A stretch of 64,000 nucleotides of DNA from Bacteroidales bacterium (lineage in GTDB: Bacteria; Bacteroidota; Bacteroidia; Bacteroidales; Marinilabiliaceae): assembly GCA_024401395.1 (NCBI GenBank), contig JAKSLD010000001.1, positions 186,001 through 250,000 on the forward strand, read 5' to 3'. Position numbers and translations under genes: made by a program. This document shows positions 1 through 64,000 of the stretch, piece after piece; the first letter of the stretch is position 1, and each line of letters begins with the position of its first letter. Below the pieces are notes generated by a model. That model ran no database searches and was not told the origin of the DNA. It worked only from the letters and a program-made list of their open reading frames with translations.

Positions 1-3000
1 GCCTTGAGGTCTGTTACCTTCGATTGTCCTGTCTCTACCGACTCAGCGCCTGTATTCCACTTATATATATATGGAGCAGTTCCGCCAAGTAGGCTCTCGT
101 CAATGCTTATCCAGCCGTTCGACATACCATAGCACTCTGGGTCATGTGTCTCACCCAATATATTGAGTGCCTTAGGCTCTGTTACCTCAAAATAGTCTTT
201 CTCTCCTGTGCCAGGGAAAGTATAGTCGTGTGTGCAAGCGCCTGTTTCATCGCTCTGCTTGTCTGTAACTACAATACGGTACTTGCCTGCCTTGAGCTTC
301 TTCGCATCTTGGGTTGTCACACCTATAGATTCCCACTTAGCAGCTTGAGCATCGTTGCCTTCTGATGCCGCCACTGCAGGAACATACTTCTGCCACTTGT
401 ATGTGAAGTTCTGGAAGCCGCCAGTGAATGTTACATCAATAATACCAGTCTCTTCTCCATTGCACTTCACATTGAATATCTCTGCATCTGCCAACTCAAC
501 TGGCTCTGGTATATACTCTGTCTCTACTGTCTTTGAACAGTTATTTGCATCAAGTATAGTCAATGTATATACACCACCACGAGTTACTCCTGTTACTCTG
601 TATGAATTGTCCTCATCGAATACCTTCTTGGTATTATCTGGATTCTCTTGAGTAGGATCAGCCACATCCTTAGTCTCATAATACTTAGGATCCCAATCCT
701 TTGTCAAATTGCCTGTCCATGTAAAGATGTACTTGTCTGTTGTACCTCGATTCTGACCTCCATATTGGCCGGATGTCTTACCAGCAGCATCTATAATTCT
801 GATCTTTCTGCTTTCAGGATTGCAGATTTCATCTACAACAAGTTTGAAATCAAGTGGTGTAGCTGACTTAACTTCCCATCCTTCACTGGTCTTATAGCAT
901 CCGTCAGCATCCTTCACTGTCAGATAGTATGTACCAGGTGCCAGGTTGCTGATGTTCTTTTCTGTACTTGTGAAGCCACCAACACCTCGCCACTCGTAAG
1001 TCAAAGTTGATTCGTCAACGTCGCCCGACACATTGATTGCTGGTCTGATAGATCCAGTATTGTTGCCCTCACAATCCTGATGTATGTACGAAGGCTCACC
1101 AAACTCAATATTCTTGGTATTATCAAGCTTGAACTCCTTGACTATATAGTTGCTGCCACTCAATTTACCATCGAACTTGTCTTGTCCTGCCTCGAATGTA
1201 TCAGTAATGGTAACCTTATAAACACCTGGCTTAAGGTTGCTGAGCGACTTAACGTTCTGTGGCAACTCTGGATTCTTTTCATCGAAATTTGGATACTCAG
1301 AATCCGCACCAAGGTCTATGCGCTCCCACTTGTATGTCAGCTTTCCTGTGTTACCAGTTACCTCTACAGCAATCTGACCATCACCCTCCATGCTTACACA
1401 TGATGGATTCTTGACCTCACTCTCCAATTGCATATCGGTAATAGTGAATGTCTTCTCATCCTGACACCGTTGCGTCGAATTAAGATCGGTAATGGTCAAG
1501 ACATAATTACCAGGCAAGATACGTTCATCCTTATCATCCTTATCACCCTTAGTCCAAGAGATAGTATACTTAGGAAGAGCATCAGCATCAGAGGTACGAG
1601 TATCTTCCAGTGTATATGTCTCGGTACGGTTAGATGCTCCTTCAGAACCTGTCAACACCGCCTGATAATGGAAATATTTCTTTCCATCACTTGATGCAAC
1701 TGAGACACCGCCCTCGATAGTCGCAGTAACGATACCTCTCGTAGAATAAGAATTATTCTCAAGATCATTATCTACAGCTAACTGATAAGACACGAGTGAT
1801 AAGTTGAGCGAAGATGGCTGCTTAATGGTCACCTTATAGAATGGCTCTGTAGTCTCCTCATATTTCTTAGACTCTTCGGTCTCTGTACTATCATGTTTAT
1901 AGAACTTCTGACATACACAACCATTAGCATCAGAGATGCGGAATTGATAAACATCATCAGCAGCCTTCAACCCATCGAATACATAGAATCCAGTTCTCGT
2001 TGATACAGTTGGGTTCGTAGTACCATTGATAAAGTAGATTGTATATGGAGCAGTACCACCACTTACCTCAACAGTAATGCTGCCACTAGGATCACCATTG
2101 CACGTCAAGACATCCTTAGGTGTAAGCTTAGCCTTCAAAGCCTCTTCTGGTTGAGTAACCTCAAACTTGAATACCTTGAAGCAAGCATACTCACTCTCAT
2201 GTTTTACATTATCATCACCAACAATCTTAACGTAGTAAGTACCCTTAGCCAAGTTCGAAATGAAACTTGTAGTGATTTCAAGATCCTTAACCTTAACGTT
2301 TTTCTTAGTGCCTTTATCGTTGTACTCTACAGTCTTTGTTCCCTTCTCATCCGCAATATACCAATGGTAACTTGGAACAGACGCGCCAATAACATTCGTA
2401 TGAATCTCTCCATCACTACCTCCATAGCAAGATACATGCTTAATCTCCTCTTCTATTGTGAAATCGTCAGGCAAATAGTATGTCTTGGTCACTTCGCAAC
2501 CACGACCATCAGTAACAGTAACCTTATACTCACCACCTCGGGTAGCATTAGTAGCATTACCATAGTCAACATTAGCAGTCTCAGTTTTAATTGTCGTTCC
2601 ATCTTGGTCATATACGATGTTAGACTTAGGTGAGAGAATAGTTGCCACAGGACCAGTCCATACGAAAGTATAGTCTTGTCTTGTCATCGCGGCACCCTCC
2701 TTGGTAAAGCCACCCTTAAGATTAGTAATCTTTATAGTCTTGTTGAAGTCGTTATAGGCAGTATTGCAATCCACAACATCATGAGACAAATCGAACGAAA
2801 TCTGAGTGGCCGGCTTAACAACGTATGGGTTAACAGTATTATTAACTTCGCAACCCTCCTCATCAAATACTCTCAATACGTATGTGCCAGGAGCGAGATT
2901 CTCTACTGCAGAAGAGTTAGGAATATCTTCTGTAGCACCATTCCACTTATACGTGTATTCAGCATCCGAAGGAATACCATTAGAAGTAATAGATACACTA

Positions 3001-6000
3001 ATCTTACCATCATTATTGCCGAAGCACTGCTCATCTACAATAGTCTCAATTATTTCAAGTTGCTTATTGTACTTTAGCTGAGCCTTTGCATTAGCAGTTA
3101 TTTTGCCAGTCGTGCTCTCCTCCTCAACAACTACAGTATAGTAACCTGCTGCAAGATTCTGAGCAACTACCTTCCCCGAAAGAAGGTTAGCCTTATGCGC
3201 CGCATCTATTGTAGGCTCTTTACTCTTATCGTAGTACCAGGCATAAGACAACTTTCCACCAAGCGCACCGGTTACCACTGCAGTCAACTGACCATTGTCG
3301 AGCGTATTACATGAAGGATCAATCTTCTCAAGCTGCACTTGGAGCAGAGAGAGAGAGAACCCATCATTCTGCTGACACGTTGGATCAGTAAGCTCATTGA
3401 AATCGATTACATTAATCGTATAATCACCAGCCTCAAGATTCTCAAGGGATACTATATTCTTAGTCGCATCTTTGATAGAAATTCCATCCTTTGCTTCCGT
3501 CAATGAGTATTTTATACCCGTGTCCTCTTTCTTGGCGTGCATCTTTGCAGTCCATACCTTGCCAGAAGTAGCAGCCACAGTAATCTGATAGGTGTACTCC
3601 TTTGTAATAGCATTAAATGTACCACCACTGATAGAGAACGAAGCCTGACCCTTCACACTGCTATCAGAATAAACCATCTTGACAGCAGAATCATTAACCT
3701 TCAAGACGAGAGGCTCAGGACGCTTGATTTCGACAACGCCGCCTTTAGAACTTTCATCGAATTTTGTCAAACAGTTATTAGCATCAGTCACAGATACCTG
3801 GTAGGTGACACCGACAACCGAACTTGGCAGATTCTGGAACCACTCCTCTCCAGACTCACTGACAACAGTATTTGTACCCAGAGTACCGCCGAAGATAGTA
3901 ATAGTATATGGAGCAACACCTGAAGAAGCTCTAACATATATACGACCATTAGAACCCTCAGCGCATCCAGTTGCATCATAACCAGTAACGCTAGTCAAAA
4001 CTTGCTTAGCTGATGCTATCTCAATTATGTCTGAAGCCTTTGCACAAGCAGATGATCCCTTCATGTCATTAGGTCTAGTCACATATACTCGATACCTGCC
4101 TGCTGCAAGACCAGAAATTCTACTTGATGTACCAGATATTGGAGTCTCCTTTACCCGTGTCACATTAGAGGTAACGCCATTCTCGTCAGATTGAGAAATA
4201 GTTTCTGTTGTAACTTTTACCCAAGCAAATGTAGGGTTAATCACATTCTGAACAGAAACTTCTATCTCACCGTCGGCCATTCCATTACATGTTTCGTCTT
4301 TCTTGATATAGGAAATCTCAATGTCGTCGTAAAGTACAATCTCCTTAGCGACAGAGCAATGATTATCATCCTCTACAGTAACAGTATAGAGCCCACCGGC
4401 TGTAAGTACATTAGACTTCAACTCACTGTCTGCATATGTGAAACTGATATTCTGCGCTCCAGTAGCTGTAATCTTATAACCATTAGAAAGAGGTTCTGTC
4501 AACTGAGTGTTTGCTGGACGTCCATTCAGGATGAACTGTTCTCTACTACCAGCCTGTTCTGTTTGTGAACCTTGCTTTTTGAACTTAATTACTCGTTCAT
4601 TCTTCTGACAGTCAATAAGTTCAGTCTCAAGTTCAAAGAATATACGAGTAGCAGCCTCCACCGTCTTAGTATCAGAGATAGCACAGCCATCCTGGTCTGT
4701 AGCTACTACCGTATAAGAACCCGGTCGCAAATTCTTAATATTCTGCTTCTCAGAAGAATAACCATAAGGCCCACTCCACTTATATGTGTAAGTAGGCTCT
4801 ACGCCTCCACCCTGAACGAGAATACTGATCTCGCCATCCTTAGAGTTATAACACTTCTCATCAACTACCGATGTATTTATTGTAAGAGCCTTCTTGTACT
4901 CCAACGTGAAGTCAGTCTTATAGTACTCAGACTTATGTTCTGCCGACTCATTTGAGCCAATGGACTTCAAATCATATACCTTGACGCGATATACACCCTT
5001 ATCCAAGCCTGTCAGGAGAGTCGCATTATCCTTGTTTAGGATACGAGACTCAACTGACTTTGTAGTATAAACAATATTGCCATCATCGTCTAGTTTATTG
5101 CCGTCAGAATCCTTTTTGTCGGAGTCACCAGCCTTTACAGGAGTTTTGACTTCGAATACTTCATACCATTCGTAAGAAAGATAACCGTTGTAACCAGTAA
5201 CTTCAATACTGATCCAGCCATCCTTGAGTGAAGCACAAGATGGATTCTCAAAATCAGTTGCCTTATCTACAAGAGTCAGCTTATTAAGAGTAAATGACTT
5301 CGAGTCATAACAGCTAGGCGTTTGAGCAACAGCATCACGAACAGTAATAGTATAAGTGTCAGGCAAGAGACCCTCATACGTAATCTTGATTCCCTTGGAC
5401 CTATCTGTATTATCAACAGATTCGACCGTTGCTTTGAGACTTCCGCTTTGATATGGCTTGCCGATATTATCTGTCTTAATGGTCAAAGGAATAGCAACAC
5501 CAGTAGCATCACCAGACAAAGAAATCTCATAGAGATACTGACGTAGGAGAAGATCGTCAATTATGGCCTGTGCAGGATCAGAAGAAAGCGTACCTGTACG
5601 GTTGAACTCACCACCCTTAACATAGACAACAGCTGTACCTCGACCATCAGCATCATCGTTCATCTTCCAGTCCTTAACCTCAATCTCAACCTTGTCATAT
5701 AGGCCGATAGTTTCAGACATAGGATTACGAACATCACCACAACCATTTGCATCTACAACACTGACAGTATGAGCACCAGCACGCAAACCAGTAAATCTGT
5801 AATCACCGGTCTTTGTAGTTGCAGAGGTCTTACCATCAAGAGTCAATGTATAAGGAGCAGTACCACCAGATACATGAACTATCAACTGACCGTTGCCACT
5901 CTCACCATCACAACTTGTAAGCTTGATTGGGGTAAGATTCATGACTACAGCCTCTGGCTCTTTGATCTCAATCCACTTAGCCCTAGCTTCATCAGTATCA

Positions 6001-9000
6001 AACTTAGGAACCCTCCAACCATTAGCATCCTCGACGTAAACGCCTGCTGATTGTTCTTGGAAGTCGTACTTCTGCGCTCTGTCATACTTATCATGCTTAG
6101 AATCGACAACCAATTCCTGGTCAGAAACGACAACATAATACAAGCCAGCCTCAAGACCGGTAATCTCAGCTACAGAATTGTAGTCGCGGCTCTGATCCAG
6201 AACATAACCTCCACAAATAATAGCATCTGGTGCTTCATTAGCAGTTTCTTTCCTTATGTGGAACCACTTGTAACCGATGGATGTAGTACCCTCGGCATCA
6301 ACTTCTATAGCACCATCATTACCACCCTTACATGATACATCACTCTTACGTGTTGCATAGGTCAAGTGGCTTCGTTTGATCTCTATAGGCTCGCTATATG
6401 CTTCACATACAGAAGGAGCTGCATTAAGGTCAACCACATGAACAACATAGGTACCCTCAGCAACATTACTGAAGGTATGAGTACCCGCTTGAATCTCCTG
6501 TGTCTGAGTATGCTTGTCACTCTCCAAATAAACTGCATACTTATGGTTACCAGATGTATTCTTAATACCTCCTTCAATCTTAACCTCTACCTTGCCAGAA
6601 TTATCCTTATAGAAATCCGACACCTCATAAGAAGTAACTGCAACCTTTAACTCGTCGCCTTCATTCTCGATAGCTATAAAGTCAACCTTTGTTGTTTTAT
6701 CACTCTGGTCTTTATAATCGATACCAGAAGGCATATATGTAATGCCATCAGCATCAGTTACCGTAAGATAATATCTGTCGTTCTCAAGGTTACGGAAATA
6801 GTATGTCTCCTTACCATCAAGGTTAACAAGCTTATAACTTGTCTTACCTGACAATCTCAAAGTATATGGCGCCTTACCATTGAAAATGTTGACGGATATC
6901 TGACCGCCATTCCCATCATAACAGTAATTGTTCTTCTTCTCAAAGGTGAGATAGAGACCATCATCATGTATTTCAGGGTTAACGGTTTCTGTATCACAAC
7001 CAGCATCAGATACAACAACTTTATAGGTTCCACTAGCAAGACCTGTTATCTGAACCTTATTTGTACTCTTTGGAATTTCAGCACCTTTAGAATCGTACCA
7101 CTTTATCTCATACTTATCGGTACCATCCTTAATCTTACCTCCATTGATGTTAATTTCGATAGAACCATCATTAGCACCTTTAGAAGATACATGTGTAGTC
7201 TTATATGATACCTCCAACTTATCAGGTTGAGATATCATATAATCAACTGGCACTGTACATCCACTAGCATCAACAATATCAAAGTGGTAGTTGCCTGCAG
7301 TCAAGCCTGCAACACCATTAGTGTACTCAAACTTGCCGTCTACTGGAATAGTCACGGAACTCTGAGATTGATTTACATAATAAACATATGGAGAAGTGCC
7401 GCCTGTTATCTGAACGGTAATCGAACCTCTCTTCGCTTTTTCAGATGCATCGTAGCACTCAACATCCTTATGATCAACAACCTCAGCCTTCAAAGCAGAA
7501 GTTGGGCCACCAACTTCAGGGAGACTTTGGATAACATAACAACCGAGAATATTATCCTTGACATTAACAGTATAAGAACCCTTAGCGAGATGAGTCTGAT
7601 CCTCCTCACCCTGCTCTATACCAAGGCCAGTACCAGACCATACAAACGTATAGTCTCCAGAGCCATTAAGGATAGTAATATTAATAGTACCATCCTGCTG
7701 GTCAAAACAGCTTACTGGGGATACAGCTGCTGAAACAGTAAAGTCGTACTTATACCCGATTTCAACATCCTGGTTCAAAGTAGCGGTACATTTAGTTTCT
7801 TCATCAGTAACCACAACATTATACTTACCTTTCTGAAGCTTAACCTGATGAGCGCCATTAGTATTATTAGTACCAGCACCAGTCCAAACGTAAGAGTACT
7901 TACCCGAACCGCCAGTTACGGAAAGGATGATTTCACCATCATTTACACCTGGACATGTTTGGTTAATTCTATCAGCCGTAACTGTGAGAGGCTCTGGAAT
8001 AACCACCTGACGAGTCACTGTACAAACTTTCGCCTTAGACATTATCACCGTGTAGGTACCACTAGTCAATCCAGTAGCTTTTGTATCTCCGTCTATATTC
8101 TCATCTGGAACAATACCCTTTGGTCCTGTCCAGATAATCTTATAACCGTTATTAGTATAAGGAGTATCCTCATCAGTAGCGTCAGTAGCATAGATATGCG
8201 CTTTGGCTTCCTTCATATCACAGTCACTTTCTGTAAATGTATACTTAACCGCAAAATCCTTAGGTTCATTGATCTCCTTGTAATAAGGCTTCTCCACAGT
8301 ATCTACATAAGTGTTGACACACCCATTATCGTCTGTGACAGTCAAAGTATAAACACCTTGCGACAAACCGGATACAGAAGACTCCTGAGAAGGCAAAGAT
8401 TCGCCTGTCAAGACATCAGTCCATACATAGCTATAAACACCAGAACCACCAGTTACATTTACAGATATGCGTCCGTCTGCTGCTCCTGCGCAAGTAACAT
8501 CCTGCTCAAGAGTAGGAATAATGGTAATAGGTCTTGGGTTATTAACAGTGATGTAATAATTATGATCATTTGCTGTAGCAGAAGAATTTTTGTACTTGCA
8601 ATGAGTATTCTTATCCTCCACATATACATAATAATCACCACCTTCTATAAGTGACAAATCTTGAGTTGTCTCAGGTCTCTCCTTATAAGCGTCTGATTTA
8701 TCCTTCTTGTACCACTTATAAGTGTACTCTCCACTACCACCGCTGACAGTCAAATCAATTGCACCATTAGAAGCACCGGCACAAGTTTCATCCTGAACCT
8801 TATGAGAGATAACTATATCTGAATGCTCGGTAATGACAACAGAACCAGAAACTGAACAACCCTTGTCATCAGATACAATAAAAATGTGCTCACCAGGCAG
8901 CAATGTTTTAATTGTAGCCTTACCCGCGGCGTCAGTTGAATGTGTAACACCATTACTTGCATCGACAACCGTGTATTTGTTGGTTGTCTTAATATTGCCG

Positions 9001-12000
9001 CCAGAAACGACAATCTTAGCAGTTCCATTATTAGATCCATAACACTGAACGGCATCCTCAGCGATAAATACAGACAAAGGTGCACTAGCACTTTCAACCA
9101 CCTCAAGTTTCTTAGAAATCTCACCGCCGACCGAATCCTGAATCTTCACAGTATAAGTACCAGACTTGACAGGAACAACCAACTGCTTACCGCCTGCAAA
9201 ATCAGCAAACTTAAGATCTCCGTTGACATATACCTGATAAGGAGCGTGACCATTAGTAATCAAAATACTTATCTGACCCTCCTCGCCATAACACTTAGAA
9301 TCCACCTTATCAATCCTAGCATCAAGCGCGCCGTTATTGCCTACAACAATATCACTGAAAGTTCCAGGACAATTCTTACCATCAGTGACAACCAACTTAT
9401 AAGTTGCCATCTTCAAGTTAGTCAAGATTCTCTCACTGCTTGACCAAGTAGTTACATCAGTAGGATCAGCTTGTGTACGCGACCAAGCCAAAGTATAAGG
9501 ACGAGTACCACCCTGGATGTCCGTAATAGTAATCTTACCATCGCTTAGACCCTTAGCTGTAACATCAGTTACATTCCAAGTAGCCGTAATAGCATCTGGC
9601 TCAGTAACCACAACATCAATAATCTGACGACATCCATTGGCATCATCGACATAGACATGGTAAACACCAGCCTTTACTTCACCAGTTGACGACCATGTAG
9701 CACTATTGGTACCAGAATTACCGACAGTAACAGGAATAGCTGTTGCTGTACCGAAGCGCAACTCATATGGAGCGACACCACCTTTAATACTAATAGTATA
9801 TTCAGCATCATTACCACCATTACAAGTTACATTCTTATCAACCTTATGAGAAACCTGCAAAGGCGAAGTAGCACCCTTGATTTCTATTTCAGGCTTAGTC
9901 TGACCAATAGGAGTTGTTGCACGGCAACCTAGATCCAGATCCCTTACGACAACAGTATAAATGCCAGCCGACAAAGTAGTCTGAGTATTCACACCCTGAA
10001 CAATACCCCTGCCAGTACCAGACCAAGTGTAAGAATAATGGCCAGAACCATTAATAGGATCAACTTTAATACCTCCATCCTGCTCCTCATAGCATGTTAC
10101 ATGATGTGTCTCTACATTAATACCGAACCCATTTCTTGGTTTAAGTTCAATCTTCTGTACCTCAGTAGGACACTTCTCTGTCTCTGAAATAGTACCTTTA
10201 CCATCAGCATCGTGGCCAATGGCATCTTCCACCTGAACAAAATATGTACCAACAGGGAGACTACTACGAGACATCAAGTCCTCAACCTCACTAGAAGCAA
10301 TCTTTTCACCATTAGCCGCATTATTAGTTGTCTGATACCAATGAATCTTATACTGACCAGAGCCACCTCTGATATTAAGAGTAATCTTACCATTATTTAC
10401 CCCTTCACAGTTTGGATCCTCCTTTGAGATACTTACAATTTCGATAGGTTCGTCGAGAGTTGTTTCTCTAGTGATAGTACACTGGCCAGACTTACTGATC
10501 AAAGTCAATGTATATGATCCAGACTTAAGATTATCGATAGACAACTCCTTATCATGCGAGTTACTACCGATAAGAGAGCCAGACCAATAAGTCTCATAAT
10601 CTCCAAGTTTAGTTGCATCTGTAATCTCAACCAACTCATATTGGTTCGTTGTGGATTTCTTGACCTGCTGAGCGACTGCCAACTTTGCCCCAGTACCATC
10701 GCATGCAATATCATTTACTACCTTGACATAGAAAGTCTCTGGTTCCTTAAGCGTTATAAGAGAACTAGTGTATGAGCAGCCATTGGCATCTGTGATTGTA
10801 ACAGAATAACTGCCATCAGCGAGATTCGTTTGCGTATTATTGGTAGATGTCAACTTTATGCCAGTATCTGTCTGCCACTGATAAGAGTATGGCATAGTAC
10901 CTCCTATAGGAGTTACGCTAATCTGACCATCAGACAAACCATTACATGAAGGATTAATAATCTGACGGTAGATCTTATTATTTATAAGGTCATTTTCTGG
11001 CAAACTTACCTTATCCTTTGGTTCGTTGATAGTATAGAAGACTGTTTTATGACAACCAGCAGAAGTTACTGTGAACCTATAGTATCCGCCATTTACTTGC
11101 GAGATATTCTGCAAAGTAGATAGATCTGTATTCGTACTATTCTTTACTTGCTCCCAGTTAGCCTCAAGAGACTCATACTTGACAGTTTGACCTTCCGAAG
11201 TGACATCCTTACCGAGTTGAGAATAATCCTTAAGTTTGCGCCACTCATACTCATAGCTACCATTTCCTCCGGAAATAGTATGAGATATAGCACCATCATT
11301 ATTACCAGCGCATTTTACATTACGCAACTGAACGTTTGAAATGACAAGTTCAGCATGCTCCTTAACCTCAATCTTAGTGTCATCCTTACAACCATTGATA
11401 TCAGTTACAGTAACAATATACTCACCGACACCAAGATTATTGATTTTAGTATTCGATTCTGCATTTTGAACTACGCCATTAACCTGAGTTTCATTATCGT
11501 ACACATGTGAACCAGGAGACAAGGTAATTTTCTTATAATACCCCTGAGTATTCTTAGCACCTCCAGTAATATTGAGACTAATAGTAGCATCAGATTCACC
11601 GAAACATACTGTCTTATCGACAGTAGCTGTAACAGAAAGCTTATCTGTAATATTATTAGTGTACTTAATCTCAACAAGTTCCGTGTACTCAGCACCAGCC
11701 TTATCTACTACTCGAACTTGGTACTTACCGATTCCGAAACCGTCAATTGTAGCAGGAACACCGCCAGGGAATTCAGGACGAACCAAAATATCATCTACGT
11801 AGATATCATAAGGAGGTACACCCTGAGACACAGTTACAGAGATACTTCCCGTATTATCACCAAAACACCCAACATTCTCCTTATCAATAGGTGTCTTGAC
11901 TGTCAAAGCGCCAGACTCAGTAACCTCCTTCTGTATTTCTGCATTACAACCATTAGCGTCAGTAATAGATATCTTATACCAACCCTTAGCTAGATCAAAA

Positions 12001-15000
12001 CGAGAATATATATCATCCTTATTTTGATTAACATATGTTCCACTCTGGGTAGCAGAGTACGCCCACTTAAGGTTATACTTTGGAGTACCACCTGTAACAC
12101 TAGTTACCACTATAGAGCCATCAGAGCCGCCTTTAGTCTTCAAAGAGGTAGCAGTGGCCTTTATAATTATCGGATCAGGCTTAGTTATAGTAACTTTTAT
12201 AGTCTTAGGACAAGACTTATCATCAAACACCTTCACAAGATAAGTACCAGCAGGCCATGAAGTACCAGCTGTCTTAAAGTAGATGACCTCACCCTTGCCA
12301 GAAGTACTTTCCTTGACAAACTGCTTCTCAGAATCAGGCTGATTGTCGATAGTATAATAGTAACCTTTTGTATCACCATTGACCACAGGAGTACCACCTG
12401 TAACAACAATCGCGATAGAGCCATCAGTTTTCTCGTTACAAGTCACATCAGTATGAAGAGACTCATCTTCAACAACAATAAGCTCACTAGCAGGTCCGTC
12501 AATCGTAACATCTTTGGTATCGAAACAGCCGAGGGTGTTATCTGTTACAGTAACAGTATAAGTACCAGTTGACAAACCTGTCTGGTTAGACGTATTGTTC
12601 CTTGTATCAAGACCAACACCGGAACCAGCCCATGTATAGGTATAGTTGCCGGAACCGCCAGTTACTGGAACACTAATAGTACCATCCTGAAGCTCAAAAC
12701 AAGTAACATCGGTCTTAGTAATACCAACAGAGAATTGATTTGTATTCTCAATGGTAATCTTAGTCCACTTCTTAGCATTAGAAGCAACATCTGTATATTC
12801 TACAGAAGATACCTCGTTAGGATAATAGCAAGTAGTGTTATTTCGCTGCTGACGATCCCAGATCAACAAATAGTAATCACCAGCGGCAAGATTACTACGA
12901 GAGCTCAAGTTCTCCTTCTCATCATGCTTGGTACCATCAGGGTCAACCCAACGGAATGCATATTTACCTGAGCCGCCCTTTACAGATACACTAACCTCAC
13001 CCGTATTGACATTGAGACAAGTAGCAGGGCTTGCCTTATATGAAACCTCCAAAGGACTAGCGAGTGTAATACTATGAGTAGAAGGACAGAGAGTAGCAGA
13101 AGTAGAAGACACGAAGTTGACATTAACCGTGTACTCACCTGAAACAAGACCAGTCTGTGTCGTAGGAGAAGTATTCGTAACCAAAGCACCCTTCCATACC
13201 ACATTCAACTTAGCCTGACCCTCAACACCATTCTTTTCATAATTTACAGTAAGGACACCGACAGCCGTACTCTCCTCAGAAGTTGTACCTGCTGCCCACT
13301 CATACCAATATTTACTCGTACCAGCAGAAGCCTTAATTGTTCCCATTGCTTTTGCTAAGTCTGGATCGGTGAAGACAATTTCCAGCTGTCCATTCTTACC
13401 CTCACAATCTACATCTTTGTCACTAACAATCTTCAACGTGAAATCTGTTGATACAGGCTCCTTAACAACTACAGGGGCATTATAAATAGAGCCAGTAGCA
13501 TCCGTAACTACAACATTATAGCTACCAGCACCGATATTACTGAGAGCGTCTCCAGTCTGACCAGGAATATCCACAAAATTATTGCCATTCTTCTCCTGCC
13601 ACTGATAACGGTAGGGAGCAGAACCGACAAATTGAGTACCACCAGTAGCGAGAACACTCACCTTAGCATTATGTTCGCCCTGACAGGTCACTGCATTATC
13701 GACCCTAGCCACCGCAGTCAGACCTGTATAATTACTGATAGTAATCTTACCAGAAAGAGCCGCACATTCAGCAGAACCCACAGCAGGCATAGACGCTACC
13801 TTAACTATATAGTCACCGGCAGCTAGGCCAGTGAAAGTAGCACTCTGCTGGGCTGTACCTACAGCTTCACCTACCTTATCTGTAGCACTGTCTTTATACT
13901 TATATAGATTATAAGTATAAGACCCATTACCACCACGAGCCACAACATTAATCTCACCAAGATGAGCCTGGTCGATCTGGACAGTACTTGTGCTGACTAC
14001 CTCGAGCAAATCATATAGGGTAACACTCTGCGGATTCATCAAATCCAACTCTGGTTCAACCTGAGCCTGTGTCTTGATAGCACAAGACTTATGGCCATCC
14101 TTATAAATGGTCAACTTAAAGTCACCGCCATTAGGAATCTTAGAGAGCGTGCTATATACATACTCTTGTTCCTCATCCGACTTTCCAGCATCCTTGGTGT
14201 AACCTGTAGTATTCTTTGTTGTAGTATTGCCAGAGTTATTTGTAATACCCGTACCAGACCAATCAAACTTATAACCACTAGCAGCAGAAATAAAATCATG
14301 ACCCTTAAGTTTGACATCGATAGTACGACTAGAAGCACAGTCATTATTAACAGACAACTCATAACGTATTTCAGGGTCACTAGTGATAGCGATATTTTTT
14401 ACCTCAGCAACACACTTAGTGTTGACATTATCGGTAACTACAACTCGATAAATTCCCTTCTCAAATCCGCCCCACTCGAGAGACTGCCCATAACGGCTGA
14501 CATTAACAGGAATTGAGGCATCGCCATTAACCATATACCAGTCGTAAGAGAGACTATGGGTAGATCCATCAGCAACAGTATTCGTTACATTAAGAGTTAC
14601 GCGACCATCATTATTACCATAACAAGTAGCATCAGTCTTAGAGCCCAAAGTTGCAGTCAATACCTGCTGGTATTTGAGAACAATATCCTTGAGAGTAGTA
14701 GTAACCTTCACTTCCTGACCATTCTCAGAATACGTTTCAGTAATGACAACCTTATACGTTCCCTCATCAAGAGTGTTCAAAGTCAAGACAGCACTAGTCG
14801 ACGCATCCTCACGTTGACCTATGGCAACAACAGGCGTTGCTGCAGTCTCATCATAAACAGCCGTTCCTCCCTTTGTTACCTTAAACTTGATATTCTCAGA
14901 AGTATGTCCATTGATATTAGCAGTAATAACAATCTTCCCATCCTTACCGAGAGTAGTATTACAAGAAGGCTGAGATTTTGTATAAGAAACAGCCATACCT

Positions 15001-18000
15001 ACAGGGATAACATACTGACAAGTCACAACATCGCTAAGTGGATTACCATCAGCAACAGTAATCTTATATATACCCATAGCGAGGTTCTCCAACTTCTTCT
15101 CATCGGCAGCCTTCTTATTAGAGAAAGTAACAGTATTAGACTGACCGATAGTAATATTCTCCCAAGTTACGATATAAGAATAAGTATCATCTGCAGCACT
15201 AGCACCCTTAGTTACAATCATACCACCCTTGATATCGAGAGAAATACTACCAGCTGCAGCATTACCCTCAGTGAATTCAACAACCTTAGGTACTACAGAA
15301 ATCTGCTCAGTCTGCTTAATCTCAACAACGTCATCATGCTGAATATTATTAGCATCGATAACGCGAAGAATATATTTACCGGCCTTGACACCATCGAATA
15401 CATCAGTACCATGATCGACAGTAATAGTCTTAGGTTCTGCCACATTCGTAGCACTTTCAGAATTGAGGAGGTAAACCTCATAAGGTTTATGTCCACCATA
15501 AACCTCAACAGAAACCTCAGTTGTTTCACCAGGCCTACAGCTATTTATATCGAACTTGGTAATCTTTGTCTGAATATCATAGTAATCAAGCATGATATCG
15601 AACGACTTAGAACAATTCCAAGCAGAGTTTTCTACTGTAGGAACCTGCTTAACAGTCAACTCATACCAACCTGCAGGACCGTGAATAACCTGATTATTTG
15701 CCGTCTGATCTATAACGAACCTAGGGTCAGTTGATTCAATGTCATCGTAAGAAGTTGGTTTAGTCTTATCTGTTTCTTCACCTGTAGTAGTAAACGCCTT
15801 ATATTTCCAAGAGTAGCTATAGCTATACTCAGAATAACCCGGACCAGCCACATTACCAGGAGTAGCATAGACATGGATCTTACCATCAGCAGATGATTTA
15901 GCAGAAGCATAAACCTTCTCATGCTCCACCACCCCTATCGTCGATGGCAGGAAGATACTCTTTGTTAACTCACAACCTGTTGCCGCCTTCTTAATAGTGA
16001 GCGAGTAGTTTCCTCCTTTAACAACATTCTCCAACTCTTCAGTTGTATAGAAGCTATTGATACTATCACCTCGCCATTCGAGAGAATAGCCAGAGAGTTG
16101 ATCTGTTGTATTAGTCAACTGATAGTTAGCAATAGTCAACTTCCTGCTATCATCAGCGCACCACTGCGAAGGCACGAGATCAAAATTGATTCTATTAACA
16201 CCCTTAATCTTAATCTCTTTTACGAACTCACAACCCGTCTGAGGATGGCTGACAATGAGGGAGTAAGATCTCTCTTCAGCCTCACCATCTGCCTTACGAT
16301 AGGTAGGCAACTTAACATTTTCAAGAATATACCTATCAGTACCCACCTGAACCGGATCGAGGGTAGCAGGCATATTGAAATTATTAGGACCCTCAAATCT
16401 GAAAGACAACTGAGCTCGTTCAGCATCAGAGAAACCATCAATCTTAACCTGTACACCAACCGTATTGCCACTTCTTTCAGTACCTGTAGCGAGATCGGCA
16501 TCAATAGCACAATTCTCGACTTCGATATTAACCTTCTCGAATATAACGTTACGCTTATATTTTATTTCTGTCTCAGAAGGGAGAGCACACTTCTGAGTTC
16601 CGCCTACTACTGTATATCTGCCTTCGTCAGTAACTTCAACCTTATACTTCTTAGGCGGAATATTCCAAATCTTATTAGATGATTTGCCATCACCAGTGTA
16701 TTCCGACCAGCTGTCACCAGACGACTCATACCACTTATAAGTCAAAGCGCCAACAGCATTTTCTGTACGCACCTCAATGCTAGCGTCACTATCTCCTGTA
16801 GCACACTCTGGCTGGTCGACAACAAGTGTCACCCTAAATTGAGTAAGGACAATATTCTCTTCTATAGCTGGACATGTGTTGCTTGTAGTAGCACTAGACA
16901 TAGTACCATCTTCCTGTACCTCTCCCTCATAAGAATAGAAGTCATACACCTCGAGACGGTACACGCCCTCAGATAGGCCACCAATACGATCAGTATAAGA
17001 AGAACTACTAGGGTCATAAATCGTAGTCTTACTCTTGTCTGTAATTATACCCGACCGAACAGCTGCAATTTCGCCCTCCTTATACAAGAACCAACTTACA
17101 TAAATCTGTTCTTTTTCTGTATCTCCTTCTTTAATCTTTTCAACCCTTGCACCAGAGAAAGATGCAGAGATTTCTCCCTTGCCATCCTCACAGAGCATAG
17201 TAAGGACATTGCTTACGACAAGACTACTACGTGTATCGACTCCGATAGTCTTCTCCCACTGAGCCCCCATCTTATCAATAACCGTAATCTTGTAAGATCC
17301 CTTAGGAAGATCGACGATATCAATATTAGTATTCTTCTTATCAGGGTCAGTTGATCTAGTCAACTCCGTGAGGACAAGAGGTGCATTCTTAGAAACCTGA
17401 TAAGACACACCCGACTCGAGATTTGTGGCATATTCATTACCCTCAATCTTCACGGTATAAGGAGCCTCTCCGAAAATAGCGAGACTAATCTTACCATTCT
17501 CAGTATCAGCACAAGTGTTATCCCTCTTGGTATAGTTCACAACCAAGTTATAGGTATCCAATGGGAAATCCTCAGTGAGAGTACAACCCTTGTTATCCTT
17601 AACCTCAACAGTATATACTGCGGCAGGCAACTGCTGGAGTTCCACTGCTTGAGCAGCACCCACAGTCTTTTTGGATTCAGATACCGTTTTATTTCCCAAT
17701 TCATCAGTAGCCCAATACCCCTTATACCACTGCCACTTATACTCCTTACCATTACCACCTTCAGGAGTCTTGATAGTAATAGAGCCATGACCGACTTCAG
17801 AAGTAGTACCGTTATCAGGGACAATACTTACAGTCTCAACAGACATATTGACAGGCTGCTTGATCTCAACAACCGTTGAAGTAGCAGGACACTTACCAGG
17901 AGTTGCATCCTCACCAGGGTAAACCATCACCACATAATAGCCTGAAGCAGGCATTATAGTTGAGCTAGGTATCTTGAATGTGTAAGAAGTTTTACCCGAA

Positions 18001-21000
18001 GACAAAGTTTCTACATGACTCTGGTTAGGAACTATCGACAAGTTGGAAGCGTCAATAGGCTTAGAGATATCAATGACTTTGTACAACTCATAGAAATGTT
18101 TATCAGCAATACCCCATGTGGCAGTAGCCTTGATAGTAGCTATGTTGGCTTCACCATCTCCTCTTTCCGAATTTGGTGAACAGAGGAAGTTTTCATAGTC
18201 ATCAATGACTACTGAAACATTAGGTCTAACCTTAACTGGCATCTCTATATCACATGTAGGATCAACTACCTGTGGCAATTGATTTACAGTATAGTCTCCA
18301 GCATTTATCCAAGATACATAGTACTTAATCTTATAAGTTTCTTCCTTGGTAATGACACTCTTATTAACCTTGAACTGGAACTGCACACCATTCTGGACAT
18401 CCTGAATAGTAGAGATAGCCTGATCATTGCTATCAAATAGCTGAGCCTGGAACTTTGTTTCATGAGAACGCGGATTATCACGACGAATATCCGTCACAGT
18501 TGCCCAAGAACCAGACACTCGAGAAGTGATGACAGCATACTGGTCATTTTCATCGACAACAGAACAGATATCAAATGTCGGCGTCTCCGCAACTACCTCA
18601 TGAGGTTCGTACACAACTATAGTTTCAGTGTCCGTGCATCCCTTGGAATCCGTAGCTGTGAGTGTATATGTTCCAGGGTGAAGATTCTTGAACTTGCCTC
18701 TGCCTCTAGGAGCAGGATCTCCTTCCGCATGTTCAGGAACTTCTTCCGTAGGTGCAGGAGATAAAGCAGCGCCGGTACGATCAATTCCAGTCATAGTATA
18801 TGTGTACGTAGATAGATCCAACGGATTTTGTGAATTACCACCCTTCATGGTAACTACTTCTATCACACCATCATTCTTACCATGACAAGATATATCCTGA
18901 ACTGCATAGCGTACCAATTCTACATCATCCGCAGGTTCTGTCACCTCAAAGTCTACTGAGTAGAGACAATCATCATACTTGCCACTCCTTCCTGCATACT
19001 TAAACCAAATAGTGTACTCACCTGCTGGTATTTGCGACACCTCAAGAGTACCAGTAACCATTAAATTGCCAAGAGGATCTGCCTCCGCGTCTGCAGTTGG
19101 TGCGGTATATTTCACTTTTACTTCTGGCGCAATAGCTCCTGAACCTGCTGATACAGAATACTTCTTCTCTGTTGCAAAAGACGTAGCTTGTCCACTAGTC
19201 CATGTGCCATAATCTGGAGTAACGTTGACATTCTTCTTCGCTATCACAAAATGAACATCACTCTCAAACTTAGGATAGGTCAAAGAACACCCTACTGGAA
19301 TATCTGTAGTACTGATTACACCATCTGCTCCAGTGCCTCCTTCTGCAGGAACACTGGCAACCCCAACGTATTTTTTCTCAGCTATGTCATTGAGATACTT
19401 GAATACAATCTTTGCCTTACCATCGTTTCTCCCCCTACATGAGACTGGCGTTGTAGCCTCCGTCGGCTCAATGTCTGGCAGTCGCTTTATCTCAAAATCT
19501 ACTGTATTGACACAGAGACTCTCGTCTGTTGAAACAGATAATTTGTAACTTCCTACTGCAAGGTCTGATATGGATGGAACGTATGTCTCGTTTATTGGAG
19601 TACCATCTTCTTTCTTCCATATAATTGGCGGATTCAAAGTCGCTCCTTCTATCGTCACTGATGCAACGCCTTTTGTTCCATAGTTTGGTGCAGCGCCTGA
19701 TACCACTTCTTCTGTATTGCACGTAAATGGCTCATTTACAATCAAAGCATACTTCAGTGGCTCGGCCTCTCCTACATCTGCCTTTGCAATGTACGGACAA
19801 CCTGTTACTTTGTTAACCACCTTCAGCACATAGCTGCCTGGAGCTACATTGATATACTCTCTGTTTGACCCAGCTGATGGAGCTGCTTCTCCAATATTTG
19901 GCAGATCTGTTGGTGCCGTGGCAGAATTCTTATACCATGAATATGTATAGTCATTAAGATTCTCTTCTACTTCAGAAGTGCCTAAATCTTTCTTTATTTT
20001 TGTTAGGATAATTCTTCCGTTAGACTGTTCCTTACATGACTTGTCTACCATAAACTCCATACTAACCGTATGCGTAGACACTTGTATTACTTTTATCTCC
20101 TGAGGACACTCATCTGATATCGGCTGCTTTACCCCAGCTGGTATTGTTCTTCCATATATGTCAGTTAGGGCATTTCCTTTATATACATATAGATTATTTG
20201 GTTCTGATTCTTTATATGTATACTTCACTCCTAACTTCGCAAATACAGACCAACCGTCGCTGTTCGATACAATCTTGTTCGTCTCTGAGGTTTCAACCTT
20301 GGCTCCTATCGTGGAAACATACTTACCAGATGCATCTTTTTGCGATGTAATGACTAGTGGATAGCTTGCAGTCGAATTATTATCTTTAATATAGAAATCA
20401 AAATATCCATAATCTGCCTGGTGATCATAGTTCTGAAGACTGAACGACAGCAATGGTGTGAACACATCATTGACAGGATTATTTGCCCAGTTATCTTTTA
20501 CCTTGCCACTTGCATCCAAATAGTTATAGCAATATTCTACCTGCGCATCTGGTTCTCTACCATGCGCTGGCACTATAAGATACTGCTTGTAGTATGTAGA
20601 CATACAACCACTTTCAGTATCTTTGAAAATACTATTAATATTATAGATTCCTGGTTTGAGATCTTTCGCACAGAAATAGAAATCTCCATTCTGAGTATTG
20701 TACGTGTCATGCGGCGTACCATCTGCATTAACTACTGCAGGCACATATACATCCGAACCTGTCTCTTTGAAGTATAGACCATAGTTCGCAGTCTGCATAT
20801 TATCATCATACCTGGTTATCTCAAACCATACCGGTCCTGATGCACTTGAGCCTTGTCCAAAATCAGGAGTCAACGGATAGTATATCTCATCAATAGGACA
20901 GAACGAACGTTTCATGTCCTCTTGAGAATTTCCTACTGTGAACTTAACTGGTGAGTAGGTAACTATTCTGGTATATTTCTTTGCTCTATATATACATCCC

Positions 21001-24000
21001 GACGAAGACCTATAATCATAGTATATCGGGAACTGTAGGTTCGCCTCTGCTACTCCTCCTGTCAGATTTCGATAGGCTTGTAAATCTATAAGTGCTACCT
21101 TGACATGCTTGCCATCCGCATCTACCTCTTCCGCCAAATATGTCGTAGGTCGCCCATCCCTGTCTTTAATATAGCCATTATCATCCGCTTCACTTAACAG
21201 TATAGAACTCGCGACATTCGAATTATTTGGATCTTCAAGATATGTACCCAGAGATAACGTACCCTCAGGCACATTATCGGATGTAGATGCTATAACTATC
21301 TTAGCATACTTGTTTTCCGTTGTGTATGAGACCTTTACCTTCCTATCATTATCTGTCAATGTGCGTGAAAGTGGAGTCAACTCTGTCGTACAGATCGGAT
21401 CTGGCACTACAATGGTAACATCACTCTCTCCTGTAATACGTATCTTTCTGTAGAATACAGGGCCACAACCAGTATAGTAAATAACTCTGTAATAGGTACT
21501 TTGCTCTAAGTCTGAGGTATATATCGAATGATTGCTCAATCTCTTAGCTGCCGACTTGGTAAAGTTTGCTCCGGACAGAACGTCATTATTAATCTCCTTG
21601 AGAATACCTGATGCCATTTGGGCCTCAAATTCCGCCCACGACGATGGCAACATGACTTGACTCTCGTTTCTAACATCGCTACCTACCTTCTGAATATAGA
21701 ACTTTCCATTACTTGTCGTAGGTGGAACAAAACTCAAAATGTTCTCGTCAACAGTAAGAAGATCTTCACTGACTGTGGTAGTCTGGTCAACACTCCAGCA
21801 AAATGGTAGGTATCCATGCGAATTTGCCATACCTCCATTCAACACTTCTCCATCTGCACCAAACCACACGTCCAGATTCTTTGCTACCCAGTCATCTCCT
21901 TCATATTCTGCTGCATCGCGGATAGCCTTTGTCGCTGGATAGTAGTCTTCTATTGTTCCAGAAGTATTATGATGATCTTTTCCTCTCATGATACCAAAAG
22001 CAGGAGCTCCTTCATTCAAGAAGAATGACCATGTGGTCGTATGCTCGCAAACATCTGTAGCACATCTAGTTCTGTCTTCTCTGACAAATGTCCATGTGAA
22101 GCGATACTCGCCAGGTCCACGCCCTTCCCAACTCCATTTAATACCTAGACCTGATTCTGCCGATGGCTCAACTCCCGTAACTATATCATCAAATGTCACC
22201 ATACCTATTCCTGAACCATCATAGGTAACATGCGGCATAGATGTCTTCGCTACTTCTGTAGGACCTACTACCTTACGATCAATTACTGTATACGAACCAT
22301 CTGATTGCTTTTTCTCTATAACAATTGTACTTGTACCAGCAACACCTTCATAGTTATAGTCTATCGGCAAATAGGTCTGCGGATCCAACTCTCCTTGTTC
22401 ATGACCATTCAGGTTAACATAATCAACTGCTTCTCCTTCGGCTGTAAGTGAACGCGACGGATAGTTCAACAGAATATTAAATTCTCCGCCGTTTTCCGAA
22501 TAACACATAAATGGCGGCATATTATGCTGAAGCTCAAACTTTATGCGTACCGGACGTGAGACGTCTGCTCCACACTGGTCTGACATACACTCTCCATTGT
22601 GGACATGCAAGTTTATCGCTCCCACTCCACCAACTGCAGCTAACTCACTAGGTACGAAGTAATAATATAGGATTTCACCATCATCTCGCTTCGCATGAAC
22701 ATAATCCGACTCCGTGAAATAGTATGAATAATCATCTGCCGACTGATCCGTATATTCCTTGATTGGTTTTGCTGTCTTACTATGAAATGCCTTATAGCGT
22801 GTCAATATATCTACATCAACAGTTGCACCACTAAGTCTATCTGCTGTTACAATCTCAGTTGTGGCAGGCTCTCCTCCTCTGAATGTATAATATGCATCTC
22901 TGTCAATGACATACTTTATCGAAGCGTTACTATCCAACGTGCCTGTAATATCAGCCTCTAACGTCAACTCCGCTGATATATATACATATACTCCAGCAGG
23001 AACATTTGGAGTAAAACTATATGTTGCCGATGTACCCCACTCAGGGAAAGTGAATGTTAATGGCACATCAGGTCCCTGAGACTGAAGCATAATTCGATTA
23101 GGCCACTTCTCTGTATGTGCATAACGCTTGTATGTTGGCAAAGCGCTGACTGCTATTGACCTTGAATCATTTATCTGAGGAAGAGCAGGCTGATATGTCA
23201 CAACATCTGATGATCGGGATGTAACAGGTGACCCATACGTATATACAGGATCGTTTGTCCCTGGATAGTATGAGTATACATACACAAATGGATTGAGTTG
23301 ATACTCTGCATCATCATTCTCACATAGAAAATCTTCTGAGAAGCCATTCTGGAACGACTTGTCAAGACAGTCTATCGTAAAGAATATTTCATTTCTTACC
23401 GGTTGATACAAATAAACAGGCTTTGAGTCAGTATATATACAACCTGTCTCTCCATCCTTATACTCAAAGTCAACATTTATTTGCATTTTTGATGAGTTGC
23501 CTCTATACATCTGTGTAGGATAGAAAGCATAATACCACTCTCTCTCTTGTGGATCAAGCACTCTGTCATCTGGCAATATACCATTGACTTTTATTCTCGA
23601 ATAGCCGTATGGCAATGTATATACATTTGGTGTACCTTGTATCTCTATAACATCATTGGTACAGTAACAGTCATCTGCAAGTATCTTATACCTGGAATCC
23701 AAATTGGGTTTGTTCACCGTCATTGATGGATTGTTGCCTTGCTCATCCGTAGTAAAATACTGCGCACATGGCTCTTCTCCCATTCGGAATATAATCTCAT
23801 AGCGATACGTCGCGCCGCTAGCGGCATCTCCGTTCGGTACAAAATTTCTAATATCCGTTTCGCCTTCTGGATGATTTCTCCAGTCTGCTATAGTATACCC
23901 CTTCTCAATTGCAAGATCCCACTTTATACCTTCCGCTGAAAAAATCTGAGTATCAAAAAAGCCATTTCTACCATCTAGACCTTTTATTAGAAGTTCTCCT

Positions 24001-26765
24001 ACGACTCCTTTGATGTAATATCTACCATTTGAAGGATAGAAATAATTGGCCATATTCGTAGCTCCACTACCCGTACTGGTACCTTCACAAACAGACCAAC
24101 GTGGATCACTGGAAGGTATCAACACTTTTGTAGGGTTTGGCTGAATGGCAATAGTCTTCTCTATAGCTGGCGAAAAACACGTCTCTACATCAGATGACAT
24201 ATCCCTGGCCTGAACCCAGTATTTCTTCTGATAGTATCCGTCTCGCCATTCCGCAGGATTATAGTTTACCTCTCCTAGACCAGAACCTTCCGGAATTTTT
24301 AAACTCGTGATAAAAGTACCTCCATTTGCATCTATACTGCTGTCAACATTCGGACTTCCTGGTCCATGCGCTAACGTCGGATTTGCCACAACTGCTGGAT
24401 CTTCTTCATACCAATAATATCCAATATTTCCCTGATCGTTAGAACTAGCAGACAAAACACCAACCGCTCCATCACAAACAGGAATACCACCATCCGCAGT
24501 AACTGTCACAAACTGCTCCTCCAAAGAGACCGTCTTTGAAATAGAGAACCTTACTACTTGCTGCTCACAGTCAAATAACGCCTCATTATTTGTGATAACC
24601 TTAATTTCAACATCTGATGGCACAACATCAAAATCACTTGTCTTGAATGCATATACAAATGTCGACTCATCAATCTTCTTGAACCCATCAGCTTTATAAT
24701 CGGATTCGCCCGCAGTGTGCAATGTAGCTACGTATGGCTTGTCCACCTCATTTTTACCCTTGACATGAAGCTTAAAGTCAAAGCCCCCCGCAGGTACTGG
24801 CCCAGCATATTGTATGGTTATAGGATAGGTATTATCCTCTAGGTCTGTACTGCAGAATGGATACTCATCTTGATCAAGACCTGTAGCTAAGACTGGATTT
24901 GCAGTAACCTTAGTAACCGTAATATACGACGTACGATTACTTGCACATCCTTCATTGTTTCTAGAAATCACATAGTACCTGCCTTCCAGAAATCCATGGT
25001 CCACTGTACCAAATATGATATCTCCATGTCCATCCGAAGAAGGATTCGAAGCTACAGGAGTTGCTTGACCTTCCTTATACAATTCCGATGCCGCAGTCGC
25101 ATTGGACACTTTGATAACAGCTCCATTTTCCCCACAATAATATACATTATCTGTTGGCACCGTAGGTTGGAGAGGCGCACCTTCAATCAAGATACCTGCC
25201 GCAGGAGCTCCCTCTATTTCACACGAAACGCCCGACGCATTGTCAGGCACTACCTTCACATAATATGTCTCAGATGGATCTCCTGGCTGAAGCGCTCTCC
25301 TGAACAACACCTGCTCCGTCAATCCATCTTGCGTAACCTTTACTTTCGAGTGTTCTTGTGGCGTTCCAAACTCATCTTTCGTATAAAGAACATAATACGT
25401 ATCCTTTCTAATATCTCCAGTAATATACAATTCACTCTGACAAGGATCTCCATCTACCTGTCGACGATTAAGCGTAACAGTCGCCGGAGCCGCCACAAGG
25501 GAAATTGGATCGCCCTTAGGTGTCACACATCCATTCGCACCCCTTGCAGAGATATAATACGTACCTGTCTCTGTAACTGTAAAACGGCCAACATTTCCTA
25601 GCACATTCCGCATAGGAGTAGTTGAATTATCCTTATACAGATAATATGTCGCATCAACTGTCGGATTAACAAGCGAAATAACGACACCCCCATCACCAGC
25701 ACAAATAACTTCTCCATCCTTATCCGTTGACACATCTGGCGCAAGACTCTGACCTATTTCAAGATTCAATGCCGAAACTGTCTCACACGACACATTAGAT
25801 ACCACAGAGTAAATACCCGGGGCATACACCGTACTTGAGAAATAGATATTTGTTCTGTCTCTGTCTTCTGGACCTAGTGTCTGAACATCATACGTCACTC
25901 CTCTGTACGTACGCTTCACCGTATACGTAACACCAGCTGTAGCCTTACTCAACTTGATTCTATAAGGAGCAATCTCGCAAGCAGTACTACTACCCGTCTG
26001 TTCTGCCGTTGCTGTAATAGTACTTGGAGAGACAATTGTCAAATATCCATTGATAATCTTCTTTGAATTCACACAATCTGACCTGCTCGCTTCAACAACG
26101 TATGTTCCTGCAGGCAGCGTGTTCGGCAATAGAAATTGAATACTGACATTATTACCATCGGCAGTTTTGGGACCTACTCCAACAGGTGAAGCCGATGTAT
26201 TTCTATTCACCACTCTATATGTCACACCATCTTCAGCATTCTGCACATCTACTCTAAGCAATCCAGTATTCGCATCAGACAAACACACTACTCTGGCACC
26301 TATAGAAGCACCATTAGCATCTACACCTTGAACTGTAAAGCTTCCACTGGCACTCAGGTCAGTCCAACTATTACTCTGCCATGGATTACTAGAACGTTTT
26401 ATCGTATAAGTTCCCTCCTCATTGACATAAAAATATATCCTGTCATAATCATCAGGATCCGAAACCGAAGTTTTGGCCTGCATGAAATACACTCCATTAG
26501 CACGATCTTCTTTGTTTGTAAAATTCACACTCTTACCATCCTTCCAAACCGAATAGTACGCATCAATTACAGGATTCTCTAAGGATATTCTCGTATTAGG
26601 ATCTCCAGCACATCCCGAGCCGCTGACAATCTCAGCCTCTTGTGCGAATCCACTCACACTCACACTCCCCAGCACCATTGCCAGCGCTACCATTCGGGCC
26701 ACGCTCACACCCAAACCTACTCTACTGAATAGCTCTTCAAAAATTCTATATATAATCTTACCCAT
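1..26765 (-). CDS. Giant SprB-like modular surface adhesin, C-terminus outside window
   Basis: The minus-strand frame starting at 26765 stays open to the left edge, giving at least 8921 codons (about 0.95 MDa). I checked the frame near 1-80, 5.84, 12.08, 18.78 and 26.7 kb and it is the same throughout. An in-frame TGA three codons upstream makes 26765 the first possible ATG. The protein opens with a long signal peptide of about 41 residues: a charged n-region, then a hydrophobic stretch around MVALAMVLG, ending near SGFAQ. From about 26.6 to 20 kb it has diverse Cys-containing, probably Ig-like or PKD-like segments. From about 20 kb to the edge it is built of modules of 90-100 residues resembling SprB repeats: C-x-G-x-x-x-G-x-I, then GG(T/S)APY-x-Y-x-W, then GxYxVxVxDxxGC. 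By family knowledge such proteins are exported by the type IX system and act in adhesion or gliding. The sorting domain, if present, would lie beyond position 1, so the secretion route is inferred. Confidence 0.92.
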   Translation of the reverse strand, partial: MGKIIYRIFEELFSRVGLGVSVARMVALAMVLGSVSVSGFAQEAEIVSGSGCAGDPNTRISLENPVIDAYYSVWKDGKSVNFTNKEDRANGVYFMQAKTSVSDPDDYDRIYFYVNEEGTYTIKRSSNPWQSNSWTDLSASGSFTVQGVDANGASIGARVVCLSDANTGLLRVDVQNAEDGVTYRVVNRNTSASPVGVGPKTADGNNVSIQFLLPNTLPAGTYVVEASRSDCVNSKKIINGYLTIVSPSTITATAEQTGSSTACEIAPYRIKLSKATAGVTYTVKRTYRGVTYDVQTLGPEDRDRTNIYFSSTVYAPGIYSVVSNVSCETVSALNLEIGQSLAPDVSTDKDGEVICAGDGGVVISLVNPTVDATYYLYKDNSTTPMRNVLGNVGRFTVTETGTYYISARGANGCVTPKGDPISLVAAPATVTLNRRQVDGDPCQSELYITGDIRKDTYYVLYTKDEFGTPQEHSKVKVTQDGLTEQVLFRRALQPGDPSETYYVKVVPDNASGVSCEIEGAPAAGILIEGAPLQPTVPTDNVYYCGENGAVIKVSNATAASELYKEGQATPVASNPSSDGHGDIIFGTVDHGFLEGRYYVISRNNEGCASNRTSYITVTKVTANPVLATGLDQDEYPFCSTDLEDNTYPITIQYAGPVPAGGFDFKLHVKGKNEVDKPYVATLHTAGESDYKADGFKKIDESTFVYAFKTSDFDVVPSDVEIKVITNNEALFDCEQQVVRFSISKTVSLEEQFVTVTADGGIPVCDGAVGVLSASSNDQGNIGYYWYEEDPAVVANPTLAHGPGSPNVDSSIDANGGTFITSLKIPEGSGLGEVNYNPAEWRDGYYQKKYWVQARDMSSDVETCFSPAIEKTIAIQPNPTKVLIPSSDPRWSVCEGTSTGSGATNMANYFYPSNGRYYIKGVVGELLIKGLDGRNGFFDTQIFSAEGIKWDLAIEKGYTIADWRNHPEGETDIRNFVPNGDAASGATYRYEIIFRMGEEPCAQYFTTDEQGNNPSMTVNKPNLDSRYKILADDCYCTNDVIEIQGTPNVYTLPYGYSRIKVNGILPDDRVLDPQEREWYYAFYPTQMYRGNSSKMQINVDFEYKDGETGCIYTDSKPVYLYQPVRNEIFFTIDCLDKSFQNGFSEDFLCENDDAEYQLNPFVYVYSYYPGTNDPVYTYGSPVTSRSSDVVTYQPALPQINDSRSIAVSALPTYKRYAHTEKWPNRIMLQSQGPDVPLTFTFPEWGTSATYSFTPNVPAGVYVYISAELTLEADITGTLDSNASIKYVIDRDAYYTFRGGEPATTEIVTADRLSGATVDVDILTRYKAFHSKTAKPIKEYTDQSADDYSYYFTESDYVHAKRDDGEILYYYFVPSELAAVGGVGAINLHVHNGECMSDQCGADVSRPVRIKFELQHNMPPFMCYSENGGEFNILLNYPSRSLTAEGEAVDYVNLNGHEQGELDPQTYLPIDYNYEGVAGTSTIVIEKKQSDGSYTVIDRKVVGPTEVAKTSMPHVTYDGSGIGMVTFDDIVTGVEPSAESGLGIKWSWEGRGPGEYRFTWTFVREDRTRCATDVCEHTTTWSFFLNEGAPAFGIMRGKDHHNTSGTIEDYYPATKAIRDAAEYEGDDWVAKNLDVWFGADGEVLNGGMANSHGYLPFCWSVDQTTTVSEDLLTVDENILSFVPPTTSNGKFYIQKVGSDVRNESQVMLPSSWAEFEAQMASGILKEINNDVLSGANFTKSAAKRLSNHSIYTSDLEQSTYYRVIYYTGCGPVFYRKIRITGESDVTIVVPDPICTTELTPLSRTLTDNDRKVKVSYTTENKYAKIVIASTSDNVPEGTLSLGTYLEDPNNSNVASSILLSEADDNGYIKDRDGRPTTYLAEEVDADGKHVKVALIDLQAYRNLTGGVAEANLQFPIYYDYRSSSGCIYRAKKYTRIVTYSPVKFTVGNSQEDMKRSFCPIDEIYYPLTPDFGQGSSASGPVWFEITRYDDNMQTANYGLYFKETGSDVYVPAVVNADGTPHDTYNTQNGDFYFCAKDLKPGIYNINSIFKDTESGCMSTYYKQYLIVPAHGREPDAQVEYCYNYLDASGKVKDNWANNPVNDVFTPLLSFSLQNYDHQADYGYFDFYIKDNNSTASYPLVITSQKDASGKYVSTIGAKVETSETNKIVSNSDGWSVFAKLGVKYTYKESEPNNLYVYKGNALTDIYGRTIPAGVKQPISDECPQEIKVIQVSTHTVSMEFMVDKSCKEQSNGRIILTKIKKDLGTSEVEENLNDYTYSWYKNSATAPTDLPNIGEAAPSAGSNREYINVAPGSYVLKVVNKVTGCPYIAKADVGEAEPLKYALIVNEPFTCNTEEVVSGAAPNYGTKGVASVTIEGATLNPPIIWKKEDGTPINETYVPSISDLAVGSYKLSVSTDESLCVNTVDFEIKRLPDIEPTEATTPVSCRGRNDGKAKIVFKYLNDIAEKKYVGVASVPAEGGTGADGVISTTDIPVGCSLTYPKFESDVHFVIAKKNVNVTPDYGTWTSGQATSFATEKKYSVSAGSGAIAPEVKVKYTAPTADAEADPLGNLMVTGTLEVSQIPAGEYTIWFKYAGRSGKYDDCLYSVDFEVTEPADDVELVRYAVQDISCHGKNDGVIEVVTMKGGNSQNPLDLSTYTYTMTGIDRTGAALSPAPTEEVPEHAEGDPAPRGRGKFKNLHPGTYTLTATDSKGCTDTETIVVYEPHEVVAETPTFDICSVVDENDQYAVITSRVSGSWATVTDIRRDNPRSHETKFQAQLFDSNDQAISTIQDVQNGVQFQFKVNKSVITKEETYKIKYYVSWINAGDYTVNQLPQVVDPTCDIEMPVKVRPNVSVVIDDYENFLCSPNSERGDGEANIATIKATATWGIADKHFYELYKVIDISKPIDASNLSIVPNQSHVETLSSGKTSYTFKIPSSTIMPASGYYVVMVYPGEDATPGKCPATSTVVEIKQPVNMSVETVSIVPDNGTTSEVGHGSITIKTPEGGNGKEYKWQWYKGYWATDELGNKTVSESKKTVGAAQAVELQQLPAAVYTVEVKDNKGCTLTEDFPLDTYNLVVNYTKRDNTCADTENGKISLAIFGEAPYTVKIEGNEYATNLESGVSYQVSKNAPLVLTELTRSTDPDKKNTNIDIVDLPKGSYKITVIDKMGAQWEKTIGVDTRSSLVVSNVLTMLCEDGKGEISASFSGARVEKIKEGDTEKEQIYVSWFLYKEGEIAAVRSGIITDKSKTTIYDPSSSSYTDRIGGLSEGVYRLEVYDFYSYEGEVQEDGTMSSATTSNTCPAIEENIVLTQFRVTLVVDQPECATGDSDASIEVRTENAVGALTYKWYESSGDSWSEYTGDGKSSNKIWNIPPKKYKVEVTDEGRYTVVGGTQKCALPSETEIKYKRNVIFEKVNIEVENCAIDADLATGTERSGNTVGVQVKIDGFSDAERAQLSFRFEGPNNFNMPATLDPVQVGTDRYILENVKLPTYRKADGEAEERSYSLIVSHPQTGCEFVKEIKIKGVNRINFDLVPSQWCADDSRKLTIANYQLTNTTDQLSGYSLEWRGDSINSFYTTEELENVVKGGNYSLTIKKAATGCELTKSIFLPSTIGVVEHEKVYASAKSSADGKIHVYATPGNVAGPGYSEYSYSYSWKYKAFTTTGEETDKTKPTSYDDIESTDPRFVIDQTANNQVIHGPAGWYELTVKQVPTVENSAWNCSKSFDIMLDYYDIQTKITKFDINSCRPGETTEVSVEVYGGHKPYEVYLLNSESATNVAEPKTITVDHGTDVFDGVKAGKYILRVIDANNIQHDDVVEIKQTEQISVVPKVVEFTEGNAAAGSISLDIKGGMIVTKGASAADDTYSYIVTWENITIGQSNTVTFSNKKAADEKKLENLAMGIYKITVADGNPLSDVVTCQYVIPVGMAVSYTKSQPSCNTTLGKDGKIVITANINGHTSENIKFKVTKGGTAVYDETAATPVVAIGQREDASTSAVLTLNTLDEGTYKVVITETYSENGQEVKVTTTLKDIVLKYQQVLTATLGSKTDATCYGNNDGRVTLNVTNTVADGSTHSLSYDWYMVNGDASIPVNVSRYGQSLEWGGFEKGIYRVVVTDNVNTKCVAEVKNIAITSDPEIRYELSVNNDCASSRTIDVKLKGHDFISAASGYKFDWSGTGITNNSGNTTTKNTTGYTKDAGKSDEEQEYVYSTLSKIPNGGDFKLTIYKDGHKSCAIKTQAQVEPELDLMNPQSVTLYDLLEVVSTSTVQIDQAHLGEINVVARGGNGSYTYNLYKYKDSATDKVGEAVGTAQQSATFTGLAAGDYIVKVASMPAVGSAECAALSGKITISNYTGLTAVARVDNAVTCQGEHNAKVSVLATGGTQFVGSAPYRYQWQEKNGNNFVDIPGQTGDALSNIGAGSYNVVVTDATGSIYNAPVVVKEPVSTDFTLKIVSDKDVDCEGKNGQLEIVFTDPDLAKAMGTIKASAGTSKYWYEWAAGTTSEESTAVGVLTVNYEKNGVEGQAKLNVVWKGALVTNTSPTTQTGLVSGEYTVNVNFVSSTSATLCPSTHSITLASPLEVSYKASPATCLNVNTGEVSVSVKGGSGKYAFRWVDPDGTKHDEKENLSSRSNLAAGDYYLLIWDRQQRNNTTCYYPNEVSSVEYTDVASNAKKWTKITIENTNQFSVGITKTDVTCFELQDGTISVPVTGGSGNYTYTWAGSGVGLDTRNNTSNQTGLSTGTYTVTVTDNTLGCFDTKDVTIDGPASELIVVEDESLHTDVTCNEKTDGSIAIVVTGGTPVVNGDTKGYYYTIDNQPDSEKQFVKESTSGKGEVIYFKTAGTSWPAGTYLVKVFDDKSCPKTIKVTITKPDPIIIKATATSLKTKGGSDGSIVVTSVTGGTPKYNLKWAYSATQSGTYVNQNKDDIYSRFDLAKGWYKISITDANGCNAEIQKEVTESGALTVKTPIDKENVGCFGDNTGSISVTVSQGVPPYDIYVDDILVRPEFPGGVPATIDGFGIGKYQVRVVDKAGAEYTELVEIKYTNNITDKLSVTATVDKTVCFGESDATISLNITGGAKNTQGYYKKITLSPGSHVYDNETQVNGVVQNAESNTKINNLGVGEYIVTVTDINGCKDDTKIEVKEHAELVISNVQLRNVKCAGNNDGAISHTISGGNGSYEYEWRKLKDYSQLGKDVTSEGQTVKYESLEANWEQVKNSTNTDLSTLQNISQVNGGYYRFTVTSAGCHKTVFYTINEPKDKVSLPENDLINNKIYRQIINPSCNGLSDGQISVTPIGGTMPYSYQWQTDTGIKLTSTNNTQTNLADGSYSVTITDANGCSYTSSLITLKEPETFYVKVVNDIACDGTGAKLAVAQQVKKSTTNQYELVEITDATKLGDYETYWSGSLIGSNSHDKELSIDNLKSGSYTLTLISKSGQCTITRETTLDEPIEIVSISKEDPNCEGVNNGKITLNIRGGSGQYKIHWYQTTNNAANGEKIASSEVEDLMSRSSLPVGTYFVQVEDAIGHDADGKGTISETEKCPTEVQKIELKPRNGFGINVETHHVTCYEEQDGGIKVDPINGSGHYSYTWSGTGRGIVQGVNTQTTLSAGIYTVVVRDLDLGCRATTPIGQTKPEIEIKGATSPLQVSHKVDKNVTCNGGNDAEYTISIKGGVAPYELRFGTATAIPVTVGNSGTNSATWSSTGEVKAGVYHVYVDDANGCRQIIDVVVTEPDAITATWNVTDVTAKGLSDGKITITDIQGGTRPYTLAWSRTQADPTDVTTWSSSERILTNLKMATYKLVVTDGKNCPGTFSDIVVGNNGALDARIDKVDSKCYGEEGQISILITNGHAPYQVYVNGDLKFADFAGGKQLVVPVKSGTYTVKIQDSVGGEISKKLEVVESASAPLSVFIAEDAVQCYGSNNGTAKIVVSGGNIKTTNKYTVVDASNGVTHSTDAAGKATIKTLLPGEHIFIVSDDKGCSVSGSVVITEHSDIVISHKVQDETCAGASNGAIDLTVSGGSGEYTYKWYKKDKSDAYKERPETTQDLSLIEGGDYYVYVEDKNTHCKYKNSSATANDHNYYITVNNPRPITIIPTLEQDVTCAGAADGRISVNVTGGSGVYSYVWTDVLTGESLPSQESSVSGLSQGVYTLTVTDDNGCVNTYVDTVEKPYYKEINEPKDFAVKYTFTESDCDMKEAKAHIYATDATDEDTPYTNNGYKIIWTGPKGIVPDENIDGDTKATGLTSGTYTVIMSKAKVCTVTRQVVIPEPLTVTADRINQTCPGVNDGEIILSVTGGSGKYSYVWTGAGTNNTNGAHQVKLQKGKYNVVVTDEETKCTATLNQDVEIGYKYDFTVSAAVSPVSCFDQQDGTINITILNGSGDYTFVWSGTGLGIEQGEEDQTHLAKGSYTVNVKDNILGCYVIQSLPEVGGPTSALKAEVVDHKDVECYDASEKAKRGSITVQITGGTSPYVYYVNQSQSSVTIPVDGKFEYTNGVAGLTAGNYHFDIVDASGCTVPVDYMISQPDKLEVSYKTTHVSSKGANDGSIEININGGKIKDGTDKYEIKWYDSKGAEIPKSTNKVQITGLASGTYKVVVSDAGCDTETVNPEIHDDGLYLTFEKKNNYCYDGNGGQISVNIFNGKAPYTLRLSGKTSYKLVNLDGKETYYFRNLENDRYYLTVTDADGITYMPSGIDYKDQSDKTTKVDFIAIENEGDELKVAVTSYEVSDFYKDNSGKVEVKIEGGIKNTSGNHKYAVYLESDKHTQTQEIQAGTHTFSNVAEGTYVVHVVDLNAAPSVCEAYSEPIEIKRSHLTYATRKSDVSCKGGNDGAIEVDAEGTTSIGYKWFHIRKETANEAPDAIICGGYVLDQSRDYNSVAEITGLEAGLYYVVVSDQELVVDSKHDKYDRAQKYDFQEQSAGVYVEDANGWRVPKFDTDEARAKWIEIKEPEAVVMNLTPIKLTSCDGESGNGQLIVHVSGGTAPYTLTLDGKTSATTKTGDYRFTGLRAGAHTVSVVDANGCGDVRNPMSETIGLYDKVEIEVKDWKMNDDADGRGTAVVYVKGGEFNRTGTLSSDPAQAIIDDLLLRQYLYEISLSGDATGVAIPLTIKTDNIGKPYQSGSLKATVESVDNTDRSKGIKITYEGLLPDTYTITVRDAVAQTPSCYDSKSFTLNKLTLVDKATDFENPSCASLKDGWISIEVTGYNGYLSYEWYEVFEVKTPVKAGDSDKKDSDGNKLDDDGNIVYTTKSVESRILNKDNATLLTGLDKGVYRVKVYDLKSIGSNESAEHKSEYYKTDFTLEYKKALTINTSVVDEKCYNSKDGEISILVQGGGVEPTYTYKWSGPYGYSSEKQNIKNLRPGSYTVVATDQDGCAISDTKTVEAATRIFFELETELIDCQKNERVIKFKKQGSQTEQAGSREQFILNGRPANTQLTEPLSNGYKITATGAQNISFTYADSELKSNVLTAGGLYTVTVEDDNHCSVAKEIVLYDDIEISYIKKDETCNGMADGEIEVSVQNVINPTFAWVKVTTETISQSDENGVTSNVTRVKETPISGTSSRISGLAAGRYRVYVTRPNDMKGSSACAKASDIIEIASAKQVLTSVTGYDATGCAEGSNGRIYVRASSGVAPYTITIFGGTLGTNTVVSESGEEWFQNLPSSVVGVTYQVSVTDANNCLTKFDESSKGGVVEIKRPEPLVLKVNDSAVKMVYSDSSVKGQASFSISGGTFNAITKEYTYQITVAATSGKVWTAKMHAKKEDTGIKYSLTEAKDGISIKDATKNIVSLENLEAGDYTINVIDFNELTDPTCQQNDGFSLSLLQVQLEKIDPSCNTLDNGQLTAVVTGALGGKLSYAWYYDKSKEPTIDAAHKANLLSGKVVAQNLAAGYYTVVVEEESTTGKITANAKAQLKYNKQLEIIETIVDEQCFGNNDGKISVSITSNGIPSDAEYTYKWNGATEDIPNSSAVENLAPGTYVLRVFDEEGCEVNNTVNPYVVKPATQISFDLSHDVVDCNTAYNDFNKTIKITNLKGGFTKEGAAMTRQDYTFVWTGPVATILSPKSNIVYDQDGTTIKTETANVDYGNATNATRGGEYKVTVTDGRGCEVTKTYYLPDDFTIEEEIKHVSCYGGSDGEIHTNVIGASVPSYHWYIADEKGTKTVEYNDKGTKKNVKVKDLEITTSFISNLAKGTYYVKIVGDDNVKHESEYACFKVFKFEVTQPEEALKAKLTPKDVLTCNGDPSGSITVEVSGGTAPYTIYFINGTTNPTVSTRTGFYVFDGLKAADDVYQFRISDANGCVCQKFYKHDSTETEESKKYEETTEPFYKVTIKQPSSLNLSLVSYQLAVDNDLENNSYSTRGIVTATIEGGVSVASSDGKKYFHYQAVLTGSEGASNRTETYTLEDTRTSDADALPKYTISWTKGDKDDKDERILPGNYVLTITDLNSTQRCQDEKTFTITDMQLESEVKNPSCVSMEGDGQIAVEVTGNTGKLTYKWERIDLGADSEYPNFDEKNPELPQNVKSLSNLKPGVYKVTITDTFEAGQDKFDGKLSGSNYIVKEFKLDNTKNIEFGEPSYIHQDCEGNNTGSIRPAINVSGDVDESTLTYEWRGVGGFTSTEKNISNLAPGTYYLTVKDADGCYKTSEGWEVKSATPLDFKLVVDEICNPESRKIRIIDAAGKTSGQYGGQNRGTTDKYIFTWTGNLTKDWDPKYYETKDVADPTQENPDNTKKVFDEDNSYRVTGVTRGGVYTLTILDANNCSKTVETEYIPEPVELADAEIFNVKCNGEETGIIDVTFTGGFQNFTYKWQKYVPAVAASEGNDAQAAKWESIGVTTQDAKKLKAGKYRIVVTDKQSDETGACTHDYTFPGTGEKDYFEVTEPKALNILGETHDPECYGMSNGWISIDESLLGGTAPYIYKWNTGAESVETGQSKVTDLK
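116..5917 (-). repeat. Tandem six-module super-repeats within the giant adhesin
   Basis: Toward the C-terminus the order changes to a six-module unit. First modules with 'TAPYTLTLDG', 'VAPYTITIFGG' and 'TAPYTIYFING' have their leading Cys near 5915, 3965 and 2102, spacings of about 1.95 and 1.86 kb, and a related module starts near 132. Each unit then has a Cys-poor module ending before 'LxxLxPGxYxxxxxD', a module of the type 'YLSYEWYEV', 'KLSYAWYYD' or 'KLTYKWERI', a module with 'YTYKWSGPYG' or 'YTYKWNGATED', a Cys module without the usual G-x-I ('CQKNERVIKF', 'CNPESRKIRI'), and one like 'CNGMADG', 'CYGGSDG' or 'CNGEETG'. The six appear to match modules 3 to 8 of the nine-module unit. Confidence 0.75.
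7690..12705 (-). repeat. Two tandem nine-module super-repeats within the giant adhesin
   Basis: The translated modules repeat as an ordered set of nine. A boundary module with a Cys-x-x-x-QDG motif and 'WSGTG' or 'WAGSG' recurs near 12690, 10085 and 7700, spacings of about 2.6 and 2.4 kb. Between boundaries the modules correspond one to one. The second lacks the usual Cys and has a K(T/G)KG-like start ('TAKGLSDG', 'KTKGGSDG'). The third has 'APYQVYVNGD' or 'PPYDIYVDDI'. The fourth has GxxNTxxY followed by 'EHxxxVIS'-type linkers. The seventh has 'CDMKEAK' or 'CDGTGAK'. The eighth has 'GGSGKYSYVW' or 'GGSGQYKIHW'. Paired modules have diverged, so this is old duplication of multi-domain blocks rather than recent slippage. 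Confidence 0.8.
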
Positions 26766-27229
26766 AAGGAATCAGTGTCGTTTTTATAAATACATACTCG
26801 TTAAACACGCCTATTTATCACACAAGCGCATACGCGATTATACGCAATATAATATACAAAAAGTTTCGCTATTTACCTAAAAAATGCCGTTCAGCGTAGT
26901 ATTCATGGTACTATTGGCACATTTTTTCAGCACACTTCGCCCTAACCACACTCGCCTACTGTCTCTCTTCAAACATCTTCTTGTCTCTGCTTGTCCATCA
27001 AAACGCACTGTTGCAGCACATTGCCTCACAAACTCCCCACGTCTTGTCTTACCTGTCGTCACCCTTGCCTTGTCGACATCGAACCCGCTCTCTTTCAAAA
27101 CCCCTCCGCTTAGCCGTAACATCCATAGCCATAAGCCGATAAGTCCCATAGCATCTCTTGATAAAAAAATGGACGACCACCATAAATTATACTCGCCCGA
27201 GCACAACAGCAGCTCTCGCCACCGTTGTG

Positions 27230-27284
27230 CGTATGATGAGCGTATGACCATCGTATGATGTGCGTATGACGTGCGTATGTATTT
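27230..27284. repeat. Five tandem 11-base units beginning CGTATG
   Basis: CGTATG recurs exactly every 11 bases at 27230, 27241, 27252, 27263 and 27274, each followed by five variable bases (for example CGTATGATGAG and CGTATGACCAT). The period matches the 11-base units of the head-plus-array element found elsewhere in the window, and one unit of the copy at 51688-51748 is GTATGATTATG. A degenerate version of the element head (CCCGAGCACAAC, ending at 27207) lies exactly two 11-base steps upstream, which may be chance. Confidence 0.8.
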
Positions 27285-27356
27285 GGAGGGGGACAGGCGT
27301 TGGTATTACTAGTGAAAGTATGGTCGCAAATATTCCATAATTATTGAATGGATATG

Positions 27357-27386
27357 TTTGAAAAACAAAAAAATCTATTACCTTTG
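27357..27386 (+). promoter_or_regulatory. Bacteroidota-type promoter of dprA
   Basis: TTTG at 27357-27360 and TACCTTTG at 27379-27386 are separated by 18 bases, matching the Bacteroidales consensus TTTG-N19-TAnnTTTG closely. The predicted transcript start, just after 27390, lies inside the longer open frame. This is the reason for placing the dprA start at 27411 rather than at the upstream ATG. Confidence 0.85.
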
Positions 27387-27410
27387 ACCCGCAAACAAAA
27401 AATATATATT

Positions 27411-28538
27411 ATGAACCAGGAACAAATAGATACGATTGCTCTCAGCCTTATCAAAGGCATAGGTACAAAAATAGCGAACCGAGCAATTACCTCTGTCAAC
27501 TCTGCATCAGAAATATTCAATCTCTCTGAAAAACAACTGCGCGACATCGACGGAATATCTCAGTCTTTAGCCCACGAAATAATAGCATCCAAAAATACCG
27601 CAAGGAAACAAGCTGAAATAGAAGTCTCTTGGGCTGAATCCTGTGGAATAACAATACTCACTCAAAAATCTGACGGCTACCCTGCTCGACTAAGGGCGTG
27701 TGACGATGCCCCGGCGACTCTATACTCCCGAGGTAATACCAACTACAACTCCTCAAAAATCATCAGCATCGTAGGAACAAGAAAACCAACTTCCTATGGC
27801 CGCCAGTGGTGCTCGGAAATAATTGCACAACTAGCACAGCTCCACCCGGATACTGTGATAGTCAGCGGATTAGCCTACGGGATAGACATAATAGCTCACA
27901 CTTCAGCTCTCGACAACAACCTCAAGACCGTGGGAGTTGTCGCCCACGGATTGGATACCCTTTACCCAGCTCAGCACAAGGATATAGCTAAAAGAATGGT
28001 CGAAAATGGCGGAGCTGTACTCACTGAATTCCGCCACGGCACTCAGCCCGAAGCGGTTAACTTCGTCAGCAGGAATAGGATAGTCGCAGGTATGTCGGAT
28101 CTTACCCTCGTCGTCGAAAGCGGAGAAAAGGGTGGCTCTCTCATTACTGCAAATAAAGCGCACAGCTACGGGCGCTTGGTCGCTGCCCTCCCGGGATATC
28201 CAGCAGCTGAAATGAGCCAAGGGCCTAACAAACTCATCAAGGAACACAAAGCCGAGCTCATCACTTGCGCAGAGGATATCGAAAAGCTCTTAGACTGGAA
28301 CAACGCCCTGGATTCTTCTCACATCCAAGGCTCTCTCTTCTCCATCGACCTGGAGATGTCTCCCATCCAGAAAAAACTATATGACATACTCCTTCTCGGA
28401 AAAATGACTGTGGATGAGCTCTCTCGCGCTGCTGCTATGCCGGTTAACAATGTCTCTTCCATACTTCTCGAAATGGAATTTTCTGGCTTGGTATCGTCTT
28501 TCCCGGGTAACGTCTATGCCATAAATACTAATCTGTGA
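27411..28538 (+). CDS. dprA: DNA processing protein DprA
   Basis: This 375-residue protein has the DprA layout. A helix-hairpin-helix-like N-terminus (around 'LIKGIGTKIANRAI', and 'IDGISQSLAHEII') precedes a Rossmann-like domain with 'ISIVGTRKPTSYGR', 'IVSGLAYGIDIIAHTSAL', 'VVAHGLDTLYP', 'NRIVAGMSDLTLVVE' and 'KGGSLITA'. A C-terminal winged-helix segment ('MTVDELSRAAAMPVNNVSSILLEME') completes it. DprA binds incoming single-stranded DNA and loads RecA during natural transformation, and is widely kept outside competent species. The frame could begin at 27348, but a consensus promoter covers that stretch, so the ATG at 27411, preceded by an A/T-rich leader, is preferred. It is transcribed away from the giant adhesin gene. 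Confidence 0.95.
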   Translation: MNQEQIDTIALSLIKGIGTKIANRAITSVNSASEIFNLSEKQLRDIDGISQSLAHEIIASKNTARKQAEIEVSWAESCGITILTQKSDGYPARLRACDDAPATLYSRGNTNYNSSKIISIVGTRKPTSYGRQWCSEIIAQLAQLHPDTVIVSGLAYGIDIIAHTSALDNNLKTVGVVAHGLDTLYPAQHKDIAKRMVENGGAVLTEFRHGTQPEAVNFVSRNRIVAGMSDLTLVVESGEKGGSLITANKAHSYGRLVAALPGYPAAEMSQGPNKLIKEHKAELITCAEDIEKLLDWNNALDSSHIQGSLFSIDLEMSPIQKKLYDILLLGKMTVDELSRAAAMPVNNVSSILLEMEFSGLVSSFPGNVYAINTNL

Positions 28539-28616
28539 TGCCGCCAAATGTGACATTGCCCTCACTTGCTTTTACCAAACAACATCGTCAGTATTATTTC
28601 TCAAGAAAATAACCAC

Positions 28617-28624
28617 TATCTTTG
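28617..28624 (+). promoter_or_regulatory. Probable -7 box of the M23 peptidase gene
   Basis: TATCTTTG matches TAnnTTTG and lies 28 bases before the start codon at 28653. The upstream partner is weak (TTTC at 28597-28600, 16 bases away). Confidence 0.55.
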
Positions 28625-28652
28625 CAGGCAAATCTAAAAAATGACGACCTAA

Positions 28653-29924
28653 ATGACTATAAAACAATGGACCAACTCGGTCCTCATTGCCATAATCTTC
28701 CTCTTCTTCGCTACCCTAATCGGTGGTTATCTTCTCCACTCTAATACCCCCGACGCAGAACCTGAAGAAGATTTTTTTTGCGAGCAACAAGGGACTTCTC
28801 TTATACTAGAAAGGGACCAGCTATATGGTATCTTCTTGGATAGCCTCGACCTCGTTCAGGGCTCTGTGAAGAAACGCCAGAACATTACGAAGATTCTTAC
28901 CGATGCCGGTCTGCAATACTCCGACGCAATTCGAGCCGCTAATGAAATCAACAAGGTGTATGACATAAGGTATATCAAGGCAGGGAACAAGTATACGGCA
29001 TTCTATACGGCCGACTCCCTCCATATCTTGAAGCATTTTGTCTATCTGGTATCTTCTAGCGAATATGTGCGCTGTGATATCAATGGCGCTGACACTAAGG
29101 CGGAACTGTGTCAGCACGATATCATAATCAAGGAGCGCCTGGCTGAGGTTGAAATACAGACTAGCTTGTGGAATGCTGTGAAGGATGCCAACCTACCATA
29201 CGAACTCACTTTGCAGTTGTCTGATATCTACGCATGGACCGTGGATTTCTTCGGCATCGAGAAGGGGGATAGGTTCAAGATACTGTTTACCGAGGAGTTC
29301 GTCGACGATACTACGTCTATTGGTATTCGCGACATCAAGGGCGCTCTCTTCGAATCTAATGGCTCTCGCAGCTATGCTTTCTTATTCGAGAACGATAGCG
29401 CACAGAGCTATTTCGACCTCCAGGGCAATAGCCTCCGAAAGGCTTTTCTCAAGGCTCCTCTGCATTTCTCCCGAATCTCTTCTCGTTTTTCTAACTCTCG
29501 TATGCACCCTGTCCTGAAAAAAAGACGCGCTCACCATGGTGTCGACTATGCAGCTCCAGCTGGCACTCCGGTACAGAGCATCGGCGACGGTACTGTAATC
29601 GAGAAGGGCTATGATAAAAAGGGCGGTGGCAACTACGTGAAAATCCGCCATAATAGTGTCTATACCACAGTGTATATGCACCTTCGCGGCTTCGCTAAGG
29701 ACTTGAAACGGGGAGCTAGGGTCAACCAGGGTGATATCATAGGCTATGTCGGCGCAACAGGTTTGGCAACGGGCCCTCACCTCGATTTCCGCGTATATAT
29801 GAACGGAAAACCTATAGACCCCCTGAAAATGGAGGCTCCTCCTGTAGAACCTGTCTCTAACGACAACTTCGACCGCTATATCCAATACTCGGATAGCTTG
29901 AAGACTATCCTCGAGAGGCTATAA
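28653..29924 (+). CDS. Membrane-anchored M23 (LytM) family peptidase
   Basis: This 423-residue protein begins with one membrane segment ('VLIAIIFLFFATLIGGYLL', residues about 10-28), then a periplasmic region of about 240 residues with an OapA/LysM-like look ('IRYIKAGNKYTAFY'), and a C-terminal LytM domain (about residues 270-400). The domain has 'SRFSNSRMHPVLKKRRAHHG', the HxxxD metal motif at about 294-298, 'GNYVKIRH', 'YMHL' and 'TGLATGPHLDFRVY'. The usual HxH near residue 376 reads H-L-D, so a zinc ligand is replaced by Asp. M23 enzymes cut peptidoglycan cross-bridges; whether this one is active is uncertain. Residues about 41-56 are encoded by a copy of the dispersed 11-base element, so the linker after the membrane anchor appears to have been altered by insertion. 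Confidence 0.9.
   Translation: MTIKQWTNSVLIAIIFLFFATLIGGYLLHSNTPDAEPEEDFFCEQQGTSLILERDQLYGIFLDSLDLVQGSVKKRQNITKILTDAGLQYSDAIRAANEINKVYDIRYIKAGNKYTAFYTADSLHILKHFVYLVSSSEYVRCDINGADTKAELCQHDIIIKERLAEVEIQTSLWNAVKDANLPYELTLQLSDIYAWTVDFFGIEKGDRFKILFTEEFVDDTTSIGIRDIKGALFESNGSRSYAFLFENDSAQSYFDLQGNSLRKAFLKAPLHFSRISSRFSNSRMHPVLKKRRAHHGVDYAAPAGTPVQSIGDGTVIEKGYDKKGGGNYVKIRHNSVYTTVYMHLRGFAKDLKRGARVNQGDIIGYVGATGLATGPHLDFRVYMNGKPIDPLKMEAPPVEPVSNDNFDRYIQYSDSLKTILERL
28772..28821 (+). repeat. Dispersed head-plus-11-base element, copy A, inside the M23 gene
   Basis: The head here reads as a T-run followed by GCGAGCAAC (to 28788). It is followed by AAGGGACTTCT, CTTATACTAGA and AAGGGACCAGC at 28789, 28800 and 28811. 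The first two units are nearly identical to those of the intergenic copies at 43956 and 63300. The copy lies in frame and encodes the Gln/Glu-containing linker just after the membrane anchor. Confidence 0.85.
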
Positions 29925-30001
29925 CCGCTTTGCAATACTTCTGCGAAGCATAACTCAATTAATTTTACTACTTTCGCAACAACAGAGAGAAATATATTAT
30001 T

Positions 30002-31033
30002 ATGGAAATACAAGACCTTGGCGAATTCGGCCTCATCAAAAGAATATCCGACGCCGTAACAATACAGAACGATTCTACTGTCAAAGGTATCGGCGACGAC
30101 TGCGCCGTAATAGCCCCGACTAAGGGCAGGCAGACTGTGGTGACTACCGATCTCCTTCTCGAAGGTATCCATTTCGACCTCACCTACTGTCCTTTGAAGC
30201 ACCTCGGCTATAAATCGGTAGCCGTGAACCTCTCTGATGTTTACGCAATGAATGCTACCCCAAAGCAGATCACCGTATCTTTAGGTATCAGTAATAAATT
30301 GTCTCTTAAGGCTATAGATGATTTGTACAATGGTATGCTCCTCGCCTGTGAACGCTATGGCGTGGATCTCGTAGGCGGCGACACCTCAACTTCTCTCACT
30401 GGCCTTACTATCAGTATCACTGCTATTGGCGAGGCGAACCCTGAGGACATCGCCTACCGCAATGGGGCTAAAGAGAATGATATTATATGCGTTTCGGGCG
30501 ACCTAGGTGCAGCATATATGGGACTCCAGCTCCTCGAACGCGAGAAGCGAGTTCTCAAGGGTAACCAGTACGAACAGCCTCAATTCGATGGCTATGATTA
30601 TATCCTCGAGCGCCAGCTGAAGCCTGAACCTCGCGCTGATGTGGTAAAATTCCTCGCCGAAATAGGCGTAAAGCCTACATCTATGATGGATATTTCGGAT
30701 GGCCTCTCTTCTGAACTCCTCCATATCTGCGAGGAGTCTGACTGCGGATGCCTCGTCTACGAGGAGAAGATTCCTATCGACCACGTAACTCGCAATATGT
30801 GCGAGGAGTTGTCTATCAACCCATCTGTAGCAGCTCTCAACGGTGGCGAAGATTATGAGCTTCTCTTTACTATCTCTACTAAGGATTACGAGAAATTCCA
30901 ATCAAAGCCGGGACCTAATATCTATGCTATAGGCTACATAACACCTAAGGACAAGGGCCGACGCCTCATAACTTCTGGTGCCCACCAGGAAATAGACATC
31001 CAGGCCCAAGGTTGGAAGGCTTTCCAAAAATAA
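30002..31033 (+). CDS. thiL: Thiamine-monophosphate kinase
   Basis: This 343-residue protein catalyses the last step to thiamine pyrophosphate, the ATP-dependent phosphorylation of thiamine monophosphate. Visible ThiL motifs, in order, are 'GIGDDCAVI' (ATP/Mg binding), 'TTDLLLEGIHFDL' (substrate binding), 'KSVAVNLSDVYAMNA', 'LVGGDTS', 'VSGDLGAA', 'MMDISDGLSSEL' and 'LNGGEDYELLFT'. The length fits the PurM/ThiL fold. It is the first gene of a tight run: ruvA begins 13 bases after its stop and the glycosyltransferase gene follows ruvA by 3 bases, so the three are probably co-transcribed. The only other cofactor genes nearby are folE and folB. No riboswitch-like leader is visible in the 77 bases upstream. 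Confidence 0.95.
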   Translation: MEIQDLGEFGLIKRISDAVTIQNDSTVKGIGDDCAVIAPTKGRQTVVTTDLLLEGIHFDLTYCPLKHLGYKSVAVNLSDVYAMNATPKQITVSLGISNKLSLKAIDDLYNGMLLACERYGVDLVGGDTSTSLTGLTISITAIGEANPEDIAYRNGAKENDIICVSGDLGAAYMGLQLLEREKRVLKGNQYEQPQFDGYDYILERQLKPEPRADVVKFLAEIGVKPTSMMDISDGLSSELLHICEESDCGCLVYEEKIPIDHVTRNMCEELSINPSVAALNGGEDYELLFTISTKDYEKFQSKPGPNIYAIGYITPKDKGRRLITSGAHQEIDIQAQGWKAFQK

Positions 31034-31046
31034 AAGATAAGTCATT

Positions 31047-31658
31047 ATGCTGGAATACGTTCACGGACACCTCACTGAGGCAACTCCTACATACGCAGTC
31101 GTGGATTGCCACGGCGTGGGATATTACCTGAATATCTCATTGTCAACTTACGCTCAACTCCAGGGCAAAACCGAATGCCAACTCTACATCCACGAGGCTA
31201 TAAAAGAGGATGCCTATAGCCTCTATGGCTTCTTCTCTAAGGAGGAACGCGAATTGTTCCGCCTCCTCATCCTCGTATCTGGTGTCGGAGCCAACACTGC
31301 CCGCGTTATCTTGTCTGCTTACCAGCCGACAGAGATTCAACGCGCCATAATGACAGAAGATGTCAACCTCATCAAGGGTATCAAGGGTATCGGTCCTAAG
31401 ACTGCCCAGAAAATCATAATAGAGCTGAAGGATAAGGCGGCTAAACTCGATATGCAGGGCACAGGCGAAACAGGAACTCTCTTCCCTGCTCCTGCAGCAT
31501 CCCCTGTCCGGGCAGAAGCTCTCGCCGCCCTCGAAGTCCTCGGCTTCAAGAAAGATGCTGCCCAGAAGGATATCGATAAGCTTATCAAGGCTAACCCAGA
31601 TATAACTGTAGAGCAACTTGTCAAACTGGCCATCAAGGAGTTCTCTTCACTACGATAA
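31047..31658 (+). CDS. ruvA: Holliday junction DNA helicase subunit RuvA
   Basis: This 203-residue protein has the three RuvA domains. They are an N-terminal OB fold ('MLEYVHGHLTEATPTYAVVD', 'GVGYYLNIS'), tandem helix-hairpin-helix motifs ('LILVSGVGANTARVIL' and 'IKGIKGIGPKTAQKIIIEL') and, after a linker rich in Gly/Pro/Ala, a C-terminal domain ('EALAALEVLGFKKDAAQKDI') that contacts RuvB. RuvA binds four-way junctions and directs RuvB to drive branch migration in recombinational repair. ruvB and ruvC are not in the window. It sits between thiL and a glycosyltransferase gene, with gaps of 13 and 3 bases. Confidence 0.96.
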   Translation: MLEYVHGHLTEATPTYAVVDCHGVGYYLNISLSTYAQLQGKTECQLYIHEAIKEDAYSLYGFFSKEERELFRLLILVSGVGANTARVILSAYQPTEIQRAIMTEDVNLIKGIKGIGPKTAQKIIIELKDKAAKLDMQGTGETGTLFPAPAASPVRAEALAALEVLGFKKDAAQKDIDKLIKANPDITVEQLVKLAIKEFSSLR

Positions 31659-31661
31659 AAA

Positions 31662-32510
31662 ATGTACCTGTCGATTCTCATCCCAACTTACAATCACGAC
31701 TGGACTCCCCTCGCAAAAGAACTTTTGAGACAGAAAGCCAATCTCCCCACCCACGCCATAGAGATTATCGTTATGGACGATTGCTCCACCAACGAGATTC
31801 CTCCCATCAATGGTGTGGTATATATCCATCTTCCCCAAAATGTAGGACGTTCCAAAATACGCAATCTACTCGCCCAACAGGCTAAAGGCACTCATCTCTT
31901 GTTTATGGACGACGACTCTTTCCCTGCGGATGTGGACTTCCTATCACAAATGACAAGCCAACCCTGGAACGGCGTAGTAGTAGGTGGTCTGCAATTCCGC
32001 AAAACTCCCGACATTGGATCCTTGAGATACAAATACGGTGTCTCTCACGAACAAAAGGATGTCAACCAACGCAACAAGGCCCCTTACGAGGCTTTTATCT
32101 CGTGCGCATTCCTCATCGAACGCAACGCATTCAATATCGTCTCATTCGATGAATCATACTATCTGTATGGCCACGAAGACACTAAATTCGGTATAGATCT
32201 CAAAGTAGCCAATATCCCGATCCACCATATCAACGCCCCAGTATATCACGATAATACTGATACCAACGAACAATTCCTCCATAAGACACGTCTCGCAATA
32301 GACAGCCTCATGGACCATAGAGAAACAGCCGTTCAGCAGAGCCGACTCCTTCGCGCATACCTGAAGCTCTCCCGTGTACACATCGCTTGGACATTCCGTC
32401 TGTTCTTCCTGTGCTTCAATAAACTGTTGCAATATAACCTTACAAGTAATTTCCCATCTATAACATTATATAACCTTTATAAAATGGGATACTTGGCGAC
32501 AAAGTATTAA
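31662..32510 (+). CDS. Family 2 glycosyltransferase
   Basis: This 282-residue protein has an N-terminal GT-A domain: 'LSILIPTYNH', 'IEIIVMDDCS', 'NVGRSKIRNLLAQQAKG' and the nucleotide-sugar/metal motif 'LLFMDDDS' (DxD). There is a later acceptor region with 'ISCAFLIERN' and 'YYLYGHEDTKFGIDLK', where the ED pair is a plausible catalytic base. The C-terminus is basic and hydrophobic but has no clear transmembrane run. Such enzymes transfer a sugar from a nucleotide donor to a surface glycan or lipid; the substrate cannot be told from sequence. The start lies 3 bases after the ruvA stop, suggesting translational coupling. The stop codon overlaps the -7 box of the following folE gene. Confidence 0.9.
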   Translation: MYLSILIPTYNHDWTPLAKELLRQKANLPTHAIEIIVMDDCSTNEIPPINGVVYIHLPQNVGRSKIRNLLAQQAKGTHLLFMDDDSFPADVDFLSQMTSQPWNGVVVGGLQFRKTPDIGSLRYKYGVSHEQKDVNQRNKAPYEAFISCAFLIERNAFNIVSFDESYYLYGHEDTKFGIDLKVANIPIHHINAPVYHDNTDTNEQFLHKTRLAIDSLMDHRETAVQQSRLLRAYLKLSRVHIAWTFRLFFLCFNKLLQYNLTSNFPSITLYNLYKMGYLATKY

Positions 32511-32515
32511 CTTTG
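32508..32515 (+). promoter_or_regulatory. -7 box of the folE-mrp unit, overlapping the upstream stop codon
   Basis: TAACTTTG fits TAnnTTTG and lies 29 bases before the folE ATG. Its first three bases are the stop codon of the glycosyltransferase gene. No good TTTG box lies at the expected distance upstream. Confidence 0.6.
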
Positions 32516-32544
32516 CGCCCTAACAATAATAAATAATTAGCATC

Positions 32545-33168
32545 ATGGCATTGGTGAAAAGCGCATCAGAGCTACAAGACGAGCGTAATATATACGACGA
32601 GGAAAAGACAGCCAAACTCGCAGAACACTATAAGGCTATCCTCGAACTCCTTGGTGAGGACGTAAACCGCGAAGGTCTCATCAAGACACCTGTTCGCGTA
32701 GCCAAAGCTATGCAGTTCCTTACCAAAGGGTACAAGGACGACCCCGAGGAAATCCTCAAAAGCGCAATGTTCAATGAGCCTTACCACCAGATGGTTGTGG
32801 TAAAGGATATCGAGATATACTCAATGTGCGAACACCACATGCTCCCGTTTATCGGAAAGGCTCACATCGGATATATCCCTCGTAACTATATCACTGGCCT
32901 CAGCAAGATTCCTCGAATCGTAGAGGCCTACGCTCGCCGTCTCCAAGTTCAGGAACGCCTCACAACCCAGATAAAGGAGTGCATCCAAAACACTCTCAAC
33001 CCTCTGGGCGTAGCCGTAGTCATCGAGGCTCAGCATATGTGTATGCAGATGCGAGGCGTACAGAAACAGCACTCCTTTACCACAACGAGCGACTTCACTG
33101 GCGCTTTCCGCGATAATCTCGCTACTCGTGAGGAGTTCTTCAATATCATAGGTCATAATATGCACTAA
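32545..33168 (+). CDS. folE: GTP cyclohydrolase I
   Basis: This 207-residue protein converts GTP to 7,8-dihydroneopterin triphosphate, the entry to folate (and queuosine-type) synthesis. The family signature is clear: '[19 protein letters not shown]', '[20 protein letters not shown]' with the zinc-binding Cys-His pair, '[22 protein letters not shown]' and '[20 protein letters not shown]', which carries the second zinc Cys. Length and motif order match the type IA enzyme. mrp follows 20 bases after the stop. folB, for a later step of the same pathway, lies about 30 kb away at 63603-63962. Confidence 0.97.
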
Positions 33169-33188
33169 TAACAAGAAAATAATCAACA

Positions 33189-34250
33189 ATGGCATACTAC
33201 CCACAGCTAGTTATCGATGCACTGAAGACGGTCATCCACCCGGAAAAGAAACAGGATATAGTTTCTCTCGATATGGTGGAGGACGATATCCGCATAAATG
33301 GTAAGAGGGTCTCTTTCAGCCTCATATTCGACCGACCAAACGACCCGATGGTCTCAACGTTAAAGCGTATGGCAACTCAGGCCATCAAGGCGCACCTCGG
33401 TGATGACTGTGAGATTGAGGGTAACATATTCGTAAAGATCCGCAAGAAGGAGGAGAAGGCTCCCGACCCTGTCTTGCCTGCCGTAAAGCATGTTATCGCA
33501 GTGGCTTCTGGTAAGGGCGGCGTAGGTAAATCTACCGTGACTGCTAACCTCGCTGTGGCTCTCGCCCAAAAGGGTTTTAAAGTCGGCTTGCTCGATGCTG
33601 ATATCTTCGGCCCTTCTATACCTATTATGTTCGATACCGTAGAGGCTCGTCCTCTCCTCGCAGAAGGCTCTACTGAGGAGAAACAGCTTATAGAACCTAT
33701 CGAGAAGTATGGCATTAAGATGCTGAGTATCGGCTATTTCGTCGATCCCGATAGCGCTATCGTATGGCGTGGCAGTATGGCTTGCAATGCCTTAAAGCAG
33801 CTGGTAACGGATACCGCTTGGGGCGATCTTGATTACCTCCTCATCGATATGCCTCCTGGTACTAGCGATATCCATATCTCTCTGGTGCAGCTCATCAACC
33901 TCACAGGAGCAGTCATCGTGTCTACCCCTCAGAAGGTCGCCCTCGCCGACGCTACTAAGGGTATCAATATGTTCCAGAACGACAAGATAAATGTTCCTAT
34001 CCTAGGCATCGTCGAGAATATGGCATACTTCACCCCAGCAGAATTGCCGGATAATAAGTATTATATCTTCGGCAAGGACGGCGCAAAGAGCTTGGCCGAA
34101 AAACTGAATGTCCCTTTCCTCGGTCAGATTCCTCTGGTACAGTCTATCCGCGAAAATGGCGACACCGGTACTCCTGCCGCTTTGGATGCAAATAGCCCGA
34201 CAGGTAAAGCCTTCGCCGAACTGGCCGACAAACTTTCTCGTAGCATCTGA
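33189..34250 (+). CDS. mrp: Mrp/ApbC-type P-loop ATPase, iron-sulfur carrier family, without the C-terminal CxxC
   Basis: This 353-residue protein has an N-terminal MIP18 (DUF59)-like domain (about residues 1-85) and a P-loop ATPase domain with the deviant Walker A 'GKGGVGKST', 'GLLDADIFGPSIP', 'YLLIDMPPGTSD' and 'VIVSTPQKVALADATKGI'. Members load or carry Fe-S clusters in the cytoplasm. The segment that normally holds the bridging CxxC motif, just after 'VENMAYF', reads 'TPAELPDNKYYIFG' here and has no cysteine. I believe this is common in Bacteroidota. It follows folE by 20 bases and is closed by a strong terminator, so folE-mrp looks like a two-gene unit. Confidence 0.93.
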   Translation: MAYYPQLVIDALKTVIHPEKKQDIVSLDMVEDDIRINGKRVSFSLIFDRPNDPMVSTLKRMATQAIKAHLGDDCEIEGNIFVKIRKKEEKAPDPVLPAVKHVIAVASGKGGVGKSTVTANLAVALAQKGFKVGLLDADIFGPSIPIMFDTVEARPLLAEGSTEEKQLIEPIEKYGIKMLSIGYFVDPDSAIVWRGSMACNALKQLVTDTAWGDLDYLLIDMPPGTSDIHISLVQLINLTGAVIVSTPQKVALADATKGINMFQNDKINVPILGIVENMAYFTPAELPDNKYYIFGKDGAKSLAEKLNVPFLGQIPLVQSIRENGDTGTPAALDANSPTGKAFAELADKLSRSI

Positions 34251-34279
34251 TAGGATTCTATCCTGTCCTGATATATCAC

Positions 34280-34320
34280 AACAGCGCAGTGGCTTCAATG
34301 AACCACCGCGCTGTTTTTAT
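34280..34320 (+). terminator. Intrinsic terminator after mrp
   Basis: The stem AACAGCGC...GTGG pairs with CCAC...GCGCTGTT with one mismatch and a loop of about 10 bases. It is followed by a T-rich run, 30 bases after the mrp stop codon. Confidence 0.85.
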
Positions 34321-34369
34321 TTTCTCTATTCTCCGCCTCTTCCCCCCCCAACAAACCTATGTCAAAACA

Positions 34370-34430
34370 AAAAAACTGCGAGCAACCTTATACTTCCCTT
34401 ATACTAGCCTTACACCTCTCTTATATTATC
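34370..34430 (+). repeat. Dispersed head-plus-11-base element, copy B
   Basis: The exact 17-base head AAAAAACTGCGAGCAAC is at 34370-34386. Four 11-base units follow at 34387, 34398, 34409 and 34420, each starting CTTA (CTTATACTTCC, CTTATACTAGC and two variants). Confidence 0.9.
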
Positions 34431-34457
34431 CGTCCCCCACCACATACCTCCCAATAT

Positions 34458-34518
34458 AAAAAACTGCGAGCAACCTTGTACTTCCCTTATACCAGACTTA
34501 TACCTCTTCTATACTCCC
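34458..34518 (+). repeat. Dispersed head-plus-11-base element, copy C
   Basis: A second exact head lies at 34458-34474, 88 bases from the head of copy B and in the same orientation. Four units follow at 34475, 34486, 34497 and 34508 (for example CTTGTACTTCC and CTTATACCAGA). Copies B and C form a tandem pair with similar but not identical arrays. Confidence 0.9.
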
Positions 34519-34553
34519 TAGAGTAAACTAAGAGTCCATTATCTCACTCTTGC

Positions 34554-34588
34554 TAGGAATTAGGAATTAGGAACTAGGAACTAGGAAT
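34554..34588. repeat. 7-base tandem repeat TAGGAAY, five copies
   Basis: TAGGAAT or TAGGAAC occurs five times head to tail (34554, 34561, 34568, 34575, 34582). A related 7-base array (TTAGGGA) occurs at 44109. Confidence 0.9.
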
Positions 34589-34609
34589 GTTTACAAAAAT
34601 TCACATTTG

Positions 34610-34647
34610 AAATGCAGTTCGTCAAAGAAAAAATGCAGTTCGTCAAA
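34610..34647. repeat. Two identical 17-base direct repeats upstream of the secreted-protein gene
   Basis: AAATGCAGTTCGTCAAA occurs exactly at 34610-34626 and 34631-34647, offset by 21 bases (two DNA turns), about 120 bases before the start codon at 34764. The spacing would suit paired binding of a regulator on one helix face, but duplication slippage explains it equally well. Confidence 0.6.
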
Positions 34648-34763
34648 AATTTTGCTAAAAATATGCGTAAACCGTAACAAAACTAGGCCTTTAGCCGAAA
34701 AAGAGGACAAAACAAAAACAACAGAGATAAATAAACTATCTAAACATAAATCAAAAACTGGAT

Positions 34764-35357
34764 ATGAAGAATATCGTAATCACATTAGCATTGGCAGTTG
34801 CAATCATTACAGCAGCAATTGTTTTGGATCACAAGGCAGTAGATGCCTCAACTGAGCCAGCTATAGCAAAGACACTTATTAAGTGCGACGAGCAGGGTCG
34901 CGTGATTGAAGAGACAACTTTCACACTTCAGGCAAACTCATGGATCGAGTGCTCTCGCGCAACAAAGGAGTACGCCGACGAGTCTGTTACTCTCGTAAAC
35001 TACAAGAGCGCAAACGGCGAGTGGGTTCGCGTTTCTAAGCGTGTATGCCTCTACGACGATGAGAACCTCATCGCAGAGTCGACATATAAACCAAAGGATG
35101 GCGAGTGGTCTTTGACTAGCTCAGTATCATACGCCGACCTTTCAGCTAACGATATGTACGAAGATATGCTCTTCGACAAGGATGGCAACCTCATCATGTC
35201 AGCTCACTACCAAGACAACAACGGCGTAATCAGCGGCCTCACTAAAGAGGAGTTCGTTTACGACGGCGGTCTTAACCCTTGCAAGCGTATCGAGTACGCA
35301 TGGAGCGGTTCTGAGTGGCAGAAGACTGAAGAGCAGAGCCTCCAGTACGTACGCTGA
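34764..35357 (+). CDS. Small secreted protein of unknown function
   Basis: This 197-residue protein has an N-terminal hydrophobic segment ('IVITLALAVAIITAAIVL') followed by 'DHKAVDAS', so it is probably exported or anchored in the inner membrane. The mature part is rich in Trp, Tyr, Asp and Glu. It has loose repeats of 30-40 residues of the type 'ANGEWVRVSKRVCLYDDENLIAES' / 'KDGEWSLTSSVSYADL' / 'YEDMLFDKDGNLIMSAHY' / 'GSEWQKTEEQSLQYV', suggesting beta-hairpin repeats. It resembles small Bacteroidales secreted proteins (perhaps the DUF3836 type, not certain). It is monocistronic: repeat-rich DNA lies upstream and a strong terminator downstream. Its codon use (GAG, AAG, CTC, GTA) resembles that of the well-expressed genes nearby. 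Confidence 0.8.
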   Translation: MKNIVITLALAVAIITAAIVLDHKAVDASTEPAIAKTLIKCDEQGRVIEETTFTLQANSWIECSRATKEYADESVTLVNYKSANGEWVRVSKRVCLYDDENLIAESTYKPKDGEWSLTSSVSYADLSANDMYEDMLFDKDGNLIMSAHYQDNNGVISGLTKEEFVYDGGLNPCKRIEYAWSGSEWQKTEEQSLQYVR

Positions 35358-35423
35358 AAAACAAAGCAACACTATAAGAAATAGTTTTTTGTTCCTGATA
35401 CAGAATATTGAGATGTGAGAATG

Positions 35424-35458
35424 CTCCTATTGCAATATCGCAATAGGAGTTTTTTTTA
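35424..35458 (+). terminator. Intrinsic terminator after the secreted-protein gene
   Basis: A perfect 10-base stem, CTCCTATTGC with GCAATAGGAG, and a 6-base loop are followed by eight T residues. Confidence 0.92.
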
Positions 35459-35464
35459 TATTTG
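35457..35464 (+). promoter_or_regulatory. Probable -7 box of the GSCFA gene
   Basis: TATATTTG fits TAnnTTTG and lies 21 bases before the ATG at 35486. Its first bases overlap the T-tract of the preceding terminator. A matching upstream box is not evident. Confidence 0.5.
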
Positions 35465-35485
35465 TAAAAATAAATCAATGTAACT

Positions 35486-36436
35486 ATGAGTGACTTCAGA
35501 ACAACAGTAGATATCCCCCAGTCTAACTGGCAGATAACCGTCGGCGATGCAATCTTCTCTATGGGATCATGCTTCTCCGACGAAATAGCTTCGCGCCTCG
35601 AGCAACGGCAAATCAGCTGCTGTACTAACCCCTACGGCGTAGTCTATAACCCCTGGTCCCTCGAACGGCAAGTCGAACGAATCACGGATATGACAATGGA
35701 ATACCCTAACGTCGAAACAATAGAAAACGAAGGTATGTTTCATTCTCTCATGGCCCACAGCTCTCTTAGCGCCTCTACCAAAGAGGAACTCATCGACAAT
35801 CTGCGCCACTGGACCGCTAAAGCCAATGAAAAAATGAAAGCCGCCAGAATGATAATCCTCACATTCGGCACCGCTTGGGTATATAAATATATGCGCTTCG
35901 TCGTGGCCAACTGCCACAAACTGCCGGCTTCCGAATTCGACAGGGTGCGTATGTCTGTCAGCGAAGTCTCGCTCTCCGTCAGAAACACTATCAGAATGAT
36001 ACGCCAACTCAACGAAGACGCTCAGATAGTTCTTACAATCTCCCCTATCCGACACCTCAAGGATACTGCTCACGGCAATGCCATAAGCAAATCTACTCTC
36101 TTGCTCGGTCTGGAAGATGCCTTGATGAGAATATCTGATAATAAACTGAGCTACTTCCCTTCCTACGAAATTATACTAGATGACTTGCGCGACTACCGCT
36201 TCTACGCCTCAGATATGGTCCACCCTTCGGATGTCGCCGTGGATTATGTATTCGATAAATTTATGGATACTTACTTTAATGACCGCCTGAAACAATACGC
36301 TAAAGAGGGTAAGTCTCTATGGCAATTAATGAATCATAAACCAATGGGTTCACAATCTGAAAGGGACAGGCACTGCCAAATAGTAGCAGAAAAGCACAAG
36401 GAGTATTGCGAAAAATGGGGTGTCCCTTTTTTATGA
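35486..36436 (+). CDS. GSCFA domain protein
   Basis: This 316-residue protein belongs to the GSCFA family, an SGNH-hydrolase-like group common in Bacteroidota and without an established function. The motif that names it appears as 'FSMGSCFSDEIASRL' near residues 24-38, with Ser in place of the final Ala. 'NPYGVVYNPWSLE', 'ILTFGTAWVY', 'LTISPIRHLKD' and 'YFPSYEIILDDLRDYRFYASDMVHPSDVAVDYV' follow. The D-x-x-H near the end ('DMVHPS') is the expected position of a catalytic Asp/His pair in SGNH-type folds. No signal peptide is visible, so it is probably cytoplasmic. It precedes the glycogen operon, but a 174-base gap makes co-transcription doubtful. Confidence 0.88.
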   Translation: MSDFRTTVDIPQSNWQITVGDAIFSMGSCFSDEIASRLEQRQISCCTNPYGVVYNPWSLERQVERITDMTMEYPNVETIENEGMFHSLMAHSSLSASTKEELIDNLRHWTAKANEKMKAARMIILTFGTAWVYKYMRFVVANCHKLPASEFDRVRMSVSEVSLSVRNTIRMIRQLNEDAQIVLTISPIRHLKDTAHGNAISKSTLLLGLEDALMRISDNKLSYFPSYEIILDDLRDYRFYASDMVHPSDVAVDYVFDKFMDTYFNDRLKQYAKEGKSLWQLMNHKPMGSQSERDRHCQIVAEKHKEYCEKWGVPFL

Positions 36437-36610
36437 AACAATTTTTAGCTCTCAGACGTAAAGAGGGTTAAATAACGTTTATTCTGCACAGCTCTATTGC
36501 AGATTGCTTGTATTTGTTGTTTTGAAGTTATAATTTTACGTCCAACAACATTCCGCAGCAAGAAGTTGTTACTTCATAGCGTTGTTCTCACACATTTTAT
36601 TAGTTGTCTA

Positions 36611-38533
36611 ATGAAGTACATTCAGTTTGATAATGCCAAGCTGCCTAATCTAGAGTATTCTCTGTTCAAGGAGATCCTCCGTACAAACAGAGCAGGCGCT
36701 TACATGAGTACCAGCCTCACAGGCTGTAACACTAGAAAATACCATGGCCTATTGGTTTGCCCTCTCCCACAGCTAGGAGGTGACAGCTATGTCATGCTTT
36801 CGTCACTTCAGTGCTCAGTCGTTCAACACGACAAGACCTTCAATCTCGGTCTGCAGGAATACAAAGATGAGTATTTCGAGCCTAAGGGACATAAGTATAT
36901 GGTCGATTACACTGCCGACCCTACTACTAAATTGACCCACCGCGTCGGCGGCGTTGTCCTTTCTCAGGAGTTCATCCTCGCAGAAAACGAAAATCAGGTT
37001 TTAATCAAATATACACTTGAGGACGCTCATAGTGATACACTGTTGCGCCTCAAGCCATTCCTCGCTTTCCGTGAAATCCATCAGCTCACCCATGAGAATA
37101 TGGACGTAAACACTCACTATGACGAGGTTACTAATGGCGCAAAATTCTGCCTGTACAAAGGATTCCCTGACCTCTATATCCAGGCCAACAAGAAAGTTGA
37201 CTACATCGCTATGCCTGACTGGTACCGCAATGTAGAATATATAAAGGAGAGATACCGCGGTTACGACTTCCTCGAGGACTTGTACGTACCAGGTTATTTC
37301 GAATTCCCTATCAAAAAGGGCGAAAGCGTAGTCATCTCTGCTTCTCTTAACGAAGTTGCTACAAATACCCTTAAATCTAAATTCTCACGCGAGGTAAGCC
37401 GCCGTACTCCTAAGACTAGCTTGCAGAACCTCTTGGTAAATGCCGCACAGCAGTTCGTTGAGCGCCGCTCCGACAGCGTTATGCTCAAGGCTGGCTACCA
37501 CTGGAAAAATCCTCAAATGCGTGATATGTTCATCGCTCTCCCTGGTCTCGCTATCTATCAGGACGACAAGAAGGTTTACGGCGAAATATTTAACACCGCC
37601 CTCCCTAACCTACGCCGCCTCTACATCGAGCAGACTGCAATGAACAACACTTCAATAGATGTACCTCTCTGGTTCTTCTATTGCTTGAACGAACTCGAAA
37701 GATGGGAGCCTAAACTGATTAAGGTCGCTCAACACTACGACCTCATGAAGTCTCTCTTATATCTATACTGGAATGGCGTACCTGGCAAGATGCACAAGAT
37801 GGACAATGGCCTCATCTATGCTCGCGCCGAGGGACAACCTCAGACTTGGATGAATGCTAAGACCCGTAACGGATGGCTGGTAACTCCTCGCTATGGTTGC
37901 GCCGTAGAGGTCAACGCCCTATGGTATAATGCCATCGCTACAACTCTCGAGGTTGCCAAGAAACAGAAGGATAAGGATTTCATCGACGAATGGACCCCAC
38001 GCCTCGACTTGGTTGGCACTAGCTTCTTGCAGACATTCTGCAACAACCAGGCTTACCTGTATGACTACGTCGACGGCGACCATAAGTCTGGCTCCGTACG
38101 TCCAAATATGCTCATCGCAGCAGGCTTGAAGTTCAGCCCTCTTACTCGCGAACAGAAAAAGAATATTCTCGATATATGCACAAGAGAACTCCTCACTCCT
38201 AGAGGTCTTCGCTCTCTCTCTCCAAAGGACGAGAAATACCTTGGCGCTATCGAGGGCAATGAGGATCAGCGCGCTTTGGCTATCCACCAAGGTACAGCAT
38301 ATCCTTGGTTGCTCGGTTTCTATGCCGATGTGATGATCGAGGTTCATCGTAACAGTGGTATCGCCCAGTTGCGCCGAATCGTTGACGACTTCAATTCGGA
38401 AATCACAAACCACTGTATCGGTACCATCTCTGAGAGATACAACGGCAACCCTTCTCACCAAGGAAAGGGCGCTATCTCAATGGCTTGGAACGTAGCAGCA
38501 TTATTGAAACTTATGAAGATTATTGAGGGCTAA
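36611..38533 (+). CDS. Glycogen debranching enzyme
   Basis: This protein of 640 residues has an N-terminal GDE_N_bis-like beta domain ('SLTGCNTRKYHGLLVCPLPQ', 'LRLKPFLAFREIHQLT') and a C-terminal (alpha/alpha)6 amylo-alpha-1,6-glucosidase domain ('WKNPQMRDMFIALPGLAIYQ', 'GLIYARAEGQPQTWMNAKT', 'GCAVEVNALWYNA', 'IHQGTAYPWLLGFYADV'). 'QTWMNA' and the preceding 'ARAEGQ' region is where family enzymes have a conserved W-M-D acid; here it reads W-M-N, which is worth checking. The enzyme removes alpha-1,6 branches from glycogen. The frame extends upstream to 36497, but those 38 residues are unlike the family and the ATG at 36611 gives the normal start ('MKYIQFDNAKLPNLEYSLFK'). It is the first gene of the glycogen operon. 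Confidence 0.92.
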   Translation: MKYIQFDNAKLPNLEYSLFKEILRTNRAGAYMSTSLTGCNTRKYHGLLVCPLPQLGGDSYVMLSSLQCSVVQHDKTFNLGLQEYKDEYFEPKGHKYMVDYTADPTTKLTHRVGGVVLSQEFILAENENQVLIKYTLEDAHSDTLLRLKPFLAFREIHQLTHENMDVNTHYDEVTNGAKFCLYKGFPDLYIQANKKVDYIAMPDWYRNVEYIKERYRGYDFLEDLYVPGYFEFPIKKGESVVISASLNEVATNTLKSKFSREVSRRTPKTSLQNLLVNAAQQFVERRSDSVMLKAGYHWKNPQMRDMFIALPGLAIYQDDKKVYGEIFNTALPNLRRLYIEQTAMNNTSIDVPLWFFYCLNELERWEPKLIKVAQHYDLMKSLLYLYWNGVPGKMHKMDNGLIYARAEGQPQTWMNAKTRNGWLVTPRYGCAVEVNALWYNAIATTLEVAKKQKDKDFIDEWTPRLDLVGTSFLQTFCNNQAYLYDYVDGDHKSGSVRPNMLIAAGLKFSPLTREQKKNILDICTRELLTPRGLRSLSPKDEKYLGAIEGNEDQRALAIHQGTAYPWLLGFYADVMIEVHRNSGIAQLRRIVDDFNSEITNHCIGTISERYNGNPSHQGKGAISMAWNVAALLKLMKIIEG

Positions 38534-38574
38534 ACCTCATTTTGTGTAATTGTAATAACTATAAACACAACTAT

Positions 38575-39867
38575 ATGAGAGTATTAATGTTTGGTTGGGA
38601 GTTCCCACCTCACATTTCAGGTGGTTTAGGTACTGCGTGTTACGGTCTGACACGTGGCATGTCGTCTATCCCAGATCTCGACGTCAAGTTCGTAGTACCT
38701 AAAGCTTGGGGCGATGAGGATAAAAGTAAGGTGGAGGACATCATTGGAGCCAATAATATCTCTGTTAATGGTAAGCGATTGAGAGTTTCTCACTTCAGCA
38801 AGCAACTCGACTATGTTGAGGTGGAATCTAAACTCGTCCCTTATGTTGATCCAGAAGATTACTGGAGACTGCGTTCTCTACAGGTTGGTGAAACTTTCCG
38901 TTTCTTGCAGACCGACCATGAGGGCAAATTCCATTTCACTGGAAAATACGGCACCACATTACTCGAAGAGATTCGCAATTACGCTATTATTGCGAACATT
39001 ATTGCACAGGACAACGACTTCGATGTCATTCACGCTCACGACTGGTTGACCTATCCTGCTGGTATCGCTGCCAAGGAGGCTACAGGCAAACCTCTCGTAG
39101 TTCACGTTCACGCTACAGATTTCGACCGTTCAGGCGGTAGCGTAAACCCTGTAGTTTACGACATCGAGCGTAGAGGTATGCACGCTGCTGATAAGGTTAT
39201 CACAGTATCTAACCTCACCCGTAATATTGTAATCGAAAAATATGGCGTCCCAGCAGAAAAAGTCGTTACCGTCTATAACGCTGTAGACCCATTGAAGAAA
39301 GAATATACAGGCTTCGGACCTAAGACTATCGACGAGAAGATCGTTACCTTCCTCGGTCGTATCACAATGCAGAAGGGTCCTGAGTATTTCATCGAGGCCG
39401 CCCACAAGGTTCTCCAAAGAATGCCTAACGTCCGCTTCGTAATGGCAGGTTCAGGTGATATGATGGAGAAGATGATCCGACGAGCAGCTAGCCTCAAAAT
39501 AACTGACAGATTCCATTTCACAGGCTTCTTGAGAGGTCAGGACGTATACCAGATGCTCAGCATGTCGGATTTGTACGTGATGCCTTCCGTTTCCGAACCT
39601 TTCGGCATCTCTCCTCTGGAAGCTATGCAGAGCAATGTTCCGGTCCTTATCTCTTATCAGTCCGGCGTATCCGAAATCTTGAAATACGCTATCAAGACCG
39701 ATTTCTGGGATATCGACGCTATGGCTGACGCTATGTACGGCGTGCTCAACTATCCATCTCTCCAGAATTTGTTCGCTAAATACGGCAAAGAGGAGGTTGA
39801 TTCTCTTAAGTGGGAGAACTCAGCAGTCAAGATTAAACAGATTTACGACTCAGTAGTTCGTCATTAA
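38575..39867 (+). CDS. Glycogen synthase-like GT4 glycosyltransferase
   Basis: This protein of 430 residues has a GT-B fold. It begins 'MRVLMFGWEFPPHISGGLGT', which carries the Gly-rich donor-loop motif of glycogen synthases (family usage K/E-x-G-G). Further motifs are 'DVIHAHDWLTYPAGIAAKEA', 'VVHVHATDFDRSGG', 'VTVYNAVD', 'VTFLGRITMQKGPEYFIEAA', 'HFTGFLRGQDVYQMLSMSDL' and the E-x7-E motif in 'MPSVSEPFGISPLEAMQS'. It most likely extends alpha-1,4-glucan from a sugar nucleotide. An upstream ATG at 38542 would add 11 unlikely residues (Cys/Asn-rich), so 38575 is preferred. The gaps are 41 bases from the debranching gene and 33 to the GH57 gene. Confidence 0.9.
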   Translation: MRVLMFGWEFPPHISGGLGTACYGLTRGMSSIPDLDVKFVVPKAWGDEDKSKVEDIIGANNISVNGKRLRVSHFSKQLDYVEVESKLVPYVDPEDYWRLRSLQVGETFRFLQTDHEGKFHFTGKYGTTLLEEIRNYAIIANIIAQDNDFDVIHAHDWLTYPAGIAAKEATGKPLVVHVHATDFDRSGGSVNPVVYDIERRGMHAADKVITVSNLTRNIVIEKYGVPAEKVVTVYNAVDPLKKEYTGFGPKTIDEKIVTFLGRITMQKGPEYFIEAAHKVLQRMPNVRFVMAGSGDMMEKMIRRAASLKITDRFHFTGFLRGQDVYQMLSMSDLYVMPSVSEPFGISPLEAMQSNVPVLISYQSGVSEILKYAIKTDFWDIDAMADAMYGVLNYPSLQNLFAKYGKEEVDSLKWENSAVKIKQIYDSVVRH

Positions 39868-39900
39868 TACTTTTATCTAACAACGTAAATTAAGAAGAAA

Positions 39901-41286
39901 ATGAAGAATATTTGCTTATACTTTGAGCTGCACCAGCCAGTAAAGTTGCGTCGCTACCGTTTCTTCGATATTGGCAACGACCATTACTATTATGACGACT
40001 ATGCTAATGAGTCAAATATCAACAGACTAGCTCATACTTGCTACTTGCCTGCTAATCGTATCTTGCTCGATCTTATCAAGAAATACAAGGGTAAGTTCTC
40101 TGTTGCTTTCTCAATTTCAGGCACAATGCTCGACCAGTTGAAGCTTTATGCCCCTGAAGTTATCGACTCTTTCAAGGAATTGGCTAAGACTAAGCACGTA
40201 GAGTTCCTCGCCGAGACTTCTGCTCACTCTCTCGCTTCTCTCCGTAATCCTGAGGAGTTCAAGCGCCAGGTTGCGCAGCAGGTAAAAAATATCGAGGATA
40301 CTTTCGGACAGGTTCCAGTCGTATTCCGTAATACTGAACTTATCTATTCTGATTATATAGGAGAAGTTGTCTCTCAGATGGGCTTTAAGGCTATCCTTTC
40401 TGAAGGCGCTAAGCAGGTTTTGGGTTGGAAGTCTTCTAACTACCTCTACTGCAACGCTGTGGAGCCTCGCCTCAAGGTCTTGATGAAGAATTATGCTCTC
40501 TCTGACGATATCGCACTCCGTTTCTCTAACCAGGCTTGGGATTCTTGGCCATTGACAGCCGACAAGTTCAAGTCTTGGCTCGATGGTGTGCCAGCTAACG
40601 AGGAGGTAATCAACCTCTTCATGAATTACGAGGCTTTCGGTGGCGTTCATTCGCAGGAGAGCGGCATATTGAGTTTCCTCAGCTCTCTCCCACAGGTTGT
40701 TTTGTGCGACAAGAACTACGCTTTCACAACTCCTTCTAAGGCAGCAAGCGCTCTCCAGCCTGTAAGCGCAATTCACGTACCTAACCCTACTAGCTGGGTA
40801 GATGAGGAGCGCGACGTTACAGCTTGGCTCGGTAACGAAATGCAGAACGAGGCAGTCGACAAACTCTACGACCTCGTACCTCTCGTAGAGCAGTGTACAG
40901 ACCAGTCTCTCCTTAAGGATTGGCAGTACCTCCAAAGTTCAGACCATTTCTACTATATGGGAACTAAGTTCTTCGCTAACGGCGCTAGAGCTTACAACAA
41001 CCCATACCAGACCCCATACGAGGCTTTCATTAATTATATGAATGTCCTCACAGACTTTGCTCAGCGTCTCCGCCAGAGCGTACCTTCTGCTAACGTAGAG
41101 GTAGAGACTCTCCAAAAGACTATCGCTCAACAGCAGAAAGAGATTCAGGATTTGGAGAAGCAGCTCGTAAAAGCTGGTATCGCTACAAAGTCAGCAGTTA
41201 AGAAAACTACAACAAAATCTAAAAAAACTGAAGAGAAGGAACCTGCAAAGGCTACAACTCGTAAGCGTACAACAACAAAGAAATAA
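39901..41286 (+). CDS. GH57 alpha-amylase-like protein with a substituted catalytic Asp and a basic tail
   Basis: This 461-residue protein has GH57 region I ('CLYFELHQPVKLRRYRFFDI'), a Glu in 'VVFRNTELIYSDYIGEV' (E146) that fits the family nucleophile, and region IV 'LFMNYEAFGG'. In active GH57 amylases region IV usually reads D-Y-E-x-F-G with the Asp as acid/base; here it is Asn242 (AAT codon). The enzyme may therefore be inactive or altered. Related GH57 'alpha-amylase-like' proteins lacking a catalytic residue are known. After about residue 380 comes a coiled-coil stretch ('VETLQKTIAQQQKEIQDLEK') and a tail of about 35 residues made mostly of Lys, Thr, Ala and Glu. The tail resembles basic nucleic-acid- or polymer-binding tails. 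The gene lies between glycogen synthase and phosphorylase genes, so a role in glycogen metabolism or granule structure is likely. Confidence 0.9.
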   Translation: MKNICLYFELHQPVKLRRYRFFDIGNDHYYYDDYANESNINRLAHTCYLPANRILLDLIKKYKGKFSVAFSISGTMLDQLKLYAPEVIDSFKELAKTKHVEFLAETSAHSLASLRNPEEFKRQVAQQVKNIEDTFGQVPVVFRNTELIYSDYIGEVVSQMGFKAILSEGAKQVLGWKSSNYLYCNAVEPRLKVLMKNYALSDDIALRFSNQAWDSWPLTADKFKSWLDGVPANEEVINLFMNYEAFGGVHSQESGILSFLSSLPQVVLCDKNYAFTTPSKAASALQPVSAIHVPNPTSWVDEERDVTAWLGNEMQNEAVDKLYDLVPLVEQCTDQSLLKDWQYLQSSDHFYYMGTKFFANGARAYNNPYQTPYEAFINYMNVLTDFAQRLRQSVPSANVEVETLQKTIAQQQKEIQDLEKQLVKAGIATKSAVKKTTTKSKKTEEKEPAKATTRKRTTTKK

Positions 41287-41310
41287 ACAAAATACGTCAA
41301 CAACGTAAAT

Positions 41311-43854
41311 ATGGAAATAACAAAAAACTTTGCGCCATCTTCCGAACCACAATGGAAGTCGATTATCGTTAAATCGAAACTCCCTAAGGAGTTGGCTTGT
41401 CTTCATGAGATTTCACGCAACCTCTGGTGGTGCTGGAACTATGAGGCTATTGAACTTTTCGAGTCTATTGATCTCGAGTTGTGGGAAGAGGTAGAGAAAA
41501 GCCCTATCCTCCTCCTTGAGAAGGTGTCTTACGCACGCCTCAGCGAACTCGCTAACAACGCCTCTTTCGTTGCAAGATTGAATGGTTTGTATGCTAAATT
41601 CCAGGCATACATGAGCCAGCCATTTGAATACGCTCCTTCTATCGCATACTTCTCTATGGAGTATGGTCTATCTAATATCTTGAAGATCTACTCTGGTGGT
41701 CTCGGCATCCTCGCAGGTGACTACCTCAAGGAGGCTTCTGACTCTCGCGTTAACATGACTGCTGTCGGCTTGCTCTACCGTTACGGTTACTTCAAGCAGA
41801 CTCTCTCTATGAACGGTGAGCAGCAGGCTATCTACGAGCCACAGGAGTTCCAGACATTGCCTATCGAAGAGGTTCGCGACGCTAACGGCGCTCTCCTCTT
41901 CATCCCTATCAACATGCCAGGCCGTCAGGTTCAGCTCAAGGTTTGGAAGGCTCAGGTAGGTAGAATTTCTCTCTACTTGCTTGATACTGACCACCCAATG
42001 AACAACCCTGAGGACCGTCCTATCACACACGCTCTCTACGGCGGTGACTGGGAGAACCGTCTCAAGCAGGAGATGATTCTCGGTATGGGTGGCGTTCGCC
42101 TCCTCAACGCTCTCGGCGTTCAGGCCGACGTTTACCACTGTAACGAGGGCCACGCTGCTCTCCTCAATGTTCAGCGTCTCATCGACTACACCGACAAGGG
42201 CTTGTCTTTCGCAGAGTCTCTCGAACTTGTAAAGGCTACTTCGCTCTTTACTACACACACACCAGTACCTGCTGGTCACGATAAGTTCGACGAGGGTCTC
42301 TTCTCTAAGTATATGTACCATGTTCCTGAGTTGCTCAGCATCTCTTGGGAGGATTTCATGAAACTCGGTCGCGATTTCGACGGCAAGTTCTCTATGTCTG
42401 TCCTCGCAGCTTATACTTCTCAGGAAATGAACGGCGTAAGCTGGTTGCATGGTGAGGTTTCTAAGAAGATGTTCAAGCACCTCTGGCCAGGTTATACTGC
42501 CGACGAACTCCATGTTAACTATGTTACAAATGGTGTTCACTACGGCACATGGACAGCTAGCGAGATGCAGCGCTTCTACGAGGAGAACCTCCACCCAGAT
42601 TTGATGAAGGATGTCTCTAACAAGGCATACTGGGATAAGATTTACCAAGTTGACGACGCAGCTATCTGGACTGTTCGTAAGCGTCTTAAGAAGAAGCTCT
42701 TCGACTATATCAAGTCTCGTAAGGTCAACAACCTCCAGTCTAACCCTGACCCATCGCGCGTTATCGAGGTTCTCGAGGGTATCCGTCAGAACGCTCTCAC
42801 TATCGGTTTCGCTCGCCGTTTCGCTACATACAAGCGCGCTCACCTCTTGTTCTCTGATCTCGACCGTTTGGCTAAGATCGTTAACAACCCTGAGCGTCCA
42901 GTTCAGTTCATCTTCGCTGGTAAAGCTCACCCTGCTGATGGCGGCGGTCAGGCTTTGATCAAGAACATCGTAGAGATTTCTCACCGCCCAGAGTTCCTCG
43001 GCAAGATCATCTTCCTCGAGAACTATGACATGGAGTTGGCTCGCCGTCTCGTAAGTGGTGTCGACGTTTGGATGAATATGCCTACACGTCCACTCGAGGC
43101 ATCTGGTACTTCTGGCCAGAAGGCAGAACTCAATGGCGTATTGAACTTCTCCGTTCTTGACGGTTGGTGGTACGAAGGCTATAAGGAGGGCGCTGGTTGG
43201 GCTCTTACTGATAAGCAGACATACGAGGATCACAAGTATCAGGATGAACTCGATGCCGCAACTATCTACTACACTCTCGAGAACGAGATTATCCCATTGT
43301 ACTACGATCAGACAAACGACGTACCAAAGGGTTGGGTTCAGTATATCAAGAACTCTATCGCTCGTATCGCTCCTGAGTTCACAACAAAGAGAATGATCAC
43401 TGATTATCTCCAGCGCTTCTATATCCCTCAGGCTCGCCGTTCAGCTGTCCTCAAGGCAGATGATTGCAAGGCTGTTAAGGATTTGGCTAAGTGGAAGGAC
43501 CTCGTTCGTTCTACATGGGATCAAATCGAAATCGTCTCTGTAGATATGCCAAATATCGGCAAGGAGGTTCTCGGCCTCGGCGATACATACAACATCTCTG
43601 TTACTGTCGACAAGAAGAATCCTGACGTAGAACTCGGAATGGAGCTCGTATTCGCTACAGGTTCTGACAACAATAACATGAAGATTGTTAACTCTGAGCC
43701 ATTCTCATTGGTTAAGACTGAGGGTTGTATCTCTACTTATACTGTATCTCTCGGCTTGAACTTCCCTGGTGTATTCAAGTTCGGCGTACGTATCTACCCA
43801 GCTAACAACCTTCTCCCACACAAGCAGGATTTCCCATTGCTTAAGTGGATCTAA
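41311..43854 (+). CDS. glgP: Alpha-glucan (glycogen) phosphorylase
   Basis: This 847-residue GT35 enzyme has an N-terminal DUF3417-like segment ('LHEISRNLWWCWNYEAIELF', about 25-110). The catalytic region follows: 'IAYFSMEYGLSNILKIYSGG', 'YHCNEGHAALLNVQRLIDYT', 'TTHTPVPAGHDKF', 'GFARRFATYKRAHLLF', 'FAGKAHPAD', and 'EASGTSGQKAELNGVLNFSV' with the pyridoxal-phosphate lysine at about 604. A C-terminal domain of roughly 140 residues ('DMPNIGKEVLGLGDTYNIS' onward) is beta-rich, like the extension in other long alpha-glucan phosphorylases. It releases glucose-1-phosphate from glycogen. Codon use is strongly biased (AAG, CTC, GTT, TCT), suggesting high expression. It starts 24 bases after the GH57 stop and ends the operon. 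Confidence 0.96.
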   Translation: MEITKNFAPSSEPQWKSIIVKSKLPKELACLHEISRNLWWCWNYEAIELFESIDLELWEEVEKSPILLLEKVSYARLSELANNASFVARLNGLYAKFQAYMSQPFEYAPSIAYFSMEYGLSNILKIYSGGLGILAGDYLKEASDSRVNMTAVGLLYRYGYFKQTLSMNGEQQAIYEPQEFQTLPIEEVRDANGALLFIPINMPGRQVQLKVWKAQVGRISLYLLDTDHPMNNPEDRPITHALYGGDWENRLKQEMILGMGGVRLLNALGVQADVYHCNEGHAALLNVQRLIDYTDKGLSFAESLELVKATSLFTTHTPVPAGHDKFDEGLFSKYMYHVPELLSISWEDFMKLGRDFDGKFSMSVLAAYTSQEMNGVSWLHGEVSKKMFKHLWPGYTADELHVNYVTNGVHYGTWTASEMQRFYEENLHPDLMKDVSNKAYWDKIYQVDDAAIWTVRKRLKKKLFDYIKSRKVNNLQSNPDPSRVIEVLEGIRQNALTIGFARRFATYKRAHLLFSDLDRLAKIVNNPERPVQFIFAGKAHPADGGGQALIKNIVEISHRPEFLGKIIFLENYDMELARRLVSGVDVWMNMPTRPLEASGTSGQKAELNGVLNFSVLDGWWYEGYKEGAGWALTDKQTYEDHKYQDELDAATIYYTLENEIIPLYYDQTNDVPKGWVQYIKNSIARIAPEFTTKRMITDYLQRFYIPQARRSAVLKADDCKAVKDLAKWKDLVRSTWDQIEIVSVDMPNIGKEVLGLGDTYNISVTVDKKNPDVELGMELVFATGSDNNNMKIVNSEPFSLVKTEGCISTYTVSLGLNFPGVFKFGVRIYPANNLLPHKQDFPLLKWI

Positions 43855-43880
43855 TCTGATTTATATCAATCTCAGATACC

Positions 43881-43912
43881 GAGCGCATCCCAAAAGGATG
43901 CGCTCTTTTTTT
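43881..43912 (+). terminator. Intrinsic terminator of the glycogen operon
   Basis: A perfect 10-base stem, GAGCGCATCC with GGATGCGCTC, and a 5-base loop are followed by seven T residues, 27 bases after the glgP stop. Confidence 0.95.
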
Positions 43913-43938
43913 ATCTCTACTTCTATACTCGCTAAATA

Positions 43939-44021
43939 AAAAAACTGCGAGCAACAAGGGACTTCCCTTATACTAGAAAGGACATAGGAAGGACTCAAGA
44001 AGAACATACGAAGGACACAAA
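43939..44021 (+). repeat. Dispersed head-plus-11-base element, copy D (longest array)
   Basis: An exact head is at 43939-43955. Six consecutive 11-base units follow at 43956, 43967, 43978, 43989, 44000 and 44011. Four of the six start AAGGAC or AAGAAC (for example AAGGACATAGG and AAGGACTCAAG), while the second is CTTATACTAGA as in copy A. The copy lies between the glgP terminator and a minus-strand gene. Confidence 0.92.
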
Positions 44022-44108
44022 AACCTATCTTCTCCTACCCAAAAATAGCAATTGAAATTCTCCTCTCCCTGTGTTAATGGATTTCCAACCCGAACCACTA
44101 ATACGAAG

Positions 44109-44140
44109 TTAGGGATTAGGGATTAGGGATTAGGAATTAG
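44109..44140. repeat. 7-base tandem repeat TTAGGGA
   Basis: TTAGGGA occurs at 44109, 44116 and 44123, then TTAGGAA at 44130 and a partial TTAG. It resembles the TAGGAAY array at 34554, and both lie shortly after copies of the 11-base element. Confidence 0.9.
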
Positions 44141-44150
44141 TTAAAAACAA

Positions 44151-44540
44151 TCAGAAATCAATCGTGGCGTCAATACCAGTGGCCTGTGGCAAGTTCAGAT
44201 ACTTCTCATAAAACTGAACCAATTCAGAATAATTGAGCTTGATTTTCGTAGGACGCATCAGATACATACGTACGTGCCTACTCGATGATGTATGCAAATC
44301 TACTAGATGCAACCCTTTTATCTTCAAAAAATAATCCAATAGCTGGATTCTGTTGTATTTACCCTTAGTCAGTTTTATTAAATCCTGCACAACAGGCTCC
44401 CTCTGCGATGCCCCCTCAGGAAACAAAACAGACATCAATTCCGACATGGCAGTTCTCTCTCTAAAATTGATATACAGATAACGGAACCACACCACCATTG
44501 GAACAATCAACACTAATATGGCAAACACATAATAGAACAC
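44151..44540 (-). CDS. Small single-pass membrane protein, function unknown
   Basis: This 129-residue protein has one N-terminal membrane segment ('YVFAILVLIVPMVVWFRYLYI', residues about 3-23). Basic residues follow directly ('NFRERT'), predicting a short periplasmic N-terminus and a cytoplasmic body. The rest is soluble, rich in Leu, Lys and Arg ('KLTKGKYNRIQLLDYFLKIK', 'RHVRMYLMRPTKIKLNYSEL'). I do not recognise a family. The regular amino-acid composition, the lack of any competing gene on the plus strand and its position divergent from ileS support a real gene. Downstream, towards 44140, lie the 7-base repeats. Confidence 0.7.
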   Translation of the reverse strand: MFYYVFAILVLIVPMVVWFRYLYINFRERTAMSELMSVLFPEGASQREPVVQDLIKLTKGKYNRIQLLDYFLKIKGLHLVDLHTSSSRHVRMYLMRPTKIKLNYSELVQFYEKYLNLPQATGIDATIDF

Positions 44541-44608
44541 GTAGCCCTTTGAGTATTACAATGTTGCGAAAAGTTAGCCGATAGTGCTGAAAATAGGATT
44601 TCATTCAC

Positions 44609-44616
44609 TACCTTTG
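44609..44616 (+). promoter_or_regulatory. -7 box of ileS
   Basis: TACCTTTG, the same box as at dprA, tRNA-Ser and the second M23 gene, lies 94 bases before the ileS ATG. The TTTG box at the expected upstream position is not clear. It leaves a transcribed leader of roughly 90 bases. Confidence 0.7.
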
Positions 44617-44642
44617 CAGTGCAAAAATAGTAACTTAAGGTG

Positions 44643-44676
44643 AGTTGTAGAAATCTTTCACTGAATTTTTACAACT
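44643..44676 (+). promoter_or_regulatory. Hairpin in the ileS leader
   Basis: AGTTGTAGAAA pairs with TTTTTACAACT over 11 positions (one G-T) around a 12-base loop, inside the predicted ileS leader and ending 34 bases before the start codon. No T-tract follows directly and I see no T-box core sequence, so a regulatory role is only possible. Confidence 0.5.
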
Positions 44677-44710
44677 TTCACAAAGCAAAATATTTTCCAG
44701 AAGTAGTATA

Positions 44711-47700
44711 ATGAAAAAAAGATTCGCTGAATACAAGGGATTGGATCTCGCAGGCATCAACCGCGAGGTGCTCGCAAAGTGGCAGAAGAATAACACTTTT
44801 GAGTCGAGCGAAAAGGAACGCGCCGGCGCTCCAAAGTACGTATTCTTTGATGGACCTCCATCTGCAAACGGTCGTCCAGGTATTCACCACGTAATGGCTC
44901 GTACCATTAAGGACTGCTTCTGCCGTTACAAGACATTGCAAGGTTTCGACGTAAAGCGTAAGGCTGGTTGGGATACTCACGGTCTCCCTGTCGAACTCGG
45001 CGTCGAGAAAAGCCTGGGGATCACTAAGGAGGATATCGGAAAGAAAATTTCTGTCGACGATTATAATGCAGCTTGCCGTAAGGATGTAATGAAATATATC
45101 GACCTCTGGGGCAAACTGACTGATGATATGGGCTACTGGATCGACATGGATGACCCATACATCACATACGACAACCGTTATATCGAGTCGTGCTGGTGGC
45201 TCCTCAAGCAGCTCTACCAAAAGAACCTCTTATATAAGGGCTATACTATCCAGCCTTACTCTCCTGCTGCAGGTACAGGTCTTTCTACTCACGAGCTCAA
45301 CCAGCCTGGTTGCTATCGCGACGTAAAGGATACTACAATGACGGCTCAGTTCAAGATGATCCGCGACGCGAAGTCCGAGGCGTTGTTCGCTCTCTGCGAC
45401 GCTCCTCTCTACACTCTCGCGTGGACTACTACTCCTTGGACTTTGCCTTCAAATACTGCTCTCTGCGTTGGCGAGAAGATTGAGTATGTACTCGTTCGTA
45501 CTTTCAACCCATATACAGCTGAACCAATGTGTGCTATCCTCGCTAAGGATAGACTCTCAGCATACCTCGCTCCAGAGGGCGCTGAGATGGAAATGACATA
45601 CGCTGCAGGCGACAAGAAGGTGCCATACCGCATCCTCGGCTCTTATATGGGCAAGGAACTTATCGGCATGAAGTATGAACAGCTTATGCCTATGGTTAAG
45701 CTCGAGGGTAAGGCCTTCGAGGTTATCTCTGGCGACTATGTTACTACTTCCGACGGTACTGGTATCGTACATATCGCTCCTGTATTCGGTGCCGATGATG
45801 CTAAGGTCGCTAAGAACTACGGTATCGAGGCTCTTATGGTAATGGACGCCGACGGTAAGATGGTTCCTATGGTCGATAAGCGCGGTCGTATTATGCCTCG
45901 CACTGATATGGACCAGGATTTCGTCGCTAAGTTCATCAATGCCGACCAGTATGCTGAGTGGGAGGGTCGCTTCGTAAAGAATGCTTATGACGAGAACCTC
46001 ACAGATAAGGATGCTACAATAGATATCGATATCTCTGTAAGTCTCAAGGCTCAGAACAAGGCGTTCAAGATCGAGAAGCACGTTCACTCTTACCCTCACT
46101 GCTGGAGAACAGATAAGCCTGTCCTCTACTACCCTCTTGATTCATGGTTCATCAAGACAACTGCTGTTCGCGAGCGCTTGATCGAACTCAATAATACTAT
46201 CACATGGAAGCCTGCTTCTACAGGTAGCGGCCGTTTCGGCAACTGGCTCGAGAATCTTCAGGACTGGAACCTCTCGCGTTCTCGTTACTGGGGTACTCCT
46301 CTCCCAATCTGGCGCACAGAGGATGGCAAGGAGGAGATCTGCATCGGTTCTATGGAGGAACTCATGGCAGGCATCGAGGCATCTATTAAGGCTGGCTTCA
46401 TGACTGAGAACCCTTACAAGAACTTTAAGGTGGGCGATATGAGCGCTGCTAACTACGCTCCTGAGAATATCGACCTCCACCGCCCTTATATCGATGGTGT
46501 AATCTTGGTAAGCCCAAGTGGGAAGCCTATGCGTCGCGAGCCAGACCTCATCGATGTTTGGTTTGATTCGGGAGCTATGCCTTATGCTCAATACCATTAC
46601 CCATTCGAGCACAAGGACGACCTTCCTTTCCCAGCTGATTTCATTGCTGAGGGTGTCGACCAGACCCGTGGCTGGTTCTTTACTCTCCACGCTATAGCAA
46701 CAATGTGCTTCGACAGCGTAGCTTTCAAGAATGTTATTTCTAATGGTCTCGTTCTCGACAAGAATGGCAACAAGATGTCTAAGCGCCTTGGTAATGCTAT
46801 CGACCCATTTGAGTGCCTCGGCGCTCAGGGTGCCGACGCTGTAAGATGGTATATGATTACCAATTCTCAGCCTTGGGATAACCTTAAGTTCGACATAGCT
46901 GGTGTAGACGAGGTTAAGAGAAAGTATTTCGGTACTCTCTATAATACATATTCGTTCTTTGCACTCTACGCCAATATCGATGGGTTCACAGGCAATGAGC
47001 CATTGGTTCCCGTAGAGAAACGCCCAGAAATTGACCGTTGGATTATCTCTCTCCTCAACTCTCTTGTAGCAGAGGTTCAGGATGCAATGGAGAATTACGA
47101 GCCTACACGCGCTGGTCGCGCTATTCAGGATTTCGTACTCGAGAGCTTGTCTAACTGGTATGTTCGCCTCAACCGTAAGCGTTTCTGGGGTGGCGATTTG
47201 AATGAGGATAAGTTGGCTGCCTACCAGACTCTCTTCGAGTGTCTCAAGAAGGTAGCTATCATGTCTGCTCCTATCGCTCCATTCTTCTCTGATAGACTAT
47301 ATGTTGACCTTCTAGGATTGGAGGACAACGCTCACAATACAGTTCATCTGGCAGACTTCCCTAAGGTTGAGACTAATCTTATCGACAAGGCACTCGAGCA
47401 GCGTATGGGTTATGCCCAGAGCCTCTCAAGTATGATTCTTGCCCTCCGTCGTAAGGTAAGCATCAAGGTACGTCAGCCATTGAACAAGATTATGCTCCCT
47501 ATCCTCGACGAGCAGTTCCAGGCACAGGTAGATCTCGTCAAGAATCTTATCCTTACCGAGGTTAACGTTAAGGAACTTGAGTACCTCACAGATACAGAGG
47601 GTGTACTTGTTAAGCGTATCAAGCCTAACTTCAAGACACTTGGTCCTAAGTATTCTAAGCAGATGAAGGCAATTGCCGCTGAGGTAGCTAAGATGACATC

Positions 47701-48139
47701 TCACGATATCGCAGTTTTCGAGAAGACAGGGGCATTTGAACTTACACTTCCTGATGCTACAAAGATTGTTCTTGCTCCAGAGGACGCAGAGATCCAGAGC
47801 GAGGATATCCCAGGATGGCTTGTTGCAAATGAGGGTGCATTGACTGTAGCTCTCGACATCAACGTGACTCCAGAATTGAAGGAAGAAGGTATCGCGCGTG
47901 AACTTATCAACCGCATACAGAACCTCCGTAAGGATTCCGGGTTTGATGTTACAGACAAGATTACGGTCAAGATATCTCGTAACGCTTCAACAGATGCTGC
48001 TATCGAAAAGCACGCTGAGTATATCGGTTCACAGACTTTGGCTACAAGTGTAACACTTGCCGATGCTGCAGAGCTGAACAACGCTCAAGAGGTAGAAATC
48101 GATGAAGAAGTAAAACTAATGATAGAGGTTAAGCGCTAA
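44711..48139 (+). CDS. ileS: Isoleucyl-tRNA synthetase
   Basis: This 1142-residue class I synthetase charges tRNA-Ile. It has 'YVFFDGPPSANGRPGIHHVM' (HIGH-like motif, here GIHH), 'KAGWDTHGLPVELGVEKSLG', an editing (CP1) domain with 'LAWTTTPWTLPSNTALCVG' and 'DGTGIVHIAPVFGADD', 'SRSRYWGTPLPIW', 'GVDQTRGWFFTLHA', 'NGLVLDKNGNKMSKRLGNAI' with the KMSKR loop, and an anticodon-binding domain ('YEPTRAGRAIQDFVLESLSN'). The length above 1100 and the C-terminal extension fit the longer, eukaryote-like type of IleRS. It heads an ileS - dksA-like - lspA series, an order often kept in Bacteroidota. Confidence 0.97.
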   Translation: MKKRFAEYKGLDLAGINREVLAKWQKNNTFESSEKERAGAPKYVFFDGPPSANGRPGIHHVMARTIKDCFCRYKTLQGFDVKRKAGWDTHGLPVELGVEKSLGITKEDIGKKISVDDYNAACRKDVMKYIDLWGKLTDDMGYWIDMDDPYITYDNRYIESCWWLLKQLYQKNLLYKGYTIQPYSPAAGTGLSTHELNQPGCYRDVKDTTMTAQFKMIRDAKSEALFALCDAPLYTLAWTTTPWTLPSNTALCVGEKIEYVLVRTFNPYTAEPMCAILAKDRLSAYLAPEGAEMEMTYAAGDKKVPYRILGSYMGKELIGMKYEQLMPMVKLEGKAFEVISGDYVTTSDGTGIVHIAPVFGADDAKVAKNYGIEALMVMDADGKMVPMVDKRGRIMPRTDMDQDFVAKFINADQYAEWEGRFVKNAYDENLTDKDATIDIDISVSLKAQNKAFKIEKHVHSYPHCWRTDKPVLYYPLDSWFIKTTAVRERLIELNNTITWKPASTGSGRFGNWLENLQDWNLSRSRYWGTPLPIWRTEDGKEEICIGSMEELMAGIEASIKAGFMTENPYKNFKVGDMSAANYAPENIDLHRPYIDGVILVSPSGKPMRREPDLIDVWFDSGAMPYAQYHYPFEHKDDLPFPADFIAEGVDQTRGWFFTLHAIATMCFDSVAFKNVISNGLVLDKNGNKMSKRLGNAIDPFECLGAQGADAVRWYMITNSQPWDNLKFDIAGVDEVKRKYFGTLYNTYSFFALYANIDGFTGNEPLVPVEKRPEIDRWIISLLNSLVAEVQDAMENYEPTRAGRAIQDFVLESLSNWYVRLNRKRFWGGDLNEDKLAAYQTLFECLKKVAIMSAPIAPFFSDRLYVDLLGLEDNAHNTVHLADFPKVETNLIDKALEQRMGYAQSLSSMILALRRKVSIKVRQPLNKIMLPILDEQFQAQVDLVKNLILTEVNVKELEYLTDTEGVLVKRIKPNFKTLGPKYSKQMKAIAAEVAKMTSHDIAVFEKTGAFELTLPDATKIVLAPEDAEIQSEDIPGWLVANEGALTVALDINVTPELKEEGIARELINRIQNLRKDSGFDVTDKITVKISRNASTDAAIEKHAEYIGSQTLATSVTLADAAELNNAQEVEIDEEVKLMIEVKR

Positions 48140-48154
48140 TTGCAGCGCTTAACC
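48127..48154 (+). terminator. Perfect hairpin spanning the ileS stop codon
   Basis: GGTTAAGCGC and GCGCTTAACC form a perfect 10-base stem with the TAA stop codon in the 8-base loop. No T-tract follows, so it is more likely an mRNA-stability or attenuation structure than an efficient intrinsic terminator. Confidence 0.45.
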
Positions 48155-48200
48155 ATATTATATAAACTACCATTTTTACTCACACTAATTTTTTAAGCTT

Positions 48201-48575
48201 ATGGAGAAGACTAGATACTCTGATGAAGAGCTCGAGGAGTTCAAGGCAGTAATTTTAGAGAAGTTAGAGAAAGCAAAGAGCGACTATGAGCTTTTCAAAA
48301 ACGACATTACGCATGGTGATGGCAATGACACACAAGACACATCTCCTACATTCCACGTATTGGAAGAGGGAGCATCTGTACTCTCCAAGGAGGAGTCGGG
48401 CCGTCTTGCACAGCGTCAGCAGAAGTTCATCCAGAGCCTACAGGCAGCGCTCGTTCGTATTGAGAATAAGACATACGGCGTATGCCGTGTAACAGGGAAA
48501 CTCATTCCAAAGGAGCGTCTTCTCGCTGTACCTCACGCTACACTTAGCATTGAGGCGAAGAATAAGCAGAATTAA
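48201..48575 (+). CDS. TraR/DksA family protein with most zinc-finger cysteines missing
   Basis: This 124-residue protein has a charged coiled-coil N-terminus ('EFKAVILEKLEKAKSDYELF', 'RLAQRQQKFIQSLQAALVRI'), the 'DDxxD'-like region represented by 'GDGNDTQD', and a C-terminal segment 'YGVCRVTGKLIPKERLLAVPHATLSIEAK'-like, which aligns with the DksA zinc finger. The canonical motif has four Cys; here only one is left. The others are replaced (T in 'RVTG', S in 'TLSI', A in 'EAK'). DksA-type proteins bind RNA polymerase and modulate promoters during the stringent response. The zinc-free variant seems to be usual in this phylum. It lies between ileS and lspA, whose TTG start is 21 bases downstream. 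Confidence 0.9.
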   Translation: MEKTRYSDEELEEFKAVILEKLEKAKSDYELFKNDITHGDGNDTQDTSPTFHVLEEGASVLSKEESGRLAQRQQKFIQSLQAALVRIENKTYGVCRVTGKLIPKERLLAVPHATLSIEAKNKQN

Positions 48576-48596
48576 TTTTTAGCGACATATCAGAAA

Positions 48597-49268
48597 TTGA
48601 AACGTCACGACGGAATTATAGCTATAGGTATAATCTTGGCTGTCTTGATATTTGATCAGGCAGTCAAGATTTACATTAAGACCCATTTTATGCTGGGGGA
48701 AGAGGTCACCGTATTCGGAGACTGGTTCAAGCTACACTTTGTAGAGAATAATGGCATGGCCTTTGGCATGGAGATAGGCAGTGGCAATTGGGGCAAGATT
48801 GCGCTGTCGGTATTCCGTATCATTGCGGTCATTGCTATTGGCTACTACATCTACAAGCTATGCAAGAGAGAAAAGCCAGCCAGTATTCTTATGCTGACCT
48901 GCATTTCGCTTGTATGGGCTGGTGCGTTCGGTAATATTATAGACTCCCTATGCTACGGAGTAATATTTGACTCAAGTTGGGGTCAGATAGCTACAATGTT
49001 CCCAGAAGCAGGAGGATACAGCACATGGCTACACGGTCGAGTTGTGGATATGCTCTATTTCCCTCTCATCGAAGGCACATTCCCATCATGGATGCCATTC
49101 TGGGGAGGAGAGCCATTTGTATTCTTCCACCCTGTATTCAACATAGCTGATGCTGCCATATCGGTAGGTATGGCTATCGCCATTCTCTTCTGCAACAAAG
49201 AACTCTCTGCAGAATTTGAGGATATGGATACGAAACTGAGCCAAACAAAAGGGAATAAGAAGGCTTAA
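48597..49268 (+). CDS. lspA: Lipoprotein signal peptidase (signal peptidase II), TTG start
   Basis: This 223-residue membrane aspartyl protease removes signal peptides from lipoproteins. It has four hydrophobic segments and the LspA motifs 'FDQAVKIYIK', 'FKLHFVENNGMAFGM', 'FGNIIDSLCYG' (catalytic Asp about 116) and 'FNIADAAISVGM' (catalytic Asp about 185). An insert of about 45 residues between the last two motifs ('SSWGQIATMFPEAGGYSTWL...') makes it longer than the 160-170 residues of proteobacterial LspA. The reading frame has no ATG between the upstream gene's stop at 48575 and the conserved N-terminus, so translation must begin at TTG (48597), 21 bases after that stop. Confidence 0.94.
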   Translation: MKRHDGIIAIGIILAVLIFDQAVKIYIKTHFMLGEEVTVFGDWFKLHFVENNGMAFGMEIGSGNWGKIALSVFRIIAVIAIGYYIYKLCKREKPASILMLTCISLVWAGAFGNIIDSLCYGVIFDSSWGQIATMFPEAGGYSTWLHGRVVDMLYFPLIEGTFPSWMPFWGGEPFVFFHPVFNIADAAISVGMAIAILFCNKELSAEFEDMDTKLSQTKGNKKA

Positions 49269-49300
49269 TAGACCGAACCTTATAAATAAGGAACAGAATT

Positions 49301-50095
49301 ATGGCAACCGTATTATATGACAGTCCAGTATTTGGACCCATTATCAGCAGGAGAATGGGCACCTCACTTGGCATAAACCTCAACCCATCGGGACGTAAGG
49401 TTTGTTCGTTCGACTGCATATACTGTGAGTGCGGGTTCAATGAGAAGGCTCCGCTCACATCTGCGCCAGAACATCATATTCCGACTAGAGAAGAAGTTGC
49501 GGAGAAGCTGGAAGTTACCCTTACAAAGATGGCGGCGGAAGGCAAGAATCTCGATGTCATAACATTTGCCGGGAATGGGGAGCCAACATTACATCCAGAT
49601 TTCATTGGAGTAATAACAGACACCGTACGACTACGCAACCAATATTTTCCCAAAGCCAATATAGCGGTACTGACTAACGGCACGCGCGTACACATCCCAT
49701 CAGTATTCGAGGCGCTGACAATGGTTGACAAACCTTGCGTCAAAATAGATTCGCTGGATATGGGAATAGTTCGTGCATTAGACAGACCCGTAGATTCAGA
49801 CTATACGGTAAACCGCGTAGTAGAGACTCTCAAAGGGCACGAGATGAAGCACCTTGTAGTACAATCCATGTTCTGTCAGTGGAAAGACGGAGAAGAATGG
49901 AAGAACAACTATTCGGAAGAGAACATTGATGCTTGGGTAGAGACGATAAAAAATTTACGCCCCAAAGCCGTACAAGTATACACGATATCAAGAGAGACCC
50001 CATACAAAGATATGCGAAAGGCTCCAGAAGCCATGTTGAACAGCATAGCAGACAAGGTCCGCAACTATACGAGTGAAGTCTCGGTATCGATGTAA
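49301..50095 (+). CDS. Radical SAM protein (COG0731-like)
   Basis: This 264-residue protein carries the radical SAM cluster motif in 'KVCSFDCIYCECGF' (CxxxCxxC, residues about 34-41). 'ITFAGNGEPTLHPDF' (the GGE-like SAM-binding motif), 'IAVLTNGT' and 'VKIDSLDMGIVRALDRP' follow. It resembles the short Fe-S oxidoreductases related to the wyosine enzyme TYW1 but lacks the flavodoxin domain. Its substrate is not known from sequence. The C-terminus ('QVYTISRETPYKDMRKAP') matches this group, where a tyrosine/threonine segment precedes the end. It lies 32 bases after lspA and 40 bases before the alanine dehydrogenase-like gene. Confidence 0.88.
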   Translation: MATVLYDSPVFGPIISRRMGTSLGINLNPSGRKVCSFDCIYCECGFNEKAPLTSAPEHHIPTREEVAEKLEVTLTKMAAEGKNLDVITFAGNGEPTLHPDFIGVITDTVRLRNQYFPKANIAVLTNGTRVHIPSVFEALTMVDKPCVKIDSLDMGIVRALDRPVDSDYTVNRVVETLKGHEMKHLVVQSMFCQWKDGEEWKNNYSEENIDAWVETIKNLRPKAVQVYTISRETPYKDMRKAPEAMLNSIADKVRNYTSEVSVSM

Positions 50096-50135
50096 ATCAA
50101 CGCGCATAGTACACTCCCCTTAATATCCATGACCT

Positions 50136-51335
50136 ATGAATACAGCTATTGAAGAAAAACTGACGCCATGCCTTGAGCGTATTCAAGAGACGAATAAAGG
50201 CAGACACTTTCGCATTGGCATACCGGCAGAAGCCGACGGCAATGAGAATCGTATTGGCATTACCCCTCAGGCAGTAGAAGTATTAGTCTCACTAGGTCAT
50301 GAGGTAGTTTACGAAAAAGGGGCAGGAAGCAAATCAAAATTCAAGGACGAAAATTACGCAGCTTCAGGAGCCAAAGTCACGACATTCCACGAAGAGGCAC
50401 TAAAGTGCGAGATAATAGTCAGACTTACCCTTCCGACCAAAGAAGAAAGCGAGCATATATCAAAAGGCACCACTATATTAAGTTGCCTGAAGCATATACG
50501 GAGGTCAGAGGAAGAGTACGGGTTGCTCGCAAAAAAAGGATGCAATATCATTGCCATAGACCTTATGAAGAAGACCAGTGATGATGAAACATTACTTGGT
50601 CTGTGTCTTGGCGAAGTACGAGGGCAGATGGCCATGACCACGGCAGCACACCTACTGCAAGACAACAATGGCAAAGGCAAAGGAGTGATAATAGGAGGAG
50701 TAGTAGGAGTACCTCCAACAGAGATAATCATACTTGGAGCAGACACAACAGCATTCAGCATAGCAAAATATGCGCTGGCATTCGGATGCTCGGTAAAAGT
50801 ATTTGACAGCAGTCACGTAAGACTACAGAAGCTGCAAGCGAAATTAGGCAGTTTCAATTATGTATTTACATCGATATATCATCCACAAGCGCTAAACAAA
50901 GCGTTACATTCGGCCGATGTGCTTATAGCCTGCGGTTCGGCGAACGGCACTATTGAGTATTACGTCACCAAAGAATCATTAAGTCTGCTGAAAAAAGGGG
51001 CAGTCGTACTAGACATTACGCCTGCGACACTCAGTGGGATAGAAACCTCGCACGAATCCACATTAGAAAAGCCTTGCTACGAAGAAGACGGGCTGCTCTT
51101 CCAGTGCCTTCCCGACATATCGATGCTTGCGGCCCATACATCGAGCATAATAATAAGCGACATAGTTGTAGCCGTTTTAAAGAGCATTGGCAACTACGGC
51201 ACCATGGATCTGGCTTCGATAGCAGACGATTATGTGACACAAGGCACAGTCATGCTAAACGGAATAACGACAAATTCCGAAGTTGCGAAGTGGTACAACG
51301 CAGATTATTGCGACATTAGACTACTGAGATTCTGA
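50136..51335 (+). CDS. Alanine dehydrogenase / transhydrogenase alpha-like protein
   Basis: This 399-residue protein has the AlaDH/PNT layout. The N-terminal domain has 'RIGIPAEADGNENRIGITPQ' and 'GHEVVYEKGAGSKSKFKDENY'. The NAD-binding domain has 'GVPPTEIIILGADTTAFSIA', where G-A-D replaces the common G-A-G. 'LIACGSANG' and 'VVLDITPATLSGIETS' follow. In a canonical alanine dehydrogenase the lysine/histidine pair sits near 'YLHLA'; here the stretch reads 'SCLKHIRRSEEEYG'. Reversible deamination of alanine is the likeliest activity, but substrate specificity is uncertain. The segment TTGCTCGCAAAAAAA at 50523-50537 looks like a reversed element head. It is followed upstream by no convincing array and encodes conserved 'LLAKK', so it is probably chance. 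Confidence 0.85.
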   Translation: MNTAIEEKLTPCLERIQETNKGRHFRIGIPAEADGNENRIGITPQAVEVLVSLGHEVVYEKGAGSKSKFKDENYAASGAKVTTFHEEALKCEIIVRLTLPTKEESEHISKGTTILSCLKHIRRSEEEYGLLAKKGCNIIAIDLMKKTSDDETLLGLCLGEVRGQMAMTTAAHLLQDNNGKGKGVIIGGVVGVPPTEIIILGADTTAFSIAKYALAFGCSVKVFDSSHVRLQKLQAKLGSFNYVFTSIYHPQALNKALHSADVLIACGSANGTIEYYVTKESLSLLKKGAVVLDITPATLSGIETSHESTLEKPCYEEDGLLFQCLPDISMLAAHTSSIIISDIVVAVLKSIGNYGTMDLASIADDYVTQGTVMLNGITTNSEVAKWYNADYCDIRLLRF

Positions 51336-51384
51336 CAGTTGGCCTTCTGGGTTCAAATTGTCCTAAAAAATAAACGGCAAAACA

Positions 51385-51416
51385 TTTGGAGAAATAGTAT
51401 TTCTGATATACCTTTG
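51385..51416 (+). promoter_or_regulatory. Promoter of tRNA-Ser
   Basis: TTTG at 51385-51388 and TACCTTTG at 51409-51416 are separated by 20 bases, a close match to the Bacteroidales consensus. The -7 box ends 13 bases before the mature tRNA. Confidence 0.85.
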
Positions 51417-51429
51417 CACCGTCATTCAA

Positions 51430-51512
51430 GGAGAGATGGCAGAGTGGTCGATTGCACCGGTCTTGAAAACCGGCGTACGAGAGTACCGGGAGTTCGAATC
51501 TCTCTCTCTCCG
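51430..51512 (+). tRNA. tRNA-Ser (anticodon TGA)
   Basis: The 7-base acceptor stem GGAGAGA pairs perfectly with TCTCTCC (51505-51511), and the discriminator is G at 51512. The anticodon stem CCGGT/ACCGG encloses the loop CTTGAAA, giving anticodon TGA. A long variable arm (CGTACGAGAGTAC region) marks a class II tRNA, and the T-arm GGGAG-TTCGAAT-CTCTC is normal. CCA is not encoded. Confidence 0.97.
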
Positions 51513-51516
51513 CAGA

Positions 51517-51550
51517 AAGAGCTGGATACTTAGTATTCGGCTCTTTTTTT
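51517..51550 (+). terminator. Intrinsic terminator after tRNA-Ser
   Basis: AAGAGCTGGATAC pairs with GTATTCGGCTCTT (13 positions, two G-T) around a 3-base loop. T residues continue from the 3' arm into the run ending at 51550, directly after the tRNA. Confidence 0.88.
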
Positions 51551-51687
51551 GTTATATTATATTTCGTTGACATAGGTATGCCCCAAACGAACAGCCGTGA
51601 GTACAGATTACACAGTACCCACGGCCTATCATCAAACCTCTATTGAGCGACCCTTTCACCCGTCAGCAAACAACACACAGATAAAAG

Positions 51688-51748
51688 CATAATCATACGC
51701 TAGTCCTACGCTACTCCCTTAGAAGTCCCTTGTTGCTCGCAGTTTTTT
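51688..51748 (-). repeat. Dispersed head-plus-11-base element, copy E, reversed
   Basis: The exact 17-base head lies on the minus strand at 51748-51732. Reading that strand, 11-base units follow ending at 51721, 51710, 51699 and 51688: AAGGGACTTCT, AAGGGAGTAGC, GTAGGACTAGC and GTATGATTATG. Successive units change gradually. The rest of the 240-base spacer (51551-51790) shows nothing else I can assign. Confidence 0.9.
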
Positions 51749-51790
51749 AATAAAAATGATTCCAAATAAAAGAGCCGCAAGTATATATAA

Positions 51791-52465
51791 TTAACTGAGC
51801 GGTTCCGATACGACCCTACCATCGAACAAGTTGACGATGCGAGTAGCATAATTTGCATCACGCTGAGAGTGAGTCACCATAATAACTGTAGTACCCTCAG
51901 AATTAAGTTGGCTAAGAACCTCCATAACCTCCTTACCATTTGTCGAATCGAGGTTACCCGTTGGCTCATCCGCAAGAATAAGTCGAGGATTAAGGACGAG
52001 AGCGCGAGCGATGGCTACACGCTGCTGCTGGCCACCAGAGAGCTGCTGAGGGTAGTGGAAAATTCGGTGAGACATATTCATACGGCGCAATATTTCATTT
52101 ACCCTTTCATTACGCTCCTTAGCAGGGACCCCTTGAATCTTAAGAGGCAATTCCACATTCTGAGCCACTGTGAGGCCATCGATAAGATTAAAAGCCTGGA
52201 AAATGAAACCTATTCTACCCATACGGAGATCAGAACGTTGAGCCTCAGAGAAAGAAGCCACCTCCCTACCGTCGAATTTATAAGAACCAGAAGTAGGGTT
52301 ATCCAACAGACCGAGGATATTGAGGAGAGTTGACTTACCACAACCAGAAGGGCCCATTATGGCTACGAATTCACCCTCCTTCACGTCGAGAGACACATTA
52401 TCAAGAGCTATAGTCTCTACATCCTCTGTATGAAATATCTTGCTGAGATTATTAATCTTTATCAT
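51791..52465 (-). CDS. MacB/LolD-type ABC transporter ATP-binding protein
   Basis: This 224-residue ATPase has Walker A 'GPSGCGKST', Q-loop '[20 protein letters not shown]', signature '[20 protein letters not shown]', Walker B '[13 protein letters not shown]' and the H-loop '[12 protein letters not shown]'. It is of the short LolD/MacB type that powers mechanotransmission by FtsX-fold permeases rather than classical import. It follows the permease gene at 52492-54882 by 26 bases on the same strand, so the two form one transporter. Its substrate is unknown; relatives export peptides, lipoproteins or antibiotics. Confidence 0.94.
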
Positions 52466-52491
52466 TGTCGTATATATTATATGAGTTAATA

Positions 52492-54882
52492 TTATTCTGC
52501 TTTAAGATTCTTTACTGGATTCTCGTTAGCTGCCTTATAAAGCTGGAATGCTACACAAAGCATGATGACGATATATATGCCAGCGGCGATACCGATATAG
52601 AGCAACACGCCAGGGTCTATCCTTTCAGAATAGTTAGACAAGAGCTCCATTGACAAGTAGAATGCCACCATAGCGCCAATGAGGAGGGCAGGGACAGCTA
52701 TGTAAGAGACATCCTTGCTGATGATTTTCATTATACCCAAAGACGTCGTACCGAGAACCTTACGGATAGCTATCTCCTTTCTGCGGCGGTTGACCTCGTC
52801 CATAGTATAGCCATATAGGCCAAGAAGCGAGATAATGAGAGCCACGATAGTACAGATGAGGAGGGCGTCGCGCATATTACGTTCAACAGTCAGAAGTTGA
52901 AGTATTAACTCCTTGAGAGGGCTGGCCTCACATACACATCTCGTAACATTCGCTCTCAAGAAAGAATTGATACGGTCTATACTCTCCCTGTTCATATTGT
53001 GCATTCTAATAAGAAGGGTATGAGGATGAGAATAGTCGCGTTTGTCATCGCCGTCATAGAAAATAACTGTTGGCCTTTCATCAAAACCGCCATTACGAGT
53101 TACCATAATATCGCTATAGACACCTACGACAGTCAAAAGATCGCTAGCGCTTTCACAATGTTCAGACACATAAATCTGCCTACCGACAGCACTACCCTCC
53201 CATTCGCCAATGTCATGCATACGATCGACGAAACGCTTACTAACCATGACCGTACGAGAATTATCAGCCTCGGGGTCAAATACTGCACCATCAATGATAT
53301 CCACACCCATTACCTTAAAGTAATCATCCGTGACATTATAGAAATCTCCGATATTGAACAACATCTGCACCGAATTAGGGAGATAGACATTATTTCCAGA
53401 CAAGCCAAATGGGAGATCGAAACAACTAGAGACACACTCCACATCAGGCATCTTACGGATCTCCGACATCAAAAACTGCTGCTGCTCCGAAGAGACACCG
53501 ACACAATTAGCCTCCAAGATATCATTATAGTCATAGCCACGGTCAATAGTCTCTATATAGTGATATTGCCAAGTTACGGTTGTCAGCAACCCGACTATAC
53601 AAGCAGTAGAGGCGAACTGCACGAAGAGGAGCAAAAGCTTCCAATTCTTCTTAGACTCCTTAAAGTTTCGGAATGCTGCGGCGACAGGAATCTTGATGAA
53701 TATATAAGCAGGGACTATAGTAGTGACAGCCAGAAGGAAGAGGCACACAAAAGCTATCACGACGAGAGTACGGAATGCGAAGAGCGACTCCAGCGTTGCA
53801 TTCATAAGTTCCTCCGCTATACCGCGAGTTGCGATAATGATTAACGCACCAAGAATCAGAGCCAGAGACAAGTGGAAGGCACTCTCACGCAAGGTCATTC
53901 CAAGTAAGAATCTCCATGATGCGCCATAACATTTATAGACAGCCACCTCCTTAACACGATTTACAAGCGTACTGATTACTATCAGCAAATAATTGAGAGT
54001 AGAGATCAAGATGAGGGAGATGCCGAGGAAGAGCATCAAATATCTTAGATTGCGATCCTTAGCATCACAGTCGACATATTCACTTAGAGACATCAATACG
54101 AAGCGACCCTCAATACCGGCATCAATCAACAACTGCTTATCGACATGTCTTTCAAACTCCACAGCCATTGCCTTCAAGACATCATTCCGAGTATCAGACG
54201 AAGTCAGCTTTACAAAACTGATATAGCGTTCATTGCCCATCCAATTATTCACGCTCCATTCACCCATCACATTGATAGAGACTATGACATCGGCCTTAAA
54301 CATACACGTCTCAGGAAGATCTTCGAAAACGCCAGCTACAGACATATTGTCGCCTTCATCCATATCCTCCAAGCGCATATTCTTACCAATAACTGCATCC
54401 AATCCACCCATTTTCTCAGCCATAGAGTGAGAGACCATGACACGTCCGGGAGCAGAGAGAATACTCTTAGGGTCACCTATAATGACAGAAGTTCCCAGCA
54501 TATCGAAAAGACAAGTATCTGCGCCTATAACCTGGGCAGACAAGTGATCTATTTCATCGATAACCACTTTATTATTATAAGCGACAGGAGTAAAACGTGT
54601 AGCGAGTTCCACCTGAGGGATAGCAGCAGCGAAATCCTTAGCTACGCCGCCAGGGATATAATGCATTTGGTTAAACTCCTTGTCGTTCGGGTGTTTATAT
54701 TCCTCGATTACCAAATAAACCCTTTCATAGTCAGGAAAGAAAGAGTTGAGCGAATTCTCGAAGCACACCTTAGCTATGAGGACAAGACCAAGAGAGAGAC
54801 CCACTGCGAGACAAATAATCTTAATCAGATTAGACTGTCCTCGTCGGAACAATGACGTAAATGATTGAATCAAGAAATCCAT
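52492..54882 (-). CDS. FtsX-like ABC transporter permease, duplicated MacB-type
   Basis: This 796-residue protein has eight predicted membrane segments in two FtsX-like halves. TM1 is near residues 20-40 ('IIKIICLAVGLSLGLVLIAK'). A MacB-type periplasmic domain follows (about 45-270), then three TMs including 'YLMLFLGISLILISTLNYLL'. The pattern is repeated after residue 420 ('LLLLFVQFASTACIVGLLTT', a second periplasmic domain, then three TMs up to 'IGIAAGIYIVIMLCVAF'). Short cytoplasmic motifs 'RVKEVAVYKCYGAS' and 'RRKEIAIRKVLGTTSLGIM' are the conserved coupling loops after each half. The layout is typical of Bacteroidota two-domain permeases. It is divergently transcribed from the two-component genes at 55077, which are good candidates for its regulators. 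Confidence 0.92.
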   Translation of the reverse strand: MDFLIQSFTSLFRRGQSNLIKIICLAVGLSLGLVLIAKVCFENSLNSFFPDYERVYLVIEEYKHPNDKEFNQMHYIPGGVAKDFAAAIPQVELATRFTPVAYNNKVVIDEIDHLSAQVIGADTCLFDMLGTSVIIGDPKSILSAPGRVMVSHSMAEKMGGLDAVIGKNMRLEDMDEGDNMSVAGVFEDLPETCMFKADVIVSINVMGEWSVNNWMGNERYISFVKLTSSDTRNDVLKAMAVEFERHVDKQLLIDAGIEGRFVLMSLSEYVDCDAKDRNLRYLMLFLGISLILISTLNYLLIVISTLVNRVKEVAVYKCYGASWRFLLGMTLRESAFHLSLALILGALIIIATRGIAEELMNATLESLFAFRTLVVIAFVCLFLLAVTTIVPAYIFIKIPVAAAFRNFKESKKNWKLLLLFVQFASTACIVGLLTTVTWQYHYIETIDRGYDYNDILEANCVGVSSEQQQFLMSEIRKMPDVECVSSCFDLPFGLSGNNVYLPNSVQMLFNIGDFYNVTDDYFKVMGVDIIDGAVFDPEADNSRTVMVSKRFVDRMHDIGEWEGSAVGRQIYVSEHCESASDLLTVVGVYSDIMVTRNGGFDERPTVIFYDGDDKRDYSHPHTLLIRMHNMNRESIDRINSFLRANVTRCVCEASPLKELILQLLTVERNMRDALLICTIVALIISLLGLYGYTMDEVNRRRKEIAIRKVLGTTSLGIMKIISKDVSYIAVPALLIGAMVAFYLSMELLSNYSERIDPGVLLYIGIAAGIYIVIMLCVAFQLYKAANENPVKNLKAE

Positions 54883-55076
54883 TGGTTATTGCGTTTATGT
54901 TATTATTCTTGTTGTTTGCTGATGCAAGTTTAGGGAGTAAAAATCTTACGGCAATGGAATAATAGGTATCAGACAGCTGTTTGTATGAAATATAGACACT
55001 ATTGTGTATGATTTTTTTACACTAAAGCGGTTGGAGCGATACAATATGTGCAGAGAAAAATATAATTTCGTGCATT

Positions 55077-55604
55077 ATGATGAAATATGGAACCATATTA
55101 GCCATAGACGACAACGCGGCGTTGCTCACTGCGTTGAAATACTGTCTTGGGGAGATGTTTGACAAAGTGATTACATTACCTGCGCCAGACGATGCGCTGA
55201 AAGTCATCGCGCAAGAAGAAGTCAACATCATACTATTAGACATGAACTTCACACTAGGCGTGAATACAGGCCAAGACGGTCTCTTCTGGCTAAAGGCGAT
55301 ACGTCGCAGGCACCCAGACCTACCCATTGTACTTATGACAGCATACGCCGATGTGAGTCTGGCGGTGAAGGGGCTCAAAAGCGGTGCTGCCGACTTTATC
55401 ACAAAGCCATGGGACAATGACGACCTGATGGACAAGCTAAAAGCAGTATTAGATGCCGAAAATGATGTAGCAACATTAGATGCGGTAGAAACAGAACACA
55501 TACGCAAGGCTATTGACAAATGCAAAGGCAATATGAAACTAGCTGCAGAGATGCTTGGTATAACACGTCAGACACTTTACAACAAAGTAAAGAAACTAGA
55601 CTGA
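55077..55604 (+). CDS. Response regulator, receiver plus Fis-type HTH, no AAA+ domain
   Basis: This 175-residue protein has a receiver domain (about 1-125) with the acidic pair 'DD' at 11-12, phosphoacceptor Asp55 in 'IILLDMNF', 'VLMTAYAD' and 'FITKPWDNDDL' (the conserved Lys). A Fis-family helix-turn-helix ('HIRKAIDKCKGNMKLAAEML', 'GITRQTLYNKVKKLD') ends it. NtrC-type regulators with this HTH carry a sigma-54-activating AAA+ ATPase in between; here the two domains are directly joined, as in the RegA/PrrA group. It should therefore act with the main sigma factor rather than sigma-54. The kinase gene starts 7 bases after its stop, so the two are translationally coupled. Confidence 0.93.
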   Translation: MMKYGTILAIDDNAALLTALKYCLGEMFDKVITLPAPDDALKVIAQEEVNIILLDMNFTLGVNTGQDGLFWLKAIRRRHPDLPIVLMTAYADVSLAVKGLKSGAADFITKPWDNDDLMDKLKAVLDAENDVATLDAVETEHIRKAIDKCKGNMKLAAEMLGITRQTLYNKVKKLD

Positions 55605-55611
55605 TAGTAAT

Positions 55612-56493
55612 ATGGTAATAGCTCTCTGCATAGCGTGTGCTCTCTGTGTGCTCTTTGGTTGCTCGCAGTTTTTTCATCAGCGCAAGATGAAAAGGAGTGC
55701 CTATGTGATGAGAGAAGCACTGAGAAACAAAGACTTTTCGTTCAGACTATCGACGAAAGGGATGTGGTCGGGCGAGCGAGCCATGATGGACGTTCTCAAC
55801 AATATGGGGCAAGAGATGAAGACCCTCATAGCGGAGAATGAAGTAGAATCCTGGCAGAAGCTGACTCGAGTGCTTACCCACGAGATTATGAATGCCACTG
55901 CGCCGATTGGCAGCATCAGTCAGTCGCTATTAAAAAGAAAAGATGTAATAGGCTCCGATTTAGAAGAAGGGATAAGAGCCATTAGAGATACCAGCGCCGG
56001 ACTAGGGCATTTTGTTGAAAACTACAGGCGGTTCACGCTAGTACAGAAGCCAGTGCCAGTAGCGACGAATGCGAAAAAATTCATAGACGGCATAGTTCCG
56101 ATGTATCCAGAAGTAGAATGGGAGATAGTGATAGGAGACGACATTGATATAATGATAGACGAAGGACTAGTGAGACAAGTCATAATAAATCTAGTAAAGA
56201 ACGCCAGAGAAGCAGGAGCGACGAAAGTCGGGATAGAAACCATAAAAGAAGAGAAGGGAATCTGTCTGTTGATATCGAATGACGGAGCTCCGATACCATC
56301 CGAGATAAGCAGAGATATATTCACGCCATTTTTCACCACGAAGAGTACAGGCAGTGGCATAGGACTATCATTATCGAGACAGATAATGGTCAAACAAGGA
56401 GGAGAATTGGCATTAAGGAAAAGAGCCATTGCAGGATGGGGAGTAACATTTGAGATACACCTACTTTCGCCACACTCCGTATTCATTTCTTAA
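55612..56493 (+). CDS. Membrane histidine kinase with element-derived N-terminal segment
   Basis: This 293-residue protein has one N-terminal hydrophobic segment (residues 1-22), a short juxtamembrane region, and a kinase core with H-box 'LTRVLTHEIMNATAPI' (His90), N-box 'QVIINLVKNAREAG', 'LLISNDGAP', F-box-like 'IFTPFFTTKSTGSGIGLSLS' and the terminal 'GWGVTFEIHL'. It resembles the catalytic half of NtrY-type kinases but has no sensor or HAMP domain. Residues 2-21 coincide exactly with a reversed copy of the dispersed 11-base element (55614-55674), so the hydrophobic N-terminus appears to be made from repeat DNA. It probably phosphorylates the regulator encoded directly upstream. Confidence 0.9.
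   Translation: MVIALCIACALCVLFGCSQFFHQRKMKRSAYVMREALRNKDFSFRLSTKGMWSGERAMMDVLNNMGQEMKTLIAENEVESWQKLTRVLTHEIMNATAPIGSISQSLLKRKDVIGSDLEEGIRAIRDTSAGLGHFVENYRRFTLVQKPVPVATNAKKFIDGIVPMYPEVEWEIVIGDDIDIMIDEGLVRQVIINLVKNAREAGATKVGIETIKEEKGICLLISNDGAPIPSEISRDIFTPFFTTKSTGSGIGLSLSRQIMVKQGGELALRKRAIAGWGVTFEIHLLSPHSVFIS
55614..55674 (-). repeat. Dispersed head-plus-11-base element, copy F, within the kinase gene
   Basis: On the minus strand the exact 17-base head is at 55674-55658. 11-base units follow at 55657 (CAAAGAGCACA), 55646 (CAGAGAGCACA) and 55635 (CGCTATGCAGA), with a fourth possible unit reaching 55614. The first two units differ at one position, showing the same 11-base period with a different unit sequence. 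Confidence 0.88.
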
Positions 56494-56503
56494 TAATATA
56501 TTG

Positions 56504-56511
56504 TACCTTTG
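56504..56511 (+). promoter_or_regulatory. -7 box of the second M23 gene
   Basis: TACCTTTG lies 22 bases before the ATG at 56534 and 10 bases after the kinase stop codon. An upstream box is not clear. It supports the start at 56534 rather than the earlier in-frame ATG at 56450, which lies inside the kinase gene. Confidence 0.7.
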
Positions 56512-56533
56512 CAACTCATATAATATATTCTTA

Positions 56534-57400
56534 ATGGCAAAAAAGAAACAGTCGCGCCTCTGGCGAAAACTACATATAGCAGTATTTGCAGATGCTTCAT
56601 TCGAGCAGCTGTTCTCTATACATTTGACACCATTCAGCGTATTGTTCACCATTGCGTTACTCGGCATACTGCTCATAGGAGGAGTCACAATGCTGATAGC
56701 GTTTACGGGATTGAGAGAATACATACCAGGATATCCTACGGGACAAGAGCGCCGAATGATAATGGACAACATGCAGAGAGCAGACTCGCTAATAGACGAG
56801 ATAGCGCTGCGAGACCATCTGATAAACGACATGAGAATGGTATTGTCTGAGCAGATTCCGATTGAAGAATGGGACAAAGACTCAGTAGTAAATGCACACC
56901 ACAGTATCAGTCAGCATGTAGAATTCACAAAATCCGAAGCTGACAGTCTCTTCAGAAAAGAGGTAGAAGCACAAGAAAAATACAATGTAGCATCAGAGTC
57001 GAAGAGTGCGATGGACACGCGACTAGAGATGGTATTCCTGAATGTGCCATTAAAAGGAGTCGTCACCAATAAGTTCGGAGACAAAGATGGCCATTTCGGT
57101 GTAGACATAGCAGCAGTAGAAGGAGCTCGAGTTGCATCGGTATTGGAAGGTACTGTAATATTTGCCGAGTGGACAGTAGAAACAGGCAATGTGATACAAG
57201 TACAGCACGACAATCAGCTAGTGTCAATATACAAGCACAACAGCAAACTACTAAAGAAACCAGGTATGCGAGTTTCTGCAGGAGAAGCCATAGCGCTGAC
57301 AGGCAATTCAGGAGAACTATCCACTGCGCCACACCTACACTTCGAGTTGTGGTATCAAGGAGTTCCACTGAATCCTGAGAATTATATATCGTTTGAATAA
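56534..57400 (+). CDS. Membrane-anchored M23 (LytM) peptidase
   Basis: This 288-residue protein begins with a basic cytoplasmic end ('MAKKKQSRLWRKLHIAVF') and one membrane segment ('FSVLFTIALLGILLIGGVTM', about 38-58). A helical region with coiled-coil character precedes a C-terminal LytM domain. The domain has 'GHFGVDIAA' (HxxxD), 'GNVIQVQHDNQLVSIYKH' and 'STAPHLHFELW' with an intact HxH, unlike the M23 protein encoded at 28653. It likely cuts peptidoglycan peptides in the periplasm, or binds them as a cell-division or elongation factor. dxr follows 20 bases after its stop, an order I associate with Bacteroidales. Confidence 0.92.
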   Translation: MAKKKQSRLWRKLHIAVFADASFEQLFSIHLTPFSVLFTIALLGILLIGGVTMLIAFTGLREYIPGYPTGQERRMIMDNMQRADSLIDEIALRDHLINDMRMVLSEQIPIEEWDKDSVVNAHHSISQHVEFTKSEADSLFRKEVEAQEKYNVASESKSAMDTRLEMVFLNVPLKGVVTNKFGDKDGHFGVDIAAVEGARVASVLEGTVIFAEWTVETGNVIQVQHDNQLVSIYKHNSKLLKKPGMRVSAGEAIALTGNSGELSTAPHLHFELWYQGVPLNPENYISFE

Positions 57401-57420
57401 AACAAGTGGAGGTTGTCTTA

Positions 57421-58575
57421 ATGAAGAGAATAGCAATACTAGGGTCAACAGGTTCAATAGGCCGTCAGACACTCGACATAGTTCGAATGCACCCAGAGCA
57501 TTTTGCGGCAGAGATATTAGTAGCCGGCACCAACGCTGATCTATTAGCTCAGCAAGCGAAAGAATTCAATCCGAATATTGTTGTCATTGCGGACGAATCG
57601 AAACTGGACGCCCTACGTTCACAATTAGAGTCATTACCAATAAAAGTATACGCAGGTGCAAAAGCGATAGAAGATGTCGTAACACTTGACTGCGTTGACA
57701 TAGTAGTAGCTGCGATGGTAGGCTTTTCCGGCTTAAGACCTACGCTAGCGGCCATAAAGGCACACAAGCCAATTGCCTTGGCTAACAAAGAGACACTTGT
57801 TGTAGCCGGACAGCTGGTAATGCAGCAAGCAGCATTCAACCAGGTACCTATACTTCCTGTAGACAGCGAGCACTCTGCTATATTCCAGTGTCTCAACGGA
57901 GAGAGACATTTGAAGCCAAAGCAGATTATACTCACAGCATCAGGAGGTCCATTCAGAGGATGGACGAGAGAGCAACTCGAGAAAGTGACACCTGCACAAG
58001 CGCTCAAGCATCCTAACTGGAGTATGGGAGCCAAAGTCACCATTGACTCAGCATCATTGATGAACAAAGGATTAGAGAGTATAGAAGCAAGATGGCTATT
58101 CTCCTGTCCACCATCAAAGCTGAAGATAGTGGTACATCCGCAGTCGATAATCCATTCCATGGTAGAATTTGAGGACAACAGCATAAAGGCACAACTAGGC
58201 ATGCCAGATATGCGTTTGCCTATACAATACGCATTGACATACCCAGACCGCATGCCAAGTCCTGCAGCTCCACTTGATTTCGCGACATACTCAACATTGA
58301 CATTCGAGTATCCCGACCGAAAAGTATTCCAGAACCTTCAGATAGCATTTGACGCTATGGAGAAAGGTGGCAATGCGCCTTGCGCCATGAATGCGGCGAA
58401 TGAGATTGTAGTAAAATATTTCCTTGAGGGAAAAGTTTCTCTCCTACAGATGCCAGAGGTTATTATGGAAACGATAAATAGATCATCATTCATCGCTGAT
58501 CCTACATTAGACGACTATATGCAGACAGATGCTGAATGCCGTATCATTGCTGAAGAAATTTTGAAGCAAAGATAA
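57421..58575 (+). CDS. dxr: 1-deoxy-D-xylulose 5-phosphate reductoisomerase
   Basis: This 384-residue protein converts DXP to 2-C-methyl-D-erythritol 4-phosphate, the committed step of the MEP isoprenoid pathway. It has the NADPH motif 'ILGSTGSIGRQTLDIV', 'ALANKETLVVAG', the metal- and substrate-binding 'PVDSEHSAIFQCL', 'ILTASGGPFRGW', 'NWSMGAKVTIDSASLMNKGL', 'VVHPQSIIHSMVEF' and 'NAANEIVV'. The frame extends to a GTG at 57406, but the ATG at 57421 begins exactly at the family's N-terminus. No other MEP gene is in the window. Confidence 0.97.
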   Translation: MKRIAILGSTGSIGRQTLDIVRMHPEHFAAEILVAGTNADLLAQQAKEFNPNIVVIADESKLDALRSQLESLPIKVYAGAKAIEDVVTLDCVDIVVAAMVGFSGLRPTLAAIKAHKPIALANKETLVVAGQLVMQQAAFNQVPILPVDSEHSAIFQCLNGERHLKPKQIILTASGGPFRGWTREQLEKVTPAQALKHPNWSMGAKVTIDSASLMNKGLESIEARWLFSCPPSKLKIVVHPQSIIHSMVEFEDNSIKAQLGMPDMRLPIQYALTYPDRMPSPAAPLDFATYSTLTFEYPDRKVFQNLQIAFDAMEKGGNAPCAMNAANEIVVKYFLEGKVSLLQMPEVIMETINRSSFIADPTLDDYMQTDAECRIIAEEILKQR

Positions 58576-58618
58576 AAGACATTAAGAATCTTTTGGTATA
58601 TTTGTTCTTTAGATAAAA

Positions 58619-61600
58619 ATGTTCATAATGTTTGCAAAAAGACTAGCCATATTATTATGCTGCACGACGTTAGCCGTGGCATATGGTATTGCTGGTAGTT
58701 TGAAAATCAAACCATTGAACCATATCAAAGAGCAATCGCCACTCACTATATTTAACTCTGCGACATTCAACACAGACAATGGGCTGTCGTCAAATTATGT
58801 AAACTGTATATGTAGAGACGACGACGGCATAATGTGGTTTGGCACCAATGACGGATTATGCCGTTATGATGGTCACGAATTCAATATCTTCCTGCCAGAG
58901 AGAGACAACAAGGAGGCAATTTCAGGAAAGGACATACGAGACATCAAACGTGTCGGCAACCATCACCTGCGAATAACGTCAGCAGACGGAGGTGTCACAA
59001 TCTACGACAAGTTGAACAATATATTCCGCGACCCAGAAGAACTTTATGGCATATCTTATTCAAACGACGAGCACAACTACCAGTACACGTACGACATTCT
59101 AGAAATTGGAGACTACTCTTACATCGCCTACGGCGATCACATATTGAAACTGGACAACAAAACAGGGGCCACTATTTCTATTCCACTGCCACACAGAGAC
59201 CTCATCTCAGGAATGGAGTTGACAACAACTCATATGGAAAAGATGATTGGTACTGACGACTATGTCATCATGACGTTCGGCAAAGAAGATACGGGGAACC
59301 TTTACATGGGAGTCCTCAGTACAAAATATAACAATATCAGAGTTATCAGATATCAGAGACTAGACGACAAAACTCAGAATACGTTGCCAAAGTTCATCAA
59401 TGATGTATGTCCTATTGACAGCGCAAATGTATATGTAGCGACAACAGAGGGGTTGTTCGTATACAACATATATCAGCATAAAATGTACAAACAACCATTA
59501 AAGGGTGTAACAAATGTACATTGTATAGCTTTAGGCCACAACAACGACTATTGGATTTCCCACGACAACTCGGAGATTCTCAAATGGAACCCCAGCGAAG
59601 GTTCCTACAGCAAAATCGAGAATGCCAATTACTTCTTGTCCCCTCAGACTAAAACCAGAGAGATGTACGAGGATGAGAATGGATTGCTATGGGTGGCAAC
59701 AACAAATTATGGAGTAGTAAAATTGGATACGAAGTCTCCGAAAATCAAAACACACCATATAGAATCCGAGCTGCCTCCATATTACGATACACACAGCATA
59801 CATGGTCAGGACAGCCAAAATCTATATGCGGCTTGCGGACACGATGGATTGCTGAGAATCAATATATCCGACCACACATCGGAACTGATAAAGGTACCTG
59901 AAAGGAATATATGGTCGGTATACCAGAGAAGAAATGGAGATGTATATGTCGGCACAACACAAGACTTGAGAATATACAAGCCAAACGCAAATGTCCCATA
60001 CAAGATAGTAAAATTCCCCGAGTCGATAACAGACACAGTTTCGCGCATCATAACAAACGATGTGTGCGAAGATTGCCTGGGGAATGTATGGATAGCTACC
60101 AAGATAGGCCTATTCAGATACAATGGATACACGTGCGAACCTCTCACTTCTCAAGTTTTCTGGGGAGATAAGATAGAATGCGTATATGAAGACAGCGATG
60201 GCAGAATATGGTGTGGCAACGACAAAGGTTCGTTCGTCAAGCAGCCACAGGATACTTTATTCGTTGAAACTGACGCATATAAGACCAACCGAGCACCTAA
60301 TAACCATACATTCTGTTTCTGCGAATACAAAAACAAGGTGTTGATAGGTACGGCATCGGGCATATTGAGTTATGACAAAAACAGCGGACACGTATCTACA
60401 TTTGAGTTCAACCAGGATTTCGACAATACGATTATCCGCAGTATTGCCACTGACGGGAAAGATGTATTATGGGTAAGCTCTAGCTCTGGAATAGGATACA
60501 TTGACGGAAACATCAGAAGAGTGTATCACTTCAACCATTATGACGGATTAAGGCATTTTGGCGTCACCTGCCCAAAATTCACGACTATCAACGGCTATGT
60601 ATACTTCGGCAATGCAGCTTCAGTCAGTTCAATCAACGTCAATCGGGTTCGTCTGAACGAAAGACTGTGTAGAACGACCGTCAGCCATTTGCTATATGGA
60701 CAATCTGGAGAGATGTCGGAGTACTATATGACTACCGATTCGATATACAACATCAAATATCTGCTCAAAGCAGGATTGAGAATCAGCCTTGCCTCATCGG
60801 ATATGAGTATCCCGACTAGAAATGAGTACGCATATAAAGTTGAGGGCAACGACGAATGGATAAATCTAGGTACAAATAATGAGATCATCCTATCTGGATT
60901 GATGCCAGGCGAGTACAGAGTAGATGTTCGTTCATCCAATAGCGACAAACAATGGTCGCCTTTCATCCACTCTTTCGTAGTTAATATTATTCCACCTATG
61001 TGGGCAAGCAAGCCTGCGTTGATATTCTACTCGGTAGTACTGTTACTGCTGATATGGTTGCTACTAAACCTCCGATTCCGCTCTGTAAGTAGAAAAATGA
61101 GACTGATGGCAGAAGAGATGAGAGGCAAAAAGGCCATTGAAGAGCAGAGAAACAAACTTGCAAAATTGCATAAGGACCAGACAGATAGTATCAGCTATGC
61201 GAAACATATCCAAGAGGGCATCATGCCAAAAGCAGAGTCTGTAGCACATAGATTCAAAAAACTGTTCATATTATACAATCCTAAGGATATTGTATCCGGT
61301 GACTTCTGCTGTTTCTACAATAGAGATAATATTACATTCATCATTGCTGCCGATTGTACAGGTCACGGCGTACCAGGTGCCTTTATTTCTATCTTAGGCA
61401 TGGACCACTTGTTCAATATCATCATGAAGCAGAAAGTAAATGATGCAGGTAAGATATTGACCGCCTTGCACCAGGAGACTTACTCCACTGTATTCAAACA
61501 CAGTTCTAGCAACCATAATTTCAACGAAGGCATTGATATGACCATCTGTGCAGTGCATCACGATGAGAATTATCTCGAATTCGCTGGAGCTATGAATGAA

Positions 61601-61972
61601 TTATACATGATTAGGGATAATGAAATTACAACATACAAAGGCGACCGATATACTATAGGTACAAATACGTCTATTGACCCTAATCAAGAGATACTCCCTA
61701 TATACAGGACTACACGTGTACAATACAAGAGAGGAGATATGTTCTATATGTTCTCCGATGGATATGTCGACCAGTTCGGTGGTCCTGAACAAAAGAAATT
61801 CAAACACAGACGATTCAAACACCTATTGCTGAACATCCACAAAATGCCTGCTAGAGACCAAAAGGTCATCCTCCATCAACGATTAGAGGACTGGAAGGGT
61901 GTGAATGAGCAGACTGATGATATAAGTGTAGTCGGCTTTGAACCTTGGAACCAAGACAACAACGTCAGATAA
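58619..61972 (+). CDS. Propeller sensor fused to a SpoIIE-type PP2C phosphatase
   Basis: This 1117-residue protein has a signal sequence or membrane segment (residues about 5-25). A periplasmic two-component-regulator propeller follows, with repeats such as 'DDDGIMWFGTNDGLCRYDG', 'DENGLLWVATTNYGVVKLD', 'DCLGNVWIATKIGLFRYNG' and 'DSDGRIWCGNDKGSF'. Then come a Y_Y_Y-type domain ('NEYAYKVEGNDEWINLG', 'PGEYRVDVRSSNSDKQWSPF'), a membrane segment (about 798-818, 'ALIFYSVVLLLLIWLLLNLR'), a coiled coil, and a SpoIIE phosphatase domain from about 855. Metal-binding acids of that domain are visible in 'DIVSGDFCCF', 'IAADCTGHGVPGAF' and 'NEQTDDISVVGF'. It probably senses a periplasmic signal and dephosphorylates an anti-sigma-factor antagonist; no partner gene is adjacent. 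An ATG three codons in (58628) is an alternative start. Confidence 0.9.
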   Translation: MFIMFAKRLAILLCCTTLAVAYGIAGSLKIKPLNHIKEQSPLTIFNSATFNTDNGLSSNYVNCICRDDDGIMWFGTNDGLCRYDGHEFNIFLPERDNKEAISGKDIRDIKRVGNHHLRITSADGGVTIYDKLNNIFRDPEELYGISYSNDEHNYQYTYDILEIGDYSYIAYGDHILKLDNKTGATISIPLPHRDLISGMELTTTHMEKMIGTDDYVIMTFGKEDTGNLYMGVLSTKYNNIRVIRYQRLDDKTQNTLPKFINDVCPIDSANVYVATTEGLFVYNIYQHKMYKQPLKGVTNVHCIALGHNNDYWISHDNSEILKWNPSEGSYSKIENANYFLSPQTKTREMYEDENGLLWVATTNYGVVKLDTKSPKIKTHHIESELPPYYDTHSIHGQDSQNLYAACGHDGLLRINISDHTSELIKVPERNIWSVYQRRNGDVYVGTTQDLRIYKPNANVPYKIVKFPESITDTVSRIITNDVCEDCLGNVWIATKIGLFRYNGYTCEPLTSQVFWGDKIECVYEDSDGRIWCGNDKGSFVKQPQDTLFVETDAYKTNRAPNNHTFCFCEYKNKVLIGTASGILSYDKNSGHVSTFEFNQDFDNTIIRSIATDGKDVLWVSSSSGIGYIDGNIRRVYHFNHYDGLRHFGVTCPKFTTINGYVYFGNAASVSSINVNRVRLNERLCRTTVSHLLYGQSGEMSEYYMTTDSIYNIKYLLKAGLRISLASSDMSIPTRNEYAYKVEGNDEWINLGTNNEIILSGLMPGEYRVDVRSSNSDKQWSPFIHSFVVNIIPPMWASKPALIFYSVVLLLLIWLLLNLRFRSVSRKMRLMAEEMRGKKAIEEQRNKLAKLHKDQTDSISYAKHIQEGIMPKAESVAHRFKKLFILYNPKDIVSGDFCCFYNRDNITFIIAADCTGHGVPGAFISILGMDHLFNIIMKQKVNDAGKILTALHQETYSTVFKHSSSNHNFNEGIDMTICAVHHDENYLEFAGAMNELYMIRDNEITTYKGDRYTIGTNTSIDPNQEILPIYRTTRVQYKRGDMFYMFSDGYVDQFGGPEQKKFKHRRFKHLLLNIHKMPARDQKVILHQRLEDWKGVNEQTDDISVVGFEPWNQDNNVR

Positions 61973-61982
61973 AATCAGACAG

Positions 61983-63239
61983 ATGAAACATATCATTTCT
62001 ATTTTGTATGCTATTGGCATGCCTTTTTACGGATTCGTATTGAACATAGTGGCTATGTTCGGACATAAGAAGGCAAAATTACTCGTTAACGGAAGAAAAG
62101 ATACTTGGGAGAAACTCAAGACATACGACAATTCTACTTCTTGTATATGGATACATGCTGCATCATTGGGCGAATTCGAGCAAGGTCGCCCTATCATTGA
62201 AGCAATACGCGCAAAGTATCCTAACAAAAAAATCGTCTTGACATTCTACTCCCCTTCAGGATATGAGGTTAGAAAGAATTACAAGGAAGTTGATTTAGTA
62301 TGCTATTTGCCTTCGGACAGAAGTGGCAACGCTAAACGCTTCATCGAAGCTATCAATCCAGAAATGGCTTTCTTTGTCAAATACGAATTCTGGCATCATT
62401 ATATAAACGAGATCCATAAAAGGGGCATAGCACTATACGGCGTATCTGTAATATTCAGAGACACTCAGCCTTTCTTCAAGTCTTGGGGAGGTTGGTTTAG
62501 GGATATGCTGCACAAGTATACTAGAATATATGTTCAGGATCAGTTGTCGGCCGACCTTCTGAAATCAATCGGCATAGAAGATAATAAATATGTAGTGGCA
62601 GGCGATACTCGTTTCGACAGAGTTAGACAGATAGCTTCTAATGCTAAGGACGTAGAAATAGTAGAGCGTTTCGTAAAGAATGCCTCAAGAGTCATTGTTA
62701 TGGGTAGTGCATGGCCTCCAGATGACGAGGTTGTATTCCCATACATCAACAATGCTCCTAAGGACGTCAAGCTGATAGTTGCACCTCACGAGATACACTC
62801 TGAACGTATCAAGGGTCTTGTCGGCAGATTATCCGTAAAGACGTCTTTGTACACAGAGCCAGCATCTGACCTGGAAGATTGCCAGGTATTGGTAGTGAAC
62901 ACTATCGGATTATTGTCTACTATATATAAGTATGGACAAATCGGATATATAGGTGGCGGATTTGGCGTCGGCATACACAATACATTGGAGGCTGCGACAT
63001 ATTCTATGCCTGTTTTATTCGGTCCTAACTATAAACGCTTCAAGGAAGCTGTAGATTTGATTGATTGTGGCGGAGGCTTCTGCATAAAATCAAAGGAAGA
63101 CGTCAAGGGAAAACTAGATTTGTGGCTAAACGACCAGAATGCCTTGGCAACAGCAGGCGAGGCCGCAGGCAAGTATGTAGCATCAATGTGTGGTGCCACA
63201 GAAAAGATAATGGCTGAAATTGAAGCTAAATTAGCCTGA
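61983..63239 (+). CDS. waaA: 3-deoxy-D-manno-octulosonic acid (Kdo) transferase
   Basis: This protein of 418 residues is a GT30 enzyme that adds Kdo to lipid A precursors in the inner membrane. It has an N-terminal membrane anchor ('IISILYAIGMPFYGFVLNIV'), the catalytic region 'IWIHAASLGEFEQGRPIIEA' (Glu acting as base), 'LTFYSPSGYEV', 'FFVKYEFWHHYINEIHKRGI', 'SVIFRDTQPFFK', 'AGDTRFDRV', 'MGSAWPPDDEV', 'APHEIH', and 'GYIGGGFGVGIHNTLEAATY' with the donor-binding Glu. The frame extends upstream to 61938 inside the phosphatase gene; the start at 61983, 10 bases after that stop, gives the normal N-terminus. Presence of this gene shows a Gram-negative outer membrane. Confidence 0.95.
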   Translation: MKHIISILYAIGMPFYGFVLNIVAMFGHKKAKLLVNGRKDTWEKLKTYDNSTSCIWIHAASLGEFEQGRPIIEAIRAKYPNKKIVLTFYSPSGYEVRKNYKEVDLVCYLPSDRSGNAKRFIEAINPEMAFFVKYEFWHHYINEIHKRGIALYGVSVIFRDTQPFFKSWGGWFRDMLHKYTRIYVQDQLSADLLKSIGIEDNKYVVAGDTRFDRVRQIASNAKDVEIVERFVKNASRVIVMGSAWPPDDEVVFPYINNAPKDVKLIVAPHEIHSERIKGLVGRLSVKTSLYTEPASDLEDCQVLVVNTIGLLSTIYKYGQIGYIGGGFGVGIHNTLEAATYSMPVLFGPNYKRFKEAVDLIDCGGGFCIKSKEDVKGKLDLWLNDQNALATAGEAAGKYVASMCGATEKIMAEIEAKLA

Positions 63240-63282
63240 ATTCGCAATCAGTGTATTCAAGGGTTCTCTTGTCTCGCATAAT

Positions 63283-63321
63283 AAAAAACTGCGAGCAACA
63301 AGGGACTTCCCTTATACTAGC
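63283..63321 (+). repeat. Dispersed head-plus-11-base element, copy G
   Basis: An exact head is at 63283-63299, followed by AAGGGACTTCC (63300) and CTTATACTAGC (63311), the same two units as in copies B and D. A third unit is doubtful. The second unit overlaps the stop codon of the minus-strand small ORF at 63317-63481. Confidence 0.88.
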
Positions 63322-63481
63322 CTATGAGTACACGGAACAAAAAGAAAGAGAAAATAAATAGAAGAGCTATCAATCCGACTTCGGCCAACGAATAAAGAAA
63401 TATCTTCTTTTTCAACTGGTCGGAGTCTGAAAGTTTATCTTTCGACTTAAACAAATTAGATATGGCCATTCTCTTTCCCAT
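63317..63481 (-). CDS. Small single-pass membrane protein (54 codons)
   Basis: Reading the minus strand from 63481 gives 54 residues. A basic, polar N-terminus ('MGKRMAISNLFKSKDKLSDS') is followed by 'QLKKKIFLYSLAEVGLIALL' and the hydrophobic run 'FIFSFFLFRVLIG', then TAG. This is a clear cytoplasmic-in, single-helix layout. A TAACTTTG -7 box lies only 7 bases before the first ATG, so translation may be leaderless or start at Met5 (63469). I do not recognise a family. The stop codon lies inside an element unit. It converges on waaA and is just downstream of folB on the same strand. Confidence 0.7.
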   Translation of the reverse strand: MGKRMAISNLFKSKDKLSDSDQLKKKIFLYSLAEVGLIALLFIFSFFLFRVLIG

Positions 63482-63488
63482 AACGATA

Positions 63489-63496
63489 CAAAGTTA
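63489..63496 (-). promoter_or_regulatory. -7 box of the small membrane-protein gene
   Basis: On the minus strand TAACTTTG lies at 63496-63489, 7 bases before the first ATG (63481) and 19 before the second (63469). No TTTG box sits at the usual distance upstream. Confidence 0.5.
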
Positions 63497-63602
63497 GGCA
63501 AAAGATTCCAAGCCGTACTGACAAATATTTTCGCAATTTGGGGGAATTATTTCCATTTCAAGTTAAAAAAACTTGAAAATTTTTCTCTACGTAACATTAA
63601 CG

Positions 63603-63962
63603 TTAAAATGTAACGATTACAGCAACATCTTTCATCTTTCCTCCAACTGGCGGCGCCATCTTGGCAACCCTGATCCAAATGCGGGATAAAACATCCTTAT
63701 CATAGCGCTGACGGATAGCTTTCCCTATGTTACACGCTACTGTTTCTATGAGATGTTGAGTCTTTAACATTTCTTCCTTAACAATCTCATACACCTCAAC
63801 ATAATTAAGAGCATCCCTTACATTATCTGTAACGATAGTTTTATCAATATTTACATCAAGTTTAATATCGACTTCATATCGATTACCCACTATCTGCTCT
63901 TGCTTATAGCAGCCATGATAGGCCCAAAGCTCTATTTTATCTAATTCAATTGTAGCTGTCAT
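63603..63962 (-). CDS. folB: Dihydroneopterin aldolase
   Basis: This 119-residue protein has FolB features: 'IELDKIELWAYHGCYKQEQI', where the Tyr/His pair and a later Lys are expected at the active site, 'YEVDIKLDVNI', 'ALNYVEVYEIVKEEM' (substrate-binding Glu), 'LIETVACNIGKAI', and 'IWIRVAKMAPPVGGKMKDVAV' with the catalytic Lys. It splits dihydroneopterin to 6-hydroxymethyl-dihydropterin and glycolaldehyde in folate synthesis. The frame extends to 63989, but the ATG at 63962 starts with 'MTATIELDKIELWAYHG' and follows a -7 box. Confidence 0.93.
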   Translation of the reverse strand: MTATIELDKIELWAYHGCYKQEQIVGNRYEVDIKLDVNIDKTIVTDNVRDALNYVEVYEIVKEEMLKTQHLIETVACNIGKAIRQRYDKDVLSRIWIRVAKMAPPVGGKMKDVAVIVTF

Positions 63963-63966
63963 AGTG

Positions 63967-63974
63967 CAAAAATA
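63967..63974 (-). promoter_or_regulatory. -7 box of folB
   Basis: On the minus strand TATTTTTG (TAnnTTTG) lies at 63974-63967, only 4 bases before the ATG at 63962, which implies a very short or absent leader. The -33 region would lie near the window end and is not convincing. Confidence 0.45.
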
Positions 63975-64000
63975 CATAATATGGCTCAACTTTAGCGTAT

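Follow-up and report, generated by a model that had tools for sequence, protein, structure and literature searches.

A dispersed motif with 11-bp units lies on the membrane-helix codons of a short histidine kinase in a Bacteroidales genome

INTRODUCTION

DNA uptake sequences, the USS of the Pasteurellaceae and the DUS of the Neisseriaceae, are built on a short invariant core that occurs on either strand and in both coding and intergenic DNA. They arise in place and form lineage variants, and in the USS the core is followed by helically spaced A/T-rich segments. The dispersed element described here shares the invariant core with A/T-rich segments spaced along the helix behind it, the use of both strands and of both kinds of DNA, an apparent origin in place, and the existence of variants, in the form of two head types. 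It differs from uptake sequences in being far rarer (78 exact heads of the first type and 140 of the second) and mostly intergenic, and in carrying 11-bp arrays of variable length. Rickettsia palindromic elements are likewise dispersed repeats that give residues to many unrelated proteins. They insert in frame and lengthen those proteins, whereas most coding copies of the present element are length neutral and its head is not palindromic. The lack of a palindrome in the head also sets the element apart from REP elements with RAYT, which it resembles as a short intergenic repeat in many copies.

PINSR of Prevotella intermedia is, according to the available part of its description, a 188-bp intergenic repeat of about 180 copies (PMC4755523). 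Like our element it is intergenic and confined to one lineage, a genus of the Bacteroidales; that part of the description, by which, and not by sequence, the two are told apart, mentions neither a head nor units of 11 bp. No description of the element was retrieved when the literature was searched for the head sequence, for 11-bp Bacteroidales repeats and for Bacteroidetes uptake sequences.

The locus analyzed here codes for a histidine kinase that resembles AtoS/ZraS/NtrY-like kinases in its H-box and ATPase domain and in its pairing with a regulator composed of a receiver and a Fis-type HTH, but that has no detected sensor or HAMP domain and scores far under all NCBIfam cut-offs.

RESULTS

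The helix codons of the kinase are a reverse copy of a dispersed element

The window, i.e., the whole stretch of 64,000 nucleotides that was analyzed, spans bases 186001-250000 on contig 1 of the draft genome G000 (3.3 Mb). The features of the locus are as follows, with seven bases separating the first two genes.

55077-55604, plus strand: response regulator, receiver and Fis-type HTH, directly upstream of the kinase, with the same order in orthologous loci
55612-56493, plus strand: short membrane histidine kinase of 293 aa, with an N-terminal helix, the H-box LTHEIMN and HATPase_c, no sensor or HAMP by Pfam
55612-55680, plus strand: N-terminal segment MVIALCIACALCVLFGCSQFFHQ, equal in length to MEWVIGLLSVFVVLFVVLHLYHQ of the element-free G008 orthologue
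55659-55674, minus strand: exact element head AAAAAACTGCGAGCAA, coding for GCSQFF when read on the plus strand
55615-55658, minus strand: four degenerate 11-bp units, identified by matrix score
55658-55648, minus strand: unit 1, CCAAAGAGCAC
55647-55637, minus strand: unit 2, ACAGAGAGCAC, identical to unit 1 at 9 of 11 bases
55636-55626, minus strand: unit 3, ACGCTATGCAG
55625-55615, minus strand: unit 4, AGAGCTATTAC

The kinase had been described from the sequence as lacking sensor and HAMP domains, which is correct within the reach of Pfam: HATPase_c (PF02518, 59.2 bits versus a cut-off of 26.4) is the sole domain over threshold, and no sensor, extracytoplasmic or PAS, and no HAMP was detected at an E value of 0.001. 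The H-box, found by motif and by eye with no Pfam match, aligns with those of the orthologues. Assignment to the AtoS/ZraS type by equivalog models fell short, the best NCBIfam match being AtoS with 76.3 bits against a cut-off of 646.

Head and four units add up to 60 nt and fit codons 2-21 of the kinase ORF exactly, stopping at a conserved HQ. The two features by which we recognize the element, an exact head and in-register 11-bp units behind it, are both present. With a matrix built on 66 copies, all outside conserved genes and hence excluding coding copies, the units of the kinase copy rank among the top 0.04% (three units) or 0.02% (four units) of stretches drawn at random from the window. 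The copy is nevertheless weak for its family, with a score of 0.8 versus an intergenic median of 27.6 and a 10th percentile of 12.6. Thus, the earlier proposal that codons 2-21 are the reverse complement of an element copy is borne out, as is its description of the reverse reading as hydrophobic and Cys rich (best 19-aa Kyte-Doolittle mean of 2.37, four Cys).

The weakness of the units would fit a hydrophobic coding stretch that resembles the element by chance. We consider this extremely improbable, given the exact 16-nt head, which has no match in the genome control, and the rank of the units, and reject it on the window shuffles, the reversed genome control and the unit scores.

The element is restricted to four species of one genus

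In the window, 13-mer heads with at most two mismatches occur nine times versus 1.58 expected, a number never reached in 100 shuffles, and exact heads are found at six places. Pattern searches, on which the genome census of heads rests, found AAAACTGCGAGCAA 78 times in the genome and not once in the reversed control, or 155 times versus 4 with up to two mismatches. A second head type, AAAAYTRCGATGAAC, occurs 140 times in G000 (e.g., at C1:132455-132723 and C1:150486-150742; none is listed within the window). Copies of the repeat number in the hundreds in this Bacteroidales genome of gut type. Where read, the second type is likewise trailed by 11-bp units. Both types are restricted to four species of the genus, bar single matches: the exact head is found 78 times in G000, 30 in G008, 110 in G010 and 48 in G011, with single matches in G003 and G020, and the second type 140, 44, 16 and 39 times, respectively, and once in G005.

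The consensus of the 66 copies reads AAATA AAAAAACTGCGAGCAA CCTTATACTTC CCTTATACTAG C. A/T-rich positions return every 11 bases, and in the matrix the information fades beyond about four units. Tandem heads are often spaced by multiples of 11 bp (44, 55, 88, 132), exceptions including 43, 67 and 79. Units within one copy look alike, which suggests slippage. The following copies in the window are intergenic.

34370-34513, plus strand: two copies, 88 bp (8 x 11) apart
43939-44020, plus strand: one copy
51701-51748, minus strand: one copy
63283-63320, plus strand: one copy

Several related sequences were observed along the way. A copy with a T-run instead of the A-run (TTTTTTTTGCGAGCAACAAGGGACTTCTCTTATACTAG) lies at 28772-28809, possibly in a coding region, and this head type also occurs in a lipoprotein gene of G008 and G010. 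A headless 11-bp tandem array (GCGTATGACGA) is found at 27227-27279, and 34554-34588 and 44109-44140, each a short distance downstream of element copies, are occupied by tandem arrays of 7 bp (TAGGAAT, TTAGGGA). Many copies in G008 adjoin an inverted-repeat-like stretch such as CCGTACATACGGAGCGTGCTCCGTCTC (L107, L113, L115, L118, L119, L126). A near-identical stretch, AGTAATTGAGGTTATCCCCGAAGGCGGTGGTTTACGAAAGCGACG, follows several copies (L027, L028, L065, L066) and amounts to a longer repeat that recurs on different contigs.

We considered known vehicles for such repeats. A REP/RAYT system was rejected because the transposase is missing from three of the four carrier genomes: Y1_Tnp (PF01797) was not found in G000, G008 or G011 and is present in G010 and in non-carriers. 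A reverse transcriptase as mobilizer was also set aside, as RVT_1, present in G000, G008 and G010, was not found in the carrier G011 and occurs in non-carriers, leaving no clean link. A structured RNA was not supported either, as Rfam at the gathering score reported a single tRNA and nothing else between 28000 and 64000.

The short layout of the kinase predates the element copy

Three sister species, G008, G005 and G001, have orthologues 64%, 52% and 47% identical to the kinase. The motif is absent from the kinase site in all three, which are its closest orthologues, and length and architecture are conserved. These proteins have 289-292 aa, each with one N-terminal hydrophobic helix; 89, 92 and 90 residues, respectively, precede the H-box His (89 in the kinase), and the ATG follows the stop codon of the response regulator gene within about 10 nt. 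In the tree the four kinases form one clade with a support of 100/100. A separate clade of short kinases, also devoid of a sensor domain, comprises proteins of G002, G003 and G004, the second kinase of this genome and one from G011, indicating that this short architecture is common across the genus. The layout shared by the orthologues and the existence of two short clades show that the shortness of the kinase and its anchor predate the element copy.

The sequence-only reading had suggested that a longer sensor gene may have been replaced or truncated by the element, which would have supplied a new start and membrane anchor. Longer relatives of about 400-450 aa are indeed present in the family, but all four clade members, three of them element-free, are short with the same N-terminal layout, and the second short clade is sensorless too. 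The start codon sits just outside the element, at a position and in a gene order shared by the orthologues, and element-free orthologues carry an N-terminal helix of equal length. Orthologues and tree thus exclude truncation, and we regard this scenario, start and anchor included, as having next to no likelihood. What stands of the earlier interpretation is that the membrane-segment codons are an element copy. A shared N-terminal protein sequence in element-free orthologues, named by that reading as the observation that would refute it, is found as to length, topology and everything from the HQ on, and not as to the helix residues, which differ among all four species.

The helix codons are poorly conserved irrespective of the element, with a nucleotide identity of 0.43 between this genome and G008 and of 0.27-0.46 over all pairs, versus 0.61-0.73 just downstream of the helix. 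As the helix drifts fast in every lineage, its sequence in the kinase is as compatible with gradual drift as with a single replacement that kept the length. A mobile element might have overwritten the helix codons in a single event, by short conversion or by insertion with an equal-length deletion. Such an event would account for a near-complete copy ending exactly at the HQ, for kinase residues under the element that match the G008 orthologue no better than shuffles (0.18 versus 0.10, p 0.22), and for the insertion-like length gains that are seen outside genes and in HrpB (see below). However, the kinase length is preserved within 0-6 nt, the helix DNA is no more diverged from G008 than it is between element-free species (0.32-0.46), and the copy is weak and fitted to coding, no other reverse reading being as hydrophobic. 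We therefore hold overwriting to be unlikely, albeit a serious contender.

Most copies within conserved genes are length neutral

Of the approximately 77 copies examined, ten fall within conserved genes. For seven of the ten, orthologues without the exact head align ungapped through it: the kinase, polA, PbpC, an M64-like peptidase, a LolE/FtsX-like permease, a membrane protein and a DUF1573-like lipoprotein (genes other than the kinase and its regulator were named by sequence resemblance, with no family search). In all but the kinase, the residues under the element resemble the orthologue more closely than composition-shuffled sequences do (share of 5000 shuffles that attain the observed match, 0 for three genes, and 0.001, 0.008 and 0.04 for the others), arguing that these six proteins were not overwritten wholesale. 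In sister carriers, codon alignments reveal partial or full heads at matching sites; at the lipoprotein site, G008 and G010 have TTGCTCGCAAAAAAAT where this genome reads TTGCTCGCAGTTTTTT.

The length exceptions are HrpB, a FabF-like linker and a surface-protein linker, both linkers being variable. In the HrpB-like helicase, head and units code for about 18 extra residues in G000 and G010 (L062, L195); this insert is absent from the aligned element-free species, and G011 holds a different insert there. The lengthening relative to orthologues that marks in-frame insertion is thus not seen in the kinase and the six other ungapped genes, with HrpB as the exception and the two linkers varying. As in uptake sequences, origin within genes occurs without length change (seven of ten copies ungapped, six of these seven keeping residue homology). 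Their very high copy number over coding DNA is not found, since the 3.3-Mb genome has 78 + 140 heads and some 10 of the 77 copies examined are situated within conserved genes.

When an ordinary copy is read in reverse, stops usually interrupt the frame: 58 of 228 reverse frames across all copies are open. The three most hydrophobic of these 58 are the kinase helix, the membrane protein and the lipoprotein signal peptide, each in the frame of its own gene. This ranking, together with the usual stops, indicates that, instead of being an ordinary copy dropped in, the kinase copy is compatible with the protein or has been shaped by it.

As a separate observation, the polA-like segment is about 97% identical at the protein level in G000, G010 and G008 (L017, L162, L163), whereas most other compared genes are at 60-80%. 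It carries the same element copy in the three species, and both features together suggest interspecies exchange of this gene.

Intergenic copies are both gained and kept

Judging from gap lengths, which were computed by hand from match coordinates, intergenic copies often look inserted. One orthologous gap measures 439 bp with the element versus 140, 312 and 198 bp without, and a second measures 291 bp versus 148 and 176 bp; another shows no length gain (166 versus 162). Several sites are kept across species, namely, the gap at the GDP-mannose gene (G000, G008, G011), the region upstream of lon (G000, G008) and polA (G000, G008, G010). Length gains and common sites together indicate that the element is both gained and kept. 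The orientations of neighboring genes, counted by eye, are about even (~14, 11, 14 and 12 for the four arrangements), and a promoter or terminator role is thus unsupported.

The kept sites would also be consistent with a functional copy in the kinase gene, i.e., a regulatory or chromosomal site under selection to which the helix sequence was bent. No orthologue shares the kinase site, however, and we consider such a function at this locus improbable.

DISCUSSION

The reading that we favor, and consider reasonably probable, is that the motif came to lie in place on the codons of an existing helix, with the protein neither created nor shortened. In this scenario, the kinase would belong to an old group of sensorless short kinases anchored by a single, freely drifting N-terminal helix. 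In the present species, the 60 nt coding for that helix would have taken on a dispersed, genus-limited motif, length and topology remaining unchanged. The motif may represent a DNA-level signal, most likely a site that a chromosomal protein binds along one face of the DNA double helix, or else a recognition sequence of the uptake type. Within coding DNA it probably took hold through substitution, or through short conversion events, wherever changes to the protein are tolerated, presumably including hydrophobic N-terminal segments. The membrane helix would function as before, and the motif would not be needed for signaling.

Acquisition in place is supported by the unchanged gene order, length and helix length of the element-free orthologues, the 11-base periodicity, the restriction to four species, the shared sites, the ungapped coding copies, six of the seven with residue matches above shuffles, and the reverse frames fitted to membrane and signal segments. 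It is weakened by the kinase residues under the element, whose failure to exceed shuffles would also fit replacement by conversion, and by the insertion-like gains outside genes together with the ~18 residues of HrpB. On balance, a DNA-level motif appears to have been fitted in place onto coding sequence that tolerates it. By analogy, it most resembles an uptake-type or protein-binding motif despite its low copy number, and our best guess is a candidate chromosomal site that is recognized by a protein and helically phased.

A bolder proposal, which we put forward tentatively and with low confidence, is that a motif with an invariant head and helix-phased 11-bp units is actively written into coding DNA with frame and protein length preserved, by a hitherto undescribed drive or recognition system of one Bacteroidales genus. 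If so, a DNA recognition array would end up encoding hydrophobic anchors and signal peptides.

The idea that a repeat made a new membrane anchor is thus corrected: at this locus the same bases serve both a repeat at the DNA level and a segment of protein, and the protein was not rebuilt. With its hundreds of copies in four species, its two head types and its helical phasing, the element may well represent a DNA recognition system of the Bacteroidales that has so far escaped description.
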